Shown one piece after another: positions 1 through 64,000 of a stretch of 64,000 bases of DNA. The position numbers were made by a program, and so were the translations under genes. The DNA comes from Marinobacter sediminum (lineage in GTDB: Bacteria; Pseudomonadota; Gammaproteobacteria; Pseudomonadales; Oleiphilaceae). Within the stretch, counting starts at the first letter, position 1. Every line of letters begins with the position of its first letter. Location of the stretch: positions 744,001 to 808,000 of the forward strand of contig NZ_JAEMQH010000001.1 in assembly GCF_016820575.1 (NCBI RefSeq). Reading direction: 5' to 3'. The notes below the pieces were generated by a model. The model did not search any database and was not told the DNA's origin. It saw only the letters and a program-made list of their open reading frames with translations.

Positions 1-1013
1 TTCACCCCCAGTGATTCGAAGAAGGCCTCGGTCTTGGCGATGGCGGCTTCGGCTTTGTCCTCGGCACTGCCATCGCGAATGTTCCATACCCGCTCACCGT
101 ACTGGACCAGCTTGTCGAGCTTGGCTGACTTGCGCTCACGCAGCATGGACGGCAGCACGATAGCCAGGGTCTGGGCGTGATCCAGGTTGTGCAGGGCGGT
201 CAGCTCGTGGCCGAGCATGTGGGTGGCCCAATCCTGGGGGACACCGCTGCCAATCAGGCCGTTCAGGGCCAGTGTAGCGGTCCACATCATGCTTGCCCGA
301 ACCTGATAGTTTTCCGGCTCGGCCAGGGTCTGGGGACCAATTTCGACCAGGGTCTGCAGCAGGCCTTCGGCAAAGCGGTCCTGGACCGGGGCCTGGGCCG
401 GGTAGGTCAGGTACTGCTCGACCACGTGCACGAAGGCGTCAACCACGCCGTTGCCAACCTGGCGCAGGGGCAGGGTGTAGGTCTTGGTCGGGTCCAGTAT
501 CGAGAAGGCCGGGAACACGTGATTGCTGTGGAACGGCAGCTTGGCTTTCAGGGACTTGCGGGTAACCACGGCACCCTTGTTCATTTCCGAGCCGGTTGCC
601 GGCAGGGTCAGCACCGAGCCGAACGGCAGCGCCCGCTCAATGTTGCGGCCACCCTGGGTCAGGATCTCCCACTCATCGCCTTCGAACACAGAGGCGGCGG
701 CCACAAACTTGGTGCCGTCGATGACTGAGCCGCCGCCGACGGCCAACAGGTAATCCGCGCCCTGCTCACGCACCTGCGCCACGGCTTCCATCAGGGTTTC
801 GAAGCTCGGGTTCGGCTCGATGCCGCCAAACAGCGTCACCTGGCGCTCGCCCAGGGCTGCCGTGACTTCATCCAGGGTGCCGGTCCGACGCGCGCTTTCA
901 CCGCCAAACAACACCAGTACCCGTGCTTCGGCAGGTACCAGTTTGTTCAGATCGGCGATCTTGCCTTCACCGAATGCGATGTGCGTCGGATTGTAGAAAT
1001 CGAAACTGTTCAT
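1..1013 (-). CDS. yqhD: YqhD-type NADPH-dependent iron-containing alcohol dehydrogenase (3' end cut by window edge)
   Basis: A group III metal-dependent alcohol dehydrogenase that reduces short aldehydes to alcohols with NADPH, a cytoplasmic detoxification role in E. coli YqhD. Reading the minus strand from the ATG at 1013 gives MNSFDFYNPTHIAFGEGKI, then the cofactor-loop motif GGGSVIDGTKF and the metal-site region QDWATHMLGHELTALH followed by LDHAQTLAIVLPS. These are close to E. coli YqhD as remembered. The frame stays open to base 1, so about 50 C-terminal residues are missing. A palindromic operator lies directly upstream. Family and subtype are clear; the physiological aldehyde is not. 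Confidence 0.9.
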   Translation of the reverse strand, partial: MNSFDFYNPTHIAFGEGKIADLNKLVPAEARVLVLFGGESARRTGTLDEVTAALGERQVTLFGGIEPNPSFETLMEAVAQVREQGADYLLAVGGGSVIDGTKFVAAASVFEGDEWEILTQGGRNIERALPFGSVLTLPATGSEMNKGAVVTRKSLKAKLPFHSNHVFPAFSILDPTKTYTLPLRQVGNGVVDAFVHVVEQYLTYPAQAPVQDRFAEGLLQTLVEIGPQTLAEPENYQVRASMMWTATLALNGLIGSGVPQDWATHMLGHELTALHNLDHAQTLAIVLPSMLRERKSAKLDKLVQYGERVWNIRDGSAEDKAEAAIAKTEAFFESLGV

Positions 1014-1063
1014 CGGCTGCTGCCCCAGTGTTGTTTCAAAGAAGGCCGCATCCTAGTTTCAAT

Positions 1064-1078
1064 TAGACCGGTCGTCTA
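1064..1078. promoter_or_regulatory. Palindromic TetR-type operator upstream of yqhD
   Basis: TAGACCGGTCGTCTA has TAGAC half-sites around a CGGTC centre. It resembles the NemR box (TAGACC-N4-GGTCTA), which controls reactive-aldehyde defence genes in E. coli. It lies 51 bp ahead of the yqhD start and just downstream of the neighbouring deacetylase stop codon, so it probably overlaps the yqhD promoter. No cognate TetR gene is adjacent within the window. Confidence 0.5.
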
Positions 1079-1082
1079 GTAG

Positions 1083-2117
1083 TCATTCCTGCGTATGTTC
1101 AAAGCCTTGCAAGACATTGACTGCGTTGACGCCAATGGCCTCGACATCGTAACCGCCCTCCATGGTGAACACCGTCGGCAGGCCCAGCTGGGCGATGCGC
1201 TGACCGAGGGTGAGGTAATCGGAGGATTTCAGCTTGAAGAAGGAGATTGGGTCGTCCTCAAAGGTATCCACGCCCAGGGCGACCACCAGCGCGTCTGGCT
1301 GGTACTCGCCGATCCGCTGACACGCGGTTTCCAGGCCCTGGCTCCAGACACTGTACGGGGTACCCGGCGAGTAGACGAGGTTGAGGTTGTAACCTTCACC
1401 GGCACCCTCCCCGGTTTCATCTTCAAAACCCAGGAAATGCGGGAAGACCAGATCCGGATCGCCGTGCAGGCTTAAGGTCAGAACGTCCTGGCGCTGGTAG
1501 AAAATGGCCTGGGTACCGTTGCCGTGATGGAAGTCGACATCAAGAACCGCAATCCGTTTGGCGCCCTGGTCCCGGAAGGCTTGGGCCACAATGGCAGCGT
1601 TGTTGAAGAAACAGTATCCGCCAAACAGATCGGCGTGGGCATGGTGTCCGGGGGGCCGGCACAGGGCAAACGCGGCCCGCTCACCACCGGCGACCAGCTT
1701 CTGCGCAGTCAGGGCGACGTTGGCCGAGGTGCAGGCAGCCTCCCAGGTGCCATCGGAGATCGAGGTTTCGGCGGCAAAACTGTAGTACCCGAGACGGCCA
1801 TCGATGTCTTTGGGCACCCGGGCCCGCATTCCGCGACCGCACCAGACTGCAGGAATGGCCTCGCCCGGCTTGTCGGCGTCCAGCCAGTCTTGCCAACAGC
1901 GTGCCAGGAACTCGACGTAATCGGCGCTATGTACCCGTTTCACGGGCTCGAGGCCAAACTCGTCCGGTTCCAGAACCTCGCCGAGCCCCTGGGCCTTGAC
2001 CCTTGCCAGGATGGTGTTGGCGCGGGATGGCTTTTCGTGGGGCTCGATGAGCAGGCCACCGTCCAGCTCGGTTTTGACCGAGCGGCGGCTATGGAGAGGA
2101 GAGAAAACAGTTTTCAT
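1083..2117 (-). CDS. Histone deacetylase-family acetylpolyamine amidohydrolase
   Basis: A zinc amidohydrolase of the arginase/deacetylase fold, 344 residues, that in Pseudomonas (AphA/AphB) removes acetyl groups from acetylated polyamines. Visible motifs are RPPGHHAHADLFGGY with the catalytic His pair (about residue 158), DVDFHHGNGTQ with zinc ligands (about 193-202), ALGVDTFEDDP and the C-terminal EGGYD. The start was set at the ATG giving MKTVFSPLHSRRSVKTEL, which matches the family N-terminus; 14 codons of open frame upstream were excluded. It lies between yqhD, same strand, and a divergent lipoprotein hydrolase. Polyamine specificity is inferred from N-terminal and length similarity to AphA-type proteins. 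Confidence 0.85.
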   Translation of the reverse strand: MKTVFSPLHSRRSVKTELDGGLLIEPHEKPSRANTILARVKAQGLGEVLEPDEFGLEPVKRVHSADYVEFLARCWQDWLDADKPGEAIPAVWCGRGMRARVPKDIDGRLGYYSFAAETSISDGTWEAACTSANVALTAQKLVAGGERAAFALCRPPGHHAHADLFGGYCFFNNAAIVAQAFRDQGAKRIAVLDVDFHHGNGTQAIFYQRQDVLTLSLHGDPDLVFPHFLGFEDETGEGAGEGYNLNLVYSPGTPYSVWSQGLETACQRIGEYQPDALVVALGVDTFEDDPISFFKLKSSDYLTLGQRIAQLGLPTVFTMEGGYDVEAIGVNAVNVLQGFEHTQE

Positions 2118-2396
2118 GGGCCTCGCGTTCCACAGTGAATGATGCCCTGACTGTGGCACATGGGCGATGGCGGCTCAAATCAAGGTTTTTCAATCCGTTA
2201 TTGGTGACTCCTGAGGTTGCTCGGCATCCTATGGCGTTTTTGCCTTCGCCACTGGCGCGAAATGGCGCCTTTGCTTTTTGGGCCAGGCTGGAGGCCTCCG
2301 GGAACCGAAGCTGCGGGTTTGCCGTGGAACAATGACAACAATAATCGTCGTTATCCGGAAACTAGCTGTCGGTAATGACGCTCAGGAGAACAAAAA

Positions 2397-4310
2397 ATGC
2401 GTGGTTACCCGTTTCTGTTGTCGTTGCTGTTTCTCTTCACGTTGAGCGGTTGCATAGGTGGTGGTTCCGGCGGTTCGGACGACGCCACTGTTGAGCAGGA
2501 AAACCAGAACGACGATTCCGATCCTATTCTGGGGGATTGTGAGATCCCGTTGCCACCAGAGGTGCGTCAGTACACCTTGGACAGCCCGCTGCCCAACAGT
2601 TTTGATCGGGATCGCACAGATGATGCCACCGAGGCCGATGTAACCCGGTTCCATGTGGCGGTGATGCTGCCCGAGCGCTGTGCCGAGGATCGCTTCCCGG
2701 TGGTGATAGAGAGTCACGGTTACAGTGGCAGTCTGGATTCCGAGATTGACGAAGATGGCTCAGTGGCTTCCGACACGCCCCATTTCCCGGCCATTGATGA
2801 ACTCTTCGCCACGCTGCCACGCCACGGCTATGTCGGGGTCTCGTTTGATGAGCGCGGCCACGGCAATTCGACGCCGCAAAACGGTGGCGGCTATGCCCGT
2901 ATCATCGCTCCCCGGGCCGAGACCCAGGATGCCCGTTACTTGCTGGACTGGCTCTACGAACAGGCCCCGAGTCTGCATATCGAGCGGCAAGACGATACCG
3001 GAGTAGTCCGTGATATCAACGCGGGTCTGATCGGTTACAGCTACGGTGGCGGCTACCAGTTTGGCTTGTCGCAGCTGGATGACCGGATCGACACCATCGT
3101 ACCGAACGGCACCTGGCACAGCCTGCTCTACAGTTTGCTGCCTGGCGATGCCGTGAAACGTTCGTTTACGGGCCTGCTCTGTCTACTGGCCGAAACCGGG
3201 AACACCGTTAACACACCAGCGGTGGCTCGGATGTGCGAGCTGATGGGCCCGGCCAGTCTTCAAGCCAACCTGATTCGGACCCGGGCTGATCTGATCGGCG
3301 CCATGGAAGCGGACGGTTACACCGAAGCTGAGGTGGTCGAACTGTTTGATCGTCATACCCGCCATCTGCAGCGCTCGGCCGAGCAAGGTCAGCCTTGGTG
3401 TCAGCCGGGAGAACTTGGTTGCTCGTCCAACGGTGACGCTTTTGTGCCGCGCTCGGTGCCCACCCTGTTACTGCAGGGCAACCGGGACGTGCTGTTCAAC
3501 CTGACCGATGCCTACTGGAACTGGGCTTACTTTAAGCGGGCTGCGGGCGAGGGTGTGCCGGTGTCGATTCTGTCCACCGAAGGCGGACACATGAACCCGT
3601 TGGCCAATCAGATCGAGGGCAGTGCCAACTGTGGTGGTCTGATAGGCACCGACCTGATCCTGAGCTGGTTCGATTTTCACCTCAAGGGCGAGGAGTCCAA
3701 TGCCTATCGGAGCATTCCATCGGTGTGTATTTCTGTGGCTGACACCCAGAACGCGGATAGCGCTGAACCGGCTGGACTGGTGCTCGAGGACTTTCCGGTC
3801 GGCTCGCAGCGGAACAAGGTCGGTGGCGTCGCGGCTCGAGTGGACTCGAGCGAGGTGAGCCGACCGGTAGCCGATTCACCCCCAACCTTTGTGCCTGTGC
3901 ATACGGTGACTGGTGATAGCGAGATTCTGGCGGGCATACCGCGGATCGATGAGGTGACGGTGGCCAATACCGCACTGCCCGGTACCGTCACGCCGGTGGC
4001 TTATCTCGGTATCGGAATTCAGCGGGGCAGTGACCTGATCCTGGTGGACGATCAGGTCACGTCGCTGCTGGAAGGTACGCACAGGTCCAATCCCAATATA
4101 GGTGAATCGGGTGTGCTGCTGGCCGGTGTTGGTGAGCAGCTTCAGCCCGGCGATGAGGTTGGCCTGCTGGTCTATTCCAGCCATGTCCAATACACCGCGG
4201 TCAGCAATCCATTGGCAGTCGACGGCAACAACCGGTTCGATCTGACGATCAAGGGTCTGGAGTTGCCCATACTGGATCTGTCCCGGCACCCCACCGCGCG
4301 TCTGCAATAA
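2397..4310 (+). CDS. Lipoprotein alpha/beta hydrolase
   Basis: A 637-residue secreted lipoprotein. The N-terminus is a signal peptide ending in the lipobox LSGC (Cys19), followed by a Gly/Ser stretch and an acidic linker. An alpha/beta-hydrolase domain follows, with SHGYSG (about residue 106, oxyanion region) and the nucleophile elbow GYSYGGGY (Ser215). Late in that domain, a His-containing segment GGHMNPLANQIEG could supply the catalytic His. The C-terminal 150 residues look like an accessory beta domain. AGGAGA precedes the ATG. It probably cleaves an ester or amide at the cell envelope; the substrate is unknown. The 279 bp between it and the divergent deacetylase show no gene. Confidence 0.75.
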   Translation: MRGYPFLLSLLFLFTLSGCIGGGSGGSDDATVEQENQNDDSDPILGDCEIPLPPEVRQYTLDSPLPNSFDRDRTDDATEADVTRFHVAVMLPERCAEDRFPVVIESHGYSGSLDSEIDEDGSVASDTPHFPAIDELFATLPRHGYVGVSFDERGHGNSTPQNGGGYARIIAPRAETQDARYLLDWLYEQAPSLHIERQDDTGVVRDINAGLIGYSYGGGYQFGLSQLDDRIDTIVPNGTWHSLLYSLLPGDAVKRSFTGLLCLLAETGNTVNTPAVARMCELMGPASLQANLIRTRADLIGAMEADGYTEAEVVELFDRHTRHLQRSAEQGQPWCQPGELGCSSNGDAFVPRSVPTLLLQGNRDVLFNLTDAYWNWAYFKRAAGEGVPVSILSTEGGHMNPLANQIEGSANCGGLIGTDLILSWFDFHLKGEESNAYRSIPSVCISVADTQNADSAEPAGLVLEDFPVGSQRNKVGGVAARVDSSEVSRPVADSPPTFVPVHTVTGDSEILAGIPRIDEVTVANTALPGTVTPVAYLGIGIQRGSDLILVDDQVTSLLEGTHRSNPNIGESGVLLAGVGEQLQPGDEVGLLVYSSHVQYTAVSNPLAVDGNNRFDLTIKGLELPILDLSRHPTARLQ

Positions 4311-4387
4311 CGGCGTTCGGGGTTTGTTCCTCTGGCGAGCGATGGGCTATGGTTGATAGTCCATCACTTCCTGAAGAGGATCCAACC

Positions 4388-4438
4388 ATGGCCAAATACC
4401 CGCGGGACGTCCTGTTCAACGACGGCCGCCACGGCTGA
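4388..4438 (+). CDS. Possible 16-residue leader peptide ahead of the SGNH hydrolase
   Basis: ATG with a good Shine-Dalgarno (GAAGAGGA, 4374-4381) encodes MAKYPRDVLFNDGRHG and stops at TGA. It is in the same frame as the SGNH hydrolase, whose GTG begins 12 bp after this stop, just behind a run of eight C. The hydrolase itself lacks an evident ribosome-binding site. It could be a coupled leader peptide, or a former N-terminus cut off by a nonsense change. An inverted repeat GATGGGCTAT/ATAGTCCATC lies just upstream (about 4339-4365). Confidence 0.3.
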   Translation: MAKYPRDVLFNDGRHG

Positions 4439-4450
4439 GCACCCCCCCCA

Positions 4451-5167
4451 GTGCTGTATCCGCTGTCCACGCTCACCCTTGGCCCGCTGCTGATTGGTCA
4501 GGGCCGGTATGTGCGTAGGGTAACGCCCCGGCTGCCAGAGCCTGAGGGGGAGCGGCGCGGGCTCAGTGGCACCGGGCCGGATCTTCGATTACTGATTCTG
4601 GGCGATTCCGCGGCCGCCGGTGTGGGTGTGGAGCACCAGGGCGAAGCATTGTCCGGGCGCCTGGCCTCAAGGCTGGGCCAGCAGTTCCGGCTGCACTGGA
4701 CGCTGGAAGCTGAAACCGGACGTACTTCCGCTGATGTGCTGGCGGCGTTGGCTCAGGTGCCGGACGACAGCTTTGATATGGTATTGGTGTCGGTCGGGGT
4801 CAACGACGTTACCGGGCGCACCGGCGATCGCCAGTGGCTCAAACATCTGGGTGAGTTGTCGGCACAACTTGCCCAGCGATTCGGCGCACGTCACATCCTG
4901 TTCACCGCAATTCCCCCCATGCATTGGTTTCCCGCCTTGCCGCAGCCCCTGCGCTGGTATCTGGGGCTGCGGGCCCGGCAGTTGAATGCTTTGCTGGAGG
5001 CCTTCTGTGGCGATACCGCCGGTGCCCATTTCCTGTCCGTGACCTATCCGCTGGAGCCGGCGGCGATGGCTGCCGATGGCTTTCATCCGGGCCGGGACGC
5101 CTACGGAGTCTGGGCTGAGCATGCCGCCGGCGTTATTTGTGAACTGGCGCCCACAACGGCCCGGTAA
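4451..5167 (+). CDS. SGNH/GDSL-family hydrolase
   Basis: A 238-residue serine esterase or lipase of the SGNH fold. Block I is LLILGDSAAAGVGV (Ser53), block III holds VSVGVNDVTG, and block V is the C-terminal DGFHP with the catalytic Asp and His. The N-terminal segment GQGRYVRRVTPRLPEP is typical of this subgroup, in which an N-terminal hydrophobic stretch precedes the domain. The start is GTG without a clear ribosome-binding site. It is followed after 93 bp by a flavin monooxygenase on the same strand. Together with that enzyme it could hydrolyse esters made by Baeyer-Villiger oxidation, but that pairing is inference. Confidence 0.8.
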   Translation: MLYPLSTLTLGPLLIGQGRYVRRVTPRLPEPEGERRGLSGTGPDLRLLILGDSAAAGVGVEHQGEALSGRLASRLGQQFRLHWTLEAETGRTSADVLAALAQVPDDSFDMVLVSVGVNDVTGRTGDRQWLKHLGELSAQLAQRFGARHILFTAIPPMHWFPALPQPLRWYLGLRARQLNALLEAFCGDTAGAHFLSVTYPLEPAAMAADGFHPGRDAYGVWAEHAAGVICELAPTTAR

Positions 5168-5260
5168 GACCAGCTTCGCGCATTCCCCAGGCTGACCGCG
5201 TGGGTTATCTTGGTTCCATACCTGTCATCACAAGAACAAAATGGAATCGAGAGACCGGTC

Positions 5261-6787
5261 ATGAGTGCACACCATTTCGATGTTCTGATCGTTGGCGCCG
5301 GGGTATCCGGCATTGGCATGGCCTGTCACCTCGGCCAACAATGTCCGGGCAAATCCTTTGCCATTCTGGAGCGGCGCCAGTCGCTGGGCGGCACCTGGGA
5401 CCTGTTCCGTTACCCGGGTATCCGGTCTGATTCCGACATGTTCACCTTTGGCTACCGCTTCCGGCCCTGGGTTGGCGGCAAGGTGCTGGCCGATGGTGCA
5501 TCGATCAAGAACTACCTGCGCGAGACCGCACAGGCATTCGATGTTGAACGTCACATCCGCTATGGCCAGGCGGTCAAAACCGCAGACTGGTCAAGCTCGA
5601 ACAAGTGCTGGACTCTGACCGTCGACAACGAGGCGACGGGCGAAACGGACACCTACACCGCCGGGTTCCTGGTCGGCTGCACTGGTTATTACAACTATGA
5701 CCACGGTTACCAGCCGGATTTTCCGGGCGAGAGCGACTTTCAGGGCCAGATCGTGCATCCGCAACAGTGGCCTGAGGAGCTGGACTACGCCGACAAGAAC
5801 ATTGTGGTGATCGGCAGTGGCGCCACTGCCATCACCCTGGTGCCCACACTGGCGGAACAGGCGGCTCACGTCACCATGCTGCAGCGTTCGCCAAGCTACC
5901 TGATGCCGCTGCCGTCGACCGACAAACTCGCCCTGCTCGTGCAACGATTACTGCCTGAAAAACTGGCCTACAAGCTGATACGTGCCCGCAACATAGCCAT
6001 TTCCCGTTTTCTGTATCTGCGCTCGCGAAAGAGTCCCAAGTTGATGCGCCGGTTGTTCCTGCGCATCATCCGGCGTCGGCTCGGTGACAACGCCGACATG
6101 CGTCATTTCACGCCGGACTACAATCCATGGGATCAGCGCCTGTGTGTCGTCAAGGATGGCGATCTGTTCACCGCCCTGAAAGCGGGCAGGGCCTCCATGG
6201 CCACCGATCACATTGACCGGTTCACCGCCAATGGCATTCGCCTGAAGTCCGGAAAGACGCTGGCGGCCGATATCATCATTCCGGCGACCGGACTGGATAT
6301 CCAGATGCTCGGAGGCATTCGGCCCCGTGTCGATGGTCAGGATGTGGTGTTAAAGGACAAGGTCATCTACAAAAACGTGATGGTGGAAGGCCTGCCCAAC
6401 GCCGGCATGATTTTCGGGTACACCAATAGCTCCTGGACCCTGAAAGTGGATATTGCCGCTGAGTACCTGTGCCGGCTGATGAATCTGATGGACCAGCGCG
6501 GGTATCAGACGGTGTTGGCCCGGGATACCGAGGGTAGCCGGAGCGACACCACGGTGCTGGGTTCGCTCGACGCCGGCTACGTCAGACGGGCCGCGGACCG
6601 GTTGCCTCGCCAGGGTACCCATGGCCCCTGGAAGGCCTCCCAGAATTACCTCGAAGACGTGAAAATCCTGCGTTTCGATCCGATTGAGGACGGCTACCTG
6701 GAATTCGACGGGGTTCGTACCCCCGCCAGGACGGGAGGGGGCCGAGGTTTCTTGCGGCCCTTGCGCTCCGGCTTGTTCGGATCCTGA
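5261..6787 (+). CDS. Flavin-containing (Baeyer-Villiger-type) monooxygenase
   Basis: A 508-residue class B flavoprotein monooxygenase using FAD and NADPH to insert oxygen into ketones or heteroatom substrates. The FAD Rossmann motif VLIVGAGVSGIGMA is at the N-terminus, GGTWDLFRYPGIRSDSDM follows as in BVMOs, and the NADPH motif VVIGSGATAITL is near residue 184. The start was placed at the ATG giving MSAHHFDVLIVGAG, preceded by a GAGA-type ribosome-binding site; 17 upstream open codons were excluded. It follows the SGNH hydrolase on the same strand. It differs from the second monooxygenase at 16.4 kb. Natural substrate unknown. Confidence 0.85.
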   Translation: MSAHHFDVLIVGAGVSGIGMACHLGQQCPGKSFAILERRQSLGGTWDLFRYPGIRSDSDMFTFGYRFRPWVGGKVLADGASIKNYLRETAQAFDVERHIRYGQAVKTADWSSSNKCWTLTVDNEATGETDTYTAGFLVGCTGYYNYDHGYQPDFPGESDFQGQIVHPQQWPEELDYADKNIVVIGSGATAITLVPTLAEQAAHVTMLQRSPSYLMPLPSTDKLALLVQRLLPEKLAYKLIRARNIAISRFLYLRSRKSPKLMRRLFLRIIRRRLGDNADMRHFTPDYNPWDQRLCVVKDGDLFTALKAGRASMATDHIDRFTANGIRLKSGKTLAADIIIPATGLDIQMLGGIRPRVDGQDVVLKDKVIYKNVMVEGLPNAGMIFGYTNSSWTLKVDIAAEYLCRLMNLMDQRGYQTVLARDTEGSRSDTTVLGSLDAGYVRRAADRLPRQGTHGPWKASQNYLEDVKILRFDPIEDGYLEFDGVRTPARTGGGRGFLRPLRSGLFGS

Positions 6788-6867
6788 TGCCAGCCCTTTG
6801 TTGATCGCCGTCATCCCGGATTCTGGTCTAGTATGGGAGCTGCACTCGACGGATAAGGATACTGGTT

Positions 6868-7323
6868 ATGACTAAGTTAAGAATGCTCGCCGTGGCCCTG
6901 CTGACGCTCTGCCTCGCCGGTCTGGCGCAGGCTGCAGACGGACTCATTGTAGTCAAGAGCAACCACAGCGTGGCCGCGACCGCGGATAAACTGGAGTCGG
7001 TGCTGGGCGAGAAGGGGATGACGGTATTCAACCGCATCGATCATGCCGCGGGAGCCGAATCAGTAGGTGAGCAACTGCGTCCCACCGAACTGGTGATCTT
7101 CGGCAACCCGAAAGTTGGCACCCCGTTGATGCGCTGCAGCCAGAGTGTGGCGGTCGATCTGCCGCAGAAAGCATTGGTCTGGGAGGATGAAGGTGGACAG
7201 GTCTGGCTTGGCTACAATGACCCGGCCTACCTGAAGGCCCGTCATGGCCTGGATGATTGCGACAAGGTGCTGGATAAGGTCAGCAAAGCCTTGGCCAATT
7301 TCGCTCAGGCGGCGACTCGCTGA
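6868..7323 (+). CDS. Secreted DUF302 protein
   Basis: A 151-residue protein with a signal peptide (hydrophobic stretch to about LAQAADG) and one DUF302 domain. The domain is recognised by the pattern KSNHSVAATADKLESVL, then FNRIDHAAGAESVG, LVIFGNPKVGTPLM and VWLGYNDPAYL. The DUF302 fold forms periplasmic dimers; its biochemical role is not settled. It stands alone between the monooxygenase and an LpxL-type acyltransferase, with its own leader region. Confidence 0.85.
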   Translation: MTKLRMLAVALLTLCLAGLAQAADGLIVVKSNHSVAATADKLESVLGEKGMTVFNRIDHAAGAESVGEQLRPTELVIFGNPKVGTPLMRCSQSVAVDLPQKALVWEDEGGQVWLGYNDPAYLKARHGLDDCDKVLDKVSKALANFAQAATR

Positions 7324-7438
7324 CCCCGGTAGTCCGCTTGTCCCTATTATAAAAAAAACAGTTACCTAAAACATATACTAAAGGCGCTGCCGGTGTGTCA
7401 GGCTGCCTTTCTTATATCTGGGTAACGGTAACTGTTGT

Positions 7439-8359
7439 ATGGCTTCTCGCGGCAAGAAAGCAAATCGCCCTCTCTGGCACCCGTCGTTTTGGGGCTCATG
7501 GTTTCTGGTGTTTGTGCTCTGGTTGCTGTCGTTTTTGCCGATGGCAGCCAAGCAGCGCTTTGGTAGCTGGCTGGGGCGGTTACTGGCCCGAAAACTGAAA
7601 TCTCGGGCCAGGGTTGTCGATGCCAACCTGGCGGCCTGTATGCCGGGGCTGAGCGAAGATGCCCGAGCTGAGCTATTGGAAGACACCTTCGTGGCGTCGG
7701 CGCGTGGCTTTCTGGAAAGCACCCATGCCTGGTGGCGCAATATGGAACCTTACTGCGCGTCAGCGTCGGTGTCCGGCACCGAGCATCTGGAAGAAGCCAA
7801 GGCGCGCGGCCAGGGCGTGTTGCTGATCGGTGGCCACTACAGCATTTTCGACTTCGCCTTGCCCCTGATTGCCTGTCATCTGAACAAGCCCGGCTACATG
7901 TATCGTCCCAATAACAACCCGGTCATCGATCGGATGATAGAACGGGGTCGTCGCCGCCATTTCAATATCCGGCCGTTCACCAAGCGCAAGCTGAGGCCTA
8001 TGCTTTCGTACCTGAAAGAGGGCGGTCAGATCTGGTTCGCCTGCGACCAGGATTTTGGCAAGAAATCCGAATTGTTTGCGCCGTTTTTCGGGGTCAACGC
8101 CGGTTGCATTACCTCGCCCAGCTACATCGCCCGGGAATCTGGCGCGGCGGTTATCTGCGTCAGCCACCTACGGATGCCTGACGGCCGTTATCGGGTAGTG
8201 TTTTCGCCCATCCAGCAAGGCTTTGGGGAAGATCCACAACAGGATGCCGAAACCTGGAATCGCTTTATCGAAAACACCATTCGTGAGCAGCCGGACCAAT
8301 ACCTGTGGCTGCACAAGCGTTTCAAAACCCGCCCAGAGGGCGCAGCCAGCATCTACTGA
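7439..8359 (+). CDS. lpxL: LpxL/HtrB-type lipid A late acyltransferase
   Basis: A 306-residue inner-membrane acyltransferase of the LpxL/LpxM family, which adds secondary acyl chains to the lipid A precursor. An N-terminal membrane segment (about residues 20-37, WFLVFVLWLLSFLP) precedes the catalytic motif GGHYSIFDFAL with the HX4D pair His133 and Asp138. FACDQDFGKKS and the C-terminal YLWLHKRFKTRPEG are typical family signatures. No other lipid A gene is next to it. The position of acylation cannot be told from sequence alone. Confidence 0.9.
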   Translation: MASRGKKANRPLWHPSFWGSWFLVFVLWLLSFLPMAAKQRFGSWLGRLLARKLKSRARVVDANLAACMPGLSEDARAELLEDTFVASARGFLESTHAWWRNMEPYCASASVSGTEHLEEAKARGQGVLLIGGHYSIFDFALPLIACHLNKPGYMYRPNNNPVIDRMIERGRRRHFNIRPFTKRKLRPMLSYLKEGGQIWFACDQDFGKKSELFAPFFGVNAGCITSPSYIARESGAAVICVSHLRMPDGRYRVVFSPIQQGFGEDPQQDAETWNRFIENTIREQPDQYLWLHKRFKTRPEGAASIY

Positions 8360-8652
8360 ATCCGCCAGAACCAACATGTGTAAAGGGACCCGCCATGGCG
8401 CGGGCCCTGCTGCAAACACCTATGGCTAATTGTCCGGGGCTCTGTTACTGTGCCCGCATCCTGCCTCTAGGGATTCCGCAATTTCCGGCGTAACGCCGTC
8501 ATGCGAACCATCCATACGACCTGTCAGAGGACGTCACCCCGTTAACGGCGCGTGACTGTAGTCGTCTTTTTCTCCATGCCTGTGCATGGTACCTGCCCGC
8601 ATTCGCCGACAACGGTGTTCGTGGAGGCAGAACAATCAAGAGTTGATCCAAT

Positions 8653-9975
8653 ATGAGTTTTTCTTCACTCGGTCTGTCCGAGCAGCTGGTCCGTGCCACC
8701 TCCGATCAGGGCTACGATACCCCTTCCCCGATTCAGGCCCAGGCCATTCCAGCAGTACTGTCCGGCAAGGACGTGATGGCCGCCGCCCAGACCGGCACCG
8801 GCAAGACCGCCGGCTTCACCCTGCCATTGCTGCAGCGGTTGGCTGAAAAGCCTCGCACCGGCAAGGGCCCGCGCGCACTGATCCTGGCCCCGACCCGGGA
8901 GCTGGCGGCGCAGGTGCACGACAGCGTAAATCTTTACAGCAAGTACATTCCGACCAAGGCCGCAGTGGTTTTCGGTGGCGTGAAAATCAATCCCCAGATG
9001 ATGAAGCTGCGTAAGGGTCTGGACGTTCTGGTGGCCACCCCTGGTCGCCTGATGGACCTGTACCAGCAGAACGCCGTGCGTTTCGACGAAGTCGAGATTC
9101 TGGTTCTGGACGAAGCCGACCGCATGCTCGACATGGGCTTCATCCGTGACATTCGCAAGATCCTGGCATTGCTGCCAGCCAAGCGTCAGAACCTGTTGTT
9201 CTCCGCGACTTTCTCAAACGAGATCCGCACCCTGGCCCAGGGCCTGCTGAACAACCCGGTACAGGTGGAAGTGGCGGCTCGCAACACCACCGCCGAGAAG
9301 GTCAAGCAGTCGGTATACCCGGTTGATCAGAGCCAGAAAACGGCGCTACTGAGCAAGCTGGTTCGGGACAACAGTTGGGAACAGGTGTTGGTCTTTACCC
9401 GCACCAAGCACGGCGCCAACCGCCTGACCCAGAAGCTGGAGCGTGACGGCATTACCGCCGCGGCGATCCATGGCAACAAATCCCAGGGTGCCCGTACCCG
9501 CGCTCTGAGTGAGTTCAAGCAGGGTGACATCCGGGTGCTGGTGGCAACCGATATCGCAGCCCGCGGCCTGGACATCAAACAGCTGCCGCAGGTGGTGAAC
9601 TTCGAGCTGCCGAACGTGCCGGAAGATTACGTGCACCGGATTGGCCGTACCGGCCGTGCCGGCGAGAGCGGTCATGCGTTGTCGCTGGTCAGTGCCGACG
9701 AAGGCAAGTTGCTGGCGGGCATTGAGAAGCTGATCAAGAAGCAGCTGCCACGGAAGCAGGTGGATGGCTTCGAGCCGACCAACAACCTGCCGCTGAAGCC
9801 GAAGGCCAAGGCCGACCCGAGCAAGGCGCGTGGCCGTAATGGCAATGGTGGCGGTAACGGCAAACCAGGCGGCAAGCCACGCAGTTTCGGCGCCAAGCCG
9901 GGTGGTCGTAGTGGCGGCCGCAGCCAGAATGGCGGTGGCGGTCAGCGCAGCCGCGGAGCACGTCAGGACGCCTGA
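8653..9975 (+). CDS. rhlE: DEAD-box RNA helicase RhlE
   Basis: A 440-residue ATP-dependent RNA helicase acting in ribosome assembly and RNA turnover. All core motifs are present: Q motif [12 protein letters not shown], Walker A AQTGTGKT (45-52), PTRELA, TPGRL, DEAD box at 153-156, SAT in FSATF, then [11 protein letters not shown] and [10 protein letters not shown]. The last 60 residues are Gly/Arg/Lys-rich and probably bind RNA. The 290 bp before it hold no gene. The leader from the promoter is likely long, as is common in cold-responsive helicases, but no specific element is recognised. Confidence 0.92.
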
Positions 9976-10013
9976 TAGCTCTCTGGCAAGCTGATTTGCA
10001 GTCTGATCAATAA

Positions 10014-10036
10014 GCAGGCACCAGGACGGTGCCTGC
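10014..10036. terminator. Hairpin terminator between convergent rhlE and hxlR-type genes
   Basis: Perfect 9-bp stem GCAGGCACC/GGTGCCTGC with a 5-base loop, directly between the two convergent stop codons. No strong T-run follows on either side, so it may act bidirectionally and partly by Rho. Confidence 0.65.
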
Positions 10037-10038
10037 GG

Positions 10039-10509
10039 TCAGGCGGAGTTTTTCTTGTGCCCTGGCCGTGAGGCTTCCGGTACAAACACATCCCTTACCG
10101 ACAGTGGCTTACCGTCGGCATTCTGCACCTCCACCGGAGGAATCGGTTGGCCGGTCGCCCGGTCCCGAAGATCCAAAGGCACTTCGTCAGGTGCGGGGTT
10201 CCACTTATCCCCCCATTGGCGCAAGGCCACCACCACCGGGAACAAGTCCCGACCTTTCTCCGTCAGGCGGTACTCGAACCGCGATCCGTGCTCACCCACA
10301 TCAACCTTGCTCAACACCTGGTTATCCACTAGCCGGGCCAGACGATCACAGAGAATGTTCTTGGCAATGCCAAGCTCCTGCTGAAAATCGACAAAGCGCC
10401 GGGTGCCGTACATGGCGTGCAGCACAATCAGCAGCGACCACCAGTCCCCCACCTCATTAAGGGCGCGGGCGACGGAGCAATTGGAATCATCAAAACGTTT
10501 TCTAGCCAT
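10039..10509 (-). CDS. HxlR-family transcriptional regulator
   Basis: A 156-residue winged-helix regulator. NCSVARALNEVGDWWSLLIV is the family start, with the recognition region IAKNILCDRLARLVDNQVLS and the wing DVGEHGSRFEYRLTEKGRDL. HxlR proteins such as YodB, HypR and QorR sense quinones or aldehydes through cysteine. This protein has Cys near residue 11 and another in the recognition region, ILCDRL. It is transcribed away from an Old Yellow Enzyme gene, and a tandem repeat operator lies 16 bp ahead of its start, so autoregulation and control of the reductase are likely. Confidence 0.88.
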   Translation of the reverse strand: MARKRFDDSNCSVARALNEVGDWWSLLIVLHAMYGTRRFVDFQQELGIAKNILCDRLARLVDNQVLSKVDVGEHGSRFEYRLTEKGRDLFPVVVALRQWGDKWNPAPDEVPLDLRDRATGQPIPPVEVQNADGKPLSVRDVFVPEASRPGHKKNSA

Positions 10510-10524
10510 GTAAGGGAGTGTACC

Positions 10525-10580
10525 GAATAGGGTTGCATGTTAAAACCAAATTGAATAGGGTTGCTTTACGAAACCAAATT
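10525..10580. promoter_or_regulatory. Two perfectly abutting 28-bp operator repeats (HxlR site)
   Basis: The unit GAATAGGGTTGC-N6-AAACCAAATT occurs twice head to tail (10525-10552 and 10553-10580) with 23 of 28 bases identical; all five differences fall in the 6-base centre. Each unit contains a GGTT/AACC inverted repeat. It fills the short space between the divergent HxlR and Old Yellow Enzyme genes and would overlap promoters for both. Confidence 0.7.
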
Positions 10581-10647
10581 AATGAGGTCGCGACCGATGT
10601 TGTCGAGGCCTCGTTCACGTACGCCAAAGTGCGAGGAGTGTTACCCG

Positions 10648-11760
10648 ATGTCCATGAATCTTGGTCCTCTGTTTCAGCCGTTTGAGCTCCATAACCTGAA
10701 GCTGCGCAACCGTGTGGCGATGGCGCCCATGACCCGCAATTTCTCGCCGGGTAATGTCCCGAACGAGGACGTGGTCAGCTATTACCGTCGCCGTGCAGAA
10801 AACGGCGTGGGTCTGCTGATTACCGAAGGCACCACCGTTAATCACCCGGGTGCCAATGGCTATCCGAACGTGCCGGCGTTCCACGGCGATGCGGCCCTGC
10901 AAGGCTGGAAAGATGTCGTTGATGCCGTGCACGAGGCTGGCGGTGCGATCTTCCCACAGCTGTGGCACGTGGGTGCCGTGCGCAAGGAAGGCATCGAGCC
11001 GGATCCGTCGGTGCCGGGTTATAGCCCGTCCGGTCTGTTTGCCCCGGGCAAGCCCAACGGCAAGGCCATGACCAAAGAAGATATTGACGACGTCATTACC
11101 GCCTTTGCCGATGCCGCCCAGGATGCCAAGGCGCTGGGTTTTGACGGCGTTGAGATCCATGGTGCCCACGGCTACCTGCTGGACCAGTTCCTGTGGGAAG
11201 GCACCAACCAGCGTGACGACGAATACGGCGGCAGCATGGAAAACCGCCTGCGCTTTGTGGTCGAGATTGTTGAAGCGGTGCGTCACCGCGTTGGGCCGGA
11301 ATACCCGATCATGCTGCGCTTCTCCCAGTGGAAGCAGCAGGATTATGAGGCCCGCCTGGTGAACAGCCCGGAAGAACTGGATGCCTTCCTGCAGCCGCTG
11401 GTAGAAGCCGGTGTGGATATCTTCCACGCTTCAACCCGCCGGTTCTGGGAACCCGAATTCGAGGGTTCTGACCTGAACCTGGCCGGCTGGACCCAGAAGC
11501 TGACTGGCAAGCCGACCATGTCTGTGGGCAGCGTTGGCCTGACCGAAGACTTCATCAGCGGCACCTTTGCCAGCAAGAAGGAAGCGGTAGAGCAGTCCGG
11601 TATCGACGAACTGGTTGAGCGCATGAACAACAACGAGTTCGAACTGATCGCCGTTGGTCGTGCCCTGCTGCAGGATCCGGAATGGCTGGTGAAAGTGCGG
11701 GAAGGTCGGATTGGTGAGGTCGAAGCTTTTGCCAAGAAGTCCCTGACCAAGCTGTACTAA
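10648..11760 (+). CDS. Old Yellow Enzyme-family NADH:flavin oxidoreductase (ene-reductase)
   Basis: A 370-residue FMN TIM-barrel enzyme that reduces activated C=C bonds, quinones or nitro compounds. NRVAMAPMTRNF is the N-terminal signature. HGAHGYLLDQFL (His171, His174) binds the substrate carbonyl, and YGGSMENRLRF follows. The start was set at ATG 10648 giving MSMNLGPLFQPFELHNLKLR, with GAGGAG 15 bp upstream; 29 open codons before it lie over the leader. Divergent from the HxlR gene, the usual arrangement for electrophile-responsive ene-reductases. A Rho-independent terminator follows. Confidence 0.9.
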   Translation: MSMNLGPLFQPFELHNLKLRNRVAMAPMTRNFSPGNVPNEDVVSYYRRRAENGVGLLITEGTTVNHPGANGYPNVPAFHGDAALQGWKDVVDAVHEAGGAIFPQLWHVGAVRKEGIEPDPSVPGYSPSGLFAPGKPNGKAMTKEDIDDVITAFADAAQDAKALGFDGVEIHGAHGYLLDQFLWEGTNQRDDEYGGSMENRLRFVVEIVEAVRHRVGPEYPIMLRFSQWKQQDYEARLVNSPEELDAFLQPLVEAGVDIFHASTRRFWEPEFEGSDLNLAGWTQKLTGKPTMSVGSVGLTEDFISGTFASKKEAVEQSGIDELVERMNNNEFELIAVGRALLQDPEWLVKVREGRIGEVEAFAKKSLTKLY

Positions 11761-11773
11761 GCGTTCAGGTCCG

Positions 11774-11803
11774 AAGAGCCTCGGTCGTCCGGGGCTTTTT
11801 TGT
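11774..11803 (+). terminator. Rho-independent terminator of the ene-reductase gene
   Basis: Stem AGCCTCGG/CCGGGGCT (8 bp, one G-T pair) with loop TCGT, followed by six T. It begins about 14 bp after the stop codon. Confidence 0.85.
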
Positions 11804-11922
11804 GTCGGATTGATGGAAACCTGTCCGATTCGTAATCGCGCTCGGTGATAGATCTTCTATGATGGGTGCGTACAAGTACTTCGGAGAAATATTTCGAAGC
11901 ATTCAATAGAGGGGAGTTAAGG

Positions 11923-12231
11923 ATGTTCAGTTCAGCAGTATTGAAGATCACTGCCCTGGTGGCGGTGCTTACCCTGGCCGGTTGTGCCACGGTAGGCCGG
12001 GATTTCGCGACCCACAATGTGGAAGACATCACCGTTGGTGAGACCACCCGGTCCGACATCCAGGCATTGTTTGGTGAGCCCTGGCGCACCGGCGTTGAAG
12101 ATGGCAAGCGCACCTGGACTTACGGAAAATATCGTTGGTCGGCCTTTGGCGACGCAGAAACCACCGATCTGGTGGTGCGTTTCAACGCCGATGGCACCGT
12201 GTCTTCGTACGTGTATAACACCACCGAGTAA
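11923..12231 (+). CDS. SmpA/BamE-like small outer-membrane lipoprotein
   Basis: A 102-residue lipoprotein with lipobox LAGC (Cys21). The rest matches the SmpA/OmlA fold: DITVGETTRSDIQALFGEP, then a tryptophan-containing beta segment and RFNADGTVSSY. Proteins of this fold bind outer-membrane assembly partners; BamE is one member, but this is a shorter paralogue-type protein found alone. The start at 11923 follows the ribosome-binding site AGGGGAG. A perfect hairpin follows the gene. Confidence 0.8.
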   Translation: MFSSAVLKITALVAVLTLAGCATVGRDFATHNVEDITVGETTRSDIQALFGEPWRTGVEDGKRTWTYGKYRWSAFGDAETTDLVVRFNADGTVSSYVYNTTE

Positions 12232-12244
12232 TCCCGCGGTGAAA

Positions 12245-12269
12245 GGGTGCCTGGCCAGTCCAGGCACCC
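12245..12269. terminator. Hairpin between convergent lipoprotein and pntB genes
   Basis: Perfect 10-bp stem GGGTGCCTGG/CCAGGCACCC with loop CCAGT between two convergent stop codons. No T-run, so probably a two-way terminator or mRNA end stabiliser. Confidence 0.65.
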
Positions 12270-12282
12270 GGATTCCTGCCCG

Positions 12283-13677
12283 CTAGCCGCGCAAACTACT
12301 GACCAGCTTGTCGATACTGTCCTTGGCGTCGCCGAACAGCATGTTGGTGTTATCCTTGAAGAACAGCGGGTTTTCCACGCCTGAGTAACCGGTGGCCATG
12401 CCCCGTTTCAGCACCACCACCCGGTGCGCTTTCCACACCTCCAGTACCGGCATACCGGCAATCGGGCTGCCCGGGTCTTCCGCCGCCGCCGGGTTCACCG
12501 TGTCGTTGGCGCCGATCACCAGCACTACGTCGGTGTCCGGGAAATCGTCGTTGATCTCGTCCATTTCCAAGACGATGTCGTAGGGGACGTGGGCCTCGGC
12601 TAGCAGAACGTTCATGTGACCGGGCAGGCGACCGGCTACCGGATGAATGCCAAACCGCACATTCACGCCTCGCTCGCGTAGTAGTTTGGTCATGTCACTG
12701 ACGCCACTCTGAGCCTGAGCCACCGCCATGCCATAGCCGGGCACGATGATTACTGAGTCGGCGTTGCGCAGCTCCTCACAGACCTCATCGATCGTTGTTT
12801 CATGCACCACCTGGTCCGGGTCGGCGGCGGCCGAGCTGCTGCTGGTCTGGCCAAAACCGCCGAGAATCACGCTGATGAACGAGCGGTTCATGGCCTTGCA
12901 CATGATGTAGCTGAGGATGGCACCGCTGCTGCCGACCAGGGCCCCGGTCACAATCAGCAGGTCGTTACCGAGCATGAAGCCGATGGAGGCTGCGGCCCAG
13001 CCGGAGTAGCTGTTGAGCATGGACACCACGACCGGCATATCGGCGCCGCCAATGGCCATGATCAGGTGAATACCCAGTACCGAGGCGATCAGGGTCATCA
13101 GCACCAGGGCGATCAGCCCCAGGGCCAGGCTGTCGGTGCCCAGGAACCAGGCACCCAGAGCCACAGAGACGATCACGGCTACCAGGTTCATGGCGTGGCG
13201 GCCGGGCAGGGTCAGGGCCTTGCTGTCGATGCGGCCATCGAGCTTGCCGCAGGCCACCAGGGAGCCGGTGAAGGTAATGGCCCCGATGAAGACGCCGACG
13301 AACACCTCCACCAGTTTGATGGTGTGCTCGGTGCCTACGGTCACCTTGAGCGGTTCGATATAGCCGGCAAAGCCGACAAACACCGCCGCCAGGCCCACGA
13401 AGCTGTGCAGCAGCGCCACCAGCTGTGGCATCTGGGTCATTTCCACCTTGTTGGCGATGGCAATGCCAACGCTAGCGCCGAGCAGCACCGCGATCACGAT
13501 GGTGATCAGACTGCCCTCACTGACACTGGCCATGGTAGCGATCAGTGCAATGATGATACCGGCGACCCCGTAGAGGTTGCCGCGCCGGGCCGATTCCTGA
13601 TGGCTCAGGCCACCGAGGCTGAGGATAAACAACACGCTGGCGACCACGTAGGCCACGCTGACGAGTCCTGTGCCCAT
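12283..13677 (-). CDS. pntB: NAD(P) transhydrogenase subunit beta
   Basis: A 464-residue subunit of the proton-pumping transhydrogenase, which makes NADPH from NADH using the proton gradient. The N-terminal two thirds is multi-spanning membrane (several Gly/Ala-rich helices) and the C-terminal third is the NADP(H) domain, with [15 protein letters not shown] and [20 protein letters not shown]. The length matches E. coli PntB (462). It follows pntA by 12 bp and is surely cotranscribed with it. Confidence 0.95.
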
Positions 13678-13689
13678 GGGTTGCGTCTC

Positions 13690-15267
13690 CTATTTGCGGA
13701 ACATTTTGAGCATGCGATGGGTAACCCGGAAGCCACCACCCACGTTGATACTGGCAATCAGCACTGCGACGAACGCCATGATGCCCACGGCGATATTCTC
13801 AGCCTGGGCCAGGTGCAGGATGGCCCCGATCACAATGATGCCGCTGATCGCGTTAGTGACACTCATCAAGGGCGTGTGCAGTGAGGGCGTGACATTCCAG
13901 ATCACCTGCCAGCCGATGAAACAGGCCAGCACGAACACCGTGAAGTGGCTTAGGAAACTTTCCGGGGCATGGGCGCCGACGCCGTATAGCGCTGCCACGG
14001 TCACCAGCAGCAGCGCACTCTTGCCAATCAGGCTGCGCCGTGCCGAGTCTTTGCGGGCTGCCTCCTTCTGTGCCGCCGAAGGCTCCTCGGTGCCGGGTGG
14101 CGGTTGCGGGCTGACGGGCGCCTGAGGCTGTGGCGGCGGCCAGGTAACATCGTTGCCGTGGACCACCGTAAGGCCACGGATGACGTCGTCGTCCATGTCC
14201 ACCTGCGGCTTGCCGTCTTTTTCCGGGGTCAGTTCGGTCAGCAGGTGGAACAGGTTGGTGGCATACAGGTCACTGGCGACTTTGGCCATGCGGCTGGGCA
14301 GATCGGTGTAACCAATCAGGGTGACACCGTGTTTTTCCACAATCTGGCCCGGCTCGGTCAGCTCACAGTTGCCGCCGCGCTCGGAAGCCAGATCGACAAT
14401 GACACTGCCCGGTTTCATGGATTTGACCATGTCGGCGGTAATCAACCGGGGCGCCGGCTTGCCGGGAATCAGGGCGGTGGTGATGATGATGTCCACCTCC
14501 TTGGCCTGTTCCGCGAACAGCGCCATCTCGGCCTTGATGAACTCGTCGCTCATCTGCTTGGCGTAACCGCCGGTGCCGCTGCCTTCTTCCTCGCCAAAGT
14601 CCAGCTGTAGAAACTCGGCGCCCATGCTTTCGATCTGTTCCTTCACCTCCAGCCGGGTATCGAAGGCCCGCACGATGGCACCCATGCTGTTAGCGGCACC
14701 TACGGCGGCGAGGCCGGCGACACCGGCACCAATCACCATGACCTTGGCGGGCGGCACCTTACCAGCAGCTGTCACCTGTCCGGTAAAGAACCGACCGAAA
14801 TTGTTGGCCGCCTCGATGACTGCCCGATAGCCGGCAATGTTGGCCATGGCGCTGAGTGCGTCCATCTTCTGGGCCCGGCTGATCCGGGGCAGGCTGTCGA
14901 TGGCGAAGGCGGTGATGTTTCGGGCTGCCAGTTTCTCCAGCAGCTCAGGATTCTGGGCCGGCCAGAGGTAGCTGACCAGAAAACTGCCTTCCCGCATCAG
15001 GTCCACCTCGTGAGCCCCCAGGGTTGGGTTCTCCATCGGTGCCCGTACTTTCAGGATGAAGCCAGATTCCTGCCACAGGGATTTGGTATCGACGGCAATG
15101 CTGGCGCCCACCGCCTCGTAGGCTTCATCCCGGTAGTGGGCCGCCTCACCGGCTCCCGCTTCCACGATGACCTCATAGCCCAGCTCGATCAGCTTGTGCG
15201 CCGAGGGCGGGGTGACCGCCACTCGCCGTTCGTCGGTAAATATCTCTTTGGGAATGCCCAGTTTCAT
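13690..15267 (-). CDS. pntA: NAD(P) transhydrogenase subunit alpha
   Basis: A 525-residue alpha subunit of the fused type. The NAD(H)-binding dI domain is N-terminal, with MKLGIPKEIFTDERRVAVTP and VIGAGVAGLAAVGAANSMGA. A Pro/Gln-rich linker follows (about 377-405, PPPQPQAPVSPQPPPG) and then the C-terminal membrane domain. In many bacteria the last part is a separate pntAB gene; here it is one chain, as in E. coli. It is first in the pntAB operon, with a TetR gene upstream on the same strand. NADPH from this enzyme could feed the nearby monooxygenases and reductases. Confidence 0.95.
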   Translation of the reverse strand: MKLGIPKEIFTDERRVAVTPPSAHKLIELGYEVIVEAGAGEAAHYRDEAYEAVGASIAVDTKSLWQESGFILKVRAPMENPTLGAHEVDLMREGSFLVSYLWPAQNPELLEKLAARNITAFAIDSLPRISRAQKMDALSAMANIAGYRAVIEAANNFGRFFTGQVTAAGKVPPAKVMVIGAGVAGLAAVGAANSMGAIVRAFDTRLEVKEQIESMGAEFLQLDFGEEEGSGTGGYAKQMSDEFIKAEMALFAEQAKEVDIIITTALIPGKPAPRLITADMVKSMKPGSVIVDLASERGGNCELTEPGQIVEKHGVTLIGYTDLPSRMAKVASDLYATNLFHLLTELTPEKDGKPQVDMDDDVIRGLTVVHGNDVTWPPPQPQAPVSPQPPPGTEEPSAAQKEAARKDSARRSLIGKSALLLVTVAALYGVGAHAPESFLSHFTVFVLACFIGWQVIWNVTPSLHTPLMSVTNAISGIIVIGAILHLAQAENIAVGIMAFVAVLIASINVGGGFRVTHRMLKMFRK

Positions 15268-15304
15268 AGCGCGTGCGTCCTCCGGTTGAACCGATGAAGC
15301 AAGT

Positions 15305-15319
15305 GTCTGATATACAGAC
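15305..15319. promoter_or_regulatory. Palindrome upstream of pntA
   Basis: GTCTG-ATATA-CAGAC is a perfect 5-bp inverted repeat 38 bp ahead of the pntA start and 51 bp after the 5'-ward neighbour on that strand ends. Possibly a regulator site; it loosely shares TGTCT and ATACA elements with the operators at 16250-16289. Confidence 0.3.
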
Positions 15320-15370
15320 TAGTTCAAGCTGGAGAACCTGCTTAATTAGACGAGGGCAGAGTACAGGGAT

Positions 15371-16003
15371 TTATTGTTTATTATCGGCGAGGGTGTCCAG
15401 CTCGGCTCGGGTCAGGTGCTCGACCATGGCACCCCGGAACTGACGGTTGATGAACCGTTCCGTTTCCAGCTGGATACGCTCCCGCTGCGCCGGCTGGTCG
15501 ATGTAATCCATGGCCCGAAACAAGATATAGCGAATGGTCATGGTGGAGATTTCGTGAATGGTGCGCGGTTCTACACCGCTTACCAGTTGCCGGTCGATGA
15601 TGTCTTCGCCCATCTCCCGAGCGCTAGCATCCAATTGGTTTTCCAATGCTCGGCGCAACAGCGGTGACGGACCATGCAGCTCGCGCACTGCAACGGTTGT
15701 GGCCGCCGGGTTGGCAAGAAAGTAGTGGTACACAAACGTCACGGTATCGTGGGCGGCTTGCTCCGAGGTCTCAGCGGTGCGCCGTAACTCCCTTACTCCC
15801 GATTTCATGTCTTCGGCGATATAGCTGAGTACCTGTAACCCGAACTCATCCAGGTTCTGGAAATGCCGATAGAACGTATTCGGGTTCAGGCCTGCTTCCC
15901 GGGCCAGCTCCCGCAAGCCCAGTGACGTCAGGCTGCGGCTCTGGGTGATCAGTCGCAGGGCGGCTTGGATTAGCTTTAGTTTTCCACCGGTTAGTACGCT
16001 CAT
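15371..16003 (-). CDS. TetR-family regulator, FabR/DesT-like
   Basis: A 210-residue regulator. The helix-turn-helix SLTSLGLRELAREAGLNPNT followed by FYRHFQNLDEFGLQV closely resembles FabR and DesT, which sense acyl-CoA or acyl-ACP saturation and control unsaturated fatty acid synthesis. The C-terminal domain (VAVRELHGPSPLLRRALENQ) also fits that group. It is divergent from a flavin monooxygenase; a pair of matching palindromic operators and one palindromic repeat element lie between. It may control the monooxygenase, itself and perhaps pntAB. Ligand is inferred from similarity only. Confidence 0.8.
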   Translation of the reverse strand: MSVLTGGKLKLIQAALRLITQSRSLTSLGLRELAREAGLNPNTFYRHFQNLDEFGLQVLSYIAEDMKSGVRELRRTAETSEQAAHDTVTFVYHYFLANPAATTVAVRELHGPSPLLRRALENQLDASAREMGEDIIDRQLVSGVEPRTIHEISTMTIRYILFRAMDYIDQPAQRERIQLETERFINRQFRGAMVEHLTRAELDTLADNKQ

Positions 16004-16025
16004 TTTGTCCTCGATTTAGGCGAAA

Positions 16026-16133
16026 GGGCAGGGTGGGCCGAGCTTCCGAAAACCGCTGCGAGTACGTCCATGTACGCTTGCTTTCCGCCATCCATGGCTC
16101 CAAGCATTTTCAGAAGCTCGGCCCACCCTGCCC
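16026..16133. repeat. Variable-arm palindromic element, copy A (108 bp)
   Basis: Outer arms GGGCAGGGTGGGCCGAGCTTC and its exact complement form a perfect 21-bp stem. The core is in the reverse orientation (GCCATCCATGGCTCC). It begins 22 bp ahead of the TetR start codon. Its core is most like copy D (GAAAATGCT ... AGCGGTTTTC on the other strand). Confidence 0.9.
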
Positions 16134-16249
16134 ACCAAGTCTGGCGGGGTAATTGGGAGATCGTTTCCGATTGCCCCTACTCTCAGGTTGGTTGAGAGGG
16201 ACAAAATTCAGTCGTTCCAGGCCAATAGTGCCAAAACGGAGCCTGCAAA

Positions 16250-16289
16250 GTATACAACTGTCTACGCCTCTAGGTATACATGTGTCTAC
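16250..16289. promoter_or_regulatory. Tandem palindromic operators for the TetR/monooxygenase pair
   Basis: Two 16-bp sites, GTATACAACTGTCTAC (16250-16265) and GTATACATGTGTCTAC (16274-16289), each an inverted repeat GTAKACA-N2-TGTMTAC, with centres 24 bp apart. They lie 68 bp ahead of the monooxygenase start. The rest of the 354-bp gap holds palindromic element copy A (16026-16133) and no gene. Confidence 0.7.
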
Positions 16290-16357
16290 CCGTTGAATTT
16301 CGACGCTACCGACAATAAAAGCCACGGCCACGAAGGCCGCAAAGAGACGAGGTTGCC

Positions 16358-17935
16358 ATGAGCCACAACACCAAGATTGCCATCATCGGTACCGGCTTTT
16401 CCGGTTTGGGTATGGGCATCAAACTCAAAGAAGCCGGCTACCACGATTTCGTGATTCTGGAGCAGAGCGACGACATTGGTGGCACCTGGCACGAGAACCA
16501 TTACCCGGGCTGCGCCTGCGACGTGCAGTCGGCGCTGTATTCGTTTTCGTTCGAGCAGAACCCGAACTGGAGCCGGCGATTTGCCCAGCAGCCGGAAATT
16601 CAGGCCTACCTGAAACACTGCGCAGAAAAATACGGCCTGATGAAGCACATTCGTCTGAAAACCCATGTGACTGGCGCCCGATACGATGAGGCGCGGGCCA
16701 ACTGGACGGTGGATACCTGTGACAGCTCCAAACTCTGGGCGTTCATGCAGGAGCGGGGGGTGAAACCGGGTGACGCGCTGGATCGAAGCGACGAGGCGTT
16801 GCCCGAGTTCCAAAGCTTCAGGGCGGACATCGTGGTGTCCGGCATGGGTGGTCTTAGCACACCGGCATATCCCGACATCAAGGGGCTCGAATCCTTCACC
16901 GGCAAAAGCTTTCACTCCCAGGATTGGGACCATGATTACGATCTCCGTGGCAAGCGGGTAGCCGTGGTTGGCACCGGTGCCTCCGCGATCCAGTTTGTAC
17001 CGGAAGTGGCCAAGCGCGCGGCCCGCCTGGACCTTTACCAGCGCACGCCGCCGTGGATTATGCCCAAACCGGACCGGGCCATCAGGTGGTGGGAAAGCGC
17101 CTTGTTTCGCCGCCTACCTCAAACACTGAACGCCTACCGTCAGAGCATCTACTGGCTGTTGGAGGGCCGAGTGCTGGGGTTTGTGGGTAACCCGCAGATT
17201 TTGAAACTGGGCGAGCTTCAGGCCCGCCGGCACATCCGCAACCAGATTAGCGACCCGGCGCTGCGCAAGAAGGTGACACCAGAGTTTCATTTCGGCTGCA
17301 AACGAGTCCTGATTTCCAACAACTACTATCCGGCGCTGACTCGGGACAACGTGAATGTGGTGACCGACGGCATCCGCCGGGTGCAGGGCAACGTTATTGT
17401 GGATAACACCGGCCGCGAGCGGGAAGTGGATTGCCTCATTTACGGTACCGGCTTCAAGGCTCAGGACCCGATTCCGGCGGGGATGATCTTCGGGCGTGAT
17501 GGTCAGGACTTGCTGGATGCCTGGCAAGAGGGCGCGGAAGCCTACAAAGGCAGTGTGATTGCTGGCTTTCCCAATTTCTTCATGCTGATGGGACCCAACA
17601 CCGGACTTGGGCATAGCTCCATGGTGTATATGATCGAGAGCCAGATCCAGTACGTGTTGGATGCGATCCGTCAAATGGATCACAACGGCTGGAAGAGTGT
17701 AGAGGTTAAGGAGCAGGCCCAGAGCCGCTACAACGCCCGTATCCATTCCAAGCTGAGTGGCTCGGTGTGGCACACCGGCTGCCAGAGCTGGTACGTAAAC
17801 GAAAATGGCAAGAACACCACGCTCTGGCCCGGATTTACCTGGCAGTTCCGACAGCAAACCCGCCGGTTCGATGCCCGGCGGTACCACTGTGAGGCCGTTA
17901 CCGCGGCAGTCGGCGACGCCGCTGCCGCAACCTGA
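16358..17935 (+). CDS. Flavin-containing (Baeyer-Villiger-type) monooxygenase, second copy
   Basis: A 525-residue class B flavin monooxygenase. FAD motif IAIIGTGFSGLGMGIKL, then DDIGGTWHENHYPGCACD, as in BVMOs of the cyclohexanone and EtaA/steroid type. The NADPH motif VAVVGTGASAIQF is near residue 204. C-terminal LMGPNTGLGHSSMVYMIE is also typical. Controlled from a divergent TetR gene through two palindromic operators. It is only distantly like the first monooxygenase at 5.3 kb. Substrate unknown; medium-chain or cyclic ketones are plausible. Confidence 0.88.
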   Translation: MSHNTKIAIIGTGFSGLGMGIKLKEAGYHDFVILEQSDDIGGTWHENHYPGCACDVQSALYSFSFEQNPNWSRRFAQQPEIQAYLKHCAEKYGLMKHIRLKTHVTGARYDEARANWTVDTCDSSKLWAFMQERGVKPGDALDRSDEALPEFQSFRADIVVSGMGGLSTPAYPDIKGLESFTGKSFHSQDWDHDYDLRGKRVAVVGTGASAIQFVPEVAKRAARLDLYQRTPPWIMPKPDRAIRWWESALFRRLPQTLNAYRQSIYWLLEGRVLGFVGNPQILKLGELQARRHIRNQISDPALRKKVTPEFHFGCKRVLISNNYYPALTRDNVNVVTDGIRRVQGNVIVDNTGREREVDCLIYGTGFKAQDPIPAGMIFGRDGQDLLDAWQEGAEAYKGSVIAGFPNFFMLMGPNTGLGHSSMVYMIESQIQYVLDAIRQMDHNGWKSVEVKEQAQSRYNARIHSKLSGSVWHTGCQSWYVNENGKNTTLWPGFTWQFRQQTRRFDARRYHCEAVTAAVGDAAAAT

Positions 17936-17978
17936 GCCCGGGCCGGGCGAGGGAGAGGTAAAAGTTCAGGCCGCGGGT

Positions 17979-18752
17979 TTAAGCTACGAGCGTTCCGCCG
18001 TCCACCGCCAGACATTGCCCGGTGATGTGGCGACCGGCCTCAGAGGCCATCAGCACCGCCGCACCCTTGAGGTCTTCCTCGCCGCCAAAGCGGTTCAGCG
18101 GAATGCGTTGCAGCATGCTATCGCCTTGGGCCTCGAGCAGGCCCTGGGACATCTTCGAAGGGAAGAAACCGGGGCACAGGGCGTTAACGTTGATGTTGTA
18201 GCGGCCCCATTCCGATGCCAGTGCCCGGGTGAAGTTCACCATGGCGCCCTTGCTGGTGTTGTAGGCGATGGTCTGCATGCCTTCCGGGTTGCCGGACAGG
18301 CCAGCGATGGAGGCAATGTTGATCACCTTGCCGGTCTTGCGCGGAATCATGCAGCGCTTGCCCACGGTCTGGGTCAGGAAGAAGCTGGCATTCACGTTCA
18401 GGTTCATTACTTTCATCCAGCCTTCGGCCGGGTAGTCTTCGGCGGGCGCGCCCCAGGTGGCGCCGGCGTTGTTGACCAGGATATCGATGTCACCCAGTTG
18501 TTCGACCACCTGATCGACCACCGCGGGGATGCCCTCGAGGTTACCCAGGTCGGCGGCGATGGTAACCACCTTCACGCCCAGGCCCTCCAGGTGCTCCTTG
18601 GCGGCATCCAGTTCGTGCTGCTTGCGGGCACTGATGGCCACGCTGGCGCCCAATTCACCCAGGGCTTCGGCCATCTGCAGGCCCAGGCCACGGGAGCCAC
18701 CGGTAATAAAGGCGACCTTGCCGGTCAGGTCCAGTAACTGTTTCACACTCAT
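17979..18752 (-). CDS. Short-chain dehydrogenase/reductase
   Basis: A 257-residue classical SDR. Cofactor motif TGGSRGLGLQMAEAL near residue 18, NNAGATWGAP, catalytic Ser in INIASIAGL and YNTSK with catalytic Tyr and Lys. Similar enzymes act on 3-hydroxyacyl-CoA or hydroxysteroid substrates. It is the last gene of the minus-strand beta-oxidation cluster, 42 bp after the small acyl-CoA dehydrogenase gene, so it probably oxidises or reduces an intermediate of the same pathway. Confidence 0.85.
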   Translation of the reverse strand: MSVKQLLDLTGKVAFITGGSRGLGLQMAEALGELGASVAISARKQHELDAAKEHLEGLGVKVVTIAADLGNLEGIPAVVDQVVEQLGDIDILVNNAGATWGAPAEDYPAEGWMKVMNLNVNASFFLTQTVGKRCMIPRKTGKVINIASIAGLSGNPEGMQTIAYNTSKGAMVNFTRALASEWGRYNINVNALCPGFFPSKMSQGLLEAQGDSMLQRIPLNRFGGEEDLKGAAVLMASEAGRHITGQCLAVDGGTLVA

Positions 18753-18794
18753 TTTCAGTTCCTTTTCGTTATCCGTTAATCGATGCTGCCGAAA

Positions 18795-19943
18795 TCAGGC
18801 GCTGGGGGCCAGCAGGCCGTCGCTGACCTGAGCCAGGTGGTGGTCGGCGTCGCCGAACAGCAAGTTGATCAGGGTCAGGCGCTTGAACAGGTGCGCGGCA
18901 AACATCTCGTCGGTGACACCCATGCCGCCGTGCAGCTGCACGCCTTCCTGGCCTACATAGCGAGCGGCCTGGCCGACCAGGGTTTTGGCCATGGACAGGG
19001 CTTCGCGGCGCTGCGTGCGCTGGTCCGAGTCGGCTTCGGTGGTGGCCAGGATGGCCATGGATCTGGCCTGTTCGGTCTGGATAAACATATCCGCCGTGCG
19101 GTGCTGCAGCACCTGGAATTTGCCGATGGCCACGCCAAACTGCTTGCGGGTCTTGATGTAGTCCAGGGTGGCGGCATTCATGGCTTCCATGGCGCCAACG
19201 GCTTCGGCGCACAGGGCGGCAATGCCCAGGTCCACGGCTTTTTCGATGGCCGGGAAGGCGTTATCGAGACGGCCAACCAGCTGGCTGGCATCCACCGCGA
19301 CGTTGTTGAACTGAATCTCCGCCGTGCGGTGGCCGTCGTGGGTGGCAAAGTCGTTGATGGTTACGCCTTCGGCCGCGGTATCGACGAGAAACAGGGACAG
19401 ACCCTGTTCATCGCTTCGGGCGCCACTGGTGCGAGCGGAGACAATCAGCTGCTGCGCCTGGCCACCATTGAGGACCGCGGTCTTGGCGCCGCTGATCCGG
19501 TATTGGTTGCCGTCCGCCTCGGCCTGGGTGTTGACCTGGCTCAGGTTATAGCGAGCACCGGGTTCGCTGTGGGCGAACGCCAGCAGCCGTTCACCGTTGG
19601 CAATGGCCGGTAGAATCTCGGCTTTCTGGGCCTCGCTGCCCTGATCGCGGATCAGGCCGCCGGCCAACACCACGGTGGCCAGATAGGGCTCGACTACCAG
19701 GCCGCGGCCGAAGTTTTCCATCACCACCATGGTGTCGACGGCGTTGCCGCCGAGCCCGTCGTAGGCCTCCGGGAAGGTAAAGCTAAGTAGGCCCATTTCG
19801 GCCAGCGCTGACCAGGTGGCGGGATCGCTCCCTTTGCCCGACGCGATGACTTCGCTGCGCTTTTCGAATCCGAGTTCGTTGGTCACAAAGCGGCGTAGAG
19901 AATCGTTCAGCATTTGCTGTTCTTCGGTCAGATCGAAATTCAT
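18795..19943 (-). CDS. Acyl-CoA dehydrogenase, small subunit of a probable heteromeric enzyme
   Basis: A 382-residue FAD acyl-CoA dehydrogenase. It starts MNFDLTEEQQMLNDSLRRFV at 19943; the much longer open frame upstream overlaps the neighbouring gene and was rejected. It contains KYVGQEGVQ-like C-terminal helix text (ARYVGQEGVQLHGGMGVTDE). It is 10 bp downstream of a second acyl-CoA dehydrogenase gene. Pairs of this size and order (large about 395, small about 380) are seen in PimCD and FadE26/27-type heterotetramers that act on bulky or dicarboxylic acyl-CoAs. Confidence 0.82.
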   Translation of the reverse strand: MNFDLTEEQQMLNDSLRRFVTNELGFEKRSEVIASGKGSDPATWSALAEMGLLSFTFPEAYDGLGGNAVDTMVVMENFGRGLVVEPYLATVVLAGGLIRDQGSEAQKAEILPAIANGERLLAFAHSEPGARYNLSQVNTQAEADGNQYRISGAKTAVLNGGQAQQLIVSARTSGARSDEQGLSLFLVDTAAEGVTINDFATHDGHRTAEIQFNNVAVDASQLVGRLDNAFPAIEKAVDLGIAALCAEAVGAMEAMNAATLDYIKTRKQFGVAIGKFQVLQHRTADMFIQTEQARSMAILATTEADSDQRTQRREALSMAKTLVGQAARYVGQEGVQLHGGMGVTDEMFAAHLFKRLTLINLLFGDADHHLAQVSDGLLAPSA

Positions 19944-19953
19944 AACGCCTCCT

Positions 19954-21141
<1,188 letters not shown>

Positions 21142-21183
21142 GTTGCACCTTTCGTCTGGTGTTCAACCTTTTGGGAGGCGTCG

Positions 21184-21281
21184 GACGATCACTGCCTTTC
21201 AAAACACGCTATAAACACGTCCGTGTGTGCTTGGGCTCCGCCATCCATGGCTCCGCACAGTTTTGAAAGGCAGTGACCGTC
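21184..21281. repeat. Variable-arm palindromic element, copy B (98 bp)
   Basis: Arms GACGATCACTGCC...AAAAC and complement, 22 bp with one mismatch. Core reverse orientation. It lies in the 324-bp gap between thiolase and acyl-CoA dehydrogenase genes, 49 bp from copy C in the opposite orientation. No other feature was seen in that gap. Confidence 0.9.
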
Positions 21282-21330
21282 TGACGTTTCGACTGTTTTC
21301 GTGCCTGCCATTGCACACAACTTTGGGCGG

Positions 21331-21435
21331 CTGGCAGGTAGGGGTGTCCAAAACCGTGCGGAGCCATGGATGGCGGAGCTCGAGCGTCACATGGACGTGC
21401 CGAAGGAGCGAGTTTTGGACACCCCTACCTGACAG
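21331..21435. repeat. Variable-arm palindromic element, copy C (105 bp)
   Basis: Arms CAGGTAGGGGTGTCCAAAAC and exact complement (20 bp), extended by CTG/CAG past one mismatch. Core forward orientation (GGAGCCATGGATGGCGGAGC). It begins 30 bp after the thiolase stop codon on the minus strand and forms an inverted pair with copy B. Confidence 0.9.
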
Positions 21436-21465
21436 GCGCTCGCACCGAACGATTCAGGCTAACAA

Positions 21466-22647
21466 TCAGGCCACCTCAAACAGACCAGCAGCACCCATAC
21501 CAGTGCCCACGCACATGGTGACGACCACGTATTTCACACCGCGACGCTTGCCTTCGATCAGGGCGTGGCCAACCAGGCGCGAGCCGGTGGTGCCGTAAGG
21601 GTGGCCGACTGCAATGGCACCGCCGTTGACGTTCAGGCGATCCATCGGGATGCCGAGCTTGCGCTGGCAGTAGAGCACCTGCACCGCGAAGGCTTCGTTC
21701 AGTTCCCACAGACCGATGTCATCGACGGTCAGGCCGGCGCGCTTGAGCAGTTTGGGCACTGCGAACACCGGGCCGATGCCCATTTCGTCCGGCTCACAGC
21801 CGGCCACGGCGAAGCCGCGGAAGATGCCCAGTGGGGTGGCGCCGCGCTGTTCGGCCACTTTGCTGTCCATCAGTACGCAGGCAGAGGCGCCGTCGGAGAA
21901 CTGGCTGGCATTGCCGGCGGTGACTACGCCGCCTTCCATGGCCGAGCGAATCTTGCTCACGCCTTCGAGGTTGGTGCCCGGGCGGATGCCTTCGTCCTGG
22001 CTGATAGTGACTTCCTGGCTGCTGAGCTGACCGGTGGCCTTGTCAGCCACGCCCATGGTGGTGGTGATGGGTACGATTTCGTCGTCGAACTTACCGTCTT
22101 CGCGGGCCTGGGTGGCCAGCTGCTGGCTGCGCACGCCGTACTCGTCCATGTCTTCTTTCTTGATGCCATAGCGCTTGGCCACAGTCTCAGCGGTGTCCAG
22201 CATGGACCAGTACAGCTCTGGTTTGTTCTTCGCCAGCCAGGGTTCCATGAAGTAGTTCTGGTTCACGTTGGCCTGTACGGTGGAGATGGACTCCACGCCG
22301 CCGGCGACCATGACCGGGACTTTATCCACAGCAATGTGGTGCGCGGCCATGGCGATGGCCTGCAGGCCAGATGAGCAGAAGCGGTTGATGGTGGCGCCGC
22401 CAACGGTAACCGGCAGGCCGGCACGGATGGCGCCCATGCGGGCCACGTCGTTGCCGGTGGACCCTTCGGGCAGGGCACAGCCCATCAGTACGTCTTCGAT
22501 TTCGTTTGGGTCGACCTTGGAGCGCTCAACCGCGTGCTGGATAGCATGACCGGCCAGGGTTGCGCCGTGGGTCATGTTCAGGCCGCCGCGCCAGGATTTG
22601 GCCAGGGGCGTACGGGCGGTGGATACGATGACAACATCATTGGACAT
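21466..22647 (-). CDS. Acetyl-CoA acyltransferase (thiolase)
   Basis: A 393-residue degradative thiolase that cleaves 3-ketoacyl-CoA with CoA. The nucleophile Cys is in [11 protein letters not shown] (about residue 90), the catalytic His in [17 protein letters not shown], and the second Cys in [13 protein letters not shown]. It is 74 bp downstream of the bifunctional hydratase/dehydrogenase gene on the same strand, completing a beta-oxidation set with it. Confidence 0.93.
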
Positions 22648-22721
22648 AACAATTCTCCTAAGCTCGGAGCGGCGGTCTTTCGATTTAGGGATGCGCCGCC
22701 CCGGATCAATTCGTGGACCGG

Positions 22722-24818
22722 TTACTTGGCGTCAAAACCCTTGCCTTCCTCGGCGCGCTTGGCCAGCAGGGCCGCCGGCTCCCAGAAGCCAGGCTGGGTG
22801 TGCCGGTCTTCGGTGAAGGCCTGCATGGCGCGAACCACGTTCGGCAGCCCGATTTCCTCGGCGTAATGCATGGGGCCACCGCGGAATACCGGGAAGCCGT
22901 AACCGGTCAGATAGACCATGTCGATGTCGGACGCGCGCTGGGCGATGCCTTCGTCCAGAATCTGGGCACCCTCGTTCACCAGGGCATAGACGCAGCGCTC
23001 AACGATTTCCTGGTTGCTGATCTTGCGTGGGGTAATGCCGAGCTCGGCGCGAACGTCGTCCACCACCTTGTCCACGTCCGGATCGTGCAGGGCGTTGCGG
23101 TTGCCCGGCTCATAACGGTAGAAGCCAGCACCGGTCTTCTGGCCGTAGCGGCCCATTTCACACAGGCGGTCGGCTACGACCATCTTCACCATGTCCGGGT
23201 TTTCGGCGTACTGGCGCTTGCGGATGGCCCAGCCGATGTCGCCGCCGGCCAGGTCGGCCATGCGCAGCGGGCCCATGGCAAAGCCGAATTTTTCGATGGC
23301 CTTGTCGATCTGTTGCACGCTGGCGCCTTCTTCCAGCATCAGCAGGGCTTCGCGCTGGTATTGGTTGATCATGCGGTTGCCGATAAAGCCGTCGCAGACG
23401 CCAGAAACCACCGCGGTCTTCTTGATCGCCTTGGCCAGTTTCATGGCGGTGGCCAGTACGTCCTTGGCGGTTTTTTCACCACGCACCACTTCCAGCAGCT
23501 TCATGATGTTGGCCGGGCTGAAGAAGTGCAGGCCAATGACGTCTTCCGGACGCTTGGTGAAGCTGGCGATCTTGTCGAGATCCAGGGTGGAGGTGTTGGA
23601 GGCCAGAATGGCACCTTGCTTACAGACCTCGTCCAGCTTCTCAAACACGGACTGTTTCACGCCCATTTCCTCGAACACCGCCTCGATCACCAGGTCCACG
23701 TTGCTCAGGTCGTCGTAGGTCAGCGACGGTGTCAGCAGTGCCATCTTCGCCTTGGCGTCGTCCTCGCTCATGCGGCCTTTCTTGACCCGACCTTCGTAGA
23801 CTTTCTGGATCGCGGCTACGCCCCGATCCAGGCCTTCCTGCTTCATCTCCACCAGGGTGACCGGAATGCCGGCGTTCAGGAAGTTGATGCTGATGCCAGT
23901 GCCCATGGTGCCGCCACCGATGACACCCACGGATTTGATGTCACGGATCGGGGTGTCTGATGGCACGTCGGCGATCTTGCTGGTCAGGCGCTCGGAGAAA
24001 AACGCGTGACGCAGGGCACGGGATTCCGGCGTTTGCATCAGGTTCAGGAAGGCTTCGCGCTCAACTTGCATGCCCTTGTCGAAGGGCATTGTCACTGCGG
24101 CTTTCACCGCATCCACGCACTTCAGCGGGGCCGGGTAGTTCTTGGCCATGGCACCCACGGTGTTGCGGGTGAACATGAAGAAGCCTTCCGGGTTGGGATG
24201 CTTGGCTTTCAGGTCGCGTACTTTTTTCAGCGGCAGGTTTTCGCTCACCACCTTGGTGGCGTAAGCAACAGCGGCGTCGAACAGTTCGCTGTCGACGATT
24301 TCGTCAAACAGTGGGCTGCCCTTGAACTGCTTGGCCGGCACAACGCTGCCGGAGACGATCATATTCACGGCATGCTCGGCGCCGATCAGGCGCGGCAGAC
24401 GTTGGGTGCCACCGGCGCCCGGCAGCAGGCCGAGTTTCACTTCCGGCAGGGCAATCTGGGCGTCCGGCTTGGCAATGCGGTAGTGGCAACCCAGCGCCAA
24501 TTCCAGGCCACCGCCCATGCAGGCACCGCTGATGGCGGCGATCACCGGCTTGCGGCTGCTTTCCACATAGTTGATGACGGTGTTGAGGTTCGGCTCGGCC
24601 GTGGCCTTGTCGGAGCCAAACTCACTGATGTCGGCACCGCCGGAGAAGGCGCGGTCGGAGCCGATCAACACTACGGCTTTCACGGCGTCGTCGGATTCCG
24701 CCTTACGTATGCCATTCACAATGCCCTGGCGCAGTGCCAGGCCCAGGCCGTTTACCGGCGGATTATCGAGTCGGATGACGGCGACATTGCCGTGCACATC
24801 AAAATGGGCGGTACTCAT
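22722..24818 (-). CDS. Bifunctional enoyl-CoA hydratase/3-hydroxyacyl-CoA dehydrogenase
   Basis: A 698-residue FadB/FadJ-like protein. The crotonase domain is N-terminal ([33 protein letters not shown]). The NAD-binding dehydrogenase domain begins near residue 296 with [15 protein letters not shown] and includes [17 protein letters not shown] and [10 protein letters not shown]. The start [20 protein letters not shown] was chosen at 24818, with GGAG upstream; the long upstream open frame covers the promoter. The length matches the shorter peroxisomal-type bifunctional enzymes. First gene of the minus-strand cluster, divergent from a TetR gene. Confidence 0.92.
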
Positions 24819-24914
24819 GTGGCAGCTCCCTGGTACAGACATCGTTGTGATTAAAGGCGATCGAACGTAACTGACGGTGATCGGTGGTGTAGGAAGTGAT
24901 GTCTTGAAAACTCC

Positions 24915-24951
24915 ATACACTGGTGTATTGTTTTTCCGTACACTAATGTAT
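24915..24951. promoter_or_regulatory. Tandem palindromic operators between the fad cluster and its TetR gene
   Basis: ATACACTGGTGTAT (24915-24928) is a perfect 6-bp inverted repeat with a TG centre. GTACACTAATGTAT (24938-24951) is a near copy. Centres are 23 bp apart, a little over two helical turns. They lie about 100 bp from both divergent start codons. Confidence 0.7.
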
Positions 24952-25050
24952 GTTTTGACATTGGTCAACGGTTTCAGAGCTGACGCTTCCGTTGATGTAG
25001 AATGCTGATGCAGCCCCAATCCGACCAACAGAGCAGGACCCGATTCCGCA

Positions 25051-25671
25051 ATGAGTGAAGCCAGTACCCCCAAACGCCGCAGCCAAGGCGCGTCGGAGAA
25101 AAAACAGCTGACCCGCGACAATTGGCTCGACGCCGCGGCTGGAGAAATCGCCGCCGGTGGTTTTGGTCAGCTGCGGGTACTGACTCTTGCCAAGAAGCTC
25201 GGGGTTACCCGGGGCAGCTTCTACTGGCATTTCCGTGACCATGAAGATCTGGTGGTCAGTTTTCTGGACCGTTGGCGCGACCGTCGGTTGCATGAGCTGC
25301 AATACTGGGAGCCCAAGGGCGGCGATGTCGAAACCGAGCTCCGGCAGATTCTGGAGCTGTTGCTTACCGATGCCTCTCGCAACATTCGTCGCCTGCAGGT
25401 AGAGCTGGCGGTACGGGACTTTGCCCGCCGCAACGAGTACGCCGCGGAGTTGGTAACCCAGGTGGATGCTGCGCGGATCAACCAGAACTGCACTTTGTTC
25501 CAACGTCTGAGCAGCGATCCCCAGCACGTTAAGGATCTGTCGCTGCTCATGTACGTGGCCACCATCGGCTCCCAGGTGGTACTGACCGGCAAGAAAGGGG
25601 ATGAAGCGACCATTCAGCGCATTGAGGACCTGATGGCGCGGGTGGTGCTGGGGCAGCGTGATGAACCTTAA
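25051..25671 (+). CDS. TetR-family regulator of the beta-oxidation cluster
   Basis: A 206-residue regulator. N-terminal Lys/Arg-rich tail, then the helix-turn-helix region LRVLTLAKKLGVTRGSFYWH with FRDHEDLVVSFLDRW, the usual TetR core. The C-terminal domain is not similar to PsrA or FabR by eye. It is divergent from the bifunctional fad gene, with two palindromic operators between, so it probably represses that cluster and itself in response to an acyl-CoA or substrate. It overlaps the next gene by 11 bp. Confidence 0.85.
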   Translation: MSEASTPKRRSQGASEKKQLTRDNWLDAAAGEIAAGGFGQLRVLTLAKKLGVTRGSFYWHFRDHEDLVVSFLDRWRDRRLHELQYWEPKGGDVETELRQILELLLTDASRNIRRLQVELAVRDFARRNEYAAELVTQVDAARINQNCTLFQRLSSDPQHVKDLSLLMYVATIGSQVVLTGKKGDEATIQRIEDLMARVVLGQRDEP

Positions 25672-26497
25672 CCGCTCGCTGCTGGCGGCACTGGTGCTTG
25701 CGACGGCCAGTGGCGTCGCCGTGGCGGAAGAGGCGTGCTCGGCGTCGGCCACCACTGATCTGGAGCGTCTGTATTGCGACGTGGTGGCCGAGGGCGGTGG
25801 ACAGGGGCTGCCCTCCCAGGCTGACTTTAGGCGCAATGACCCGAAGGTGCAGGCCCTCTTGTTGCAGCGGCCGGCGAAACGGCTGGGCCTGTCGGTGCCG
25901 GCGGTGACCGCTGAGCCAGCCCAGTCAAAGCCTGCGCCTGCGTCACTGGCTTCGTCCAAGCCAGTAAAACCTGACTACGAGCAGGTGCCATCCGAAGCTC
26001 CACCCACGCGGTTCGGCCAATTGGCGGACTGTGCCCTAAAGGGCGAACGCATTGTCTGCCCGGACCGTCAGTTTAAGTTGGCGTTGAACCAGCCCAACCG
26101 TGCTCTGGCACCGAGTGTGCTGGAGGATGAGAACCGCCTGCGCCTGCGCCCGTTCGAGGGCGATCGGAGCGATGAACAACAGGTTCTGGCTTATCTTTCC
26201 AGCGCCTACGACCGCTATATCCCGAAAATGCTGGCCATTGGCCTCGGGGCCAACACCATGAGCTTTACCGCTTTTCACAACGCCTTCCACACCCTGGAGG
26301 ATGGCGGCGTCGATTTTGCCGAGCGCATGGAGCGAACTTATCAGTTGCTGAAACAGGACAAGCTGAACCTGGCGGTGCAGGCTCGTTACCATGACCGGCT
26401 GCCGGAGAATCTGGCGTTGTGCGAGGTGATCAATCCCGAGATCATCGTGTGTGACAACGTGGCGACCAACTGGGTCTTTGTCAGTCGCACCCAATGA
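25661..26497 (+). CDS. Unknown periplasmic protein
   Basis: A protein of about 278 residues not recognised as any family. A signal peptide (MNLNRSLLAALVLATASGVAVA) precedes EEACSASATTDLERLYCDV. A Pro/Ala/Lys-rich low-complexity linker follows (about 85-115). The C-terminal half has Cys pairs (DCALKGERIVCPD and LCEVINPEIIVCDN) that may form disulfides. Translation starts inside the end of the TetR gene, so expression is probably coupled to it. A GTG three bases upstream is an alternative start. Confidence 0.7.
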   Translation: MNLNRSLLAALVLATASGVAVAEEACSASATTDLERLYCDVVAEGGGQGLPSQADFRRNDPKVQALLLQRPAKRLGLSVPAVTAEPAQSKPAPASLASSKPVKPDYEQVPSEAPPTRFGQLADCALKGERIVCPDRQFKLALNQPNRALAPSVLEDENRLRLRPFEGDRSDEQQVLAYLSSAYDRYIPKMLAIGLGANTMSFTAFHNAFHTLEDGGVDFAERMERTYQLLKQDKLNLAVQARYHDRLPENLALCEVINPEIIVCDNVATNWVFVSRTQ

Positions 26498-26614
26498 GGG
26501 TGGTCTAAACTCCTGGCAGTCTGGCAGTCTGGCGACAGGGCTGGATACGTTCACTTCCTTACGGCAAAAAACACTGAGAGTCTCTAGACTTAGCGTCCTT
26601 CATCAACCGTCGGA

Positions 26615-27247
26615 ATGCTCGGAATGCTCGAAACCTTTTTCTCCACCTTCATCAGCAGCACGATTCGCTTTTTGTTCCTGCTGGCGCCGTTTTTCGTGGT
26701 CACCATGTTTCTTGCGCTTACCCGGGGCCTGCCGGCGGCGGAAAAGGTGTCGATCATCCGGCGCGCCTGCATTTCGGCGTTTGTGCTGGGCCTGGTGCTG
26801 TTCTTTGCCGGCCCGCTGTTGTTCAGCGCCGTGGGCATCACACTGAACTCGTTCCGGATCGGTGCCGGCAGCCTGCTGTTCCTGACGGCCATCAGCCTGG
26901 TCACCAGTGGTACCCGTAATCACGCCACCGGCCTCCCGGAAGAAGACCGCGACGATATCGCGGTGGTGCCGCTGGCCATTCCGGTAATGATCGGCCCGGC
27001 TACTATTGGTGCGATCCTGGTTTATGGTGCCGAACTCAAGACCGCGCCGGAAGTGATCGGCGGGCTGTTGGGGCTGGTGTCGAGTCTGTTTATCCTGGGC
27101 GTGCTGTTGCGCCTGTCCGGGTATCTGGAGAAGGGGCTTGGGAAAACCGGCCTGAATATCCTGTCCAAGATCAGCGGTCTGATCCTGTCGGCCATGGCGG
27201 CCGAGATTGTGTTGACCGGTATTGCTGGTTTCATGGCCTCCACTTAG
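26615..27247 (+). CDS. MarC-family integral membrane protein
   Basis: A 210-residue membrane protein with about six hydrophobic helices, of the MarC/YhgN (UPF0056) family. Signatures include the loop AIPVMIGPATIGAILVYGAE, which carries the family's conserved Pro-Gly-Ala pattern in the second half. Biological function of the family is unsettled; it is no longer thought to set antibiotic resistance. ATG 26624 is an alternative start. Confidence 0.85.
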   Translation: MLGMLETFFSTFISSTIRFLFLLAPFFVVTMFLALTRGLPAAEKVSIIRRACISAFVLGLVLFFAGPLLFSAVGITLNSFRIGAGSLLFLTAISLVTSGTRNHATGLPEEDRDDIAVVPLAIPVMIGPATIGAILVYGAELKTAPEVIGGLLGLVSSLFILGVLLRLSGYLEKGLGKTGLNILSKISGLILSAMAAEIVLTGIAGFMAST

Positions 27248-27287
27248 GATAACCGGGCATCCTCTGTCTCAGGCCCGAGTGAGTCGT

Positions 27288-27866
27288 ATGTCGTTTAACA
27301 CCATTGAACACAACCGGACACGCCAGAACTTCGACGGCGTATCCTCCGTCTGGCTCTTCGGCTATGGGTCGTTGATCTACAAGGTGGATTTTCCGTTCCT
27401 GGAGAGGCGTCCCGCCAGCATCCGGGGCTGGGAGCGCCGGTTCTGGCAGGGTTCCCACGATCATCGGGGGACGCCGGAAGCGCCCGGGCGGGTGGTTACT
27501 CTGATCGAGAGCCCGGGTGCCCGCTGCAAGGGCATGGCTTACCGGGTATCACCCAAGGTGTTTGAGCATCTGGATGTGCGGGAAAAGAACGGCTATCTCC
27601 GGTTCGCCACCACCATGACCTTTGACGACGGCAGCCACGGTGAAGGCCTGGTGTACATTGCCACCGAAGACAATGATGCTTTTCTCGGACATGCCCCGGA
27701 TGCCGACATCGCCCGGCAGATTGCCGGTGCTACCGGCCCCAGCGGCGCTAACTCCGAGTACCTGCTGCGCCTGGCCGACTCCCTGCGCAAACTGGGCGCG
27801 GATTGCCCGCATACCTTTGCCATCGAACAGCATCTCCGCTCTGCCACCGAGCATCATTCCCGATAA
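27288..27866 (+). CDS. ChaC-like gamma-glutamylcyclotransferase
   Basis: A 192-residue cyclotransferase of the ChaC type, which splits glutathione to 5-oxoproline and Cys-Gly. WLFGYGSLIYKVDFPF is the substrate-pocket signature, RRFWQGSHDHRGTPEAPGRV and LDVREKNGY are typical of ChaC. The start was set at ATG 27288 (MSFNTIEHNRTR), ignoring 22 upstream codons that overlap the marC end. Divergent in function from its neighbours; a bidirectional terminator follows. Confidence 0.88.
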   Translation: MSFNTIEHNRTRQNFDGVSSVWLFGYGSLIYKVDFPFLERRPASIRGWERRFWQGSHDHRGTPEAPGRVVTLIESPGARCKGMAYRVSPKVFEHLDVREKNGYLRFATTMTFDDGSHGEGLVYIATEDNDAFLGHAPDADIARQIAGATGPSGANSEYLLRLADSLRKLGADCPHTFAIEQHLRSATEHHSR

Positions 27867-27897
27867 GCACCACACTCGAAAAACACGGCACCCGATA

Positions 27898-27931
27898 AGC
27901 CCCTGGCGCGGCATTGCCCGCGCCAGGGGTT
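27898..27931. terminator. Strong hairpin terminator between convergent genes
   Basis: Perfect 12-bp stem CCCCTGGCGCGG/CCGCGCCAGGGG with a 6-base loop, with A-rich sequence before and T-containing sequence after. It separates the ChaC-like gene from the DMT transporter on the opposite strand. Confidence 0.8.
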
Positions 27932-27938
27932 GTCATGA

Positions 27939-28841
27939 TTATTGGTTGCCCTCAGCTGCCCACTGAACCTTGCCACCGTTGAAGCCCCGCGGTGGCTCCC
28001 GGCGACGGTGCTGCAAGCCAATCAGGATCAGCGGCACCACGATCATCAGGCTACCGGCCAGGAACCACAGGTCCGGCACTTCGCCAAACCCGATCCAGCC
28101 AATGCCCACCGCCCAGATCAGGCCAGTGTATTCGGCGCTGGTGACCTGGTTGGCATCCACCTGGCGGTACGCCAGCAGTACTGTGATGTTGTAACCCAGT
28201 ATGAACAGGGCTGAACCCAGGGCGCTAATCAGGATGCTTGGGTCCCAGCTGGCACCTTCCCACCAGGCCAGGGCGCCAGCGGCCGGCAGGATCAGCAGGT
28301 AGTTGAGAAACAGTTTGTGTACGGTGGACTGGGCTTTGGGCAGCTGGCGCACCATGACGGCGTTGATCGCCAGCGCAAAGGCGGAGGCCAGGGCGGCAAT
28401 GACGGCCCAGTTAAAGTCCATCGGGCGCAGGATCACGATTATGCCAATGAAGCCACTGAATACCGCAGTCACGCTCAGTGGTGTCAGCCGTTCCCGGAAC
28501 AGAATCACCGACAGCACCATCACCAGGATGGGCGCGGCGTAGAACACGGCGTTGGCAGTGGCCAGCGGCAGATTGCCCAGGGCAATCACCATGCACAGGA
28601 TGCCGGCCAGGTGAATGTGAGCCCGAAACGCATGGATCTTGAAGCCGGCAAACAGGTGCTTGCGATTGAGCTGACCGGCCAGGGGTAGCAGCAATACCAG
28701 CGTGATCAGGCAGCGCAGGAAGGCAAACTGGAAGACCGGGGCGCCGGGTTCCAGTAACTTGATGAAGACATCGGAGATCAACGCCATGGCGTTGCCGATC
28801 ACCAGCAAAAGAATGGCACTGTTGACGGTTTTGCCTGACAT
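27939..28841 (-). CDS. EamA-family (DMT) transporter
   Basis: A 300-residue inner-membrane protein with about ten hydrophobic helices in two EamA repeats. Typical segments are ATANAVFYAAPILVMVLSVI with LFRERLTPLS, and the second-half EYTGLIWAVGIGWIGFGEVP. The family exports amino acids, nucleosides or drugs; no substrate can be set here. It is divergent from a LysR gene with palindromic element copy D beginning 34 bp ahead of its start. Confidence 0.85.
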   Translation of the reverse strand: MSGKTVNSAILLLVIGNAMALISDVFIKLLEPGAPVFQFAFLRCLITLVLLLPLAGQLNRKHLFAGFKIHAFRAHIHLAGILCMVIALGNLPLATANAVFYAAPILVMVLSVILFRERLTPLSVTAVFSGFIGIIVILRPMDFNWAVIAALASAFALAINAVMVRQLPKAQSTVHKLFLNYLLILPAAGALAWWEGASWDPSILISALGSALFILGYNITVLLAYRQVDANQVTSAEYTGLIWAVGIGWIGFGEVPDLWFLAGSLMIVVPLILIGLQHRRREPPRGFNGGKVQWAAEGNQ

Positions 28842-28874
28842 TTTGTTCCTCCCTTGTCTTCTGGTTGGTTGCTA

Positions 28875-28986
28875 AAGCCCGGAGAGGATAGGGCTCCCGA
28901 AAACCGCTGCGAGTACATCCATGTACGCTTGCTCTACGCCATCCATGGCTACGAGCATTTTCGGCAGCCCTATCCTCTCCGCGCTT
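28875..28986. repeat. Variable-arm palindromic element, copy D (112 bp)
   Basis: Arms CGGAGAGGATAGGGCT and its complement, extended by AAGC/GCTT past a mismatch. Core reverse orientation and close to copy A, but with both CGGAGC-type direct repeats changed to CGTAGC/CGTAGA. It lies between the divergent EamA and LysR genes. Confidence 0.9.
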
Positions 28987-29068
28987 CCTGAACTGGTGAT
29001 GGGAGTCTATTTAAGTTTAAATATCCGATAAAATGATGTTTATTCACCACTCATTAGAAAATTAGATA

Positions 29069-30016
29069 ATGAAGCTGCCACCGCTGAAATCATTGCCGGT
29101 CTTTGAGGCTGTCGCCCGACTCAATAGCTTTTCGCTGGCTGCCCATGAGCTGGCGGTCAGTCAGAGTGCGGTCAGTCACCAGATAAAACAGCTGGAGACC
29201 TATTTGGGAGAGAAGCTGTTCTGGCGCAGCGGCCGAACCCTGACGCTGACCGATGAGGGTCGGCAGTATCTGGAGAGCATCAGTTCGGCACTGCTGCAGA
29301 TTGAGCGTGCCAGTGAACAGTTACTGGGGCATGAAGAGTCACGGTTGCGACTGTCGGTGTTCAGTTCCTTTGCGGTGCGCTGGTTGGCGCCGCGGCTGCC
29401 GGAGCTGCAGCGCACGCACCCGCAGGTGGAGCTGTCGTTGGAAATGAGCAGCGAGAACCCGGTATTGTCGGACCGGGTGGCGGACTGTTTTATCACCATC
29501 AAACCGGATTCGCCGGCTTTCAGTTATGAGCTGCTTTACAAGGAGCGGCTGTTCCCGGTGTGCAGTCAGGATTTCTGGCAGCGGATCCGTCGGGAATTGG
29601 TGCTGGATGATGTGTCGGGTGATGTGGATTCGGTGTCGTTAACGCCGCAGCAGGTGGCGTTGTTTCCATTGCTGTCTACCCACAGTATCTATGACAAGCA
29701 GGGGGGTGACTGGGAAGCCTGGTATCAAGAGGCGGGGCTGACGTTGCCCGCGTCCAGTCGTTTGCTGCATTCAAGTCATATGCTGCTGTCGCTGGAGGCG
29801 GCGCGATTTCACCAGGGCATTGCCCTCACCAACGATTACATGCTCAGTACGCGGAAGGATTCGGAAGATTTTGTCCGTCTTCCGTGCCACACGGTGATGA
29901 CCGGCGATGAATTTTTCTTCGCCTGGAAGACCAGCCGGCGCAGCGAGCGCGGCATACAGTTGTTGCGGCGTTGGTTGGTAAGCGCGGCGATCAGTGGAGG
30001 TTTGCGCTCCGACTGA
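29069..30016 (+). CDS. LysR-family regulator (GcvA-like)
   Basis: A 315-residue LysR protein. MKLPPLKSLPVFEAVARLNS and SQSAVSHQIKQLETYLGEKL are the GcvA-type N-terminus and recognition helix. The rest is the effector domain (RLSVFSSFAVRWLAPRLPEL). It is divergent from the DMT transporter, which it probably controls. It ends 15 bp from the convergent ABC permease gene. Confidence 0.88.
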   Translation: MKLPPLKSLPVFEAVARLNSFSLAAHELAVSQSAVSHQIKQLETYLGEKLFWRSGRTLTLTDEGRQYLESISSALLQIERASEQLLGHEESRLRLSVFSSFAVRWLAPRLPELQRTHPQVELSLEMSSENPVLSDRVADCFITIKPDSPAFSYELLYKERLFPVCSQDFWQRIRRELVLDDVSGDVDSVSLTPQQVALFPLLSTHSIYDKQGGDWEAWYQEAGLTLPASSRLLHSSHMLLSLEAARFHQGIALTNDYMLSTRKDSEDFVRLPCHTVMTGDEFFFAWKTSRRSERGIQLLRRWLVSAAISGGLRSD

Positions 30017-30031
30017 TCGCGTATCGGTTAA

Positions 30032-30802
30032 TCAGAGATACTGGTAGCGCAGTAACCGGTGCTTGATGCGTTCGAGGATGACCTGGTCTATCACGGCCGC
30101 CAACACAGCAATGACCAGTATGTTGGTCATCACCCCGGTCATGTCGGCAATCTCGCCGGAGTAGGCGAGGGATTTGCCCAGGCCGGCGCTGAACCCCACG
30201 ATCATTTCTGCTGAGATCAGTGCGCGCCAGGCGTTACCGAAGGCCAACTGGGCGCCGGTGATCAGCTCCGGTGTCACCGCCGGGAAATATACCCGTTTGA
30301 GCATTTGAAGCCGGGACGCGCCCATGACCCGTGCCGCAGAGATGTGCACCTTCTCGACGCTCTCGGTAGCGTTCATCACGCTCAGGGCCGTCGGGAAGAA
30401 GGCGCCAATGGCCACTACCACGATGATGGGCAGGTTGCCGAAGCCCATCAGGATCAGGAACAGGGGCACCCAGGCAATCGAGGGGATCGATTGCAGGATG
30501 ATGATGGCGGCTTTAAGAGTGCTGCGCACCGCATCCAGGGTGCCACCCACCAGTCCGACTACGGTCCCGAGCAGGATGGCCGAGCCGTAGCCAGCGCCAA
30601 GGCGGGTCATGCTATTGCCCAGCCCTTCCCAGAAGGTCGGGCTGTTGAACTCCTCCCACAGGCGCACGAATGCGGCGGGCACGTCCGGCATCAGGAAATC
30701 GGGCAGAAACCAGGCTGCCACCTGCCAGAAGAACAGGATGACAGCAATGGCAACGAGGTAGGCGCGCTTGCTGGCCACCCCGGTGGACTGGTTAGTGCTC
30801 AT
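30032..30802 (-). CDS. ABC transporter permease, nitrate/sulfonate/taurine type
   Basis: A 256-residue inner-membrane permease of the SsuC/TauC/NrtB type, with about six membrane segments. The ATPase-docking EAA loop contains AARVMGASRLQMLKRVYFPA. It is the last gene of a three-gene importer and starts 2 bp after the binding-protein stop codon. Confidence 0.9.
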   Translation of the reverse strand: MSTNQSTGVASKRAYLVAIAVILFFWQVAAWFLPDFLMPDVPAAFVRLWEEFNSPTFWEGLGNSMTRLGAGYGSAILLGTVVGLVGGTLDAVRSTLKAAIIILQSIPSIAWVPLFLILMGFGNLPIIVVVAIGAFFPTALSVMNATESVEKVHISAARVMGASRLQMLKRVYFPAVTPELITGAQLAFGNAWRALISAEMIVGFSAGLGKSLAYSGEIADMTGVMTNILVIAVLAAVIDQVILERIKHRLLRYQYL

Positions 30803-30804
30803 GG

Positions 30805-31794
30805 TTACAGCTCTCGCGCGTTCTGCCAGGACAGATCCAGCAGGGCGTCAACGTTAAACTCCTCGCCCGCTGGCAAGATACCCTGAGCCTGCATGATGCC
30901 GGCCAGCTCCTTCATCCGGGCAATGTCCGCCTCGGTCAGCTTGGCACTGAAATCGTTGGTCTGAATGGCCTGGGTGATCACCTCGGTGGCTGGCACCTTG
31001 CCCTGGTTGCGTGAAGCCACGAACTCGTCCTTGATGAAGTAGTTGGTGATCATCGGTGCGGCCTCGGCGGGCTGGTTTTCAAGCATGTCGATGGCCTCGC
31101 GTTGGGCATCCAATGCAGCCCAGAGCACGTCCTTACGTTTCTCCAGGGTTTCTGCCGAGGTAATCACCACCATGCACGGGAACGGCCAGACTTCGCCAAT
31201 CTCGTAGATCTGCTTCACCGGCGCGACCAGCTGAGCGATGCGATCGTACGGCTCGAACAGGAACGCCGCGTCAACTCGACCACCGACCAGGGACTGAACG
31301 GCAACCGCCGGCGCCACGCCCATGATGTTCAGATCGTTTGGCTGCAGGCCGGCGTTGTCCAGCATGACACCCTTGAGCACGATATCGGCGGTGCTGCCCT
31401 GTTTCTGGGAGGCGAGGTTCTTGCCTTTCAGGTCGGCGACCGACTCAATGCCGGAATCCTCACGAACCAGCAAGGAGTGATAGCCGCGCTGGGCACCACC
31501 GACGATTTTCAAATCGGCACCGCGGGACGCCCAGGTAAAGGCGTTGGAGAAACCCAGTACACCAATATCGAGTTGGCCGCCTACAATGCCCTTGATCAGG
31601 TCGGTGCCTGAACTGAATTCGATCAGCTTAGCGTCCAGACCGTACTTCTCATAGAGCCCTGCCTCGTAGGCAAGCATGGCCTGGGCGTCGTCCATGACCC
31701 GGACATAGCCGACCCGGAATTCTTCGGCGGAATGGGCTGGGCTGGCAATGGCCAGGGCCAGGGCCAGAATGGCTGAAATGAACCAGCGGATCAT
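30805..31794 (-). CDS. ABC transporter periplasmic substrate-binding protein, NMT1/TauA type
   Basis: A 329-residue binding protein with signal peptide (MIRWFISAILALALAIASPAHSA in two pieces: hydrophobic core and AHSA cleavage site). It has the type 2 fold with RVGYVRVMDDAQAMLAYEAG, SSGTDLIKGIVGGQLDIGV and VQSLVGGRVDAAFLFEPYD, as in taurine, sulfonate, nitrate and pyrimidine-precursor binders. Its gene overlaps the ATPase gene by 4 bp. No sulfonate monooxygenase is nearby, so the ligand is open. Confidence 0.88.
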   Translation of the reverse strand: MIRWFISAILALALAIASPAHSAEEFRVGYVRVMDDAQAMLAYEAGLYEKYGLDAKLIEFSSGTDLIKGIVGGQLDIGVLGFSNAFTWASRGADLKIVGGAQRGYHSLLVREDSGIESVADLKGKNLASQKQGSTADIVLKGVMLDNAGLQPNDLNIMGVAPAVAVQSLVGGRVDAAFLFEPYDRIAQLVAPVKQIYEIGEVWPFPCMVVITSAETLEKRKDVLWAALDAQREAIDMLENQPAEAAPMITNYFIKDEFVASRNQGKVPATEVITQAIQTNDFSAKLTEADIARMKELAGIMQAQGILPAGEEFNVDALLDLSWQNAREL

Positions 31795-32561
31795 ACGGTT
31801 TCTCCTTTCTCTACACTGGGTGAAGTGGTTTCGGTGTCGATACCGAGCAAGTTCAGGACGTCGCGACGAATGTCGGCAAACGCGGATAGGTCATGGGTCT
31901 TCGGAATGTGGCCCAGGGTGATTTCTTTCAATACGGTGGCCGGGCGGTTGCTGAAGACCAGCACCCGGTCGGCCAGGTACAGCGCCTCGTCGACATCGTG
32001 AGTCACCAGCACCACGGTGGGCCGCTCCGCTTCAATCAGATCTTTGAGCACACTTTGCAGGGTCATCCGGGTCAGGGCATCGAGGGCACCGAAAGGTTCG
32101 TCCAGCAGCAACACCTGAGGCCGGGCGATAAACGCACGGGCGAGGGCGCAGCGCTGGCGCATGCCGCCAGACACCTGATGTGGGTAATACTCTTCAAACC
32201 CGGACAGCTTGACCCGCGCCAGCCACTTGCGGGCTTCCTCCTGGGCGGTCTGCTTGGGCTGATCCTGAAACTCCAGGGCCAGCGCAACGTTTTCAATCAG
32301 GGTCATCCACGGGTAAAGGGCATGCTCCTGAAACACCAGAGTCCGTTCCGGTGACGGCTTACTGACGGGTTTGCCATCGGCGGTCAGTGTGCCGGTGGAG
32401 GCACTCTGCAGGCCCGCTACCATATGCAGCAGCGTGGATTTGCCGCAGCCAGAGGGGCCAACCAGAGCGACGATTTCACCGGTCTCGATGAGTGTGTCAA
32501 ATTGTTTAATAACGCTCAGATCACCGAAGGATTTGGTAACCTGTCTGAACTGGAGTTCCAT
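31791..32561 (-). CDS. ABC transporter ATPase, nitrate/sulfonate/taurine type
   Basis: A 256-residue ATP-binding subunit. Walker A GPSGCGKST, signature SGGMRQRCALARAF, Walker B VLLLDEPFGALD and the switch VTHDVDEAL are all present. It is the first gene of the importer operon (ATPase, binding protein, permease), divergent from the small RcnB-like gene. Confidence 0.92.
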   Translation of the reverse strand: MELQFRQVTKSFGDLSVIKQFDTLIETGEIVALVGPSGCGKSTLLHMVAGLQSASTGTLTADGKPVSKPSPERTLVFQEHALYPWMTLIENVALALEFQDQPKQTAQEEARKWLARVKLSGFEEYYPHQVSGGMRQRCALARAFIARPQVLLLDEPFGALDALTRMTLQSVLKDLIEAERPTVVLVTHDVDEALYLADRVLVFSNRPATVLKEITLGHIPKTHDLSAFADIRRDVLNLLGIDTETTSPSVEKGETV

Positions 32562-32687
32562 ATAACCTGCCGGAATATATTTATATTCTTAAATGGAATA
32601 ACAAGTGGTCATTTTATAAGTACGTTGAGGACGAAAAAAGTGATTACTGCATCTTTGTCCCATGCTTCTGATTAAGTAGAGGTATTT

Positions 32688-32993
32688 ATGAAGTTTTACG
32701 TCACCGCACTGTTACTGGCCGGTGCTTTGGGGGCCTCGTCGGCCTTGGCCGAGTCGTCCCATGGCGGTCAGCTGCCTCCGGGCTTGCAGAAAAAAGTTGA
32801 GCGTGGGCAGCCGTTGCCTCCGGGGTGGCAGAAAAAGCTGAATTACCGGGAAGGTGATTACTTTGATCGGGAGTTGTTGCGCTACGGACAAGTGCGGGAT
32901 ATTGGCAACAATCGACAGCGGATTGAAATTGAGGACCGGATTTACACGGTGATCAAGGAGACTCGCGAGATTATCGACGTCTTGGATCGATGA
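32688..32993 (+). CDS. Small secreted RcnB/CigR-like protein
   Basis: A 101-residue protein with signal peptide (to about ALAES). The mature part repeats a short motif: LPPGLQKKVERGQPLPPGWQ, then a YFDRELLRYGQV strand and IEDRIYTVIKETREIIDVLD. This fits the RcnB/CigR-type periplasmic fold, some members of which influence metal export or virulence. Function here unknown. Confidence 0.7.
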   Translation: MKFYVTALLLAGALGASSALAESSHGGQLPPGLQKKVERGQPLPPGWQKKLNYREGDYFDRELLRYGQVRDIGNNRQRIEIEDRIYTVIKETREIIDVLDR

Positions 32994-33003
32994 CGAGCCA
33001 TTG

Positions 33004-33036
33004 CTGACCGGGCCATCCACTGACGGGCCCGGTCGG
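33004..33036. terminator. Hairpin terminator between RcnB-like gene and fadE
   Basis: Stem GACCGGGCC/GGCCCGGTC (9 bp, plus C-G and G-T closures) with an 11-base loop, followed by GGGTTTGTCGTTTATT. It lies between convergent stop codons. Confidence 0.7.
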
Positions 33037-33045
33037 GTTTGTCGT

Positions 33046-35547
33046 TTATTCCTTGGCAGGCCTTTCCACGACTTTGCGTTTGCCTTTGGCACAGCGGGAC
33101 AGGGCTTTCAGACCGTCGCCGTCAAAGGCATCCACTCGAATAACGTCGTAGAGCGCGGTTAATGCTTTCTCTAACTGATCGCACTCATCCGCTTTCACCA
33201 CGCCCTGGGCACAGGCCCAATCGACCAGTTCCTTGCGCTGATGTCCCATCAGCAGGGCAATGCCATCGATTTCGTCTTCGTTCCGATTGCGTACCGCGTC
33301 GTGCAACCGCGCACGCATGTCGGCGGTGTCGTGGGCCAACTTGTAGGCGTTCAGTACCCGGCCCAGTGGATCCTCGGGATCCATGGTCACGAAGGCACCC
33401 CGGCTGATGCGCTGACGCACCGGAGTATCCTTGACGATGCTTTCGGCAACCTGGGCGCCCAGACGATCATCGGGGCCGTTCAGGCCGGTCGCACCAAGGG
33501 GGAACACCAGTAATCGCAGGGGCCAGCGCAGCAGGCGCACCGGGAAGTTGATGATGGCATCGCGCATGGCGGCCTGAAGATCGCGCAGGCAGGTCTGCAG
33601 AGACCATTCCACCAGCGGCCGCTGGTCCTCGGGGTAGCCTTCTTCATGCCACTGTTTGATCACGGCGGTGGCGTAGTACAGGTGGGTCAGGCAGTCCGCC
33701 ATCCGACCGGACAGCCGCTGCCGGGCCTTGAGGCCGCCGCCAACGCTGAGCAGAGTGACGTCGGTCATCAGGGAGAATGCGGCCGAGAACCGGGCCAGTT
33801 GCCGATAGCTCGACTGGATTTCGCCTTGCCGCGGCACCGATTCCAGCCAGCCGCGGGACAGTCCGAGCACCAGAGCCCGGAGGGCGTTGCGGGTGGTGTG
33901 GGCCAGGTGGCGGTAGAAGATGCCGTCGAACTTCCGGACCGCCTCGTCCTCGTTGTCCATGCCCGCCGCTTCGATTTCCTCAACGATGTAGGGATGGCAG
34001 CGAATCGCGCCCTGGCCAAAGATCATCAGGCTACGGGTGAGAATGTTCGCGCCCTCTACCGTGATACCGATGGGCACGGCCTGATAGGCCCGGGCCAGGA
34101 AGTTACGGGGCCCGGTGATCACGCCTCGGCCCGCCACCACGTCCATGGCGTGGTTGATGACTTCGCGCATCAGGTCGGTGTTGCGGTATTTCAGCACGGC
34201 CGAGGGCACCGAGGGTCGCACTCCGCGGTCGAGCATGCCGGCAGTCAACAGGCGGGCCGCGTCCATCATGTAGGTGTAGCCGGCGATGGGTTCGAGCGCC
34301 TCCTGTACACCCTCGAACTGGCTGATGGAACGGCCAAACTGCTCCCGGGTGTAGGCGTAGGAGCCGGTCGCCAGGCTGGCGACCTTGCCGGCGCCGGTGC
34401 CGAGGGCCGGCAGGGAGATGGAGCGGCCAATGGACAGGCACTCCAGCAGCATGGTCCAGCCCTTGCCCAGCATGTCCTGGCCACCGATCACCTGGTCCAT
34501 GGGGATGAAGACTTCAGTGCCCCAGGTTGGCCCGTTCATGAACACGGTGTTCATCGGCAGGTGCCGGGCGCCGGCATTGACGCCCTCGGTGTCACGGGGC
34601 ACCAGCACACAGGTCACGCCGATATCGTCACTGCCGCCGAGCAGCTTGTCCGGGTCATAGACCTTGATGGCCAGACCAATCAGGGTCGCTACCGGTGCCA
34701 GGGTAATGTAACGCTTGTTCCAGGTGACCTTCAGGCCCAGGACTTCTTCGCCGTTCCACTGGCCCTTGCAGACGATGCCTTTGTCGGGGATGGCGCCAGC
34801 GTCGGAGCCGGCGACCGGAGAGGTCAGGGCAAAGCAGGGAATTTCCTCGCCCTTGGCCAGTCGCGGCAGGTAATGCTGTTTCTGGTCATCCGTACCGTAT
34901 TGCATGAGGAGTTCGCCCGGGCCCAACGAGTTGGGCACCATCACGGTGACGGCCGCCGAGACGCTGCGGGTCGAGATTTTCATGACGATCTCGGAGTGGG
35001 CCGTGTGGGAGAAGCCCAGGCCGCCATCCTCCTTGGGAATTATCAGGCCGAAAAAGCCCTTTTCCTGAATGAATTTCCACACCTTGTCGGGCAGGTCGTA
35101 CTGCTCGTGAGTGATCTTCCAGTCGTCCAGCATGGCGCAGAGTTTCTCGACCGGGCCGTCGAGGAACGCCTGTTCTTCACTGGTGAGGTGAGCCGGTCGG
35201 GCTTCCAGAAGCTTCTTCCAATCCGGATTGCCGGAGAACAGCTCGCCATCCCAGTCCACCGAGCCGGATTTCAGCGCCTGTGCTTCGGTGTCGGACAGGC
35301 TGGGTAGGCGGCTGCGGACCCAGGCCAGAAGCGGACGACTCAGTTTATCGAGACGCAGGTCACCGGGCAGGATCAGAACGAGGGCCAATGCCAGCAACGC
35401 GCCCCCGACAATGATGCTCAGCGGATGCCAATGATCTTGAAACAAGCCGATGACGGTCGCGATCGACAGTACGGTCGCGGCAGTGGTGCCACCGATACCC
35501 AGATAAATCAGGACCAGCGCGCTGAGAAGCAGGAGCAGAACACTCAT
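33046..35547 (-). CDS. fadE: Acyl-CoA dehydrogenase FadE
   Basis: An 833-residue membrane-associated acyl-CoA dehydrogenase, first step of fatty acid beta-oxidation. Two N-terminal hydrophobic segments (residues 1-60) precede the dehydrogenase core, with CFALTSPVAGSDAGAIPD and ECLSIGRSISLPALGTGAGK, and a FadE-specific C-terminal domain. The length is close to E. coli FadE (814). It stands alone, divergent from a chemoreceptor gene. Confidence 0.95.
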   Translation of the reverse strand: MSVLLLLLSALVLIYLGIGGTTAATVLSIATVIGLFQDHWHPLSIIVGGALLALALVLILPGDLRLDKLSRPLLAWVRSRLPSLSDTEAQALKSGSVDWDGELFSGNPDWKKLLEARPAHLTSEEQAFLDGPVEKLCAMLDDWKITHEQYDLPDKVWKFIQEKGFFGLIIPKEDGGLGFSHTAHSEIVMKISTRSVSAAVTVMVPNSLGPGELLMQYGTDDQKQHYLPRLAKGEEIPCFALTSPVAGSDAGAIPDKGIVCKGQWNGEEVLGLKVTWNKRYITLAPVATLIGLAIKVYDPDKLLGGSDDIGVTCVLVPRDTEGVNAGARHLPMNTVFMNGPTWGTEVFIPMDQVIGGQDMLGKGWTMLLECLSIGRSISLPALGTGAGKVASLATGSYAYTREQFGRSISQFEGVQEALEPIAGYTYMMDAARLLTAGMLDRGVRPSVPSAVLKYRNTDLMREVINHAMDVVAGRGVITGPRNFLARAYQAVPIGITVEGANILTRSLMIFGQGAIRCHPYIVEEIEAAGMDNEDEAVRKFDGIFYRHLAHTTRNALRALVLGLSRGWLESVPRQGEIQSSYRQLARFSAAFSLMTDVTLLSVGGGLKARQRLSGRMADCLTHLYYATAVIKQWHEEGYPEDQRPLVEWSLQTCLRDLQAAMRDAIINFPVRLLRWPLRLLVFPLGATGLNGPDDRLGAQVAESIVKDTPVRQRISRGAFVTMDPEDPLGRVLNAYKLAHDTADMRARLHDAVRNRNEDEIDGIALLMGHQRKELVDWACAQGVVKADECDQLEKALTALYDVIRVDAFDGDGLKALSRCAKGKRKVVERPAKE

Positions 35548-35768
35548 GGGTGGATCTCCCTATCATGAATAAATTCAACCGGATCAGTGCCTAACAATCG
35601 ACCAATCTTGGGAGAGTTGCAAGCGGGTGACTCCGCGCCCTGTAAATATTCATGTCAGCAATGCTAAGAAATGTAAAACCTACACATTGTTTTGAGGTTT
35701 GATTGATCTGATTTCTCGGTTTTCGGGAATGAATAGCCTCTCTCAATAAAAACCTGCCCGGAGATCCT

Positions 35769-37412
35769 ATGTTTGGCCCGCTCACTGTCGCAAAACGACT
35801 TGCCCTCGGTTTTGGTCTGATTCTGTTCCTGATGATCGCTGTCAGTCTGATCGGTAACCAGCGCGTAGGATTTATCGACCGGACCCTGACCTCCGTCGAG
35901 GATGGTGCCGCGGTGAAACAGCGCCACGCCATTAACTTCCGGGGTAGTGTGCACGATCGCGCCATCGCCATCCGGGATGCGGTGCTGGTGGACTCGGACC
36001 GGGCGCTGCAGCGCCATCTGGACGACATTGGTCAGCTCAAGGCCTTTTACCGTGACAATGCCCAGGCCATGGACCGGTTGTTCAGCGACGGTGAGCCGTC
36101 CAAGACCGAACGCCAGCTGCTGGTGGCCATCAAGGACATTGAGCGCCGCACACTGGCGCTGACTGACGATCTTCTGGAGCAACGGCAAGCCGGAAATATT
36201 GAGGGTGCCCAGCGGTTCCTGCTCGACCAGGTCGCGGGCGGCTACACCGAATGGCTGGCCCGGGTGAATGACTTTATCGATTATCAGGAAGACGTCATTG
36301 CCGAGGACGTCGAGGCGGTTCGGGCCACGGCAAGTAACTTCAATACGCTGAATTTGATGGTGACCGGCGCTTCGGTTCTGCTCGGCGCGTTTATCGCCTG
36401 GGTCATCATTCGACGTCTCCGGCGCACCTTGGGTGCAGAGCCGGAAGAGGTATCCGAGGCCATTCGCCAGCTGTCGGCCGGCGTACTCGATCAGAACATT
36501 CAGACCCGTTACCCGAACAGCGTCATGGGAGCGTTGCAAGACACGGTGAAGCAGTTGGCCGGGATCATTCGGGAAGTCCGTTCGGCGGCTGAGGAGTTGT
36601 CTACCGCATCCTCGGAGCTGGAATCTACCTCTGACAGCAACAGTCAACAGATCCGGATGCAGGCCAGTGAGGCCGAGCAGATGGCGACGGCGGTCAACCA
36701 GATGGCGGCCACGGTCAATGAGGTGTCCGGGTTTGCGGCCAACGCTGCTACGGCCACCCAGAAGGCTGATCAGGAGGTTGAAAGTGGTAACCGGGTGGTT
36801 CAGGAGACCGCAACGTCTATTGGTGACCTGGCGGAAACCCTGGAAAAAGCCGCTGAAAGCGTACACCGGGTGTCGTCCGACAGCGCTAATATCGAGAAGA
36901 TCATTGAGGTAATCAACGCCATCGCCGAACAGACCAACCTGCTGGCGTTGAATGCGGCCATCGAGGCCGCCCGGGCAGGAACTCATGGTCGCGGCTTTGC
37001 CGTGGTGGCGGACGAAGTGCGTTCTCTAGCATCGCGTACTCAGGATTCGACCCGTGAAATCCAGGAGATGATCGGCACCCTGCAGGCGGGCGCAACCGCG
37101 GCCGCCAATGTCATGGAAAGCAGTCGCCAGTTGGCCGGCTCGACGGTAGAGAAAACCCGGGAGGCGGAAGAGTCCCTGGGCCGTATCCGACGCGAAGTCG
37201 GTGCAATCAACGACATGAACGCCCAGATTGCCAGTGCTTCCGAGGAGCAGAGTTCGGTGGCAGAAGAGGTTAACCGCAACATTAGCCGTATTCACGACGG
37301 CACGGTGCAAACCTCAGCCGGTTCGGAACAGGTCGCAGGCGCCAGCCGCGACCTGGCGGTGCTGGCTGGTCAGCTGCGGTCCCGGGTCAGCGTGTTCCGC
37401 ATCAAGGCCTGA
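35769..37412 (+). CDS. Methyl-accepting chemotaxis protein
   Basis: A 547-residue chemoreceptor. Membrane segment 1 is at residues 10-28 and segment 2 at about 195-215 ([19 protein letters not shown]), with a four-helix-bundle periplasmic sensor between. The cytoplasmic part has a HAMP-like region and the signalling tip [18 protein letters not shown] followed by [15 protein letters not shown]. There is no C-terminal CheR-binding pentapeptide. Ligand unknown. No other chemotaxis gene is nearby, so it is an orphan receptor. Confidence 0.92.
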
Positions 37413-37427
37413 ATCCGGGCCAGCCGC

Positions 37428-38315
37428 TCAGATATAGCCCTGGGCGAACACCAAGCCGAGCACGATGGGTATGACTACCAGGCTGCCCAGGTTACTCAGC
37501 AACACCAGGGACGCCACTTTGTGGGGTTCCTGGCGGTACTGCTCGGCCACCATGTAGTTCAACACGGCCGGTGGCAGGGCGGCGAACACCCAGAGTGAGG
37601 CGACTTGCAGCCCGGGCAGGTCCAGTAACTCGATCATCGGCCAGGCCAGGATCAGGCCGCTGGCAGGGCAGGCGATGGCGCCCAGCATGCCCAGCTTCCA
37701 ATCACTGAAATCGACATCCAGCATGCGAACGCCCAGGGCGAACAGCATCAGCGGAATACACACACCACCGAGCATGTTCAGGGTCTCCAGCAGCCATTCC
37801 GGCAGCGGCACGCCACCGAGATTGACCGCGAGCCCGGCAATACTGGCAAACACGATGGGCAATTTCAGGCGCTGGACGATGGAGGTGTGCGGGTCGAGCA
37901 TGTACAGCCCGACCGAGAAGTGCAGCAGCATTTCGACAATGAACAGCACCACCGCAGCAGGCAGGGCGGCGTCGCCGAAGGCCAGCACCAGCAAAGGAAT
38001 GCCCATGTTGCCGGAGTTATTGAACATCATCGGCGGCAGGAAGGTCTTCAGGTTCAGTTTCAGTACCTTGGCCACCGGGTAGAGAATAATGCCGGAACCC
38101 AGCACCACCACGGTCGCGGCCAGGGCCAGCTGGGCGTACTCCTGCAGTGGCGCCTGCTGGTCCGCCAGCACGGCAAACACCAGCATGGGCACAAACAGCT
38201 CCATGTTGAGAATGTTCAGGCCCTGAATATCCGGTGTCCGGTAGCGGCCGTAGAGTGCGCCGCAGCCGGCGATAACGAACACCGGCAGCATGGTGGAAAG
38301 GATTTGAGCAATCAT
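37428..38315 (-). CDS. AEC-family (auxin efflux carrier) transporter
   Basis: A 295-residue membrane protein with about ten helices, of the AEC/MleP family of bile-acid-transporter-like fold. Typical segments are FVIAGCGALYGRYR, MFNNSGNMGIPLLVLAFGD and LSNLGSLVVIPIVLGLVF. Members move malate, malonate or other organic acids. ATG 38315 was chosen over the TTG one codon earlier. Substrate not assigned. Confidence 0.85.
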   Translation of the reverse strand: MIAQILSTMLPVFVIAGCGALYGRYRTPDIQGLNILNMELFVPMLVFAVLADQQAPLQEYAQLALAATVVVLGSGIILYPVAKVLKLNLKTFLPPMMFNNSGNMGIPLLVLAFGDAALPAAVVLFIVEMLLHFSVGLYMLDPHTSIVQRLKLPIVFASIAGLAVNLGGVPLPEWLLETLNMLGGVCIPLMLFALGVRMLDVDFSDWKLGMLGAIACPASGLILAWPMIELLDLPGLQVASLWVFAALPPAVLNYMVAEQYRQEPHKVASLVLLSNLGSLVVIPIVLGLVFAQGYI

Positions 38316-38541
38316 CAATGGCTCCGACTAGAAACAGATGTGCTGTCAGGTAAACGGTTAGGTTCGCAAGTATTGAGCGGTTTAGGCAAGCACTATTGGC
38401 GCGTGTTCGACCAATAGCCGACTTCTGTCCATATCGCCGACCGTATTCTCCGTGCACAGTCGTCCTCGGTTGCGGTGGCCGTGCCCTGGCTCCACAATAC
38501 CGGCAAACATAGCCCATGTTTCCGTCAGTCAGGAGTGATTT

Positions 38542-39738
38542 GTGACCAGTCCATTCGACCAGCCTGTTGCCCGCGACCACACCTGTTCGGTGAAATTCGA
38601 TGCCCGCAAGGCGGTGTTTGGACGCGAGGAGGTGATTCCAGTGTGGGTGGCGGACATGGATTTCGCCGCGCCGGAAGCCGTGACCCAGGCCCTGGTGGCT
38701 CGAGCCCAGCATCCGGTCTACGGCTATACCCTGTTCCCGGACAGCCTTTTTCAGTCCATGATCGATTGGTTCCAGAGCCGTCATGGTTGGGCCATTGAGC
38801 GCGACTGGATCCTGATGGCACCCGGAGTTGTGCCGTCGCTGCACGCGGCTTGTCTCGCCTATTCGGAGCCCGGCCAGGGGGTGATCATTCAGCCGCCGGT
38901 GTACCCGCCGTTTTTCAGCTCAATAAGGCAGTGCGATCGGACGGTTATTGAGAACCCGCTGATTCTGGAATCGGATTCGGATCAGGGCCCGGGCCGCTAT
39001 CGGATGGATCTGGAACATCTGGAGCAGTGCGCGGCGCGAGCCGATGCCCGGATACTGATGTTGTGCTCGCCCCACAATCCGGTCGGCCGGGTCTGGACTG
39101 AGGACGAGCTGCGTGCGGTGCTGGCGATCGCACGCAAGCACAACCTGGTGGTGCTGTCCGATGAAATCCACTGTGACCTGACCTTCGAAGACGGCCCCCG
39201 GCATACTATGCTGGCGACCCTGGCCGAGCCGGACGACGCCGTGGTGACCACCGTCGCCCCGAGCAAGAGCTTCAACATGCCGGGCCTGGGCCTCTCGGCC
39301 GTGGTCATTCCCGATGCCGAACGCCGCAAGGCCCTGAAAACCGTGTTCCAGACCATGCACATGCCCCAGTGCAATCCGTTCAGCGTGGCCGGCTTTGAAG
39401 CCGGATATCGTGATGGCGGGCCCTGGCTGGATGAGCTTCTGGTCTATTTGCGTGGCAACCGGGATTACGTGGTTGAGGCGGTGAATCGCCGGCTGAGCGG
39501 TATTCAGGTCTCGGCCCCGGAGGCCACCTACCTGATGTGGCTGGACTGCCGCGCGCTGGGGTTGACCGACGCCGAATTGAAGCGGTTCTTCGTGCAGGAA
39601 GCGGGCGTGGGCATGAATCCGGGAATTACTTTCGGTGAGCCGGGATCCGGATTCATGCGGTTGAACATTGGCTGCTCCCGGTCGGTACTGAGCGAGGTAC
39701 TGGGCCGGATAGAAAACGCCTTGGCAGCCAGGTCCTGA
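38542..39738 (+). CDS. patB: PatB/MalY-type PLP-dependent cystathionine beta-lyase
   Basis: A 398-residue fold-type I PLP enzyme. VWVADMDFAAPEAVTQAL near the N-terminus, SPHNPVGRVW, SDEIHCDLTF and the PLP lysine in VAPSKSFNMPGL (Lys242) are the MalY/PatB signatures. These enzymes split cystathionine or cysteine S-conjugates to a thiol, pyruvate and ammonia. The start is GTG with AGGAGTG 5-8 bp upstream. It ends almost at the convergent carbohydrate-binding gene. Confidence 0.9.
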   Translation: MTSPFDQPVARDHTCSVKFDARKAVFGREEVIPVWVADMDFAAPEAVTQALVARAQHPVYGYTLFPDSLFQSMIDWFQSRHGWAIERDWILMAPGVVPSLHAACLAYSEPGQGVIIQPPVYPPFFSSIRQCDRTVIENPLILESDSDQGPGRYRMDLEHLEQCAARADARILMLCSPHNPVGRVWTEDELRAVLAIARKHNLVVLSDEIHCDLTFEDGPRHTMLATLAEPDDAVVTTVAPSKSFNMPGLGLSAVVIPDAERRKALKTVFQTMHMPQCNPFSVAGFEAGYRDGGPWLDELLVYLRGNRDYVVEAVNRRLSGIQVSAPEATYLMWLDCRALGLTDAELKRFFVQEAGVGMNPGITFGEPGSGFMRLNIGCSRSVLSEVLGRIENALAARS

Positions 39739-39739
39739 G

Positions 39740-40243
39740 CTAGTTATCCAGCTGCAGGGAGCAATGCTCCTCAACCGGGCGCCAATGGGGCGGCTCTTTC
39801 ATGCCAGGCATATCACCGTTGGTGGGGCGAATCGCCTCCCACACCATGCCGCCATGGGTTGTCAGGCTGCCAACGATGTAGCTCTCGGCGAATCGCCATT
39901 GCTCCGGACGCTGGCACAGGTTGGGGTTGGTGTTCCCGGTGCCGGCAGTGCCCTTGGTCTTGGTGCGGGGTTTCTCCGCCGCCTGCTGTTTTTTGGTTTG
40001 GGCGCTGTCGCATTCGGGTGCGGTCTTCAGTTCCTTCCAGTCGAAACTGATTCCCGGCTCCTTGCCTTCGTTAATCTGGCGGGCCTGGTACCACTGGCCG
40101 TCGTGAAACACCGCGGCTCCTGCGGTGTAGTAACGGGTAGGCTGCCAGCCAGAGGCCTCAGGTTCGCAGGGTGCGGCCTGCGTCGCAGAGCCCCATCCCA
40201 GGGCCAGCAACAACATCGGTAGTAACATTCGTTGGCTTAACAT
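39740..40243 (-). CDS. Secreted protein with two CBM5/12-like carbohydrate-binding modules
   Basis: A 167-residue exported protein. After the signal peptide (to about ATQAAP) there is a first module, WQPTRYYTAGAAVFHDGQWY with QARQINEGKEPG, then a Lys/Gln/Thr linker, then a second module, FAESYIVGSLTTHGGMVWEA with PPHWRPVEEHC. Both match the chitin-binding CBM5/12 (ChtBD3) pattern of aromatic clusters. No catalytic domain is present, so it may bind chitin, peptidoglycan or other glycans rather than cut them. Confidence 0.75.
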   Translation of the reverse strand: MLSQRMLLPMLLLALGWGSATQAAPCEPEASGWQPTRYYTAGAAVFHDGQWYQARQINEGKEPGISFDWKELKTAPECDSAQTKKQQAAEKPRTKTKGTAGTGNTNPNLCQRPEQWRFAESYIVGSLTTHGGMVWEAIRPTNGDMPGMKEPPHWRPVEEHCSLQLDN

Positions 40244-40258
40244 GAAGATCTCCTTGTT

Positions 40259-41200
40259 CTAGCCCGGCTTGTGGGGGGCGGCAGTCCGCCCGGCCCGGGT
40301 CGCCAGCAGTAATCCCGCAAGAATAAGCAGTCCGCCGGCAACATGGAACAGGCCAAGCGATTCGTTGAGAAAAATACCCGCCAGGATGGACGCAAACACC
40401 GGGGTCAGGTACATGAAAATGGCCGCCCTCGGGGGGCCTACCGTGTGTACTCCATGATTCCAGAAGGCGTAGGCCAGGATGCCCGGGAACACGGCGAAGT
40501 AGAGCAGGGGCAGTGCAGTCTTGCCGGTCAGCTGGAAACCGCCGGAGAACACCAGCAAATCGGTCAGGTAGAAGGGCAGGATTACCAACGCCCCCAGCAG
40601 GATCTGGGTTGTCAGGAAGGTCAGCGGCGGCAGCGGTACTGCTTGGCGGCGCAGCAGCACCGAGAACAAGCCCCAGGAAAATACCGCGGCGACCATGATC
40701 AGGTCACCGGGCTGAGCCTGCAGTCCGGTCAGCACCGCAAGCTCTCCGCGGGCTACTACGGTCAGGATGCCGAATACCGCCAGAGCGATGCCGAGGGCTT
40801 GCAGCGGCCGGGTTCGATCGCCCAATAGCAGCCAGGACATCAGCGCGACAAAGATCGGGATGGTGGCGTTGATCAGGGCGATGTTGGTCGCGGTGGTACT
40901 GGTAGCAGCCAGGTACAGCAGAGAGTTAAAGGCACCGACACTAAAGGTGGCTAGCGCCAGCATGGAGCCCAGCCGCTGGCGGATGATCTGGCGGTGGCGC
41001 CAGATGCCGGGCAGTCCGAATGGCAGCAGGATGGCCAGCGCGATGACCCAGCGCCAGAACGCCATCGACAACGGCGGAATGCTTTCCACCGTGCCCCGGG
41101 CAACCACGGCGTTGCCGGCCCAGAACAGGGGCGTGAGAACCAGCCCGGCATAAGCCAGGCCGGGCGTTTTAAGCAGAGATTCGGCGCTTTCTGAAGACAC
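40259..41200 (-). CDS. EamA-family (DMT) transporter
   Basis: A 313-residue DMT exporter with two EamA repeats and about ten helices. LTPLFWAGNAVVARGTVESI and PPLSMAFWRWVIALAILLPF are the family N-terminal pattern, and AIFMYLTPVFASILAGIFLNE is in the second repeat. GTG start. Substrate unknown. It lies 46 bp upstream, on the same strand, of the gene before it (the M14-type deacylase), which may share its transcript. Confidence 0.85.
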   Translation of the reverse strand: MSSESAESLLKTPGLAYAGLVLTPLFWAGNAVVARGTVESIPPLSMAFWRWVIALAILLPFGLPGIWRHRQIIRQRLGSMLALATFSVGAFNSLLYLAATSTTATNIALINATIPIFVALMSWLLLGDRTRPLQALGIALAVFGILTVVARGELAVLTGLQAQPGDLIMVAAVFSWGLFSVLLRRQAVPLPPLTFLTTQILLGALVILPFYLTDLLVFSGGFQLTGKTALPLLYFAVFPGILAYAFWNHGVHTVGPPRAAIFMYLTPVFASILAGIFLNESLGLFHVAGGLLILAGLLLATRAGRTAAPHKPG

Positions 41201-41246
41201 TCACACACTCATACATCGGGTGGATTCGAGAAAAGTGCCTAGGATA

Positions 41247-42692
41247 CTACTCTCCCGGAATCTCTGCCTCTGTACCAATGTGGTAGGCCGCAAAGCCGGC
41301 CATGACTACCTGATCTACCGCCATGCCGATGACCCGGCCATTGCTGCTGGACCGGATCGGATACTGGGCATTGGTGATCGGGTCGGCCACGTAGCCGAGG
41401 ATTTCACCCTCGGAGACCCGGGCGCCGAGCTCCACATCGCTGAACAGGATGCCGCCGTGCTGGGCCCGGATCCAGTCGGAATCGTAATAAACCGGTTCCG
41501 GATCGCTCCAGACAAACATGCGGGAAATCATGCCCTGGCGCTCCATCAGGCTGGTGAGGCTGTTTACGCCGGCCTCAATCTGATGCTCCTGAATCCGGTG
41601 CGACTCACCGGCCTCCATGGTCACGGTGGTGATGCCTGCCTCAACCGCAGCGTTACGCAGCATGCCGGAGGAGCCGGAGCTGTGCACCACGGCCATGCGG
41701 TCAAAGCCCTGGGTCAGGGTCGCTACGTCGGGGTTGTTCATGTCCGCCCGCAGTTGCGGGAGGTTGGTGCGCTTGAGTGAGCCGGTGTGGATATCCACCA
41801 ACAGGTTGCAGCGGCGGATGATGTTCTCGAACAGGGAATAGGCGATACGGTCCGCCAGGCTGCCGTCGGGGCTGCCCGGGAAATGACGATTCAGGTCACG
41901 ACGGTCCGGCAGGTAACGACTGCCCTGCTGGAAACCCGGCAGGTTCACGATAGGAACGCCGACCACGCGCCCGGACAGCTTTTCAGGATCCAGGTCGTAC
42001 ATGGTGCGACGGATGATCTCGATGCCGTTGAGTTCGTCGCCGTGGATGGCGCCGGTCAGGCACAGGGTCGGTCCGGCATTGGCGCCGTTCACCACCAGTA
42101 CCGGGGTCGGCTGGGACAGTCCAGCAATCTGGATGCCCGGTGACCAGGCCAGGCGAGTCGAGGTGCCCGGCAGGATTTCGTTACCCAGCAGGGTAAAGCT
42201 CTCGGCCGGCTTTGACACCGGCGTGAGGTCTTCGGTACCCGCGGTTACCGGTTCTTCGCCCAGACGGACTTCGCTGTCTTCGGTCGGCGTGCTCTCACTG
42301 ACCTTGGGTTCGGCGGCCGGTTGTGTCGGCTGGGTGACGGCCGCAGAGTCGGTGTTCGGGGACGGTTTTGGCGGTGGTGCCACGTCCTTCAGGTCAATGT
42401 TGGGTGCGACCTTGTTCGGAGTCTGCGAGGCTGGCTTGGGGGTGCTGGCAACGTCCTTGGTTGGCTGCTTCTTGTCAGGGCGCGACTTGGCATCGGACTC
42501 TTTGACCCGTGGCTCCGATTGCTCGACATCCTCGACACTTTCGTCCTCGGCCAGGGCCGCGACCATGGTTTCCGGAGTCTTGTCGCCCTCGCTGCCGGCG
42601 GTTTCAGCGGCAACAGAAACCGGCAGGGCAAGTGCCAGCGCCCAGGGTAGAAGTCGAGTGGATGTCAGTACGGAGTGCCTGCGAAACAGCAT
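41247..42692 (-). CDS. Succinylglutamate desuccinylase/aspartoacylase-family (M14) protein with a proline-rich N-terminal region
   Basis: A 481-residue exported protein. A signal peptide (to about VSVAAE) is followed by a 140-residue acidic, Pro/Ser/Thr/Lys-rich region and then the M14 catalytic domain. Zinc-binding motifs are GAIHGDELNG (His, Glu) and LLVDIHTGS (His). DLNRHFPGSPDG and TVTMEAGESHRIQEH are also typical of this zinc deacylase family. Family members remove acyl groups or act on peptidoglycan-linked or small amide substrates. The disordered N-terminus suggests a periplasmic, possibly envelope-tethered enzyme. Confidence 0.85.
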   Translation of the reverse strand: MLFRRHSVLTSTRLLPWALALALPVSVAAETAGSEGDKTPETMVAALAEDESVEDVEQSEPRVKESDAKSRPDKKQPTKDVASTPKPASQTPNKVAPNIDLKDVAPPPKPSPNTDSAAVTQPTQPAAEPKVSESTPTEDSEVRLGEEPVTAGTEDLTPVSKPAESFTLLGNEILPGTSTRLAWSPGIQIAGLSQPTPVLVVNGANAGPTLCLTGAIHGDELNGIEIIRRTMYDLDPEKLSGRVVGVPIVNLPGFQQGSRYLPDRRDLNRHFPGSPDGSLADRIAYSLFENIIRRCNLLVDIHTGSLKRTNLPQLRADMNNPDVATLTQGFDRMAVVHSSGSSGMLRNAAVEAGITTVTMEAGESHRIQEHQIEAGVNSLTSLMERQGMISRMFVWSDPEPVYYDSDWIRAQHGGILFSDVELGARVSEGEILGYVADPITNAQYPIRSSSNGRVIGMAVDQVVMAGFAAYHIGTEAEIPGE

Positions 42693-42968
42693 AATTCCTC
42701 ACGGGTCGTCAAAATGCGCTCAAGCATAGAGCGCTCTTAGCGGCCATGAAACAGCTGTGACAAAGGTTTAATGCCACCTTCATGAAGTGCCGGTGTTTAC
42801 GGGTTAATCCAACCTGAATTGGTGGATTTTTAAACAGATATCTCAGTTATACCCGGCCGCCACGACGAACGATGTGGAAGTATTGCGAAGTTTGGTTGTG
42901 ATTTTGTTACAGAGGAACTTGGAACAGGCAGCCGGAGCAGGGCTCCGGCTGCCGATGGCAAGGCCAGA

Positions 42969-45275
42969 TCAGGCCTTGAGAGCGGCCTGGATGTCCTCAG
43001 GCCGAATCGGGATGGTCCGCATACGGACACCTACGGCGGCAAAGATGGCGTTACCGATAGCGGGTCCGACCACCGTGGTTGCCGGCTCGCCAAGACCCAC
43101 CGCAGTTTCGGTGCTCTTGATGAATTCGGCCTGGATCTCAGGCACGTCGCGCATCCGCATGGGCGTGTAGGTGTTCAGGTTGGTGTCGCGCACCTCGCCC
43201 TGCTCGATCTGCGTGCCCTCGTGCAACGCCATGCTGGCGCCCCAGAGCGCCGCACCCTCAACCTGGGCCAAGGCCCCGTCTGGATGAACGATGGTGCCGG
43301 CGTCGGTTACCAGGGTCAGTTTCTGCAGGGTTACCTTGCCGCTGTCCCGGTTAACGTGCACCCGGGCGACACAGGCGGTCCAGGTTGGCATGTTGCGTTC
43401 CTGGCCGTAGGTGGTGGCCACTCCGAGCCCGGTGTCGGCAGGCATGTCCTTGCCCCAGTCCGAGATCTCCCGAACCCGCTTCAGCACAGTGGCCTGACGG
43501 TTGGCGCCACCCACGGAGTTGGGTGCGGACCCGGCGTTCTTGCCCTCGGCCTTAAGCCGGCTGAGCCGGAACTCGATGGCATCCTCGCCGGTTTTTTGGG
43601 CGGCCTCGTCGATGAAGCTTTCCAATGCCCAGTTCACCCAGCCGGAGCCGACTGACCGCAACCAGCCGGGGCGGAAGGTGTCGCTGGCCAGTTCGTTGGA
43701 AATGGCGCGCAGACGATGGGCGCCCAGGGAGTACCAGTGTGCGGCCCCGTGGATGGAAAAGGGGTCGAACTTCTCGCCATTTTCGCCCTTGGGCATGAAG
43801 AACGGCGCCATCGCCTTGGTTGGCCAGCCGGCGGTGGCGTGATGTTCCATGCCCAGCACCTGGCCATCACCGTCAAACGCCATGCGCAGTTTCTGCACCG
43901 ACGGCGACCGGATGGAGTCAAACCGGGAGTCGTCCTCGCGGGTGAGCATCAGCTTCACCGGCTTGCCCAGCTGTTTCGCGGCCAGGGCCGCGGGCACGCA
44001 GTAATCGCCGTTGAGCCGTCGACCAAAGCCGCCACCCAGCAGGTAGGTACGCATGACGATGTTGTCTTCTTTCTCACCCAGGGCCTTGGCCAGGGTGGGT
44101 AGAATCAGTGACTGCCATTGATTGCCGGTGTGGATCTCCCAGAGGCCATCTTTCTGGTAGGCCAGGGCGTTCACCGGCTCCAGCTGGAAGTGCAGCACAC
44201 TGTGGGTGACGTATTCCTGCTCCAGCACGGAATCGGCGGAGCTGAAGGCGTTATCGATGCCGTCCTCGTTGACTACCAGGGCACCGGTGCTGGCGTCGGC
44301 GATCAGGCGCCGGCCTTCGTCCAGGATCTTCTGCTCGGTCACGTCGGCGGTCTTGCCCGCGGCCCAGTCCACCTTGATCACCTTGGCGGCGGCGTTGGCG
44401 GCGTGTACCGAGTCGGCGATCACCACGGCCCAGCCCGGTACCGTGCCCGAGGCGTCATCAAGAACCAGAGTCTGTTGATAACCGGGGATCGACTTGGCTT
44501 CGCTGTCGTCCACGGACTTGACGCTGGAGCCGTAACGGGTGGGGGGCACCAGCGCGCGACCGTACACCATGCCTTCAACCGTGGCATCCAGTCCATAAAG
44601 CGCGCTGCCGTCGGTTTTGTCCGGAATATCCAGGGCCTTGCTTTCCTCGCCAATCAAACGTCGCTCCTGGGGCGGTTTAATCGGCATGGCCTTCAGCTCT
44701 TCTTCGCTGAAGCTGCGATCAATGTTGCCATCGCGAACAATGTCGGCATAACTGATGGCCCGGTCCCCGGCGATTACCTGACTGCCCCGAGCCTGGCATT
44801 GCCCGGCCGGCACGCCCAGCAGTTTGGCACCCTCTTCAATCAGCGCGGTCCGGCCGGCTGCACCGGCGCGGCTGAGTTTGTCGAAGTTTTCCCACACCGA
44901 CCAGCTGCCGCCGGTGACCATCAGGCCCCATTTCGGATCGCTGTCGACATAGTGCAGCTCGACGTCGTTCCAGTCGGCTTCCAGTTCATCGGCAACAATG
45001 CGCGCCAGTGCCGTACCCACGTGCTGGCCCATTTCCGCTTCCACGATGTTCACGATCACCCGGCCATCTGGGTGCACCTGGAACCAGATGGTGGGCTCGA
45101 AGGCCCCCTCGGAAATGCTTTTGGCGGCGCTGGCGACGGGAATGCCCGAGCTGGCAAAGGCCATGGTCAGACCGGCCCCGGCGGCACCGATCAGGAAGCC
45201 TCGGCGACTGAGTCTGGGCGTGTCCGATGCCTGTTCGGCGGCGGAATTGGCGAGGTATTTGGCGAACTTACGCAT
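42969..45275 (-). CDS. Molybdenum hydroxylase large subunit, isoquinoline 1-oxidoreductase type
   Basis: A 768-residue xanthine dehydrogenase-family molybdopterin subunit. A twin-arginine signal, LSRRGFLIGAAGAG, is near residue 23, so it is exported folded. Typical large-subunit motifs follow: LLGGGFGRRLNGDY, FRLSRLKAEGKN, and C-terminal GEPATTVVGPAIGNAIFAAV. It is paired with a 2Fe-2S subunit and a triheme cytochrome c, as in IorAB, NicAB and membrane aldehyde dehydrogenases. It probably hydroxylates an N-heterocycle or aldehyde in the periplasm. The start codon overlaps the small-subunit gene by 8 bp. The 276 bp after it hold no gene. Confidence 0.88.
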   Translation of the reverse strand: MRKFAKYLANSAAEQASDTPRLSRRGFLIGAAGAGLTMAFASSGIPVASAAKSISEGAFEPTIWFQVHPDGRVIVNIVEAEMGQHVGTALARIVADELEADWNDVELHYVDSDPKWGLMVTGGSWSVWENFDKLSRAGAAGRTALIEEGAKLLGVPAGQCQARGSQVIAGDRAISYADIVRDGNIDRSFSEEELKAMPIKPPQERRLIGEESKALDIPDKTDGSALYGLDATVEGMVYGRALVPPTRYGSSVKSVDDSEAKSIPGYQQTLVLDDASGTVPGWAVVIADSVHAANAAAKVIKVDWAAGKTADVTEQKILDEGRRLIADASTGALVVNEDGIDNAFSSADSVLEQEYVTHSVLHFQLEPVNALAYQKDGLWEIHTGNQWQSLILPTLAKALGEKEDNIVMRTYLLGGGFGRRLNGDYCVPAALAAKQLGKPVKLMLTREDDSRFDSIRSPSVQKLRMAFDGDGQVLGMEHHATAGWPTKAMAPFFMPKGENGEKFDPFSIHGAAHWYSLGAHRLRAISNELASDTFRPGWLRSVGSGWVNWALESFIDEAAQKTGEDAIEFRLSRLKAEGKNAGSAPNSVGGANRQATVLKRVREISDWGKDMPADTGLGVATTYGQERNMPTWTACVARVHVNRDSGKVTLQKLTLVTDAGTIVHPDGALAQVEGAALWGASMALHEGTQIEQGEVRDTNLNTYTPMRMRDVPEIQAEFIKSTETAVGLGEPATTVVGPAIGNAIFAAVGVRMRTIPIRPEDIQAALKA

Positions 45276-45786
45276 TGCTCATCTCCTCTTGGCCGGGCTC
45301 ATAGAACTGGGGTGAACCGGCGCTGCTGCTCTCGCTCGACCCGGCGGCCAGGTGAATCGCTTTGCGAATCCGGACATAGGCCATGCAGCGGCACAGGTTG
45401 CCGCTCATGATCTGATTGATCTGCTCATCGGTGGGGTTGGGGAAATCCTGCAGCAGGGTGGCTGCCTGCATGATCTGCCCGGACTGGCAATAACCGCACT
45501 GAGGTGCCTGGGCATCTACCCAGGCCTGTTGCAGCGGGTGCTCGCCGTCCTGACCCAGGCCCTCAATGGTGGTGATCTGCTGGCCGGACACGCTGCCCAC
45601 CGTGGTGATGCAGGAGCGGGTCGCGCGTCCATTGAGATGCACGGTACAGGCGCCACACATGCCAATGCCGCAGCCGAATTTGGTCCCGGTCAGGCCGGCG
45701 TGATCACGAATGGCCCAGAGCAACGGGGTATCTTCGGGCACGTCGAGGCTCATGGCCTCGCCGTTGAGTTGGAACTGGATAGTCAT
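45268..45786 (-). CDS. 2Fe-2S small subunit of the molybdenum hydroxylase
   Basis: A 172-residue iron-sulfur subunit. The ferredoxin-like cluster uses Cys39, Cys44, Cys47 and Cys59 (FGCGIGMCGACTVH and SCI); the second uses Cys97, Cys100, Cys132 and Cys134 (QCGYCQSGQ and NLCRC). This layout is that of the IorA/CoxS family. It passes electrons from the molybdenum site to the cytochrome. It is the middle gene of the operon, 30 bp after the cytochrome. Confidence 0.92.
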   Translation of the reverse strand: MTIQFQLNGEAMSLDVPEDTPLLWAIRDHAGLTGTKFGCGIGMCGACTVHLNGRATRSCITTVGSVSGQQITTIEGLGQDGEHPLQQAWVDAQAPQCGYCQSGQIMQAATLLQDFPNPTDEQINQIMSGNLCRCMAYVRIRKAIHLAAGSSESSSAGSPQFYEPGQEEMSNA

Positions 45787-45816
45787 TGGCTATCTCCTTG
45801 AATCATGTGTTGGCCC

Positions 45817-47088
45817 TCAGAGTTGACGAGCGTCCTGTAGGTGTTGCTCCAGATTTTCCCATGGCGGCTGGCCTGAGCTTTGTCTCAGGTACCTGGTCAG
45901 CGCGATCAGGTCGGCGTCACTCAGGCCGCTACTAAAGCCGGGCATGGCAAGCCCGCGCAGGCCGGTCGGCTCATCGATACCGTGCAGGGTGATGCGCAGC
46001 AGATTCACCGGATCGGGTGCCGTTACCGCACTGTTCAGACTCAACTCCGGGCGAGCCGCCTTGAGTGAGGACGGCGCATTGTAATGGCATGAGGCGCAGG
46101 CCGAGGAAAAGATTTCCTCGCCGGTGCGGTTGTTCGGATCGGCCGCATCGTGGGCCTGGCTGACATGATTGGCAGCCACCTCCGCTGCCTTGGCATTATC
46201 CACGGCACCGGTGAGGTCCTGGAAATACACCGCCAGCGCCCGGATGTCGTCATCCGGCGCCTCAATCAGGCCCTTGTGTACCACGCTTGCCATCGACCCG
46301 GCGGCGATACCGTGCCATTTGGAACCGCCCGCACGGAGGTACTGAAACAGTTCGTCCTCGGTCCAGGGCACCGGAGTGGCGAGGGTGGTGTTGAGTGCTG
46401 GTGCATACCAGTTATCCACAACCGCACCGTTGTAAGTTTTATCTGCGATTTCCGCGCCGAAGGCATTCCGGGGCGAGTGGCAGGCAGTGCAGTGGCCCAG
46501 GCCTTCGGCAATATAAGCACCGCGGTTCCAGGCATCCCCCTTGCTGTCGTCGGGCTGAAAACGCTCACCATCGAAGAATAGGGTCTTCCAGCCTGCCTGC
46601 AGCATGCGCAGATTGAACGGGAAATCGAGCTGGTTGTCCGGGCCCTGGTGGTCCAACGCCTGGCGGCTCATCACGTAGGCATACAGCGCGGACAGGTCTT
46701 CGTCGGTGACCTTGGTGAAGTGGGTGTACGGAAAGGCCGGATACAGGTGCGAGCCATCCCGGGACACCCCTTCGCGCATGGCCCGTACGAAGGCCTCTTC
46801 AGACCAGGTGCCAATGCCCTGTTCCGGGTGCGGGCTGATGTTGGTGGAGTACAGGGTGCCGAAGGGGGTGGGGAAATCCACACCGCCGGCCAGAGGTTTT
46901 GACGGATCGCTGGTATGGCAAGAAGCGCAGTTGCCGAGTCCCGCCAGTACCTTGCCCCTGGCGATCTGATCCTGGCTGAAGGAGTCAGCGCTGGGTTGGT
47001 CTATTTCATCAATGGCGGGCTTCCAGATAATCAGGAAGGCAACGAAGACGGCGATAACAATGAGGCCTGACAAGATTTTTTTTATCAC
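45817..47088 (-). CDS. Triheme cytochrome c electron acceptor of the molybdenum hydroxylase
   Basis: A 423-residue membrane-anchored cytochrome. One N-terminal helix (about residues 6-22) is followed by three CXXCH heme sites: CASCH at 54-58, CTACH at 200-204 and CASCH at 331-335. The arrangement matches the cytochrome subunits of alcohol and aldehyde dehydrogenases and NicB-type partners. It probably passes electrons to the ubiquinone or cytochrome oxidase. First gene of the operon, GTG start. Confidence 0.9.
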   Translation of the reverse strand: MIKKILSGLIVIAVFVAFLIIWKPAIDEIDQPSADSFSQDQIARGKVLAGLGNCASCHTSDPSKPLAGGVDFPTPFGTLYSTNISPHPEQGIGTWSEEAFVRAMREGVSRDGSHLYPAFPYTHFTKVTDEDLSALYAYVMSRQALDHQGPDNQLDFPFNLRMLQAGWKTLFFDGERFQPDDSKGDAWNRGAYIAEGLGHCTACHSPRNAFGAEIADKTYNGAVVDNWYAPALNTTLATPVPWTEDELFQYLRAGGSKWHGIAAGSMASVVHKGLIEAPDDDIRALAVYFQDLTGAVDNAKAAEVAANHVSQAHDAADPNNRTGEEIFSSACASCHYNAPSSLKAARPELSLNSAVTAPDPVNLLRITLHGIDEPTGLRGLAMPGFSSGLSDADLIALTRYLRQSSGQPPWENLEQHLQDARQL

Positions 47089-47167
47089 GAGCGTGTTCCA
47101 TTTGTGCGATGAATTTCCTTCCGTGTAACGCTAGTCGGCTTTGATCAAACCGGCAAACTGCGGACCT

Positions 47168-48799
47168 TCAGATGGCACGCCAGTGCTGATCAGCCTGCTG
47201 GTGAGCCCGGCCGTCAGACTGCAGCTTTTGCAGGTGGGCCAGGGCGGATCTGGCCGCAAGCCCGTGCAGGGCTTCGGGAACATCGTCATAGGCTTGGGCA
47301 GTCAGCGCCTTCAGAGAGCGAGCCTCCCGGTCAGAGAGTGCTCGGAACACTTTATGCTCCCGCGCCAGACGATGAGTGATCAGGTAGTCAATAACCGCTT
47401 CCGGGTGCGCCATTAAAAAGCCATGAGCCGGAGCGATCATACGAACGGATTCGCCAAGCAGATCGTAAAGGGATTCAAGATAAGCTTTCATGTCGCCATC
47501 GGGTGGATTAATCACCACGGTGGAACCCTGCATGATGTGGTCACCGGAAAACAGCATATCCGGGCCCGCCAGCAGAAAACACAGGTGGTTGGAGGCGTGC
47601 CCGGGCGTCTTCAGGCACTTCAGGATGCCTGCTTCGGTCACGATGAGATCGCCGTGTTCCGGTTCGTCATCCGGGACAAAGGTCTGATCCTGGGCGGCGC
47701 CCTCGGGAGCCGAGAGGCCCAGCACGCGGCAACCGGTCTTCGCCTTCAGCGCCTTGGTGGCGGGTGAATGGTCCTGATGGGTGTGAGTGACAACCACCTG
47801 ATCGATAATCCCACCGGTGAGTTCCAGAATGCGCTCGATGTGCGTGTCGTTATTCGGCCCCGGGTCCAGTACCGTGAAACGTTCATGGCCGAGTAGGTAG
47901 GTGTTGGTGCCGGGCCCGGTCATCATGCCGGGGTTGGGCGCAGTCAGTCGCACCACTCCGGCAGCGATCTCAACCGGCTCCCCGGGAATGATCTCCGCTC
48001 TGGTAATGCCTTCGCCCTCCGGATCAAGTTCTGCCGCTTCATCGTATGCCGGTGCCCCAGGCTCTAGCGTCACCGGCCGGCCCTTTTTTTGCGCCGGCCA
48101 CGGGTCGGTTGGAAAGGCCTCCGGCGGATTGGCATCGGCATAGCGCATCAGCGCCTCGGTGGAGTCGAACTCGCTCAGCACCCGTAAGGTGCGAATGGTT
48201 GGCAGCCCCAGCATCCGCTCGCCACTGCGATGGTCCTCCAGTGCCTGGGCTGGATTGATCCACAAATGATCAATGGTCTCAATGCCATCATGACTGGCCA
48301 ACTGGCCTGCCGGTGCGGTGGTCACAAAAAACCGGGTATCAAACCGCCGCGGTGGCCCCGGCGGCGTGGTCCAGTGACTAAGGTAAGCCAGCCGGTCCAG
48401 CGGAATCGTCAGTTCGTGGCGACGGCACAGATCGGCCAGGCTCAGCTCGCCCTTGAACACCGCCTCACGGTCGCCGTGCACGGCGTGATCACCACCAATG
48501 GCTTGCCCGTCCCTGTCCACTGCTACCAGAATGCCAGCTTCCTCAAAACATTCCCGCACCGCAGCCAGCATATAGTCGGCGCCGCCCTCGTCCAGACTCA
48601 TGGTCTGGCTGATGCTGGCATCGTCCGGCCCTTGCGCATGTTTGCGCGCCTTTGTCTCATGCTGGTCCACGGCGCCACCGGGAAACACGAAATAGCCCGG
48701 AAGAAACACCGCGTCCCAGGTGCGCTGGAGCAGCAACACTTCCACACCGTTGTCGGTGTCGCGGGTGAGAACCAGAGTGGCGGCAGGGCGAATATCCAT
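47168..48799 (-). CDS. Nudix hydrolase fused to a metallo-beta-lactamase-fold (LACTB2-like) domain
   Basis: A 543-residue two-domain protein. The N-terminal Nudix domain has a box with GGADYMLAAVRECFEEAG (Arg82, Glu83, Glu86, Glu87). The C-terminal domain has the metal motif THTHQDHSP (about 336-343), then TPGHASNHLCFLL and FSGDHIMQG. Nudix enzymes clean up nucleoside-diphosphate compounds or CoA derivatives; LACTB2-like domains cut RNA or hydrolyse thioesters. The start MDIRPAATLVLTRDTDNG was set at 48799; the open frame before it runs into palindromic element copy E. A similar fusion is known from other marine gammaproteobacteria, from memory. Confidence 0.85.
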   Translation of the reverse strand: MDIRPAATLVLTRDTDNGVEVLLLQRTWDAVFLPGYFVFPGGAVDQHETKARKHAQGPDDASISQTMSLDEGGADYMLAAVRECFEEAGILVAVDRDGQAIGGDHAVHGDREAVFKGELSLADLCRRHELTIPLDRLAYLSHWTTPPGPPRRFDTRFFVTTAPAGQLASHDGIETIDHLWINPAQALEDHRSGERMLGLPTIRTLRVLSEFDSTEALMRYADANPPEAFPTDPWPAQKKGRPVTLEPGAPAYDEAAELDPEGEGITRAEIIPGEPVEIAAGVVRLTAPNPGMMTGPGTNTYLLGHERFTVLDPGPNNDTHIERILELTGGIIDQVVVTHTHQDHSPATKALKAKTGCRVLGLSAPEGAAQDQTFVPDDEPEHGDLIVTEAGILKCLKTPGHASNHLCFLLAGPDMLFSGDHIMQGSTVVINPPDGDMKAYLESLYDLLGESVRMIAPAHGFLMAHPEAVIDYLITHRLAREHKVFRALSDREARSLKALTAQAYDDVPEALHGLAARSALAHLQKLQSDGRAHQQADQHWRAI

Positions 48800-48843
48800 A
48801 GTGTTTCCGTGACGTGATGAATGAGTGCGCTCGAAGGTCTGGG

Positions 48844-48953
48844 GTGGTGGATGGAATGTCCTGTCCAAAACTGTGCGGAGCCATGGATGGCGGAGCTCAA
48901 GCGCCACATGGATGTGCTTGAGCGGGTTTTGGGCAGGACATTTCAGCCGCCAC
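48844..48953. repeat. Variable-arm palindromic element, copy E (110 bp)
   Basis: Arms AATGTCCTGTCCAAAAC and complement with one G-T pair, extended outward to GTGG/CCAC with G-T pairs and mismatches. Core forward orientation. It begins 45 bp ahead of the Nudix-MBL start, between it and the divergent thioesterase. Confidence 0.88.
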
Positions 48954-49078
48954 TTCTCCAATGCGTGAGCGCGGAAGATTAAGAACCAAGATAGCCGAAT
49001 TCACTGTTGGATGAATAGGCCTCGGCAACCGGGTATCATGCCGGATCTCCAATAAACCCAGCCAGACAGGTACACCCC

Positions 49079-49504
49079 GTGGCCCGCATCAAACTCGCTT
49101 TCCCGGACGACGTCTTCTGCTTCGAGACCAACATGCCGGTTCGCATCACCGACATCAATGGCGCCAATCACCTGGGCAATGACGCGCTGATCTCCATGCT
49201 GTCCGAGGCGAGGGCCCAGTTCCTGGTGAGCTACAGTGTTGAGGAAGCCGACCAGAACGGCATGGGCATTATTGTCACCGACCTGGCCACCATGTATCAG
49301 TCGGAATCCTTCTTCCCGGAGATGCTGCGGTTCGAGGTGGGCCTGATGGACTTCAACAAATACGGCGGGGATTTCGTGTTTCGGGTGACCAAAGCCGAAA
49401 GCGGCCAGCCGGTGGCGCTGGCCAAGTACGGATTCGTCTTCTTCAACTACCAGCGCAAAGCGGTAGAGCCGATGCCCGAGAGCTTTCGCTCACGCTTCAG
49501 CTGA
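49079..49504 (+). CDS. Hot-dog-fold acyl-CoA thioesterase
   Basis: A 141-residue thioesterase of the 4HBT/YbgC type. The motif RITDINGANHLGNDALISML matches the family's DxNxHxNN core with Asp, Asn and His. It would release free acids from acyl-CoA. GTG start. Its last 15 bp overlap the end of the convergent MATE gene. Confidence 0.85.
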   Translation: MARIKLAFPDDVFCFETNMPVRITDINGANHLGNDALISMLSEARAQFLVSYSVEEADQNGMGIIVTDLATMYQSESFFPEMLRFEVGLMDFNKYGGDFVFRVTKAESGQPVALAKYGFVFFNYQRKAVEPMPESFRSRFS

Positions 49505-50827
49505 TGCCGGTGCAGCTCGCAGCTTGTTCATGCCGGCCCGGTAGAACGCATAGGCCATGGCGCCGGCAAACAGATTACCCACCAGGGCGCCACTCATCAG
49601 GCCGAAGATGCCGTTGAGCTGACTGCCCAGCCACAGCAGCGGCAGGAAGCACAGGAACAGGCGAAGTGTGGAGACCAGCAGGGCACGCATGGCAAGCCCG
49701 AGCGCGTTGCACACCGACACCATCAGCATGCACACCCCAAGCCCGCTGTAACTCAGCGGCACCCGCACCAGATACCCGGCCAGAACCTCCTGCACGTCGG
49801 CGTCACTGGTGAACACATCCGACACCAGCCCGGATGCGGCCAGCCAGATCAGCCCGATGGCCAGCTGCCAGACCACCACAAACCGCACCCCGATTCTGAC
49901 CAGTTTGCGAATCTGCTCGATGTCGCCGGCGCCCAGCAGGCGGCCAATCATTGGCGGCATCGACATGGTCAGTGCCAGCACCACCACGATCGAGAAAAAC
50001 TCCAGGCGCGTGCCCAGGCCCCAGGCGGCGACTGCGGCCGAACCAAAGCCGGCCACCAGCGCCGTGGCCAGCATGGCGGAAGCCGCGGGCATCAGCTGAC
50101 TGACCATGGCCGGTGCCATGATGTTATTGAGTTGCTTCAGGGCCTGGCCGAGCGCGAGCTGGCCCAGATCAAACCGGGCCCAGTGTCGCTTCAGCAGCTT
50201 TGGATAAATCACCAGGCAGCCGATGCCGAACGACGTCACCGTTGCCCAGGCGGCACCGGGCAGGCCCCAGCCGAACACGAAGATGTACAGCGGATCCAGC
50301 GCGATGTTGAGCAGGCTGGTGGCGACCATCATATAGCCCGGCAGCTTGGTATCGCCGTGGGAGCGGCACACACTGTAGCCGAAATAGAGCACCGCACCGG
50401 TCCAGGCGGCAATCAGCCAGGGCAGCCAGTAGCTGCGGATCATCGGCAGTAGCGATTCTTCGGCGCCGAGCCAGGTCATGATCTGGCTTTGCAGTAGCCA
50501 CAGCCCGATACACAGCACGAACACCAGACTGCTGCCGACGGTGATCACCAGACCACCCAGCCGATACGCACGGAGCTCGTCACCGGCACCCAGGGTGCGG
50601 GAAATGATCGCGGTGGTGGCAATGCCGAGACCCACCTGCAGGCCAATGATGAGCTGCTGCATGGGCAGAGTGAAGCCCAGTGCCGCCAGGGGATCGCGGC
50701 CCAGTTGGCCGATGAAGGCACTGTCGGCGAGTTGGAACGTCATCAGCGAGAGCACGCCAAACAGCATGGGCCAGGTCATGACGAAGAGCTGGCGGGGCAG
50801 GCTGGCGGACTCGGATGGTTTATTCAC
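49490..50827 (-). CDS. MATE-family multidrug/metabolite exporter
   Basis: A 445-residue membrane protein with about twelve helices. N-terminal LFVMTWPMLFGVLSLMTFQL and DSAFIGQLGRDPLAALGFT are the MATE start, and the second half repeats the pattern. It is a proton- or sodium-coupled exporter of organic cations. GTG start. Element copy F begins 66 bp ahead of it. Confidence 0.9.
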   Translation of the reverse strand: MNKPSESASLPRQLFVMTWPMLFGVLSLMTFQLADSAFIGQLGRDPLAALGFTLPMQQLIIGLQVGLGIATTAIISRTLGAGDELRAYRLGGLVITVGSSLVFVLCIGLWLLQSQIMTWLGAEESLLPMIRSYWLPWLIAAWTGAVLYFGYSVCRSHGDTKLPGYMMVATSLLNIALDPLYIFVFGWGLPGAAWATVTSFGIGCLVIYPKLLKRHWARFDLGQLALGQALKQLNNIMAPAMVSQLMPAASAMLATALVAGFGSAAVAAWGLGTRLEFFSIVVVLALTMSMPPMIGRLLGAGDIEQIRKLVRIGVRFVVVWQLAIGLIWLAASGLVSDVFTSDADVQEVLAGYLVRVPLSYSGLGVCMLMVSVCNALGLAMRALLVSTLRLFLCFLPLLWLGSQLNGIFGLMSGALVGNLFAGAMAYAFYRAGMNKLRAAPASAEA

Positions 50828-50892
50828 AGGTTGAAGTCAGGGTCTAGGTTGGAATGGGTGGGGGAGTCTAACAGGTCTGGGTATTGGTGCCT

Positions 50893-51001
50893 GCTGATGG
50901 CCGGCGGGGATTTCCGAAACGCGCTGTGAATACGTCCGTGTACGCTCGGCTCCGCCATCCTTGGCTCCGCACGGTTTCGACAATCCCCGCCGGCCATCAG
51001 C
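50893..51001. repeat. Variable-arm palindromic element, copy F (109 bp)
   Basis: Arms GCTGATGGCCGGCGGGGATT and exact complement (20 bp), then a two-base mismatch, then CGAAAC/GTTTCG. Core reverse orientation. It lies after the tpx stop codon and before the MATE start, both on the minus strand. Confidence 0.9.
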
Positions 51002-51020
51002 CCGAACGGTTTCTATGGCA

Positions 51021-51518
51021 TCAAAGCGCCTTTAGAGCGGCCTCGTAGTCCGGCTCGTCTTTGATTTCGTCGACCAGCTGGCTGTGGATAACCTTGTCCT
51101 GCTCGTCCAAAACTACGACCGCGCGGGCACACAGACCGGCCAGCGGGCCATCCTGGATGGCGACGCCGTAGTCCTGCTGGAAGCTGTAGTTACGGAAAGT
51201 GGACAGGGTGATGACGTCTTTCAGGCCTTCGGCGCCGCAGAAGCGAGCGGCCGCGAACGGCAGGTCTGCCGAGACCACCAGGACAACAGTGTTGTCGAGG
51301 CTGCTGGCTTTTTCATTGAACTTCCGAGTGGACGCCGCGCACACACCGGTGTCGATGCTGGGAATGATGTTCAGAATTTTGCGCTTGCCAGCCCAGTTAT
51401 CCAGCTTCACCTCTTCCAGACCGCTGTTGGTCAGAGTGAAGGGTTGCGCGTTGTCACCGACTTTCGGGAAGCTGCCGCTCAGTTCGATGGGGTTGCCGTC
51501 GAGATTAACTTTGCTCAT
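51021..51518 (-). CDS. tpx: Thiol peroxidase (Tpx)
   Basis: A 165-residue atypical 2-Cys peroxiredoxin that reduces peroxides with thioredoxin. The peroxidatic Cys is Cys60 in [12 protein letters not shown] and the resolving Cys is Cys94 in [10 protein letters not shown]. These match E. coli Tpx (Cys61 and Cys95). It stands alone. Confidence 0.95.
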
Positions 51519-51612
51519 GGGGGTTCCTTGTTAACGGGTGTATGAGAATCGACTGATCCAACTTACTCTTTCTAGTTCAGTTTGGACTATCTTGCACCCG
51601 ATAAGAAACCGT

Positions 51613-52833
51613 TTACTGGGCTGAGGCGCTCTGAGGTTCGAAGCCAGGCGCCGGATGCCGTTGCACCAGTAGCAGGTAACTGGCGAGGGCGGCACAGGCG
51701 CAGGTGGCAATGATCACTGCCATGACCACCGAGGTGCCATCGTGCAGATGGCCTACCAGTATGCCCGCCACGGCGGCCACCGCCATCTGTCCGAATCCGA
51801 ACAGTGCTGATGCTGAGCCCGCCATGCGCGGAAAGTTCGCCATGGCCCCGGCCATGGTCTGGGGCAACACCATACCGGTGCCGACCATGAACAGGGTTTG
51901 CGGCAGGATCACTGCCCAAACGTTGTACACGCCACTGAGTGCCAGGGCGGCCATCAGGCTGCCGCCGGCGACCGCAATCACCAATCCCCGCACCAGAATC
52001 TGGTCTGGCAGCAGCTTGCTGCCCAGGCGGATGGCGGTCAGGTTGCCGGTGACATAACCGGCCACCATGCAGGCGAAGAACAGGCCAAAGTGTTCCGGCG
52101 CCACGCCCAGGAAGTCGATCAGCACGAACGAGGAGCCGGACAGGAACGCGAACAGGCCGGAGAAAATCAGCGCGTTGGTCAGGGTGTAGCCGAGGAAGCT
52201 GATGTCGGTGCCAATGCTGCGATAGTTGCGCAGCAGGCTGCACAACCGCAACGGCTGGCGGTATTCCGGGCGCATGGATTCGGGTATACCGAAAGCCACC
52301 ACCACAGCCATAACCAGAGCGTAGGCGCCCAGCACCAAGAAAATGGTCGACCAACCCAGGCTGGCGACCATTACACCGCCGATGGTGGGGGCGATGGCCG
52401 GTGCCAGGGCCATGATGCTGGCCAGAATGGCGAGGATTTTGGCGGCTTCGCGCGGTGTGTAGATATCTCGAATGGCGGCCCGGCCCAGTACCGGACCTGC
52501 GGAGCCACCCAGGGCTTGCAGTACGCGGCACAGAATCAGGGTTTCGATGTTGGTGGCCAGGGCACAGCCAACGCTGGCGATGGCGAACAGAATGAAGCCG
52601 CCAATCATGATCGGCTTGCGACCAAAGCGATCGGCGAGTGGCCCACAGATCAGCTGGGCGATGGCAAAGCCTGCCATGTACAGGCTTAGGGTCAGCTGAA
52701 CCTGATCAGTGCCGGAGCCAAAATCGCGCCCGATCTGCGGCAGTGCCGGCAGATACATATCGGTCGCGAGCGGGCCGAGGGCTACGGCGGCCGCCAGCAA
52801 AATGGTTGTCCAGACACTGGTTAACGTGAGCAT
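51613..52833 (-). CDS. Bcr/CflA-family drug efflux MFS transporter
   Basis: A 406-residue major facilitator protein with twelve helices. TDMYLPALPQIGRDFG is the Bcr/CflA first-loop signature and LADRFGRKPIMIGGFILFA the MFS motif A. The start MLTLTSVWTTILL was set at ATG 52833; the earlier open codons lie in palindromic element copy G. It starts 22 bp after that element. It exports drugs such as chloramphenicol or sulfonamides or a metabolite. Confidence 0.9.
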   Translation of the reverse strand: MLTLTSVWTTILLAAAVALGPLATDMYLPALPQIGRDFGSGTDQVQLTLSLYMAGFAIAQLICGPLADRFGRKPIMIGGFILFAIASVGCALATNIETLILCRVLQALGGSAGPVLGRAAIRDIYTPREAAKILAILASIMALAPAIAPTIGGVMVASLGWSTIFLVLGAYALVMAVVVAFGIPESMRPEYRQPLRLCSLLRNYRSIGTDISFLGYTLTNALIFSGLFAFLSGSSFVLIDFLGVAPEHFGLFFACMVAGYVTGNLTAIRLGSKLLPDQILVRGLVIAVAGGSLMAALALSGVYNVWAVILPQTLFMVGTGMVLPQTMAGAMANFPRMAGSASALFGFGQMAVAAVAGILVGHLHDGTSVVMAVIIATCACAALASYLLLVQRHPAPGFEPQSASAQ

Positions 52834-52854
52834 GCAAATCCTAAAGTTAGAGAA

Positions 52855-52964
52855 GGTGGGGGTGGGTAGAGCGTTCCGAAACTGTGCGGAGCCATGGATG
52901 GCGGAGCTCAAGCGTCACATGGACGTGCTTGAGCGGGTTTCGGAACGCTCTACCCAGCCCCGCC
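52855..52964. repeat. Variable-arm palindromic element, copy G (110 bp)
   Basis: Arms GGGTAGAGCGTTCCGAAAC and exact complement (19 bp), extended outward through a mismatch to GGTGGGG/CCCCGCC. Core forward orientation. It lies 22 bp ahead of the Bcr-type transporter start and 88 bp after the LysR stop, on the minus strand. Confidence 0.9.
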
Positions 52965-53052
52965 GACGGACTGAGGATTAGGAGTCTAGGGGTGCGGAAC
53001 TGAAAAGATAACGGCCGACCGCTTCATACGATATATGAACAATATCGATTGA

Positions 53053-53964
53053 TTACGGGTTGAGGCCGTTCATGGTGGCGGCGACGCTGTTCACCTGATT
53101 GCGTAACCAGCGGTGGGCCGGGTCGTTCTGGTTGCGGCGATGCCATAGCATCAACAGCGTAAAGGGTTTGAAATCAAACGGTAGCGGCGTCCAGGCGAAA
53201 TCCCGAAGTAAGTGTTTGCTCATCAGCTCCGGTGCCGTGGCCAACATATCGGTGCCGCGCAGGAACTCGGGCAGGCCGGAAAAATTGGAAACCGTCACCA
53301 GGGTACGGCGGGTCAGGCCGCGGGCAGAGAGTGAGGTTTCCAGACCGGGCCTTTCGCCGGTGGCAAACAACAGGGCAATGTGGTCGGCCTTTAGATACTC
53401 GGGCAGATCCTTGGGGGCATCCCGCTGGGCCGGGTCGTAGAACACCACCATGCGATCGGCCATCAGGCCTCGTTGCATGATATCGGTGGCTTCTGGGGCG
53501 TGCGGGGAGATGATCAGGTCGCACACGTCTTTGCGCAGCATGTCGGCCGTAGGGATGCCGGAGGGAATCACTTGCAGCCGGATGCCCGGGGCCTCCCGGC
53601 GCAGGACGGCGACCAGCGGTGGCAGCAGCAGGTCGCGCTGGTAGTCATTGGCCGCAATGGTAAAGGTGAACTCAGCAGTGGCCGGAGTAAATGGCGGACC
53701 GGAGGAGAGCGAATGCAGGTCGTCCAGAATCTGGCGAATGTGCGGCCCGGCCTGCAAGGCGTAGCGAGTGGGGGCAATACCGCGTCCGGATTTGACGAAC
53801 AGCGGGTCGCCCAGGGCGTGGCGCAGGCGATCCAGGGTGTGGCTGACCGCGGACTGGCTGACGCCCAGTTTTATGGCGGCACGGGAAACGCTGCCTTCGT
53901 CCAGGACGGTGACGAAGGTGTTTAGGGCTCGGATGTCGAGATTGAATGTATCAACGGGGTTCAT
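53053..53964 (-). CDS. LysR-family regulator
   Basis: A 303-residue LysR protein of the NahR/LinR-like group. LDIRALNTFVTVLDEGSVSR and LGVSQSAVSHTLDRLRHALG form the DNA-binding domain. The effector domain has PLFVKSGRGIAPTRYALQAG as its start. ATG 53964 (MNPVDTFNLD) was chosen; 53991 is an alternative. It is upstream of the Bcr-type transporter on the same strand and may control it. Confidence 0.85.
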   Translation of the reverse strand: MNPVDTFNLDIRALNTFVTVLDEGSVSRAAIKLGVSQSAVSHTLDRLRHALGDPLFVKSGRGIAPTRYALQAGPHIRQILDDLHSLSSGPPFTPATAEFTFTIAANDYQRDLLLPPLVAVLRREAPGIRLQVIPSGIPTADMLRKDVCDLIISPHAPEATDIMQRGLMADRMVVFYDPAQRDAPKDLPEYLKADHIALLFATGERPGLETSLSARGLTRRTLVTVSNFSGLPEFLRGTDMLATAPELMSKHLLRDFAWTPLPFDFKPFTLLMLWHRRNQNDPAHRWLRNQVNSVAATMNGLNP

Positions 53965-54003
53965 GAATGCGAGTTTACCCCAGTCACTCACCGGTCGAAA
54001 CGC

Positions 54004-55257
54004 TTAGGGCGATGTCTGGCCCTGAATAAAGGTTGCCATGGCCGCCACCATTTGGTCGTACCAGGGGTTATAGGTCAGTCGGCTGGTGGGGACTGAACGG
54101 GCATGGTCGTGCCAGGCACTAAACCAGAGTTGGCTTTCCGGTAACTGCCTGCAATCGTCCAGCGAGAGTCCGTTGGGTTCCAGGCAGCGCTGAAGCACTG
54201 CGCCGCGCCCGTAGAGTTCGTTGTTCGGCGCCACCGCCAATGCCTGGTGCGAAAACTCCAGGATGTTGGCTTCCGGCAGGTAGCTGTTCAGAAAAGACAA
54301 ACGTTCATCTTGCCAATCGTGGGCCCAGGATTGTCGGGTATCCCGGAATATCAGCATGCGGCTGGCCGGGTGCACGAAGTCCATCCGGAACCGCTCGGTG
54401 AGGTAGTTCAGGTTGATTACTGAGTCCGCCTCGGTCGCGACCAGGAACAACGGCAAGTTTGCCGATGCCGGCTGTTCGATCGCTTGCTGGGTTTTTCGGA
54501 GTACGTCGCCAATCTGCACAGCGGCGTTGAGGGTTACTGACTCGTATTTGACCGGGTTCAGTTCCGGCTCCTCTTCAACAAAATCTGCGAAGACATCGGC
54601 AATGCCCGCCAGCCATAAATAGTTCCGCAAACCATTCAGTTGCCAGGCCGGCGCGAGTGCCACCAGGCCCTGAGGAGCCGGCTTTTGTCCGGACAGGGCG
54701 TACTCGGTGGCCAGTGCACCGCCGAGTGAAAAGCCGCCGATAAAGGCATGATCAACAGTTTGGGCCAGGGCTTCGAAGTGGGTACTGACTTGCTGGCGCC
54801 AAGTGTCTGCTTCAGCGTTAATCATATCGCCGGGGCGGGTTCCATGTCCTTGAAGCAGAATGGTTCTGACTTCAACGCATTGAGTCGCCAGAGACTGGGC
54901 GAGGTCCCTGAATACGAACGGAGAATCGCTCAGGCCATGAACCAGAAGCATGCCCGTTGTCGGCTGGCCGGCGCAGTGGTGGGCGACTGGGGTCCGAAAG
55001 GGCAGGTTCCACGCGATCTGTTGTTCCCGTGAGAAGCCGTCCACCGCGATCAGGTTACGTTCGAGATAACCCTGAACGGTTGCCCGGTACTGATCGAAAT
55101 CCCCGTAGGGCTCTGCGCCGAGCGTCTCTGGGCCAGGTTCGTAGAGGGCTGAGTTGGGCGCACAGGCTGATACCGTGAGCAGTAGCATCAGGGCCGCAAT
55201 ACAGGTGATTAAGCGACGTCGGTGTTGTCGGGTGGCAGAGGTTGAGCGCTGGCGCAT
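54004..55257 (-). CDS. Lipoprotein alpha/beta hydrolase (serine aminopeptidase S33-like)
   Basis: A 417-residue lipoprotein. A basic N-terminus and a hydrophobic stretch end in lipobox TVSAC (Cys32). The hydrolase domain has MLLVHGLSDSPFVFRDLAQS, QGHGTRPGDM and the nucleophile elbow GGFSLGGALA (Ser177). A late acidic segment, VATEADSVINL, could supply the catalytic Asp. Probably an envelope esterase or lysophospholipase-type enzyme. The 120 or so open codons upstream of 55257 were excluded as they cover the divergent gene's start. Confidence 0.8.
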   Translation of the reverse strand: MRQRSTSATRQHRRRLITCIAALMLLLTVSACAPNSALYEPGPETLGAEPYGDFDQYRATVQGYLERNLIAVDGFSREQQIAWNLPFRTPVAHHCAGQPTTGMLLVHGLSDSPFVFRDLAQSLATQCVEVRTILLQGHGTRPGDMINAEADTWRQQVSTHFEALAQTVDHAFIGGFSLGGALATEYALSGQKPAPQGLVALAPAWQLNGLRNYLWLAGIADVFADFVEEEPELNPVKYESVTLNAAVQIGDVLRKTQQAIEQPASANLPLFLVATEADSVINLNYLTERFRMDFVHPASRMLIFRDTRQSWAHDWQDERLSFLNSYLPEANILEFSHQALAVAPNNELYGRGAVLQRCLEPNGLSLDDCRQLPESQLWFSAWHDHARSVPTSRLTYNPWYDQMVAAMATFIQGQTSP

Positions 55258-55352
55258 GGAGTCGGTATATCTGTTAGGGTTGAGTGATCGTTCAAGTCGT
55301 AGTGAAGAATGATACGGCGGAGTGGGCGCAACTGGATGAAGAGAAGGTTGAG

Positions 55353-56024
55353 ATGATGATGCGATTGGCATTTGATGTGTACGGCACCTTGGTCGATCCA
55401 ATGGGAATGTCTGATCTGCTGCAGCAGGATGCTGGCGATGATGCGGGCGCGGTTGCTGCGTTGTGGCGGGAGAAGCAGTTGGAGTTCTCTTTTCGCAAGG
55501 GCCTGATGCGGGTTTATGAGGACTTTGGGGTGTGCACACGGCAGGCGCTGAGGTTTGCCATGGCCACTTACAAGCTGCCGTTGTCGTCGGAGCGCGAGGA
55601 CGAGTTGATGACGGCCTACCTGTCACTACCAGCGTTCGACGATTCCCTGCCGGCCTTGAAAGCGTTGAAAGGCCAGTACCCGTTGTTTGCCTTTTCCAAC
55701 GGCAGTTATCCGGCGCTGGAAAAGGTGTTGGGCCACAACCATCTGCTGGAACAATTCGAGGGTTTGGTGTCGGTGGATGACTTGAAGAGTTTCAAGCCAG
55801 ATCCGGCGGTGTATGCCTATGCCCGTCGCAAGACCGGGGCCTGGGATGAGCCGCTGTGTCTGGTGTCCAGCAATGCCTGGGATGTGATTGGGGCCCGGGC
55901 GGCTGGGTTGCTGGCGGTTTGGGTTAGGCGGGATTCGGAGAAGGTGTTTGAGGATTGGGGGATTGAACCCTCTGCAGTCATCGGTTCTCTCAGTGAGCTG
56001 CCGGAAACCCTGGCTAACCTCTAG
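55353..56024 (+). CDS. Haloacid dehalogenase type II
   Basis: A HAD-superfamily hydrolase of about 223 residues. The nucleophile Asp is in LAFDVYGTLVDPMGM, FAFSNGSYPALEKVL carries the Ser, and SFKPDPAVYAYA and VSSNAWDVIGARAAGL hold the Lys and acidic motifs. This layout is that of L-2-haloacid dehalogenases. GAGAAGG precedes two possible ATGs at 55353 and 55356. Confidence 0.85.
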   Translation: MMMRLAFDVYGTLVDPMGMSDLLQQDAGDDAGAVAALWREKQLEFSFRKGLMRVYEDFGVCTRQALRFAMATYKLPLSSEREDELMTAYLSLPAFDDSLPALKALKGQYPLFAFSNGSYPALEKVLGHNHLLEQFEGLVSVDDLKSFKPDPAVYAYARRKTGAWDEPLCLVSSNAWDVIGARAAGLLAVWVRRDSEKVFEDWGIEPSAVIGSLSELPETLANL

Positions 56025-56034
56025 CTCCGAGTTC

Positions 56035-56144
56035 GCGATTGCTGAACCCTCCCTTCCAAAACCCGCTCGAGCACGTCCATGTGCCGCTTGAGCTTCGCCA
56101 TCCATGGCTTCGCACAGTTTTGGAAGGGAGGCTCCAGCAATCGC
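56035..56144. repeat. Variable-arm palindromic element, copy H (110 bp)
   Basis: Arms CTCCCTTCCAAAAC and exact complement, extended outward by GCGATTGCTG/CAGCAATCGC past a short mismatch. Core reverse orientation, with both CGGAGC direct repeats changed together to CGAAGC. It is the only copy between two convergent genes, 11 bp after the dehalogenase stop. Confidence 0.9.
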
Positions 56145-56181
56145 CTCGTTCCTGGCGATTGCCGTCCAATTGAATCGGTTT

Positions 56182-57345
56182 CTAGTTCGATCGTTCCGCC
56201 AACCACTCCGCCAATTCCAGCCAGCTGGCCTTTGGCGCTTTGCTGCCCGCCAGAATGCCCATGTGGCCACCGGGCACGACGCGGAAGGTGACGTCGACTG
56301 AGCGGATGTGCTGCTGGATCTTGGCCACCGCGTCGGGCATCGCCAGGGTGTCGGTTTCCCCGGCGATGGCGAAGACGCTGGCGGTGACGTTTTCCAGTCG
56401 GGCCACATCTTGGCCAATCTGTATTTTTCCCCGTGATGGCTGGTTGGTGATTAACAGGCGCACCACCGCGTCCTGCACGATTCCCCCCGGATAGGCCACC
56501 ATGCGGTCCAGGAAGGCCGAGGTGGTGGCGTGGTCGGCGACGAATTCCCGGTCGCCGAGTTTTGCCAGTAATTCCCAGTAACCCTTGAAACTGCCGATGG
56601 GGTTGGTCAGCTTGAAGCCAATGGTGTTAGCCCAGCCAGGGCTGTGAAACCAGTCTGGCTTGAGGTCGTGAAGTTTGAAGCCGGTGCGGCGCCTGACAAC
56701 ATCGGCCGCGCCTGAGAGACCTTGATACATTAACCCCAAAAGCCCGGAGGCATGGCTGTCGATAGGCGAGCCCACGATGATGGCGTTGCGAACGTGCTGG
56801 TCCTGGCTCAGGGCGGAGTAAAACAGAGTGAACATACCGCCAAGGCTCCAGCCGTGCAGGGACAGTTCCTGTTCTCCGCTGTGTTGTCGGACCCGGTTCA
56901 GGTATGCAGGGAGCAGTTCGGCCACGTAGGTGTGCAGGTTGTAATGGCTGTGGGCCCGAGTCGGCATGCCCCAGTCGATCAGGTACACCTCAAAGCCTTT
57001 GGCCCGCAGGAAGCGCACAAGGCTGCGCTGGGGGAACAGGTCGTAGATCAGCATGTTCACCGCCAGCGGCGGGATGATGACGATGGGCGTGCGGTAGCGT
57101 TGCCGCTCCACGGGGATTACGGTGTCGTCCAGTTCGATGAAATCTTCAGCCAGCGGAGGGTAGTAACGCAGGCTGACCAGGCCGTCGCTGTGCAAGGTTT
57201 CGAACGGGGTTTGTCCGGCTTGCACCAAGCTGGCGGCCCGAAATACCCGATCGAAGGCGTTGCCGGCATAGAGGGCGGTTTGCCGGGTCAGTCCCGCAGC
57301 TTTTGCGGTGGCGGCTTTGAGCAGGTTTGGCATGGGTGTTTCCAT
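56182..57345 (-). CDS. PhaC-like alpha/beta hydrolase with a serine nucleophile
   Basis: A 387-residue protein of the class III PHA synthase-like alpha/beta-hydrolase family. PLAVNMLIYDLFPQRSLVRF and DWGMPTRAHSHYNLHTYVAE match PhaC proteins. The nucleophile elbow is LHGWSLGGMF with Ser167, where true PHA synthases have Cys. The likely Asp and His are in AGETDTLAMPD and VPGGHMGILAG. This suggests a hydrolase or esterase rather than polymer synthesis, and no phasin or phaB gene is near. ATG 57345 was chosen; 57333 is an alternative. Confidence 0.8.
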   Translation of the reverse strand: METPMPNLLKAATAKAAGLTRQTALYAGNAFDRVFRAASLVQAGQTPFETLHSDGLVSLRYYPPLAEDFIELDDTVIPVERQRYRTPIVIIPPLAVNMLIYDLFPQRSLVRFLRAKGFEVYLIDWGMPTRAHSHYNLHTYVAELLPAYLNRVRQHSGEQELSLHGWSLGGMFTLFYSALSQDQHVRNAIIVGSPIDSHASGLLGLMYQGLSGAADVVRRRTGFKLHDLKPDWFHSPGWANTIGFKLTNPIGSFKGYWELLAKLGDREFVADHATTSAFLDRMVAYPGGIVQDAVVRLLITNQPSRGKIQIGQDVARLENVTASVFAIAGETDTLAMPDAVAKIQQHIRSVDVTFRVVPGGHMGILAGSKAPKASWLELAEWLAERSN

Positions 57346-57529
57346 CACATGTGGTATCGGTATTAAAGTGATCCGTAGTCTGCGCTCACGATAAGGCACC
57401 AGGCCAGCCGCGGCTATGGCAGATCCGTCCAACCGCGCGGGCAAGGTGGTCACTTTCGGCCACTGCCCAAGTGGGTCTCTGGTTGCTATCATTGCCAGCC
57501 ATTCAGACAACAATCACCACAGGAATCGC

Positions 57530-58429
57530 ATGCTCAGCTTCCTACCCGCTCCCGTTATCGGCGTTATCAATTCCATCCTGCTCGGCATTAACACCTTGTT
57601 CTGGTGCATCCTGCTCTATATTCCGGCCGTGTTGAAGCTGGTGGTTCCGCACAAGGGCTTCCGGGTGTTGTGCACCAAGTTGATTATTGCCATTGCTGAG
57701 GCCTGGGTCGCCTGCAATGGCGCCTGGATGAAGCTGACCCACGCCACCCGCTGGGATGTCAAAGGTGCCGCAGAGCTGGAGCGGGAAAGCTGGTACCTGG
57801 TGCTCAGTAATCATCAGAGCTGGGTGGATATTTTGGCGATGCAGCGGGTGTTCAATCGCCGGGCGCCGTTCCTGAAGTTTTTTCTGAAGCAGCAGTTGAT
57901 CTGGGTGCCGGTGATTGGCCTGGCCTGGTGGGGGCTGGATTTCCCGTTCATGAAGCGCTACACCCGGGAATACTTGATCAAGCATCCTGAGAAACGCGGT
58001 GAGGATCTGAAGGCGACCCGCATTGCCTGTGAGAAGTTCCAGCATACGCCGGTCAGCGTGATGAACTTTGTCGAGGGCACTCGCTTTACCCAGGCCAAGC
58101 ACGACAAGCAGAAATCATCTTATCAGCACCTGCTGGTGCCGAAGGCCGGTGGTGTGGCGTTCGTGCTGGATGCCATGGGGGATTCGATTGAGACCCTGGT
58201 GGATGTGACCATCGCCTATCCGGATGGCGCGCCCACGTTCTGGGATTTCATCTGTGGACGGGTGAAGGACATCCGGATGGAGATCCACACGGTCGCTATT
58301 CCCAGTCACCTCAAGGGCCGGGATTATTCAGCGGACGCGGAGCATCGAAGAAACGTCAAGGATTGGCTGGCGGAACAGTGGCAACAGAAAGATGCGCGGC
58401 TGGCTGAAATGCTCAGCCGCGGTGAGTAA
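57530..58429 (+). CDS. yihG: YihG-like 1-acyl-sn-glycerol-3-phosphate acyltransferase family protein
   Basis: A 299-residue membrane acyltransferase of the LPLAT family. N-terminal hydrophobic segments precede the catalytic NHQSWVDILAMQ (HX4D), FLKQQLIWVPVIGLAWWGLD and FVEGTRFTQAKHDKQ. These match E. coli YihG closely as recalled. It is likely to acylate lysophosphatidic acid. The start at 57530 follows AGGA; the earlier open codons were excluded. Confidence 0.9.
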   Translation: MLSFLPAPVIGVINSILLGINTLFWCILLYIPAVLKLVVPHKGFRVLCTKLIIAIAEAWVACNGAWMKLTHATRWDVKGAAELERESWYLVLSNHQSWVDILAMQRVFNRRAPFLKFFLKQQLIWVPVIGLAWWGLDFPFMKRYTREYLIKHPEKRGEDLKATRIACEKFQHTPVSVMNFVEGTRFTQAKHDKQKSSYQHLLVPKAGGVAFVLDAMGDSIETLVDVTIAYPDGAPTFWDFICGRVKDIRMEIHTVAIPSHLKGRDYSADAEHRRNVKDWLAEQWQQKDARLAEMLSRGE

Positions 58430-58434
58430 CGAGT

Positions 58435-59253
58435 CTAACGGCCTAGTTTTGCCAAGGTTTGCAGGGCGAGTTCCTGTCCGATTTCATTCAGAGTGAAGGT
58501 CTGCTCGATCCGCTGAAAGCCTTTGCTTGTGGCCTTCCATTGGCGTGTCTGGTCTTGTTCAGGCGGCACTCCATTGGAACTCAGCATCGCGCGAATGTTG
58601 CCGTTTTGAACGTCGATGACCTCCACTTCGAAGCTGTCGCGGGCCAACTTGCGGATCACCAGTAACATGTCGGCGTGCTCACCCAATGCGCGCATTTCCA
58701 GTCGGCGCTGGTCAGGTGACAGTCGCGAAAAGTCCCCATTTTCCAGCGTATTGTCGGTAATGCGCATGATGGCATCACGGGCTACTACACTGACACCAGC
58801 CTCAGTCAACTGGCTTACCAGTCCGCTTTGAAGTTGAAACGCGGGCTCTGCCGGTCCCGATCGTCGATTCGGGCGATACTCGGCCTGAGCCGCCATTTGT
58901 CCATGCCCCTGAAGATCTACGTTGCCGTCGGGCACCTCTCCGTTCAGTGAGCCGCGCGTTGAAACCACGCCACGGGCGTTGCTGCTCCAGTCACTGACTT
59001 GGTCATCGAAGGCTCTGTTCCAGAATACAGCGACTCTGGGTGTCTCGTTGCCATAGGCAGCACGGAAGCGTTTGATGATGACCTCGGCGCTTTCACTGCG
59101 CTGCGGTGCAGAACGATCGTTTGTCAGGTCGTTGTCGGTCAGTGATTTCTGGGCGGGCGCCATCATCGGGGCCGCCTCATGGCTTTGGCTGGCGGTCAGG
59201 CTGTAGCCAGACGCCAGCAGGGGCATGCAGAGCATCCAGGCCAGTCGTCTCAT
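58435..59253 (-). CDS. Periplasmic protein of unknown function, last gene of the LpoB operon
   Basis: A 272-residue protein with a signal peptide (MRRLAWMLCMPLLASGYSL) but no lipobox. The mature part has a Ser-rich region, then RVAVFWNRAFDDQVSDW, LVSQLTEAGVSVVARDAIMR and a beta-rich end. The two-part layout and the RVAVFWN strand recall CsgG/FlgT-like periplasmic folds, but I could not assign a family. Its ATG overlaps the YcfL stop codon (TAATG). Confidence 0.6.
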   Translation of the reverse strand: MRRLAWMLCMPLLASGYSLTASQSHEAAPMMAPAQKSLTDNDLTNDRSAPQRSESAEVIIKRFRAAYGNETPRVAVFWNRAFDDQVSDWSSNARGVVSTRGSLNGEVPDGNVDLQGHGQMAAQAEYRPNRRSGPAEPAFQLQSGLVSQLTEAGVSVVARDAIMRITDNTLENGDFSRLSPDQRRLEMRALGEHADMLLVIRKLARDSFEVEVIDVQNGNIRAMLSSNGVPPEQDQTRQWKATSKGFQRIEQTFTLNEIGQELALQTLAKLGR

Positions 59254-59708
59254 TAGTTCAGCTCCCGGACTTCCACGCGGTACTGCAGGGGCTGGGTGGT
59301 GGCAGATAACTCGCGGTAAGTGGAGAGGCTGTTGGCAGGCACCGTCGTGCGTTGCCAGGTCGGCCTGACGTCAGTTGGCACACCATCCTGATCGAAGAAC
59401 TGGGTGCGGGCTTCAATTTGGTAATCGTAGTCGGTGTGGTTACGTAGCACCGCGTATACCTCGGTGGTGCCCGTTGCGCTTGGGCGCTGGCCGTGTTGAA
59501 CGACCGACAGCCGGTAGCGTTCGCCCTCACTGAAGAAACCGCCGGTCCACGTGCGCTTCAAGTTGTAATCGGTAAAGACCACGGAATTCATGGTGACTGG
59601 TGCTGTCCGCTCGGTCAGTTCGGTGCTATCCGCCGATTTATAGGCACAGCCGGTTGTCACGCTGAGGCCGATGGCAGCAACGGCCAGGAATTTCATCAGA
59701 TGGATCAT
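59253..59708 (-). CDS. ycfL: YcfL-like (DUF1425) lipoprotein
   Basis: A 151-residue lipoprotein with lipobox TTGC (Cys21). The mature part is a single beta-sandwich domain with VVFTDYNLKRTW, TTEVYAVLRNHTDYDYQIEA and RTQFFDQDGVPTD, as in E. coli YcfL, which is encoded next to LpoB. AGGAG precedes ATG 59708, which overlaps the COG3014 stop by 4 bp. Confidence 0.85.
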   Translation of the reverse strand: MIHLMKFLAVAAIGLSVTTGCAYKSADSTELTERTAPVTMNSVVFTDYNLKRTWTGGFFSEGERYRLSVVQHGQRPSATGTTEVYAVLRNHTDYDYQIEARTQFFDQDGVPTDVRPTWQRTTVPANSLSTYRELSATTQPLQYRVEVRELN

Positions 59709-60955
59709 TGGTTTGCTCCTGAATGTGGACGACGTGAGGTGGCAAAGGCCAAGCCAGCACCGCGGCCATCAAATTTAAACTCGGTACTATCGGTGAGTCC
59801 GGGGATTGGCTGACCGTACTCGTCGATGAACCGGACAGTTACCGGCTCCCCATCGGCGGCCGTCACCGGCATCAGGTGGATGGTGTCGGGCAGGCCTTCC
59901 CAGTAGCGGACGTCGGCGCGCGTATTAGCGGAGGCGGACATTCCGTCTGCGGCCACACTGATAAGGCTAATAGCCGCAAAGCCCGCACCGACAGCACCAC
60001 CCGCTGCGGCACTGAAACCGGCCAGCGTGCTGTCCTGGCTGACTGTGCTCAGGGTTGAACCGATCGCTCTGGTGTTCTCTTTGAATTGGATTTGGCCTTC
60101 CACGATTCGATCGATGGCTCGGCCGCCCCGAGTCGAGGCTTGAAAGAAAATGTCTTCCACCGGATAGACCGGGGACCACTCTTCGCCATTTCGCATCTCT
60201 GCGGCGATATCCTTGAAATTTTTGCCGCGGCGGTATACCAGCTGGTGGTGACCGACACCATCACCGAGCTTGCGTGGAGATTTTCCGGTTTCGATGATCA
60301 GCAGGGCGTTGTCATCGAGGTCCGGAATCGGCGCGTCCGGTCGGTACAGCTTCAGCTCTGCGAAGTGATCTCTGGCAAGCTGATCACTGCCCATCTGCAT
60401 GGCGGACCAGCCAGCCAGGTACAACAATAGCGCAAAATCGGTGCTGTTCTGTTGCTCCTCGGCAAAGGCGTCCTGAAGGAGGCCAGCCAGGAAGCTGGCT
60501 CGGGCGTTGCCGTAGTCACCTTCTTCCAGGTAGATGAGGCCAAGGTACATGTAGACCATGGCACGTTCGTAGGGTTCACCCTTGAAGTCTTTTTCTGCCT
60601 CTTCGTACCAGATACTGCGGGCTTTCCGCGCAGAGTCGGTGTCGGCGTAGACGTTTTCGATTTCCAGCCGCGCCTGGGACAGCGTGTTCTTGGCCTCGTC
60701 CCGATAGCCGGCGCGATAGGCTTTGACCCCGATTTCCATCAGGTTCAGCACCTTGTTGCGCTGGCCTTCTTCGAACAGATTCTGGAAATCCGCCTGCAGT
60801 ACCGCAGGCTTGCTATCCACTAGCGATTGCTCGGACGGTGCCAGAGTTGACCGGTCATGGACTTTCGGTCCATTGGCACATCCGACCATTGTGCTGGCAA
60901 GTGCGGTTGCCAGCACAGGTTTCAGCCATGTCTTATCGATAGACCACATTGTCAC
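59705..60955 (-). CDS. COG3014-family lipoprotein
   Basis: A 416-residue lipoprotein with lipobox MVGC (Cys26). An alpha-helical TPR-like region (GVKAYRAGYRDEAKNTLSQA and MYLGLIYLEEGDYGNARASF) is followed by a Gly-rich hydrophobic segment (AAAGGAVGAGFAAISLISVA) that may enter or lie on a membrane. COG3014 is often next to lpoB and ycfL in gammaproteobacteria. It overlaps the lpoB end by 23 bp. GTG 60955 fits the Shine-Dalgarno better than ATG 60949. Confidence 0.82.
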   Translation of the reverse strand: MTMWSIDKTWLKPVLATALASTMVGCANGPKVHDRSTLAPSEQSLVDSKPAVLQADFQNLFEEGQRNKVLNLMEIGVKAYRAGYRDEAKNTLSQARLEIENVYADTDSARKARSIWYEEAEKDFKGEPYERAMVYMYLGLIYLEEGDYGNARASFLAGLLQDAFAEEQQNSTDFALLLYLAGWSAMQMGSDQLARDHFAELKLYRPDAPIPDLDDNALLIIETGKSPRKLGDGVGHHQLVYRRGKNFKDIAAEMRNGEEWSPVYPVEDIFFQASTRGGRAIDRIVEGQIQFKENTRAIGSTLSTVSQDSTLAGFSAAAGGAVGAGFAAISLISVAADGMSASANTRADVRYWEGLPDTIHLMPVTAADGEPVTVRFIDEYGQPIPGLTDSTEFKFDGRGAGLAFATSRRPHSGANQ

Positions 60956-61574
60956 GGGCCGCCTTCCTCATCTCGTAGAGTCCACTCCACACAATGGTGC
61001 CCAGTTCCAGATCGACCATTTCAAAAGTGACTTGGCTGTAACGGGATTGGGTGCCGGTATTGCGGTCGATCGCATCCAGAGAGGAAATGCGGCCACCAAG
61101 GCGGAAGTCGGCGCCGGCTTGTGCGGCGGTCTGACGAATTGTTCCGCCATCGACCGCACCATCGCGTTTCAGGTCACGCTCTTTCTGGACCATATCCGAG
61201 AAATGGCGACCGACGAAGACCATGCGCCCGTTGGCGGCACGATTAAGTTCGATACGCAGGCGGTCGGTGAGCATGTTGGTGTTGATGACCGATGTGCTTT
61301 CGTTCTTGAGGTATTCGTTATCGATGATAATGCGTGGCGGTGTTGAGCGTCCGGTAAGCATCGGATTGGCCAGCATGTCGCGCATCATCTTGTCGGTCAT
61401 GGCCACCACGTCCTGGCTCTCAATGCCCACCCCGCCGACGCTTCCTGTGGTGGACACATCCTCGTAAACGCTGGGTTTACCCCGTACGTTTTCGATATTA
61501 CTGGCGCAGCCGGATAAAATCAGGGTTGCCGTTGTCAGGACGCAGGCCGTTGTCAGTGCAGTTTTCCTAAGCAT
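60933..61574 (-). CDS. lpoB: Penicillin-binding protein activator LpoB
   Basis: A 213-residue outer-membrane lipoprotein with lipobox LSGC (Cys23). In E. coli LpoB reaches across the periplasm to activate the synthase PBP1b. Conserved strands are TDKMMRDMLANPML, RIIIDNEYLKNESTSVINTN and RLGGRISSLDAI. The start at 61574 follows GGAG; 61586 is an alternative. It is the second gene of a five-gene operon. Confidence 0.9.
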   Translation of the reverse strand: MLRKTALTTACVLTTATLILSGCASNIENVRGKPSVYEDVSTTGSVGGVGIESQDVVAMTDKMMRDMLANPMLTGRSTPPRIIIDNEYLKNESTSVINTNMLTDRLRIELNRAANGRMVFVGRHFSDMVQKERDLKRDGAVDGGTIRQTAAQAGADFRLGGRISSLDAIDRNTGTQSRYSQVTFEMVDLELGTIVWSGLYEMRKAARDNVVYR

Positions 61575-61592
61575 TCCAGTCTCCATTTGATG

Positions 61593-63143
61593 TTATCGGA
61601 CTTGCGCGAGCGATTCGGCCAGTTCGGGGTAGATCTGTCGGGTGGCATTCATGGCGTCGGCAAAATTGCCGGTATGGCCGTATTTGGCCTTTAGGTAGCG
61701 AGCCATGGAGGGTAGATCGTCAAAGCTGCGATCGGAGGAAGCGCGAATCGCTTCCCAGCCGCCGGAAGCGCTAATAGCGGTTTCCCGGCCAACACTCTTG
61801 CCGATTTCTGCGCCAACGGCCCCGCCCAGAAAGCTTCCTACAAAAGGTACTTGTTCAAGTGCTTTCTCACCCAGATAGGCGCCTGCTGCGGCACCGACGC
61901 CGGTGCCTAGAGTCGAGCCGATGTTGGCGTTGATGGCGGAGTTGACCCACTCGGCCAGAACATCGTCGCTGGTGTAGGGGCTCAGGTATTGGCCCTGATT
62001 GTCCTTGCGCACCAATTGTTCGAGGAGCTCTTCCCGGGTTGGAATCCGAATGTTGCCATTGGCATCCCGGAGCTTGCCGGTTTTTGCGGCGGCCAACAGC
62101 TGTGCTGAGGGAGCCTCATTGGTCATGCGATCTACCAACCCTTCGGGCAGCCCCGATGCTTTTAAAACGTCTCGATGGGATTGACTCATACCCGTGTAAT
62201 AGCCTGACACGACTTCCTTGGCCAGCTCACCTCCATGAGAGACATACGCTATCTGCCCGCTAGCTTCGTCAGGATAGGCGTTCAGCATGCGGAGCAGCAG
62301 TTGGTCTTCCTTGGTACCCTGTTCCAGCTCGGCCTGAAGGTCCAGGCCGCTGAGTCCTTTTGGGCCGATCAGCCAAGCCTGGTACTGATCCGGTAGCAGG
62401 TTGACGTATCCGGGTACGTCACGGTTGGTGGCATGATAGGCCAGAACGTCTGTTTCCGGGGCCAACTCGATCAGTCGAATTACTGAAGAGGGTCGGTAAA
62501 CGGAGTTGCGGCCGGGGCCGGCAAGGTAGGCGGAAATCTCGTCGGCAGTTTGGGGGTTGATGCGTTCAAAGTCCGAGCGTTGCTGGTCGATCGCGGCTAA
62601 AACGTTGTCCCTGTGATGATCAGTGACGTAGGCTTTTGCCGCGGCTATTTCTTCCGATTCGTCGGTCAGCGATCCCATAAACATCATGGGTGTCGGGAAA
62701 TAAACGGAGAAGTAGCCCTTGATGGAATAATCAACACGGCTCTCAAGCAGTGTGTAACCCTGCCAGGTCAGTGCGTAGACGTCTGCGTACTGTGACTCCT
62801 CCTGAAACGGGATCAGAGTCAGTGTGAGCATATAGCCGAGAAAGCTCGCACCACTGAAATCTGGTCCTCCAGTCTTTTCGGTCGTACGCGTTGCAACAAC
62901 CGTGGGGGCATCGACGGATCCCGGAATCAACCAATCAGGACGTTCGTCTCCGACAATGGTAAAGGGCACGGTCCCGGAGTCATAGGAGGAGTGGGCGGGC
63001 GCTCTGACACTGGTTTGATCGAATTGATATACCTGGCATCCGGCCAGCAAAGTAGCCATGGTAAGGCTAGCTAGCGCTCTTCCCACTCGCGAAGCTGAAG
63101 CGTGCTTTTTTCCGGTGGCGCCTCGAAAACGACTGAACTTCAT
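61593..63143 (-). CDS. Large lipoprotein of unknown function with a glycine-zipper segment
   Basis: A 516-residue lipoprotein, first gene of the LpoB operon. Lipobox LLAGC (Cys36) follows a basic N-terminus. The first half has extended beta segments (TIVGDERPDWLIPGS) and a hydrophobic stretch, FLGYMLTLTLIPF. The second half has a glycine-zipper stretch, TLGTGVGAAAGAYLGEK and FVGSFLGGAVGAEIGKSVG, and a helical end. The family is not recognised. It ends 18 bp before the LpoB start chosen here, so its job is probably in the same envelope function. Confidence 0.75.
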   Translation of the reverse strand: MKFSRFRGATGKKHASASRVGRALASLTMATLLAGCQVYQFDQTSVRAPAHSSYDSGTVPFTIVGDERPDWLIPGSVDAPTVVATRTTEKTGGPDFSGASFLGYMLTLTLIPFQEESQYADVYALTWQGYTLLESRVDYSIKGYFSVYFPTPMMFMGSLTDESEEIAAAKAYVTDHHRDNVLAAIDQQRSDFERINPQTADEISAYLAGPGRNSVYRPSSVIRLIELAPETDVLAYHATNRDVPGYVNLLPDQYQAWLIGPKGLSGLDLQAELEQGTKEDQLLLRMLNAYPDEASGQIAYVSHGGELAKEVVSGYYTGMSQSHRDVLKASGLPEGLVDRMTNEAPSAQLLAAAKTGKLRDANGNIRIPTREELLEQLVRKDNQGQYLSPYTSDDVLAEWVNSAINANIGSTLGTGVGAAAGAYLGEKALEQVPFVGSFLGGAVGAEIGKSVGRETAISASGGWEAIRASSDRSFDDLPSMARYLKAKYGHTGNFADAMNATRQIYPELAESLAQVR

Positions 63144-63427
63144 TTTGATACCCAAATTCCATTGGTTACTATCAGCCCGGGGCAGCGACACTCCGGAATT
63201 CGGGTATATGTATAAACGATTTTTAATGAGGTCGTCTTGCCTCAGACGTTTCGAGACGAGGCAGTTTAGTCAATTACTCAAGAATTGGGCGCGCAGCGCC
63301 TCGGTAGGTGTTTGAAAGTAAGCGCCTATTGTGAGTAAGACAAAGAACTTTCCGGAATTGCAAAACAATGCAAAATGATATTTTTAATGCATGAATCGCC
63401 GTGTCGTGTGCGGTGGCTGTTGCTATA

Positions 63428-63631
63428 TCAGCGTTCGTCATCCTCCTCCACTTCGTCCGGGTGTTCGCGCTTGTAGCGCTCCCATTCTTCCCAGTCATGA
63501 GGCGTACCTGCATGGGGCCGGCGCAGGTGTTTGGCGTGTTCCATGGCGTTGTGCTGCAAGCTGTGGTCCCGCTCCTCTTCTTCCTTGTCGAAACCGTATT
63601 TTTTCAGAAACTCATCGGGCTTGATGGGCAT
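63428..63631 (-). CDS. Small acidic protein of unknown function
   Basis: A 67-residue charged protein without signal or membrane segment. It is rich in Glu, Asp, His and Arg (DKEEEERDHSLQHN and DWEEWERYKREHPDE) and begins MPIKPDEFLKKYGFDKEE. Its gene lies 60 bp after the RNase R-like gene on the same strand. The 284 bp downstream of it, before the lipoprotein operon, hold no gene. Confidence 0.6.
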   Translation of the reverse strand: MPIKPDEFLKKYGFDKEEEERDHSLQHNAMEHAKHLRRPHAGTPHDWEEWERYKREHPDEVEEDDER

Positions 63632-63691
63632 AACGCACTCCCCTTTAACCGCAACTTTCCTTAGTTACGATGCGCCTGCCCCAGCGGTTTA

Positions 63692-64000
63692 TCAACCTTT
63701 GTTGGTGTTGCTGTCGCTCTGGATTTCCTCGGCCTCCACCAGTGTGAAATTGATCTGACGACGCTCCTCGTCAACATTGGCGAAGGTGACCTTCACTGGC
63801 TGTTCCAGCTGGAAGATGCGGCCGTTCTTGTTGTGGATCAGGCGCAGGGTGACGGGATCAAAGCCGTATTTTCCGTCCAGATCCTTGCAGCTTACGAAGC
63901 CTTCCAGGCCGTTGGCGTCGAGCCGGACGAAGAATCCGGCCGGAACGGTACGGCTGATGACTCCGGTCATGGGCGCATCGCCCAGGGTCCGAGCAAAGTC
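63692..64000 (-). CDS. RNase R-like ribonuclease, C-terminal fragment (rest beyond window)
   Basis: The last 102 residues of a protein whose start is beyond the right edge. An S1 RNA-binding domain is visible, MTGVISRTVPAGFFVRLDAN with GLEGFVSCKDLD, then YGFDPVTLRLIH, VKVTFANVDEERRQINFTLV and an acidic tail. The S1 domain followed by ERRQINF is typical of the end of RNase R/II-family exoribonucleases. The catalytic RNB domain is not in view. Confidence 0.7.
   Translation of the reverse strand, partial: DFARTLGDAPMTGVISRTVPAGFFVRLDANGLEGFVSCKDLDGKYGFDPVTLRLIHNKNGRIFQLEQPVKVTFANVDEERRQINFTLVEAEEIQSDSNTNKG

Follow-up and report, generated by a model that had tools for sequence, protein, structure and literature searches.

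A mobile five-gene lipoprotein cassette of Marinobacter with a divergent LpoB and a proposed role at the outer membrane

Five genes of Marinobacter sediminum, among them one for a divergent LpoB-family lipoprotein (hereafter dLpoB), constitute an accessory cassette that moves as one, is scattered through distant bacteria and plasmids, and is distinct from the lpoB locus usual in the genus. The operon has, in our judgement, about an even chance of encoding an outer-membrane lipoprotein complex that is exchanged horizontally, has an interchangeable docking subunit and serves to strengthen or organise that membrane locally; we infer complex formation, membrane insertion and the stabilising role. 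Activation of the peptidoglycan synthase PBP1b is probably not what dLpoB is there for.

In the window, i.e., the whole 64,000-nucleotide stretch of DNA analysed, the ORF list contains five minus-strand ORFs at 58435-63143, where the initial annotation had put them. The tight packing that it described is confirmed, the coordinates giving, from g1 to g5, a gap of 6 nt followed by overlaps of 23, 4 and 1 nt. The first gene, g1 (63143-61593, with an alternative GTG start upstream at 63191), encodes a 516-aa lipoprotein composed of an N-terminal module, in which library scans recognised no family, and a C-terminal glycine-zipper (GZ) domain (61596..62036, minus strand), delimited on an alignment of 28 sequences. 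It is followed by dLpoB (61586-60933, 217 aa), a COG3014-like TPR lipoprotein (60955-59705, 416 aa), a YcfL-like (DUF1425) lipoprotein (59708-59253, 151 aa) and g5 (59253-58435, 272 aa). The first four products contain the lipobox-like motifs LAGC, LSGC, MVGC and TTGC, respectively, the last of which is a weaker fit, while g5 exhibits a signal-peptide-like N-terminus only, without such a motif. A promoter scan of the operon returned nothing above background (two sites, both on the opposite strand, versus 2.5 expected).

The family names initially proposed were borne out unequally. dLpoB scores 90.3 bits against PF13036, above the Pfam gathering score of 22.3, and hhalign finds it homologous to canonical LpoB with a probability of 99.4, yet it fails the cut-off of the NCBI LpoB equivalog TIGR02722 (80.3 vs 110.55 bits). 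The YcfL-like protein falls just below the gathering score of PF07233 (27.3 vs 28.3 bits); this model is matched by 29 of 30 aligned members of its family, that of the window included (E up to 0.05), and RefSeq labels one plasmid copy as a YcfL family protein. The third protein, which we call COG3014-like following the earlier naming, shows only a weak TPR match in Pfam. TPR_2 is matched by 32 of 34 aligned members of its family, whose profile also matches the TPR lipoproteins adjoining canonical lpoB (best E 1e-19). For the first and last proteins, in which the initial annotation had recognised no family, the scans assigned none either: g1 has glycine-zipper matches below the Pfam gathering scores (Rick_17kDa_Anti, 15.7 bits vs 25; Gly-zipper_Omp, 13.3 vs 24.2) and g5 matches no family in Pfam or NCBIfam.

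Fold comparisons were run on AlphaFold models of g5 and g1 (mean pLDDT 40.4 and 64.5) built from shallow alignments of 7 and 9 rows, and Foldseek retrieved no match at E < 0.001 for either. A TolB-N-like core is suspected in g5, a weak fold hint provided by its best Foldseek match, TolB (probability 0.87, E 0.029), on this low-pLDDT model. Profile comparisons by hhalign of g5 with dLpoB, canonical LpoB, long TolB-N-containing proteins and FlgO gave nothing significant, and unrelated control profiles (TPR, YcfL) scored in the range of the tested families; the long TolB-N-containing proteins and FlgO, at these non-significant scores, both align to one common stretch of g5. Sequence searches of the PDB with the g5, dLpoB, TPR, YcfL and GZ profiles found nothing relevant. 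g5 and the GZ docking domain are two protein families without a model in the libraries searched.

The unity of the set is best seen in its distribution. We defined the core as dLpoB-TPR-YcfL-g5 and followed it at the best 80 loci from a scan of named genomes. Because 75 of these 80 dLpoB loci hold all four core genes, 67 in that order and 8 in a permuted one, the arrangement is far from chance. Individually, g5 was found at 76 loci and the YcfL gene at 77, the latter count deriving from a one-pass search (an iterative one, yielding 165 ORFs in overlapping frames, was left out). Family alignments retained 35 of 47 rows for g5, 29 of 32 for dLpoB, 33 of 43 for the TPR protein, 29 of 43 for YcfL, 34 of 39 for GZ proteins and 27 of 31 for GZ domains, with the window sequence added in every case; frames that were redundant or reached too far were discarded. 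Across the class, a search with the TPR protein matched 15 of 274 genomes; apart from the two stronger matches, in the window genome and genome G095, none of the remaining 13 did better than E 3.7e-9. A literature search, weak on subscription papers, found no paper on the five-gene set.

Within the genus, dLpoB was detected in 19 of 124 genomes, and all 19 chromosomal copies sit between the same gene pair, rnb and yihG. This site lacks the operon in 25 of the 30 genomes examined, which were drawn from 60 genomes with a YihG match; YihG-family matches occur in 60 of 61 genus genomes. In the window, the operon segment extends over 58383..63434 (5052 bp, vs 65 bp in relative G028, by alignment converted to window coordinates). 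It is flanked by a YihG-type acyltransferase gene (57515..58429, plus strand; NF058536, 432 bits), convergent with g5, and by a minus-strand gene for a conserved 67-aa protein (63428..63631), found on either side of the operon depending on the genome. Beyond lies the 3' part (63692..64000, minus strand) of a 661-aa gene, a conserved flank called as an ORF on locus L019, which we take to be rnb, encoding an exoribonuclease II-like protein. The single site is not a universal rule, since in Marinobacter BGYM27 the 18.6 kb examined, which contain the operon, show no rnb and no yihG. The difference between operon types I and II amounts to 0.288, against 0.167 for their flanks, and in operon and flank trees of 18 carriers well-supported branches conflict, part of which could be explained by differential loss of two old types. 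Moreover, a second operon copy, 98.6-98.8% identical to a chromosomal one, resides on a Marinobacter plasmid, and a four-gene form was found on a Sphingomonas plasmid, i.e., in another class.

Canonical LpoB proteins of the genus, whose count is a lower bound as the PF13036 matches of genomes G004, G008, G022, G026 and G030 were left uncounted, are only 21-27% identical to dLpoB. A gene for a COG3014-like protein adjoins theirs, whereas g1 and g5 are absent from the vicinity. Absence of the flanking genes beside lpoB, raised initially as a possible refutation, therefore applies to canonical lpoB in the genus but not to dLpoB. More broadly, 18 LpoB-bearing canonical-type loci, many of them 3.4-kb stretches only, yielded at E up to 1e-3 a COG3014-like TPR lipoprotein in 15 cases and a YcfL-like gene in 5; at this threshold none of the 22 loci scanned matches g5 or GZ, and gene order in the loci seen is other than that of the operon. 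Some canonical loci additionally encode, close by, an LPP20-like lipoprotein or a longer protein containing TolB-N, and in E. coli ycfL neighbours lpoB. The operon would represent a divergent sister of the COG3014-YcfL-LpoB set. Another possible counterpart is the three-gene lipoprotein operon cj0089-cj0090-cj0091 of Campylobacter jejuni, in which, according to PMC3100323, Cj0089 is TPR-like and Cj0091 is an outer-membrane orthologue of HP1457, itself called an LpoB homologue in PMC11394524. This likeness is one of descriptions, not sequences, and that system differs by its three genes, the inner-membrane location of Cj0089 and its adhesion and colonisation phenotype (PMC3100323).

While the core is nearly constant, the GZ proteins vary. 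Their domain, with the signature P-[YFW]-T-x-D ... GG ... SD-x-SF ... YP in the 28-sequence alignment, fitted no described family in the libraries. We found 63 such ORFs at 51 of the 80 loci, up to three per locus. GZ domains were detected in 24 of 33 carrier genomes versus none of 4 non-carriers, always at the operon locus save extra copies in two genomes; the nine carriers without it are all alphaproteobacterial by name. Among 35 GZ proteins, PDZ modules occur in up to 8 and ankyrin in 2, weak matches to Gly-zipper_Omp in 10 and to Rick_17kDa in 6, and minimal forms of ~175 aa consist of the GZ domain fused to nothing. A lenient lipobox pattern is matched by 59 of 63, which suggests anchoring rather than release.

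Co-inheritance of the unit and its four lipoprotein-like products make a joint envelope complex likely; this much of the envelope-spanning complex initially proposed stands, while its peptidoglycan and PBP1b role is unsupported. From the co-inheritance of the core genes, we envision a core complex in which the outer membrane would hold the anchors of dLpoB, the TPR lipoprotein and the YcfL-like protein while g5 would lie on the periplasmic side, and onto which g1 would dock. SlyB is of the glycine-zipper type, which the GZ domain weakly resembles. By analogy with SlyB, an outer-membrane lipoprotein forming transmembrane rings according to PMC13067283, rather than by sequence comparison, the GZ domain would probably form an oligomerising helical hairpin in the outer membrane; unlike SlyB as described there, it occurs joined to variable modules and linked with a core operon. 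The lineage-variable N-terminal module of g1 may then face a client or load, the likely task being to strengthen or organise the outer membrane locally instead of activating PBP1b. Points against this core-complex reading are the lack of GZ domains in 9 of 33 carrier genomes and at 29 of 80 loci, the weak structure predictions, the lack of a significant fold match and the sub-threshold zipper of g1.

Tentatively, the operon could be an outer-membrane docking platform with an exchangeable subunit, in which the GZ domain serves as a transferable address tag that lets the conserved lipoprotein core take up different periplasmic modules (PDZ, ankyrin, others), the whole spreading between species by plasmids and cassette exchange. 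If so, enterobacterial LpoB would belong to an older set of lipoproteins and have been recruited to PBP1b later. One conserved domain carried on variable modules beside the core, up to three times per locus, also resembles a sorting signal with its passengers; there is in addition a presumed tie to CsgG, and RefSeq assigns one relative to the CsgG/HfaB family. Yet we consider it unlikely that the core is a CsgG/curli-like export or surface-display apparatus with GZ proteins as cargo, as family scans identified no pore-forming stretch, the lipobox points to anchoring, and 29 loci have no GZ protein to display.

Even less probable is the role suggested by the initial annotation, in which dLpoB and its partners would activate PBP1b via its UB2H domain, as LpoB does in E. 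coli. LpoB was described as restricted to enterobacteria and co-evolved with UB2H (PMC3060616). dLpoB is a PF13036 member and, like E. coli LpoB (PMC3060616, PMC6220978), presumably an outer-membrane lipoprotein, and in other systems class A PBPs are regulated by TPR lipoproteins (LpoP; PMC7267771). Genome-wide tests covered 33 of the 80 loci and the window genome, i.e., 34, minus locus L132, leaving 33 genomes. The window genome encodes a UB2H protein (70.3 bits) and no PF13036 match other than dLpoB, and UB2H is present in all 21 gammaproteobacterial carriers tested. However, full-length UB2H was not found in 12 of the 33 carriers, five of the 33 possess a separate canonical LpoB, and 122 of 124 genus genomes contain UB2H, most without dLpoB (19 of 124). 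Because UB2H was not found in those 12 carriers and in the genus mostly occurs without dLpoB, PBP1b activation is not its general role, in line with the missed TIGR02722 cut-off. The E. coli protein has a long disordered tether with which it docks on UB2H, whereas only 61 residues separate the lipid cysteine from the first conserved strand in dLpoB, versus an estimated 90 or so in E. coli; two canonical LpoB proteins are likewise short. These counts rely on rows of 56-65 residues, those with mis-placed strands (3-8, 122-150) being left out. An LpoB-family protein thus travels with fixed partners also in bacteria where searches found no UB2H; this suggests that activating PBP1b may be a use to which an older lipoprotein module was put secondarily.

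Finally, the patchy distribution, plasmid carriage, fast-evolving g1 and tandem paralogues might evoke an envelope-based anti-phage, exclusion or interbacterial system on mobile DNA, but this is very improbable, defence or phage origin being unsupported by any relevant PADLOC match (one restriction-enzyme match at E 0.012), phage record matching g1 or visible immunity-like partner. In marine bacteria, the operon offers a system that is small and can be deleted as a whole, for learning the role of the LpoB-family module. The neighbourhoods of the loci contain no partner gene outside the core common to all lineages. L104 and ten loci of Idiomarina type, 11 in all, have a downstream homologue in common, and 17 loci of Marinobacter and Magnetospirillum type have signalling genes with shared domains close to the operon.

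Five minus-strand ORFs span window positions 58435-63143, with one 6-nt gap followed by overlaps of 23, 4 and 1 nt, bearing out the five tightly packed genes of the initial annotation. In the Pfam scan, the second protein exceeds the cut-off of the LpoB family (90.3 bits), the fourth lies just below that of DUF1425/YcfL (27.3 bits, cut-off 28.3), the third gave weak TPR matches only, the first (g1) sub-threshold glycine-zipper matches only, and the fifth (g5) no family match. The second protein, hereafter the divergent LpoB, falls below the NCBIfam LpoB equivalog cut-off (80.3 versus 110.55 bits). Scanning named genomes with it yielded 101 relatives, the best 80 of which were used as loci; the closest come from Marinobacter. 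These best 80 belong to Marinobacter, Alcanivorax, Alloalcanivorax, Aquisalimonas, Alteromonas, Idiomarina, Pseudidiomarina, Pseudomonas, Halopseudomonas, Aliikangiella, Magnetospirillum, other Alphaproteobacteria and one Desulfococcaceae strain, along with several MAG contigs whose labels include Burkholderiaceae, Nitrospinaceae and WOR-3. The TPR protein was found at 79 of them, the YcfL-like protein at 77 and g5 at 76. Gene order, whose conservation had been proposed as a check, proved mostly stable: the four-gene core is complete at 75 loci, ordered LpoB-TPR-YcfL-g5 in 67 and permuted in 8; of the five incomplete loci, two (L126, L153) are cut off by a contig end. Outside the core, no neighbour common to all lineages was found in the 80 neighbourhoods; some are shared within groups. 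The operon is real and its genes constitute a co-inherited system. Aquisalimonas lutea (L097, L101) and Terasakiella sp. PR1 (L141, L152) each possess two divergent LpoB loci, located on separate contigs.

The C-terminal 147 residues of g1 form a glycine-zipper (GZ) domain with twelve invariant positions across 28 sequences; its matches to Pfam glycine-zipper families were all weak and the PDB returned no relevant match. Among the best 80 of 101 loci, 51 encode the domain (63 ORFs), immediately ahead of the core at 33 as in the window. GZ ORFs precede the divergent lpoB in 36 of 63 cases and follow it in 27, two or three occur at 11 loci, and 59 of the 63 match a lenient lipobox pattern. The domain is fused to PDZ in up to 8 of 35 proteins and to ankyrin repeats in 2, other partners being a long Marinobacter module, unnamed modules, or little beyond a lipoprotein signal. 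A genome search with the domain recovered it in 24 of 33 carriers of the divergent LpoB versus none of 4 non-carriers; the 9 carriers lacking it are alphaproteobacterial by name. Extra copies, partly broken, lie off the locus in carriers G360 and G373, both Alcanivorax-type genomes (C9:8874-9304 and C3:377998-379373, respectively). The operon products likely form an envelope complex, and the operon is best read as encoding an outer-membrane lipoprotein complex that can be exchanged and whose glycine-zipper docking subunit can be swapped.

The operon moves between lineages. When operon and flank distances and trees were compared in 18 carriers, the operon proteins fell into two types (mean distance 0.288 between, 0.13-0.14 within), whereas for the flanking proteins of the same two groups the corresponding distances are 0.167 and 0.13-0.16. 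Loci L079 and L168 bear operon type I, yet their flanks group with type II carriers L089, L067 and L018, with support of 1.0 for the conflicting placement in both trees. Plasmid pHP-187 of Marinobacter adhaerens HP15 bears a copy that shares 98.6-98.8% identity across 4.5 kb with the one on the chromosome of genome G386. Not far downstream of the plasmid-borne operon is a tad/Flp pilus cluster (L209 3115-9388), comprising cpaB, CpaF family and T2SS F family genes. Sphingomonas hankookensis plasmid pSZ.B2R2_2 carries the four core genes (LpoB identity 41.5%, covering 75% of the query), with no GZ match within the 16.5 kb examined. A third matching record, from Aeromonas caviae (28%), is chromosome-sized.

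The operon is accessory in the genus. Together, g1 and g5 were detected in 2 of 58 relatives, the window's own genome included, and the divergent LpoB, counted at 75% identity or more, in 19 of 124 genus genomes. Another match, at 21-27% identity, occurs in 20 of the 124, one of which also has the divergent LpoB; we read these as putative canonical LpoB, present in at least 20 genomes. All 19 chromosomal copies (14 observed on directly extracted stretches, 5 via named loci assigned to their genomes by contig coordinates) reside between rnb, an exoribonuclease II-like gene, and yihG, encoding a YihG-type acyltransferase. A YihG-family match was found in 60 of 61 genus genomes; among 30 YihG loci examined, rnb adjoins yihG with no operon between in 25, and the operon occupies 5, window included. 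From the end of p67, a conserved 67-aa flanking protein, to the last 47 bp of yihG, the window has 5052 bp versus 65 bp in relative G028, whose rnb protein is 99% identical. The p67 side varies between genomes, and in some p67 was not found. At L091, a named Marinobacter locus outside the 19, the operon is present with rnb and yihG absent within the stretch examined. A contig labelled as a Rhodopirellula MAG (MED697; L084) has the Marinobacter-type operon flanked by rnb and yihG and was probably mis-binned from Marinobacter. Another contig ends in about 120 nt that match the TPR gene of the window (L009 1504-1623; last 125 bases of G000 C6), more likely through an assembly artefact at the contig end than as a second copy. 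Just outside the window, L019 10569-11621 holds a lipoprotein-like ORF of 350 aa carrying numerous tandem GGEGGE(HH) repeats, near what we take to be genes for a P-type ATPase-like and a small DUF411-like protein.

Homology links the divergent LpoB to canonical LpoB (hhalign 99.4) and to a TolB-N-like segment of a longer protein adjoining some canonical lpoB genes (hhalign 95.6). Such 420-440-aa proteins, with a TolB-N-like middle domain, occur at L158 136-1452, L160 108-1415 and L069 7714-8976; their layout presumably resembles FlgT. At E <=1e-3, canonical-type loci resemble the window in having a TPR lipoprotein of its kind (15 of 18 scanned) and a YcfL-like gene (5 of 18). None of the 22 loci scanned gave a g5 or GZ match at this level. 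Consequently, the window operon is a divergent sister of the canonical lpoB set and has two additional families. The predicted secondary structure of g5 (one strand, helices, three strands, helix) follows an order that we take to resemble the TolB-N/LpoB core. Foldseek, given a poor model of g5, ranked TolB first (probability 0.87, E 0.029), and profile comparison gave no significant match; a TolB-N/LpoB-like fold is a lead only. The nearest studied operon found is Campylobacter jejuni cj0089-0091, where cj0091 has an adhesion phenotype (PMC3100323), and HP1457 is described as an LpoB homologue of Helicobacter (PMC11394524).

In E. coli, LpoB works through docking on the UB2H domain of PBP1b (PMC3060616). 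Full-length UB2H is present in 21 of 33 carriers, Gammaproteobacteria by name, and was not found in the other 12, one Desulfococcaceae and the rest Alphaproteobacteria by name. Six of these 12 have short matches (positions 1-49; above the cut-off in one, G383) in frames whose lengths would fit UvrB and Mfd; the other six have none. The initial annotation had envisaged an envelope complex for peptidoglycan growth: co-inheritance makes the complex likely, and the peptidoglycan interpretation is weak. PBP1b, identified solely by UB2H (mostly in frames of about 780-850 aa), usually does without the divergent LpoB, since full-length UB2H occurs in 122 of 124 genus genomes versus 19 of 124 for the latter; the two exceptions are 58% and 76% complete. 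Five of the 33 carriers have canonical LpoB in addition. The divergent LpoB would not, on this distribution, be a PBP1b activator in general. In the window genome, a UB2H protein is present and the divergent LpoB is the sole PF13036 match, so a local PBP1b role is possible.
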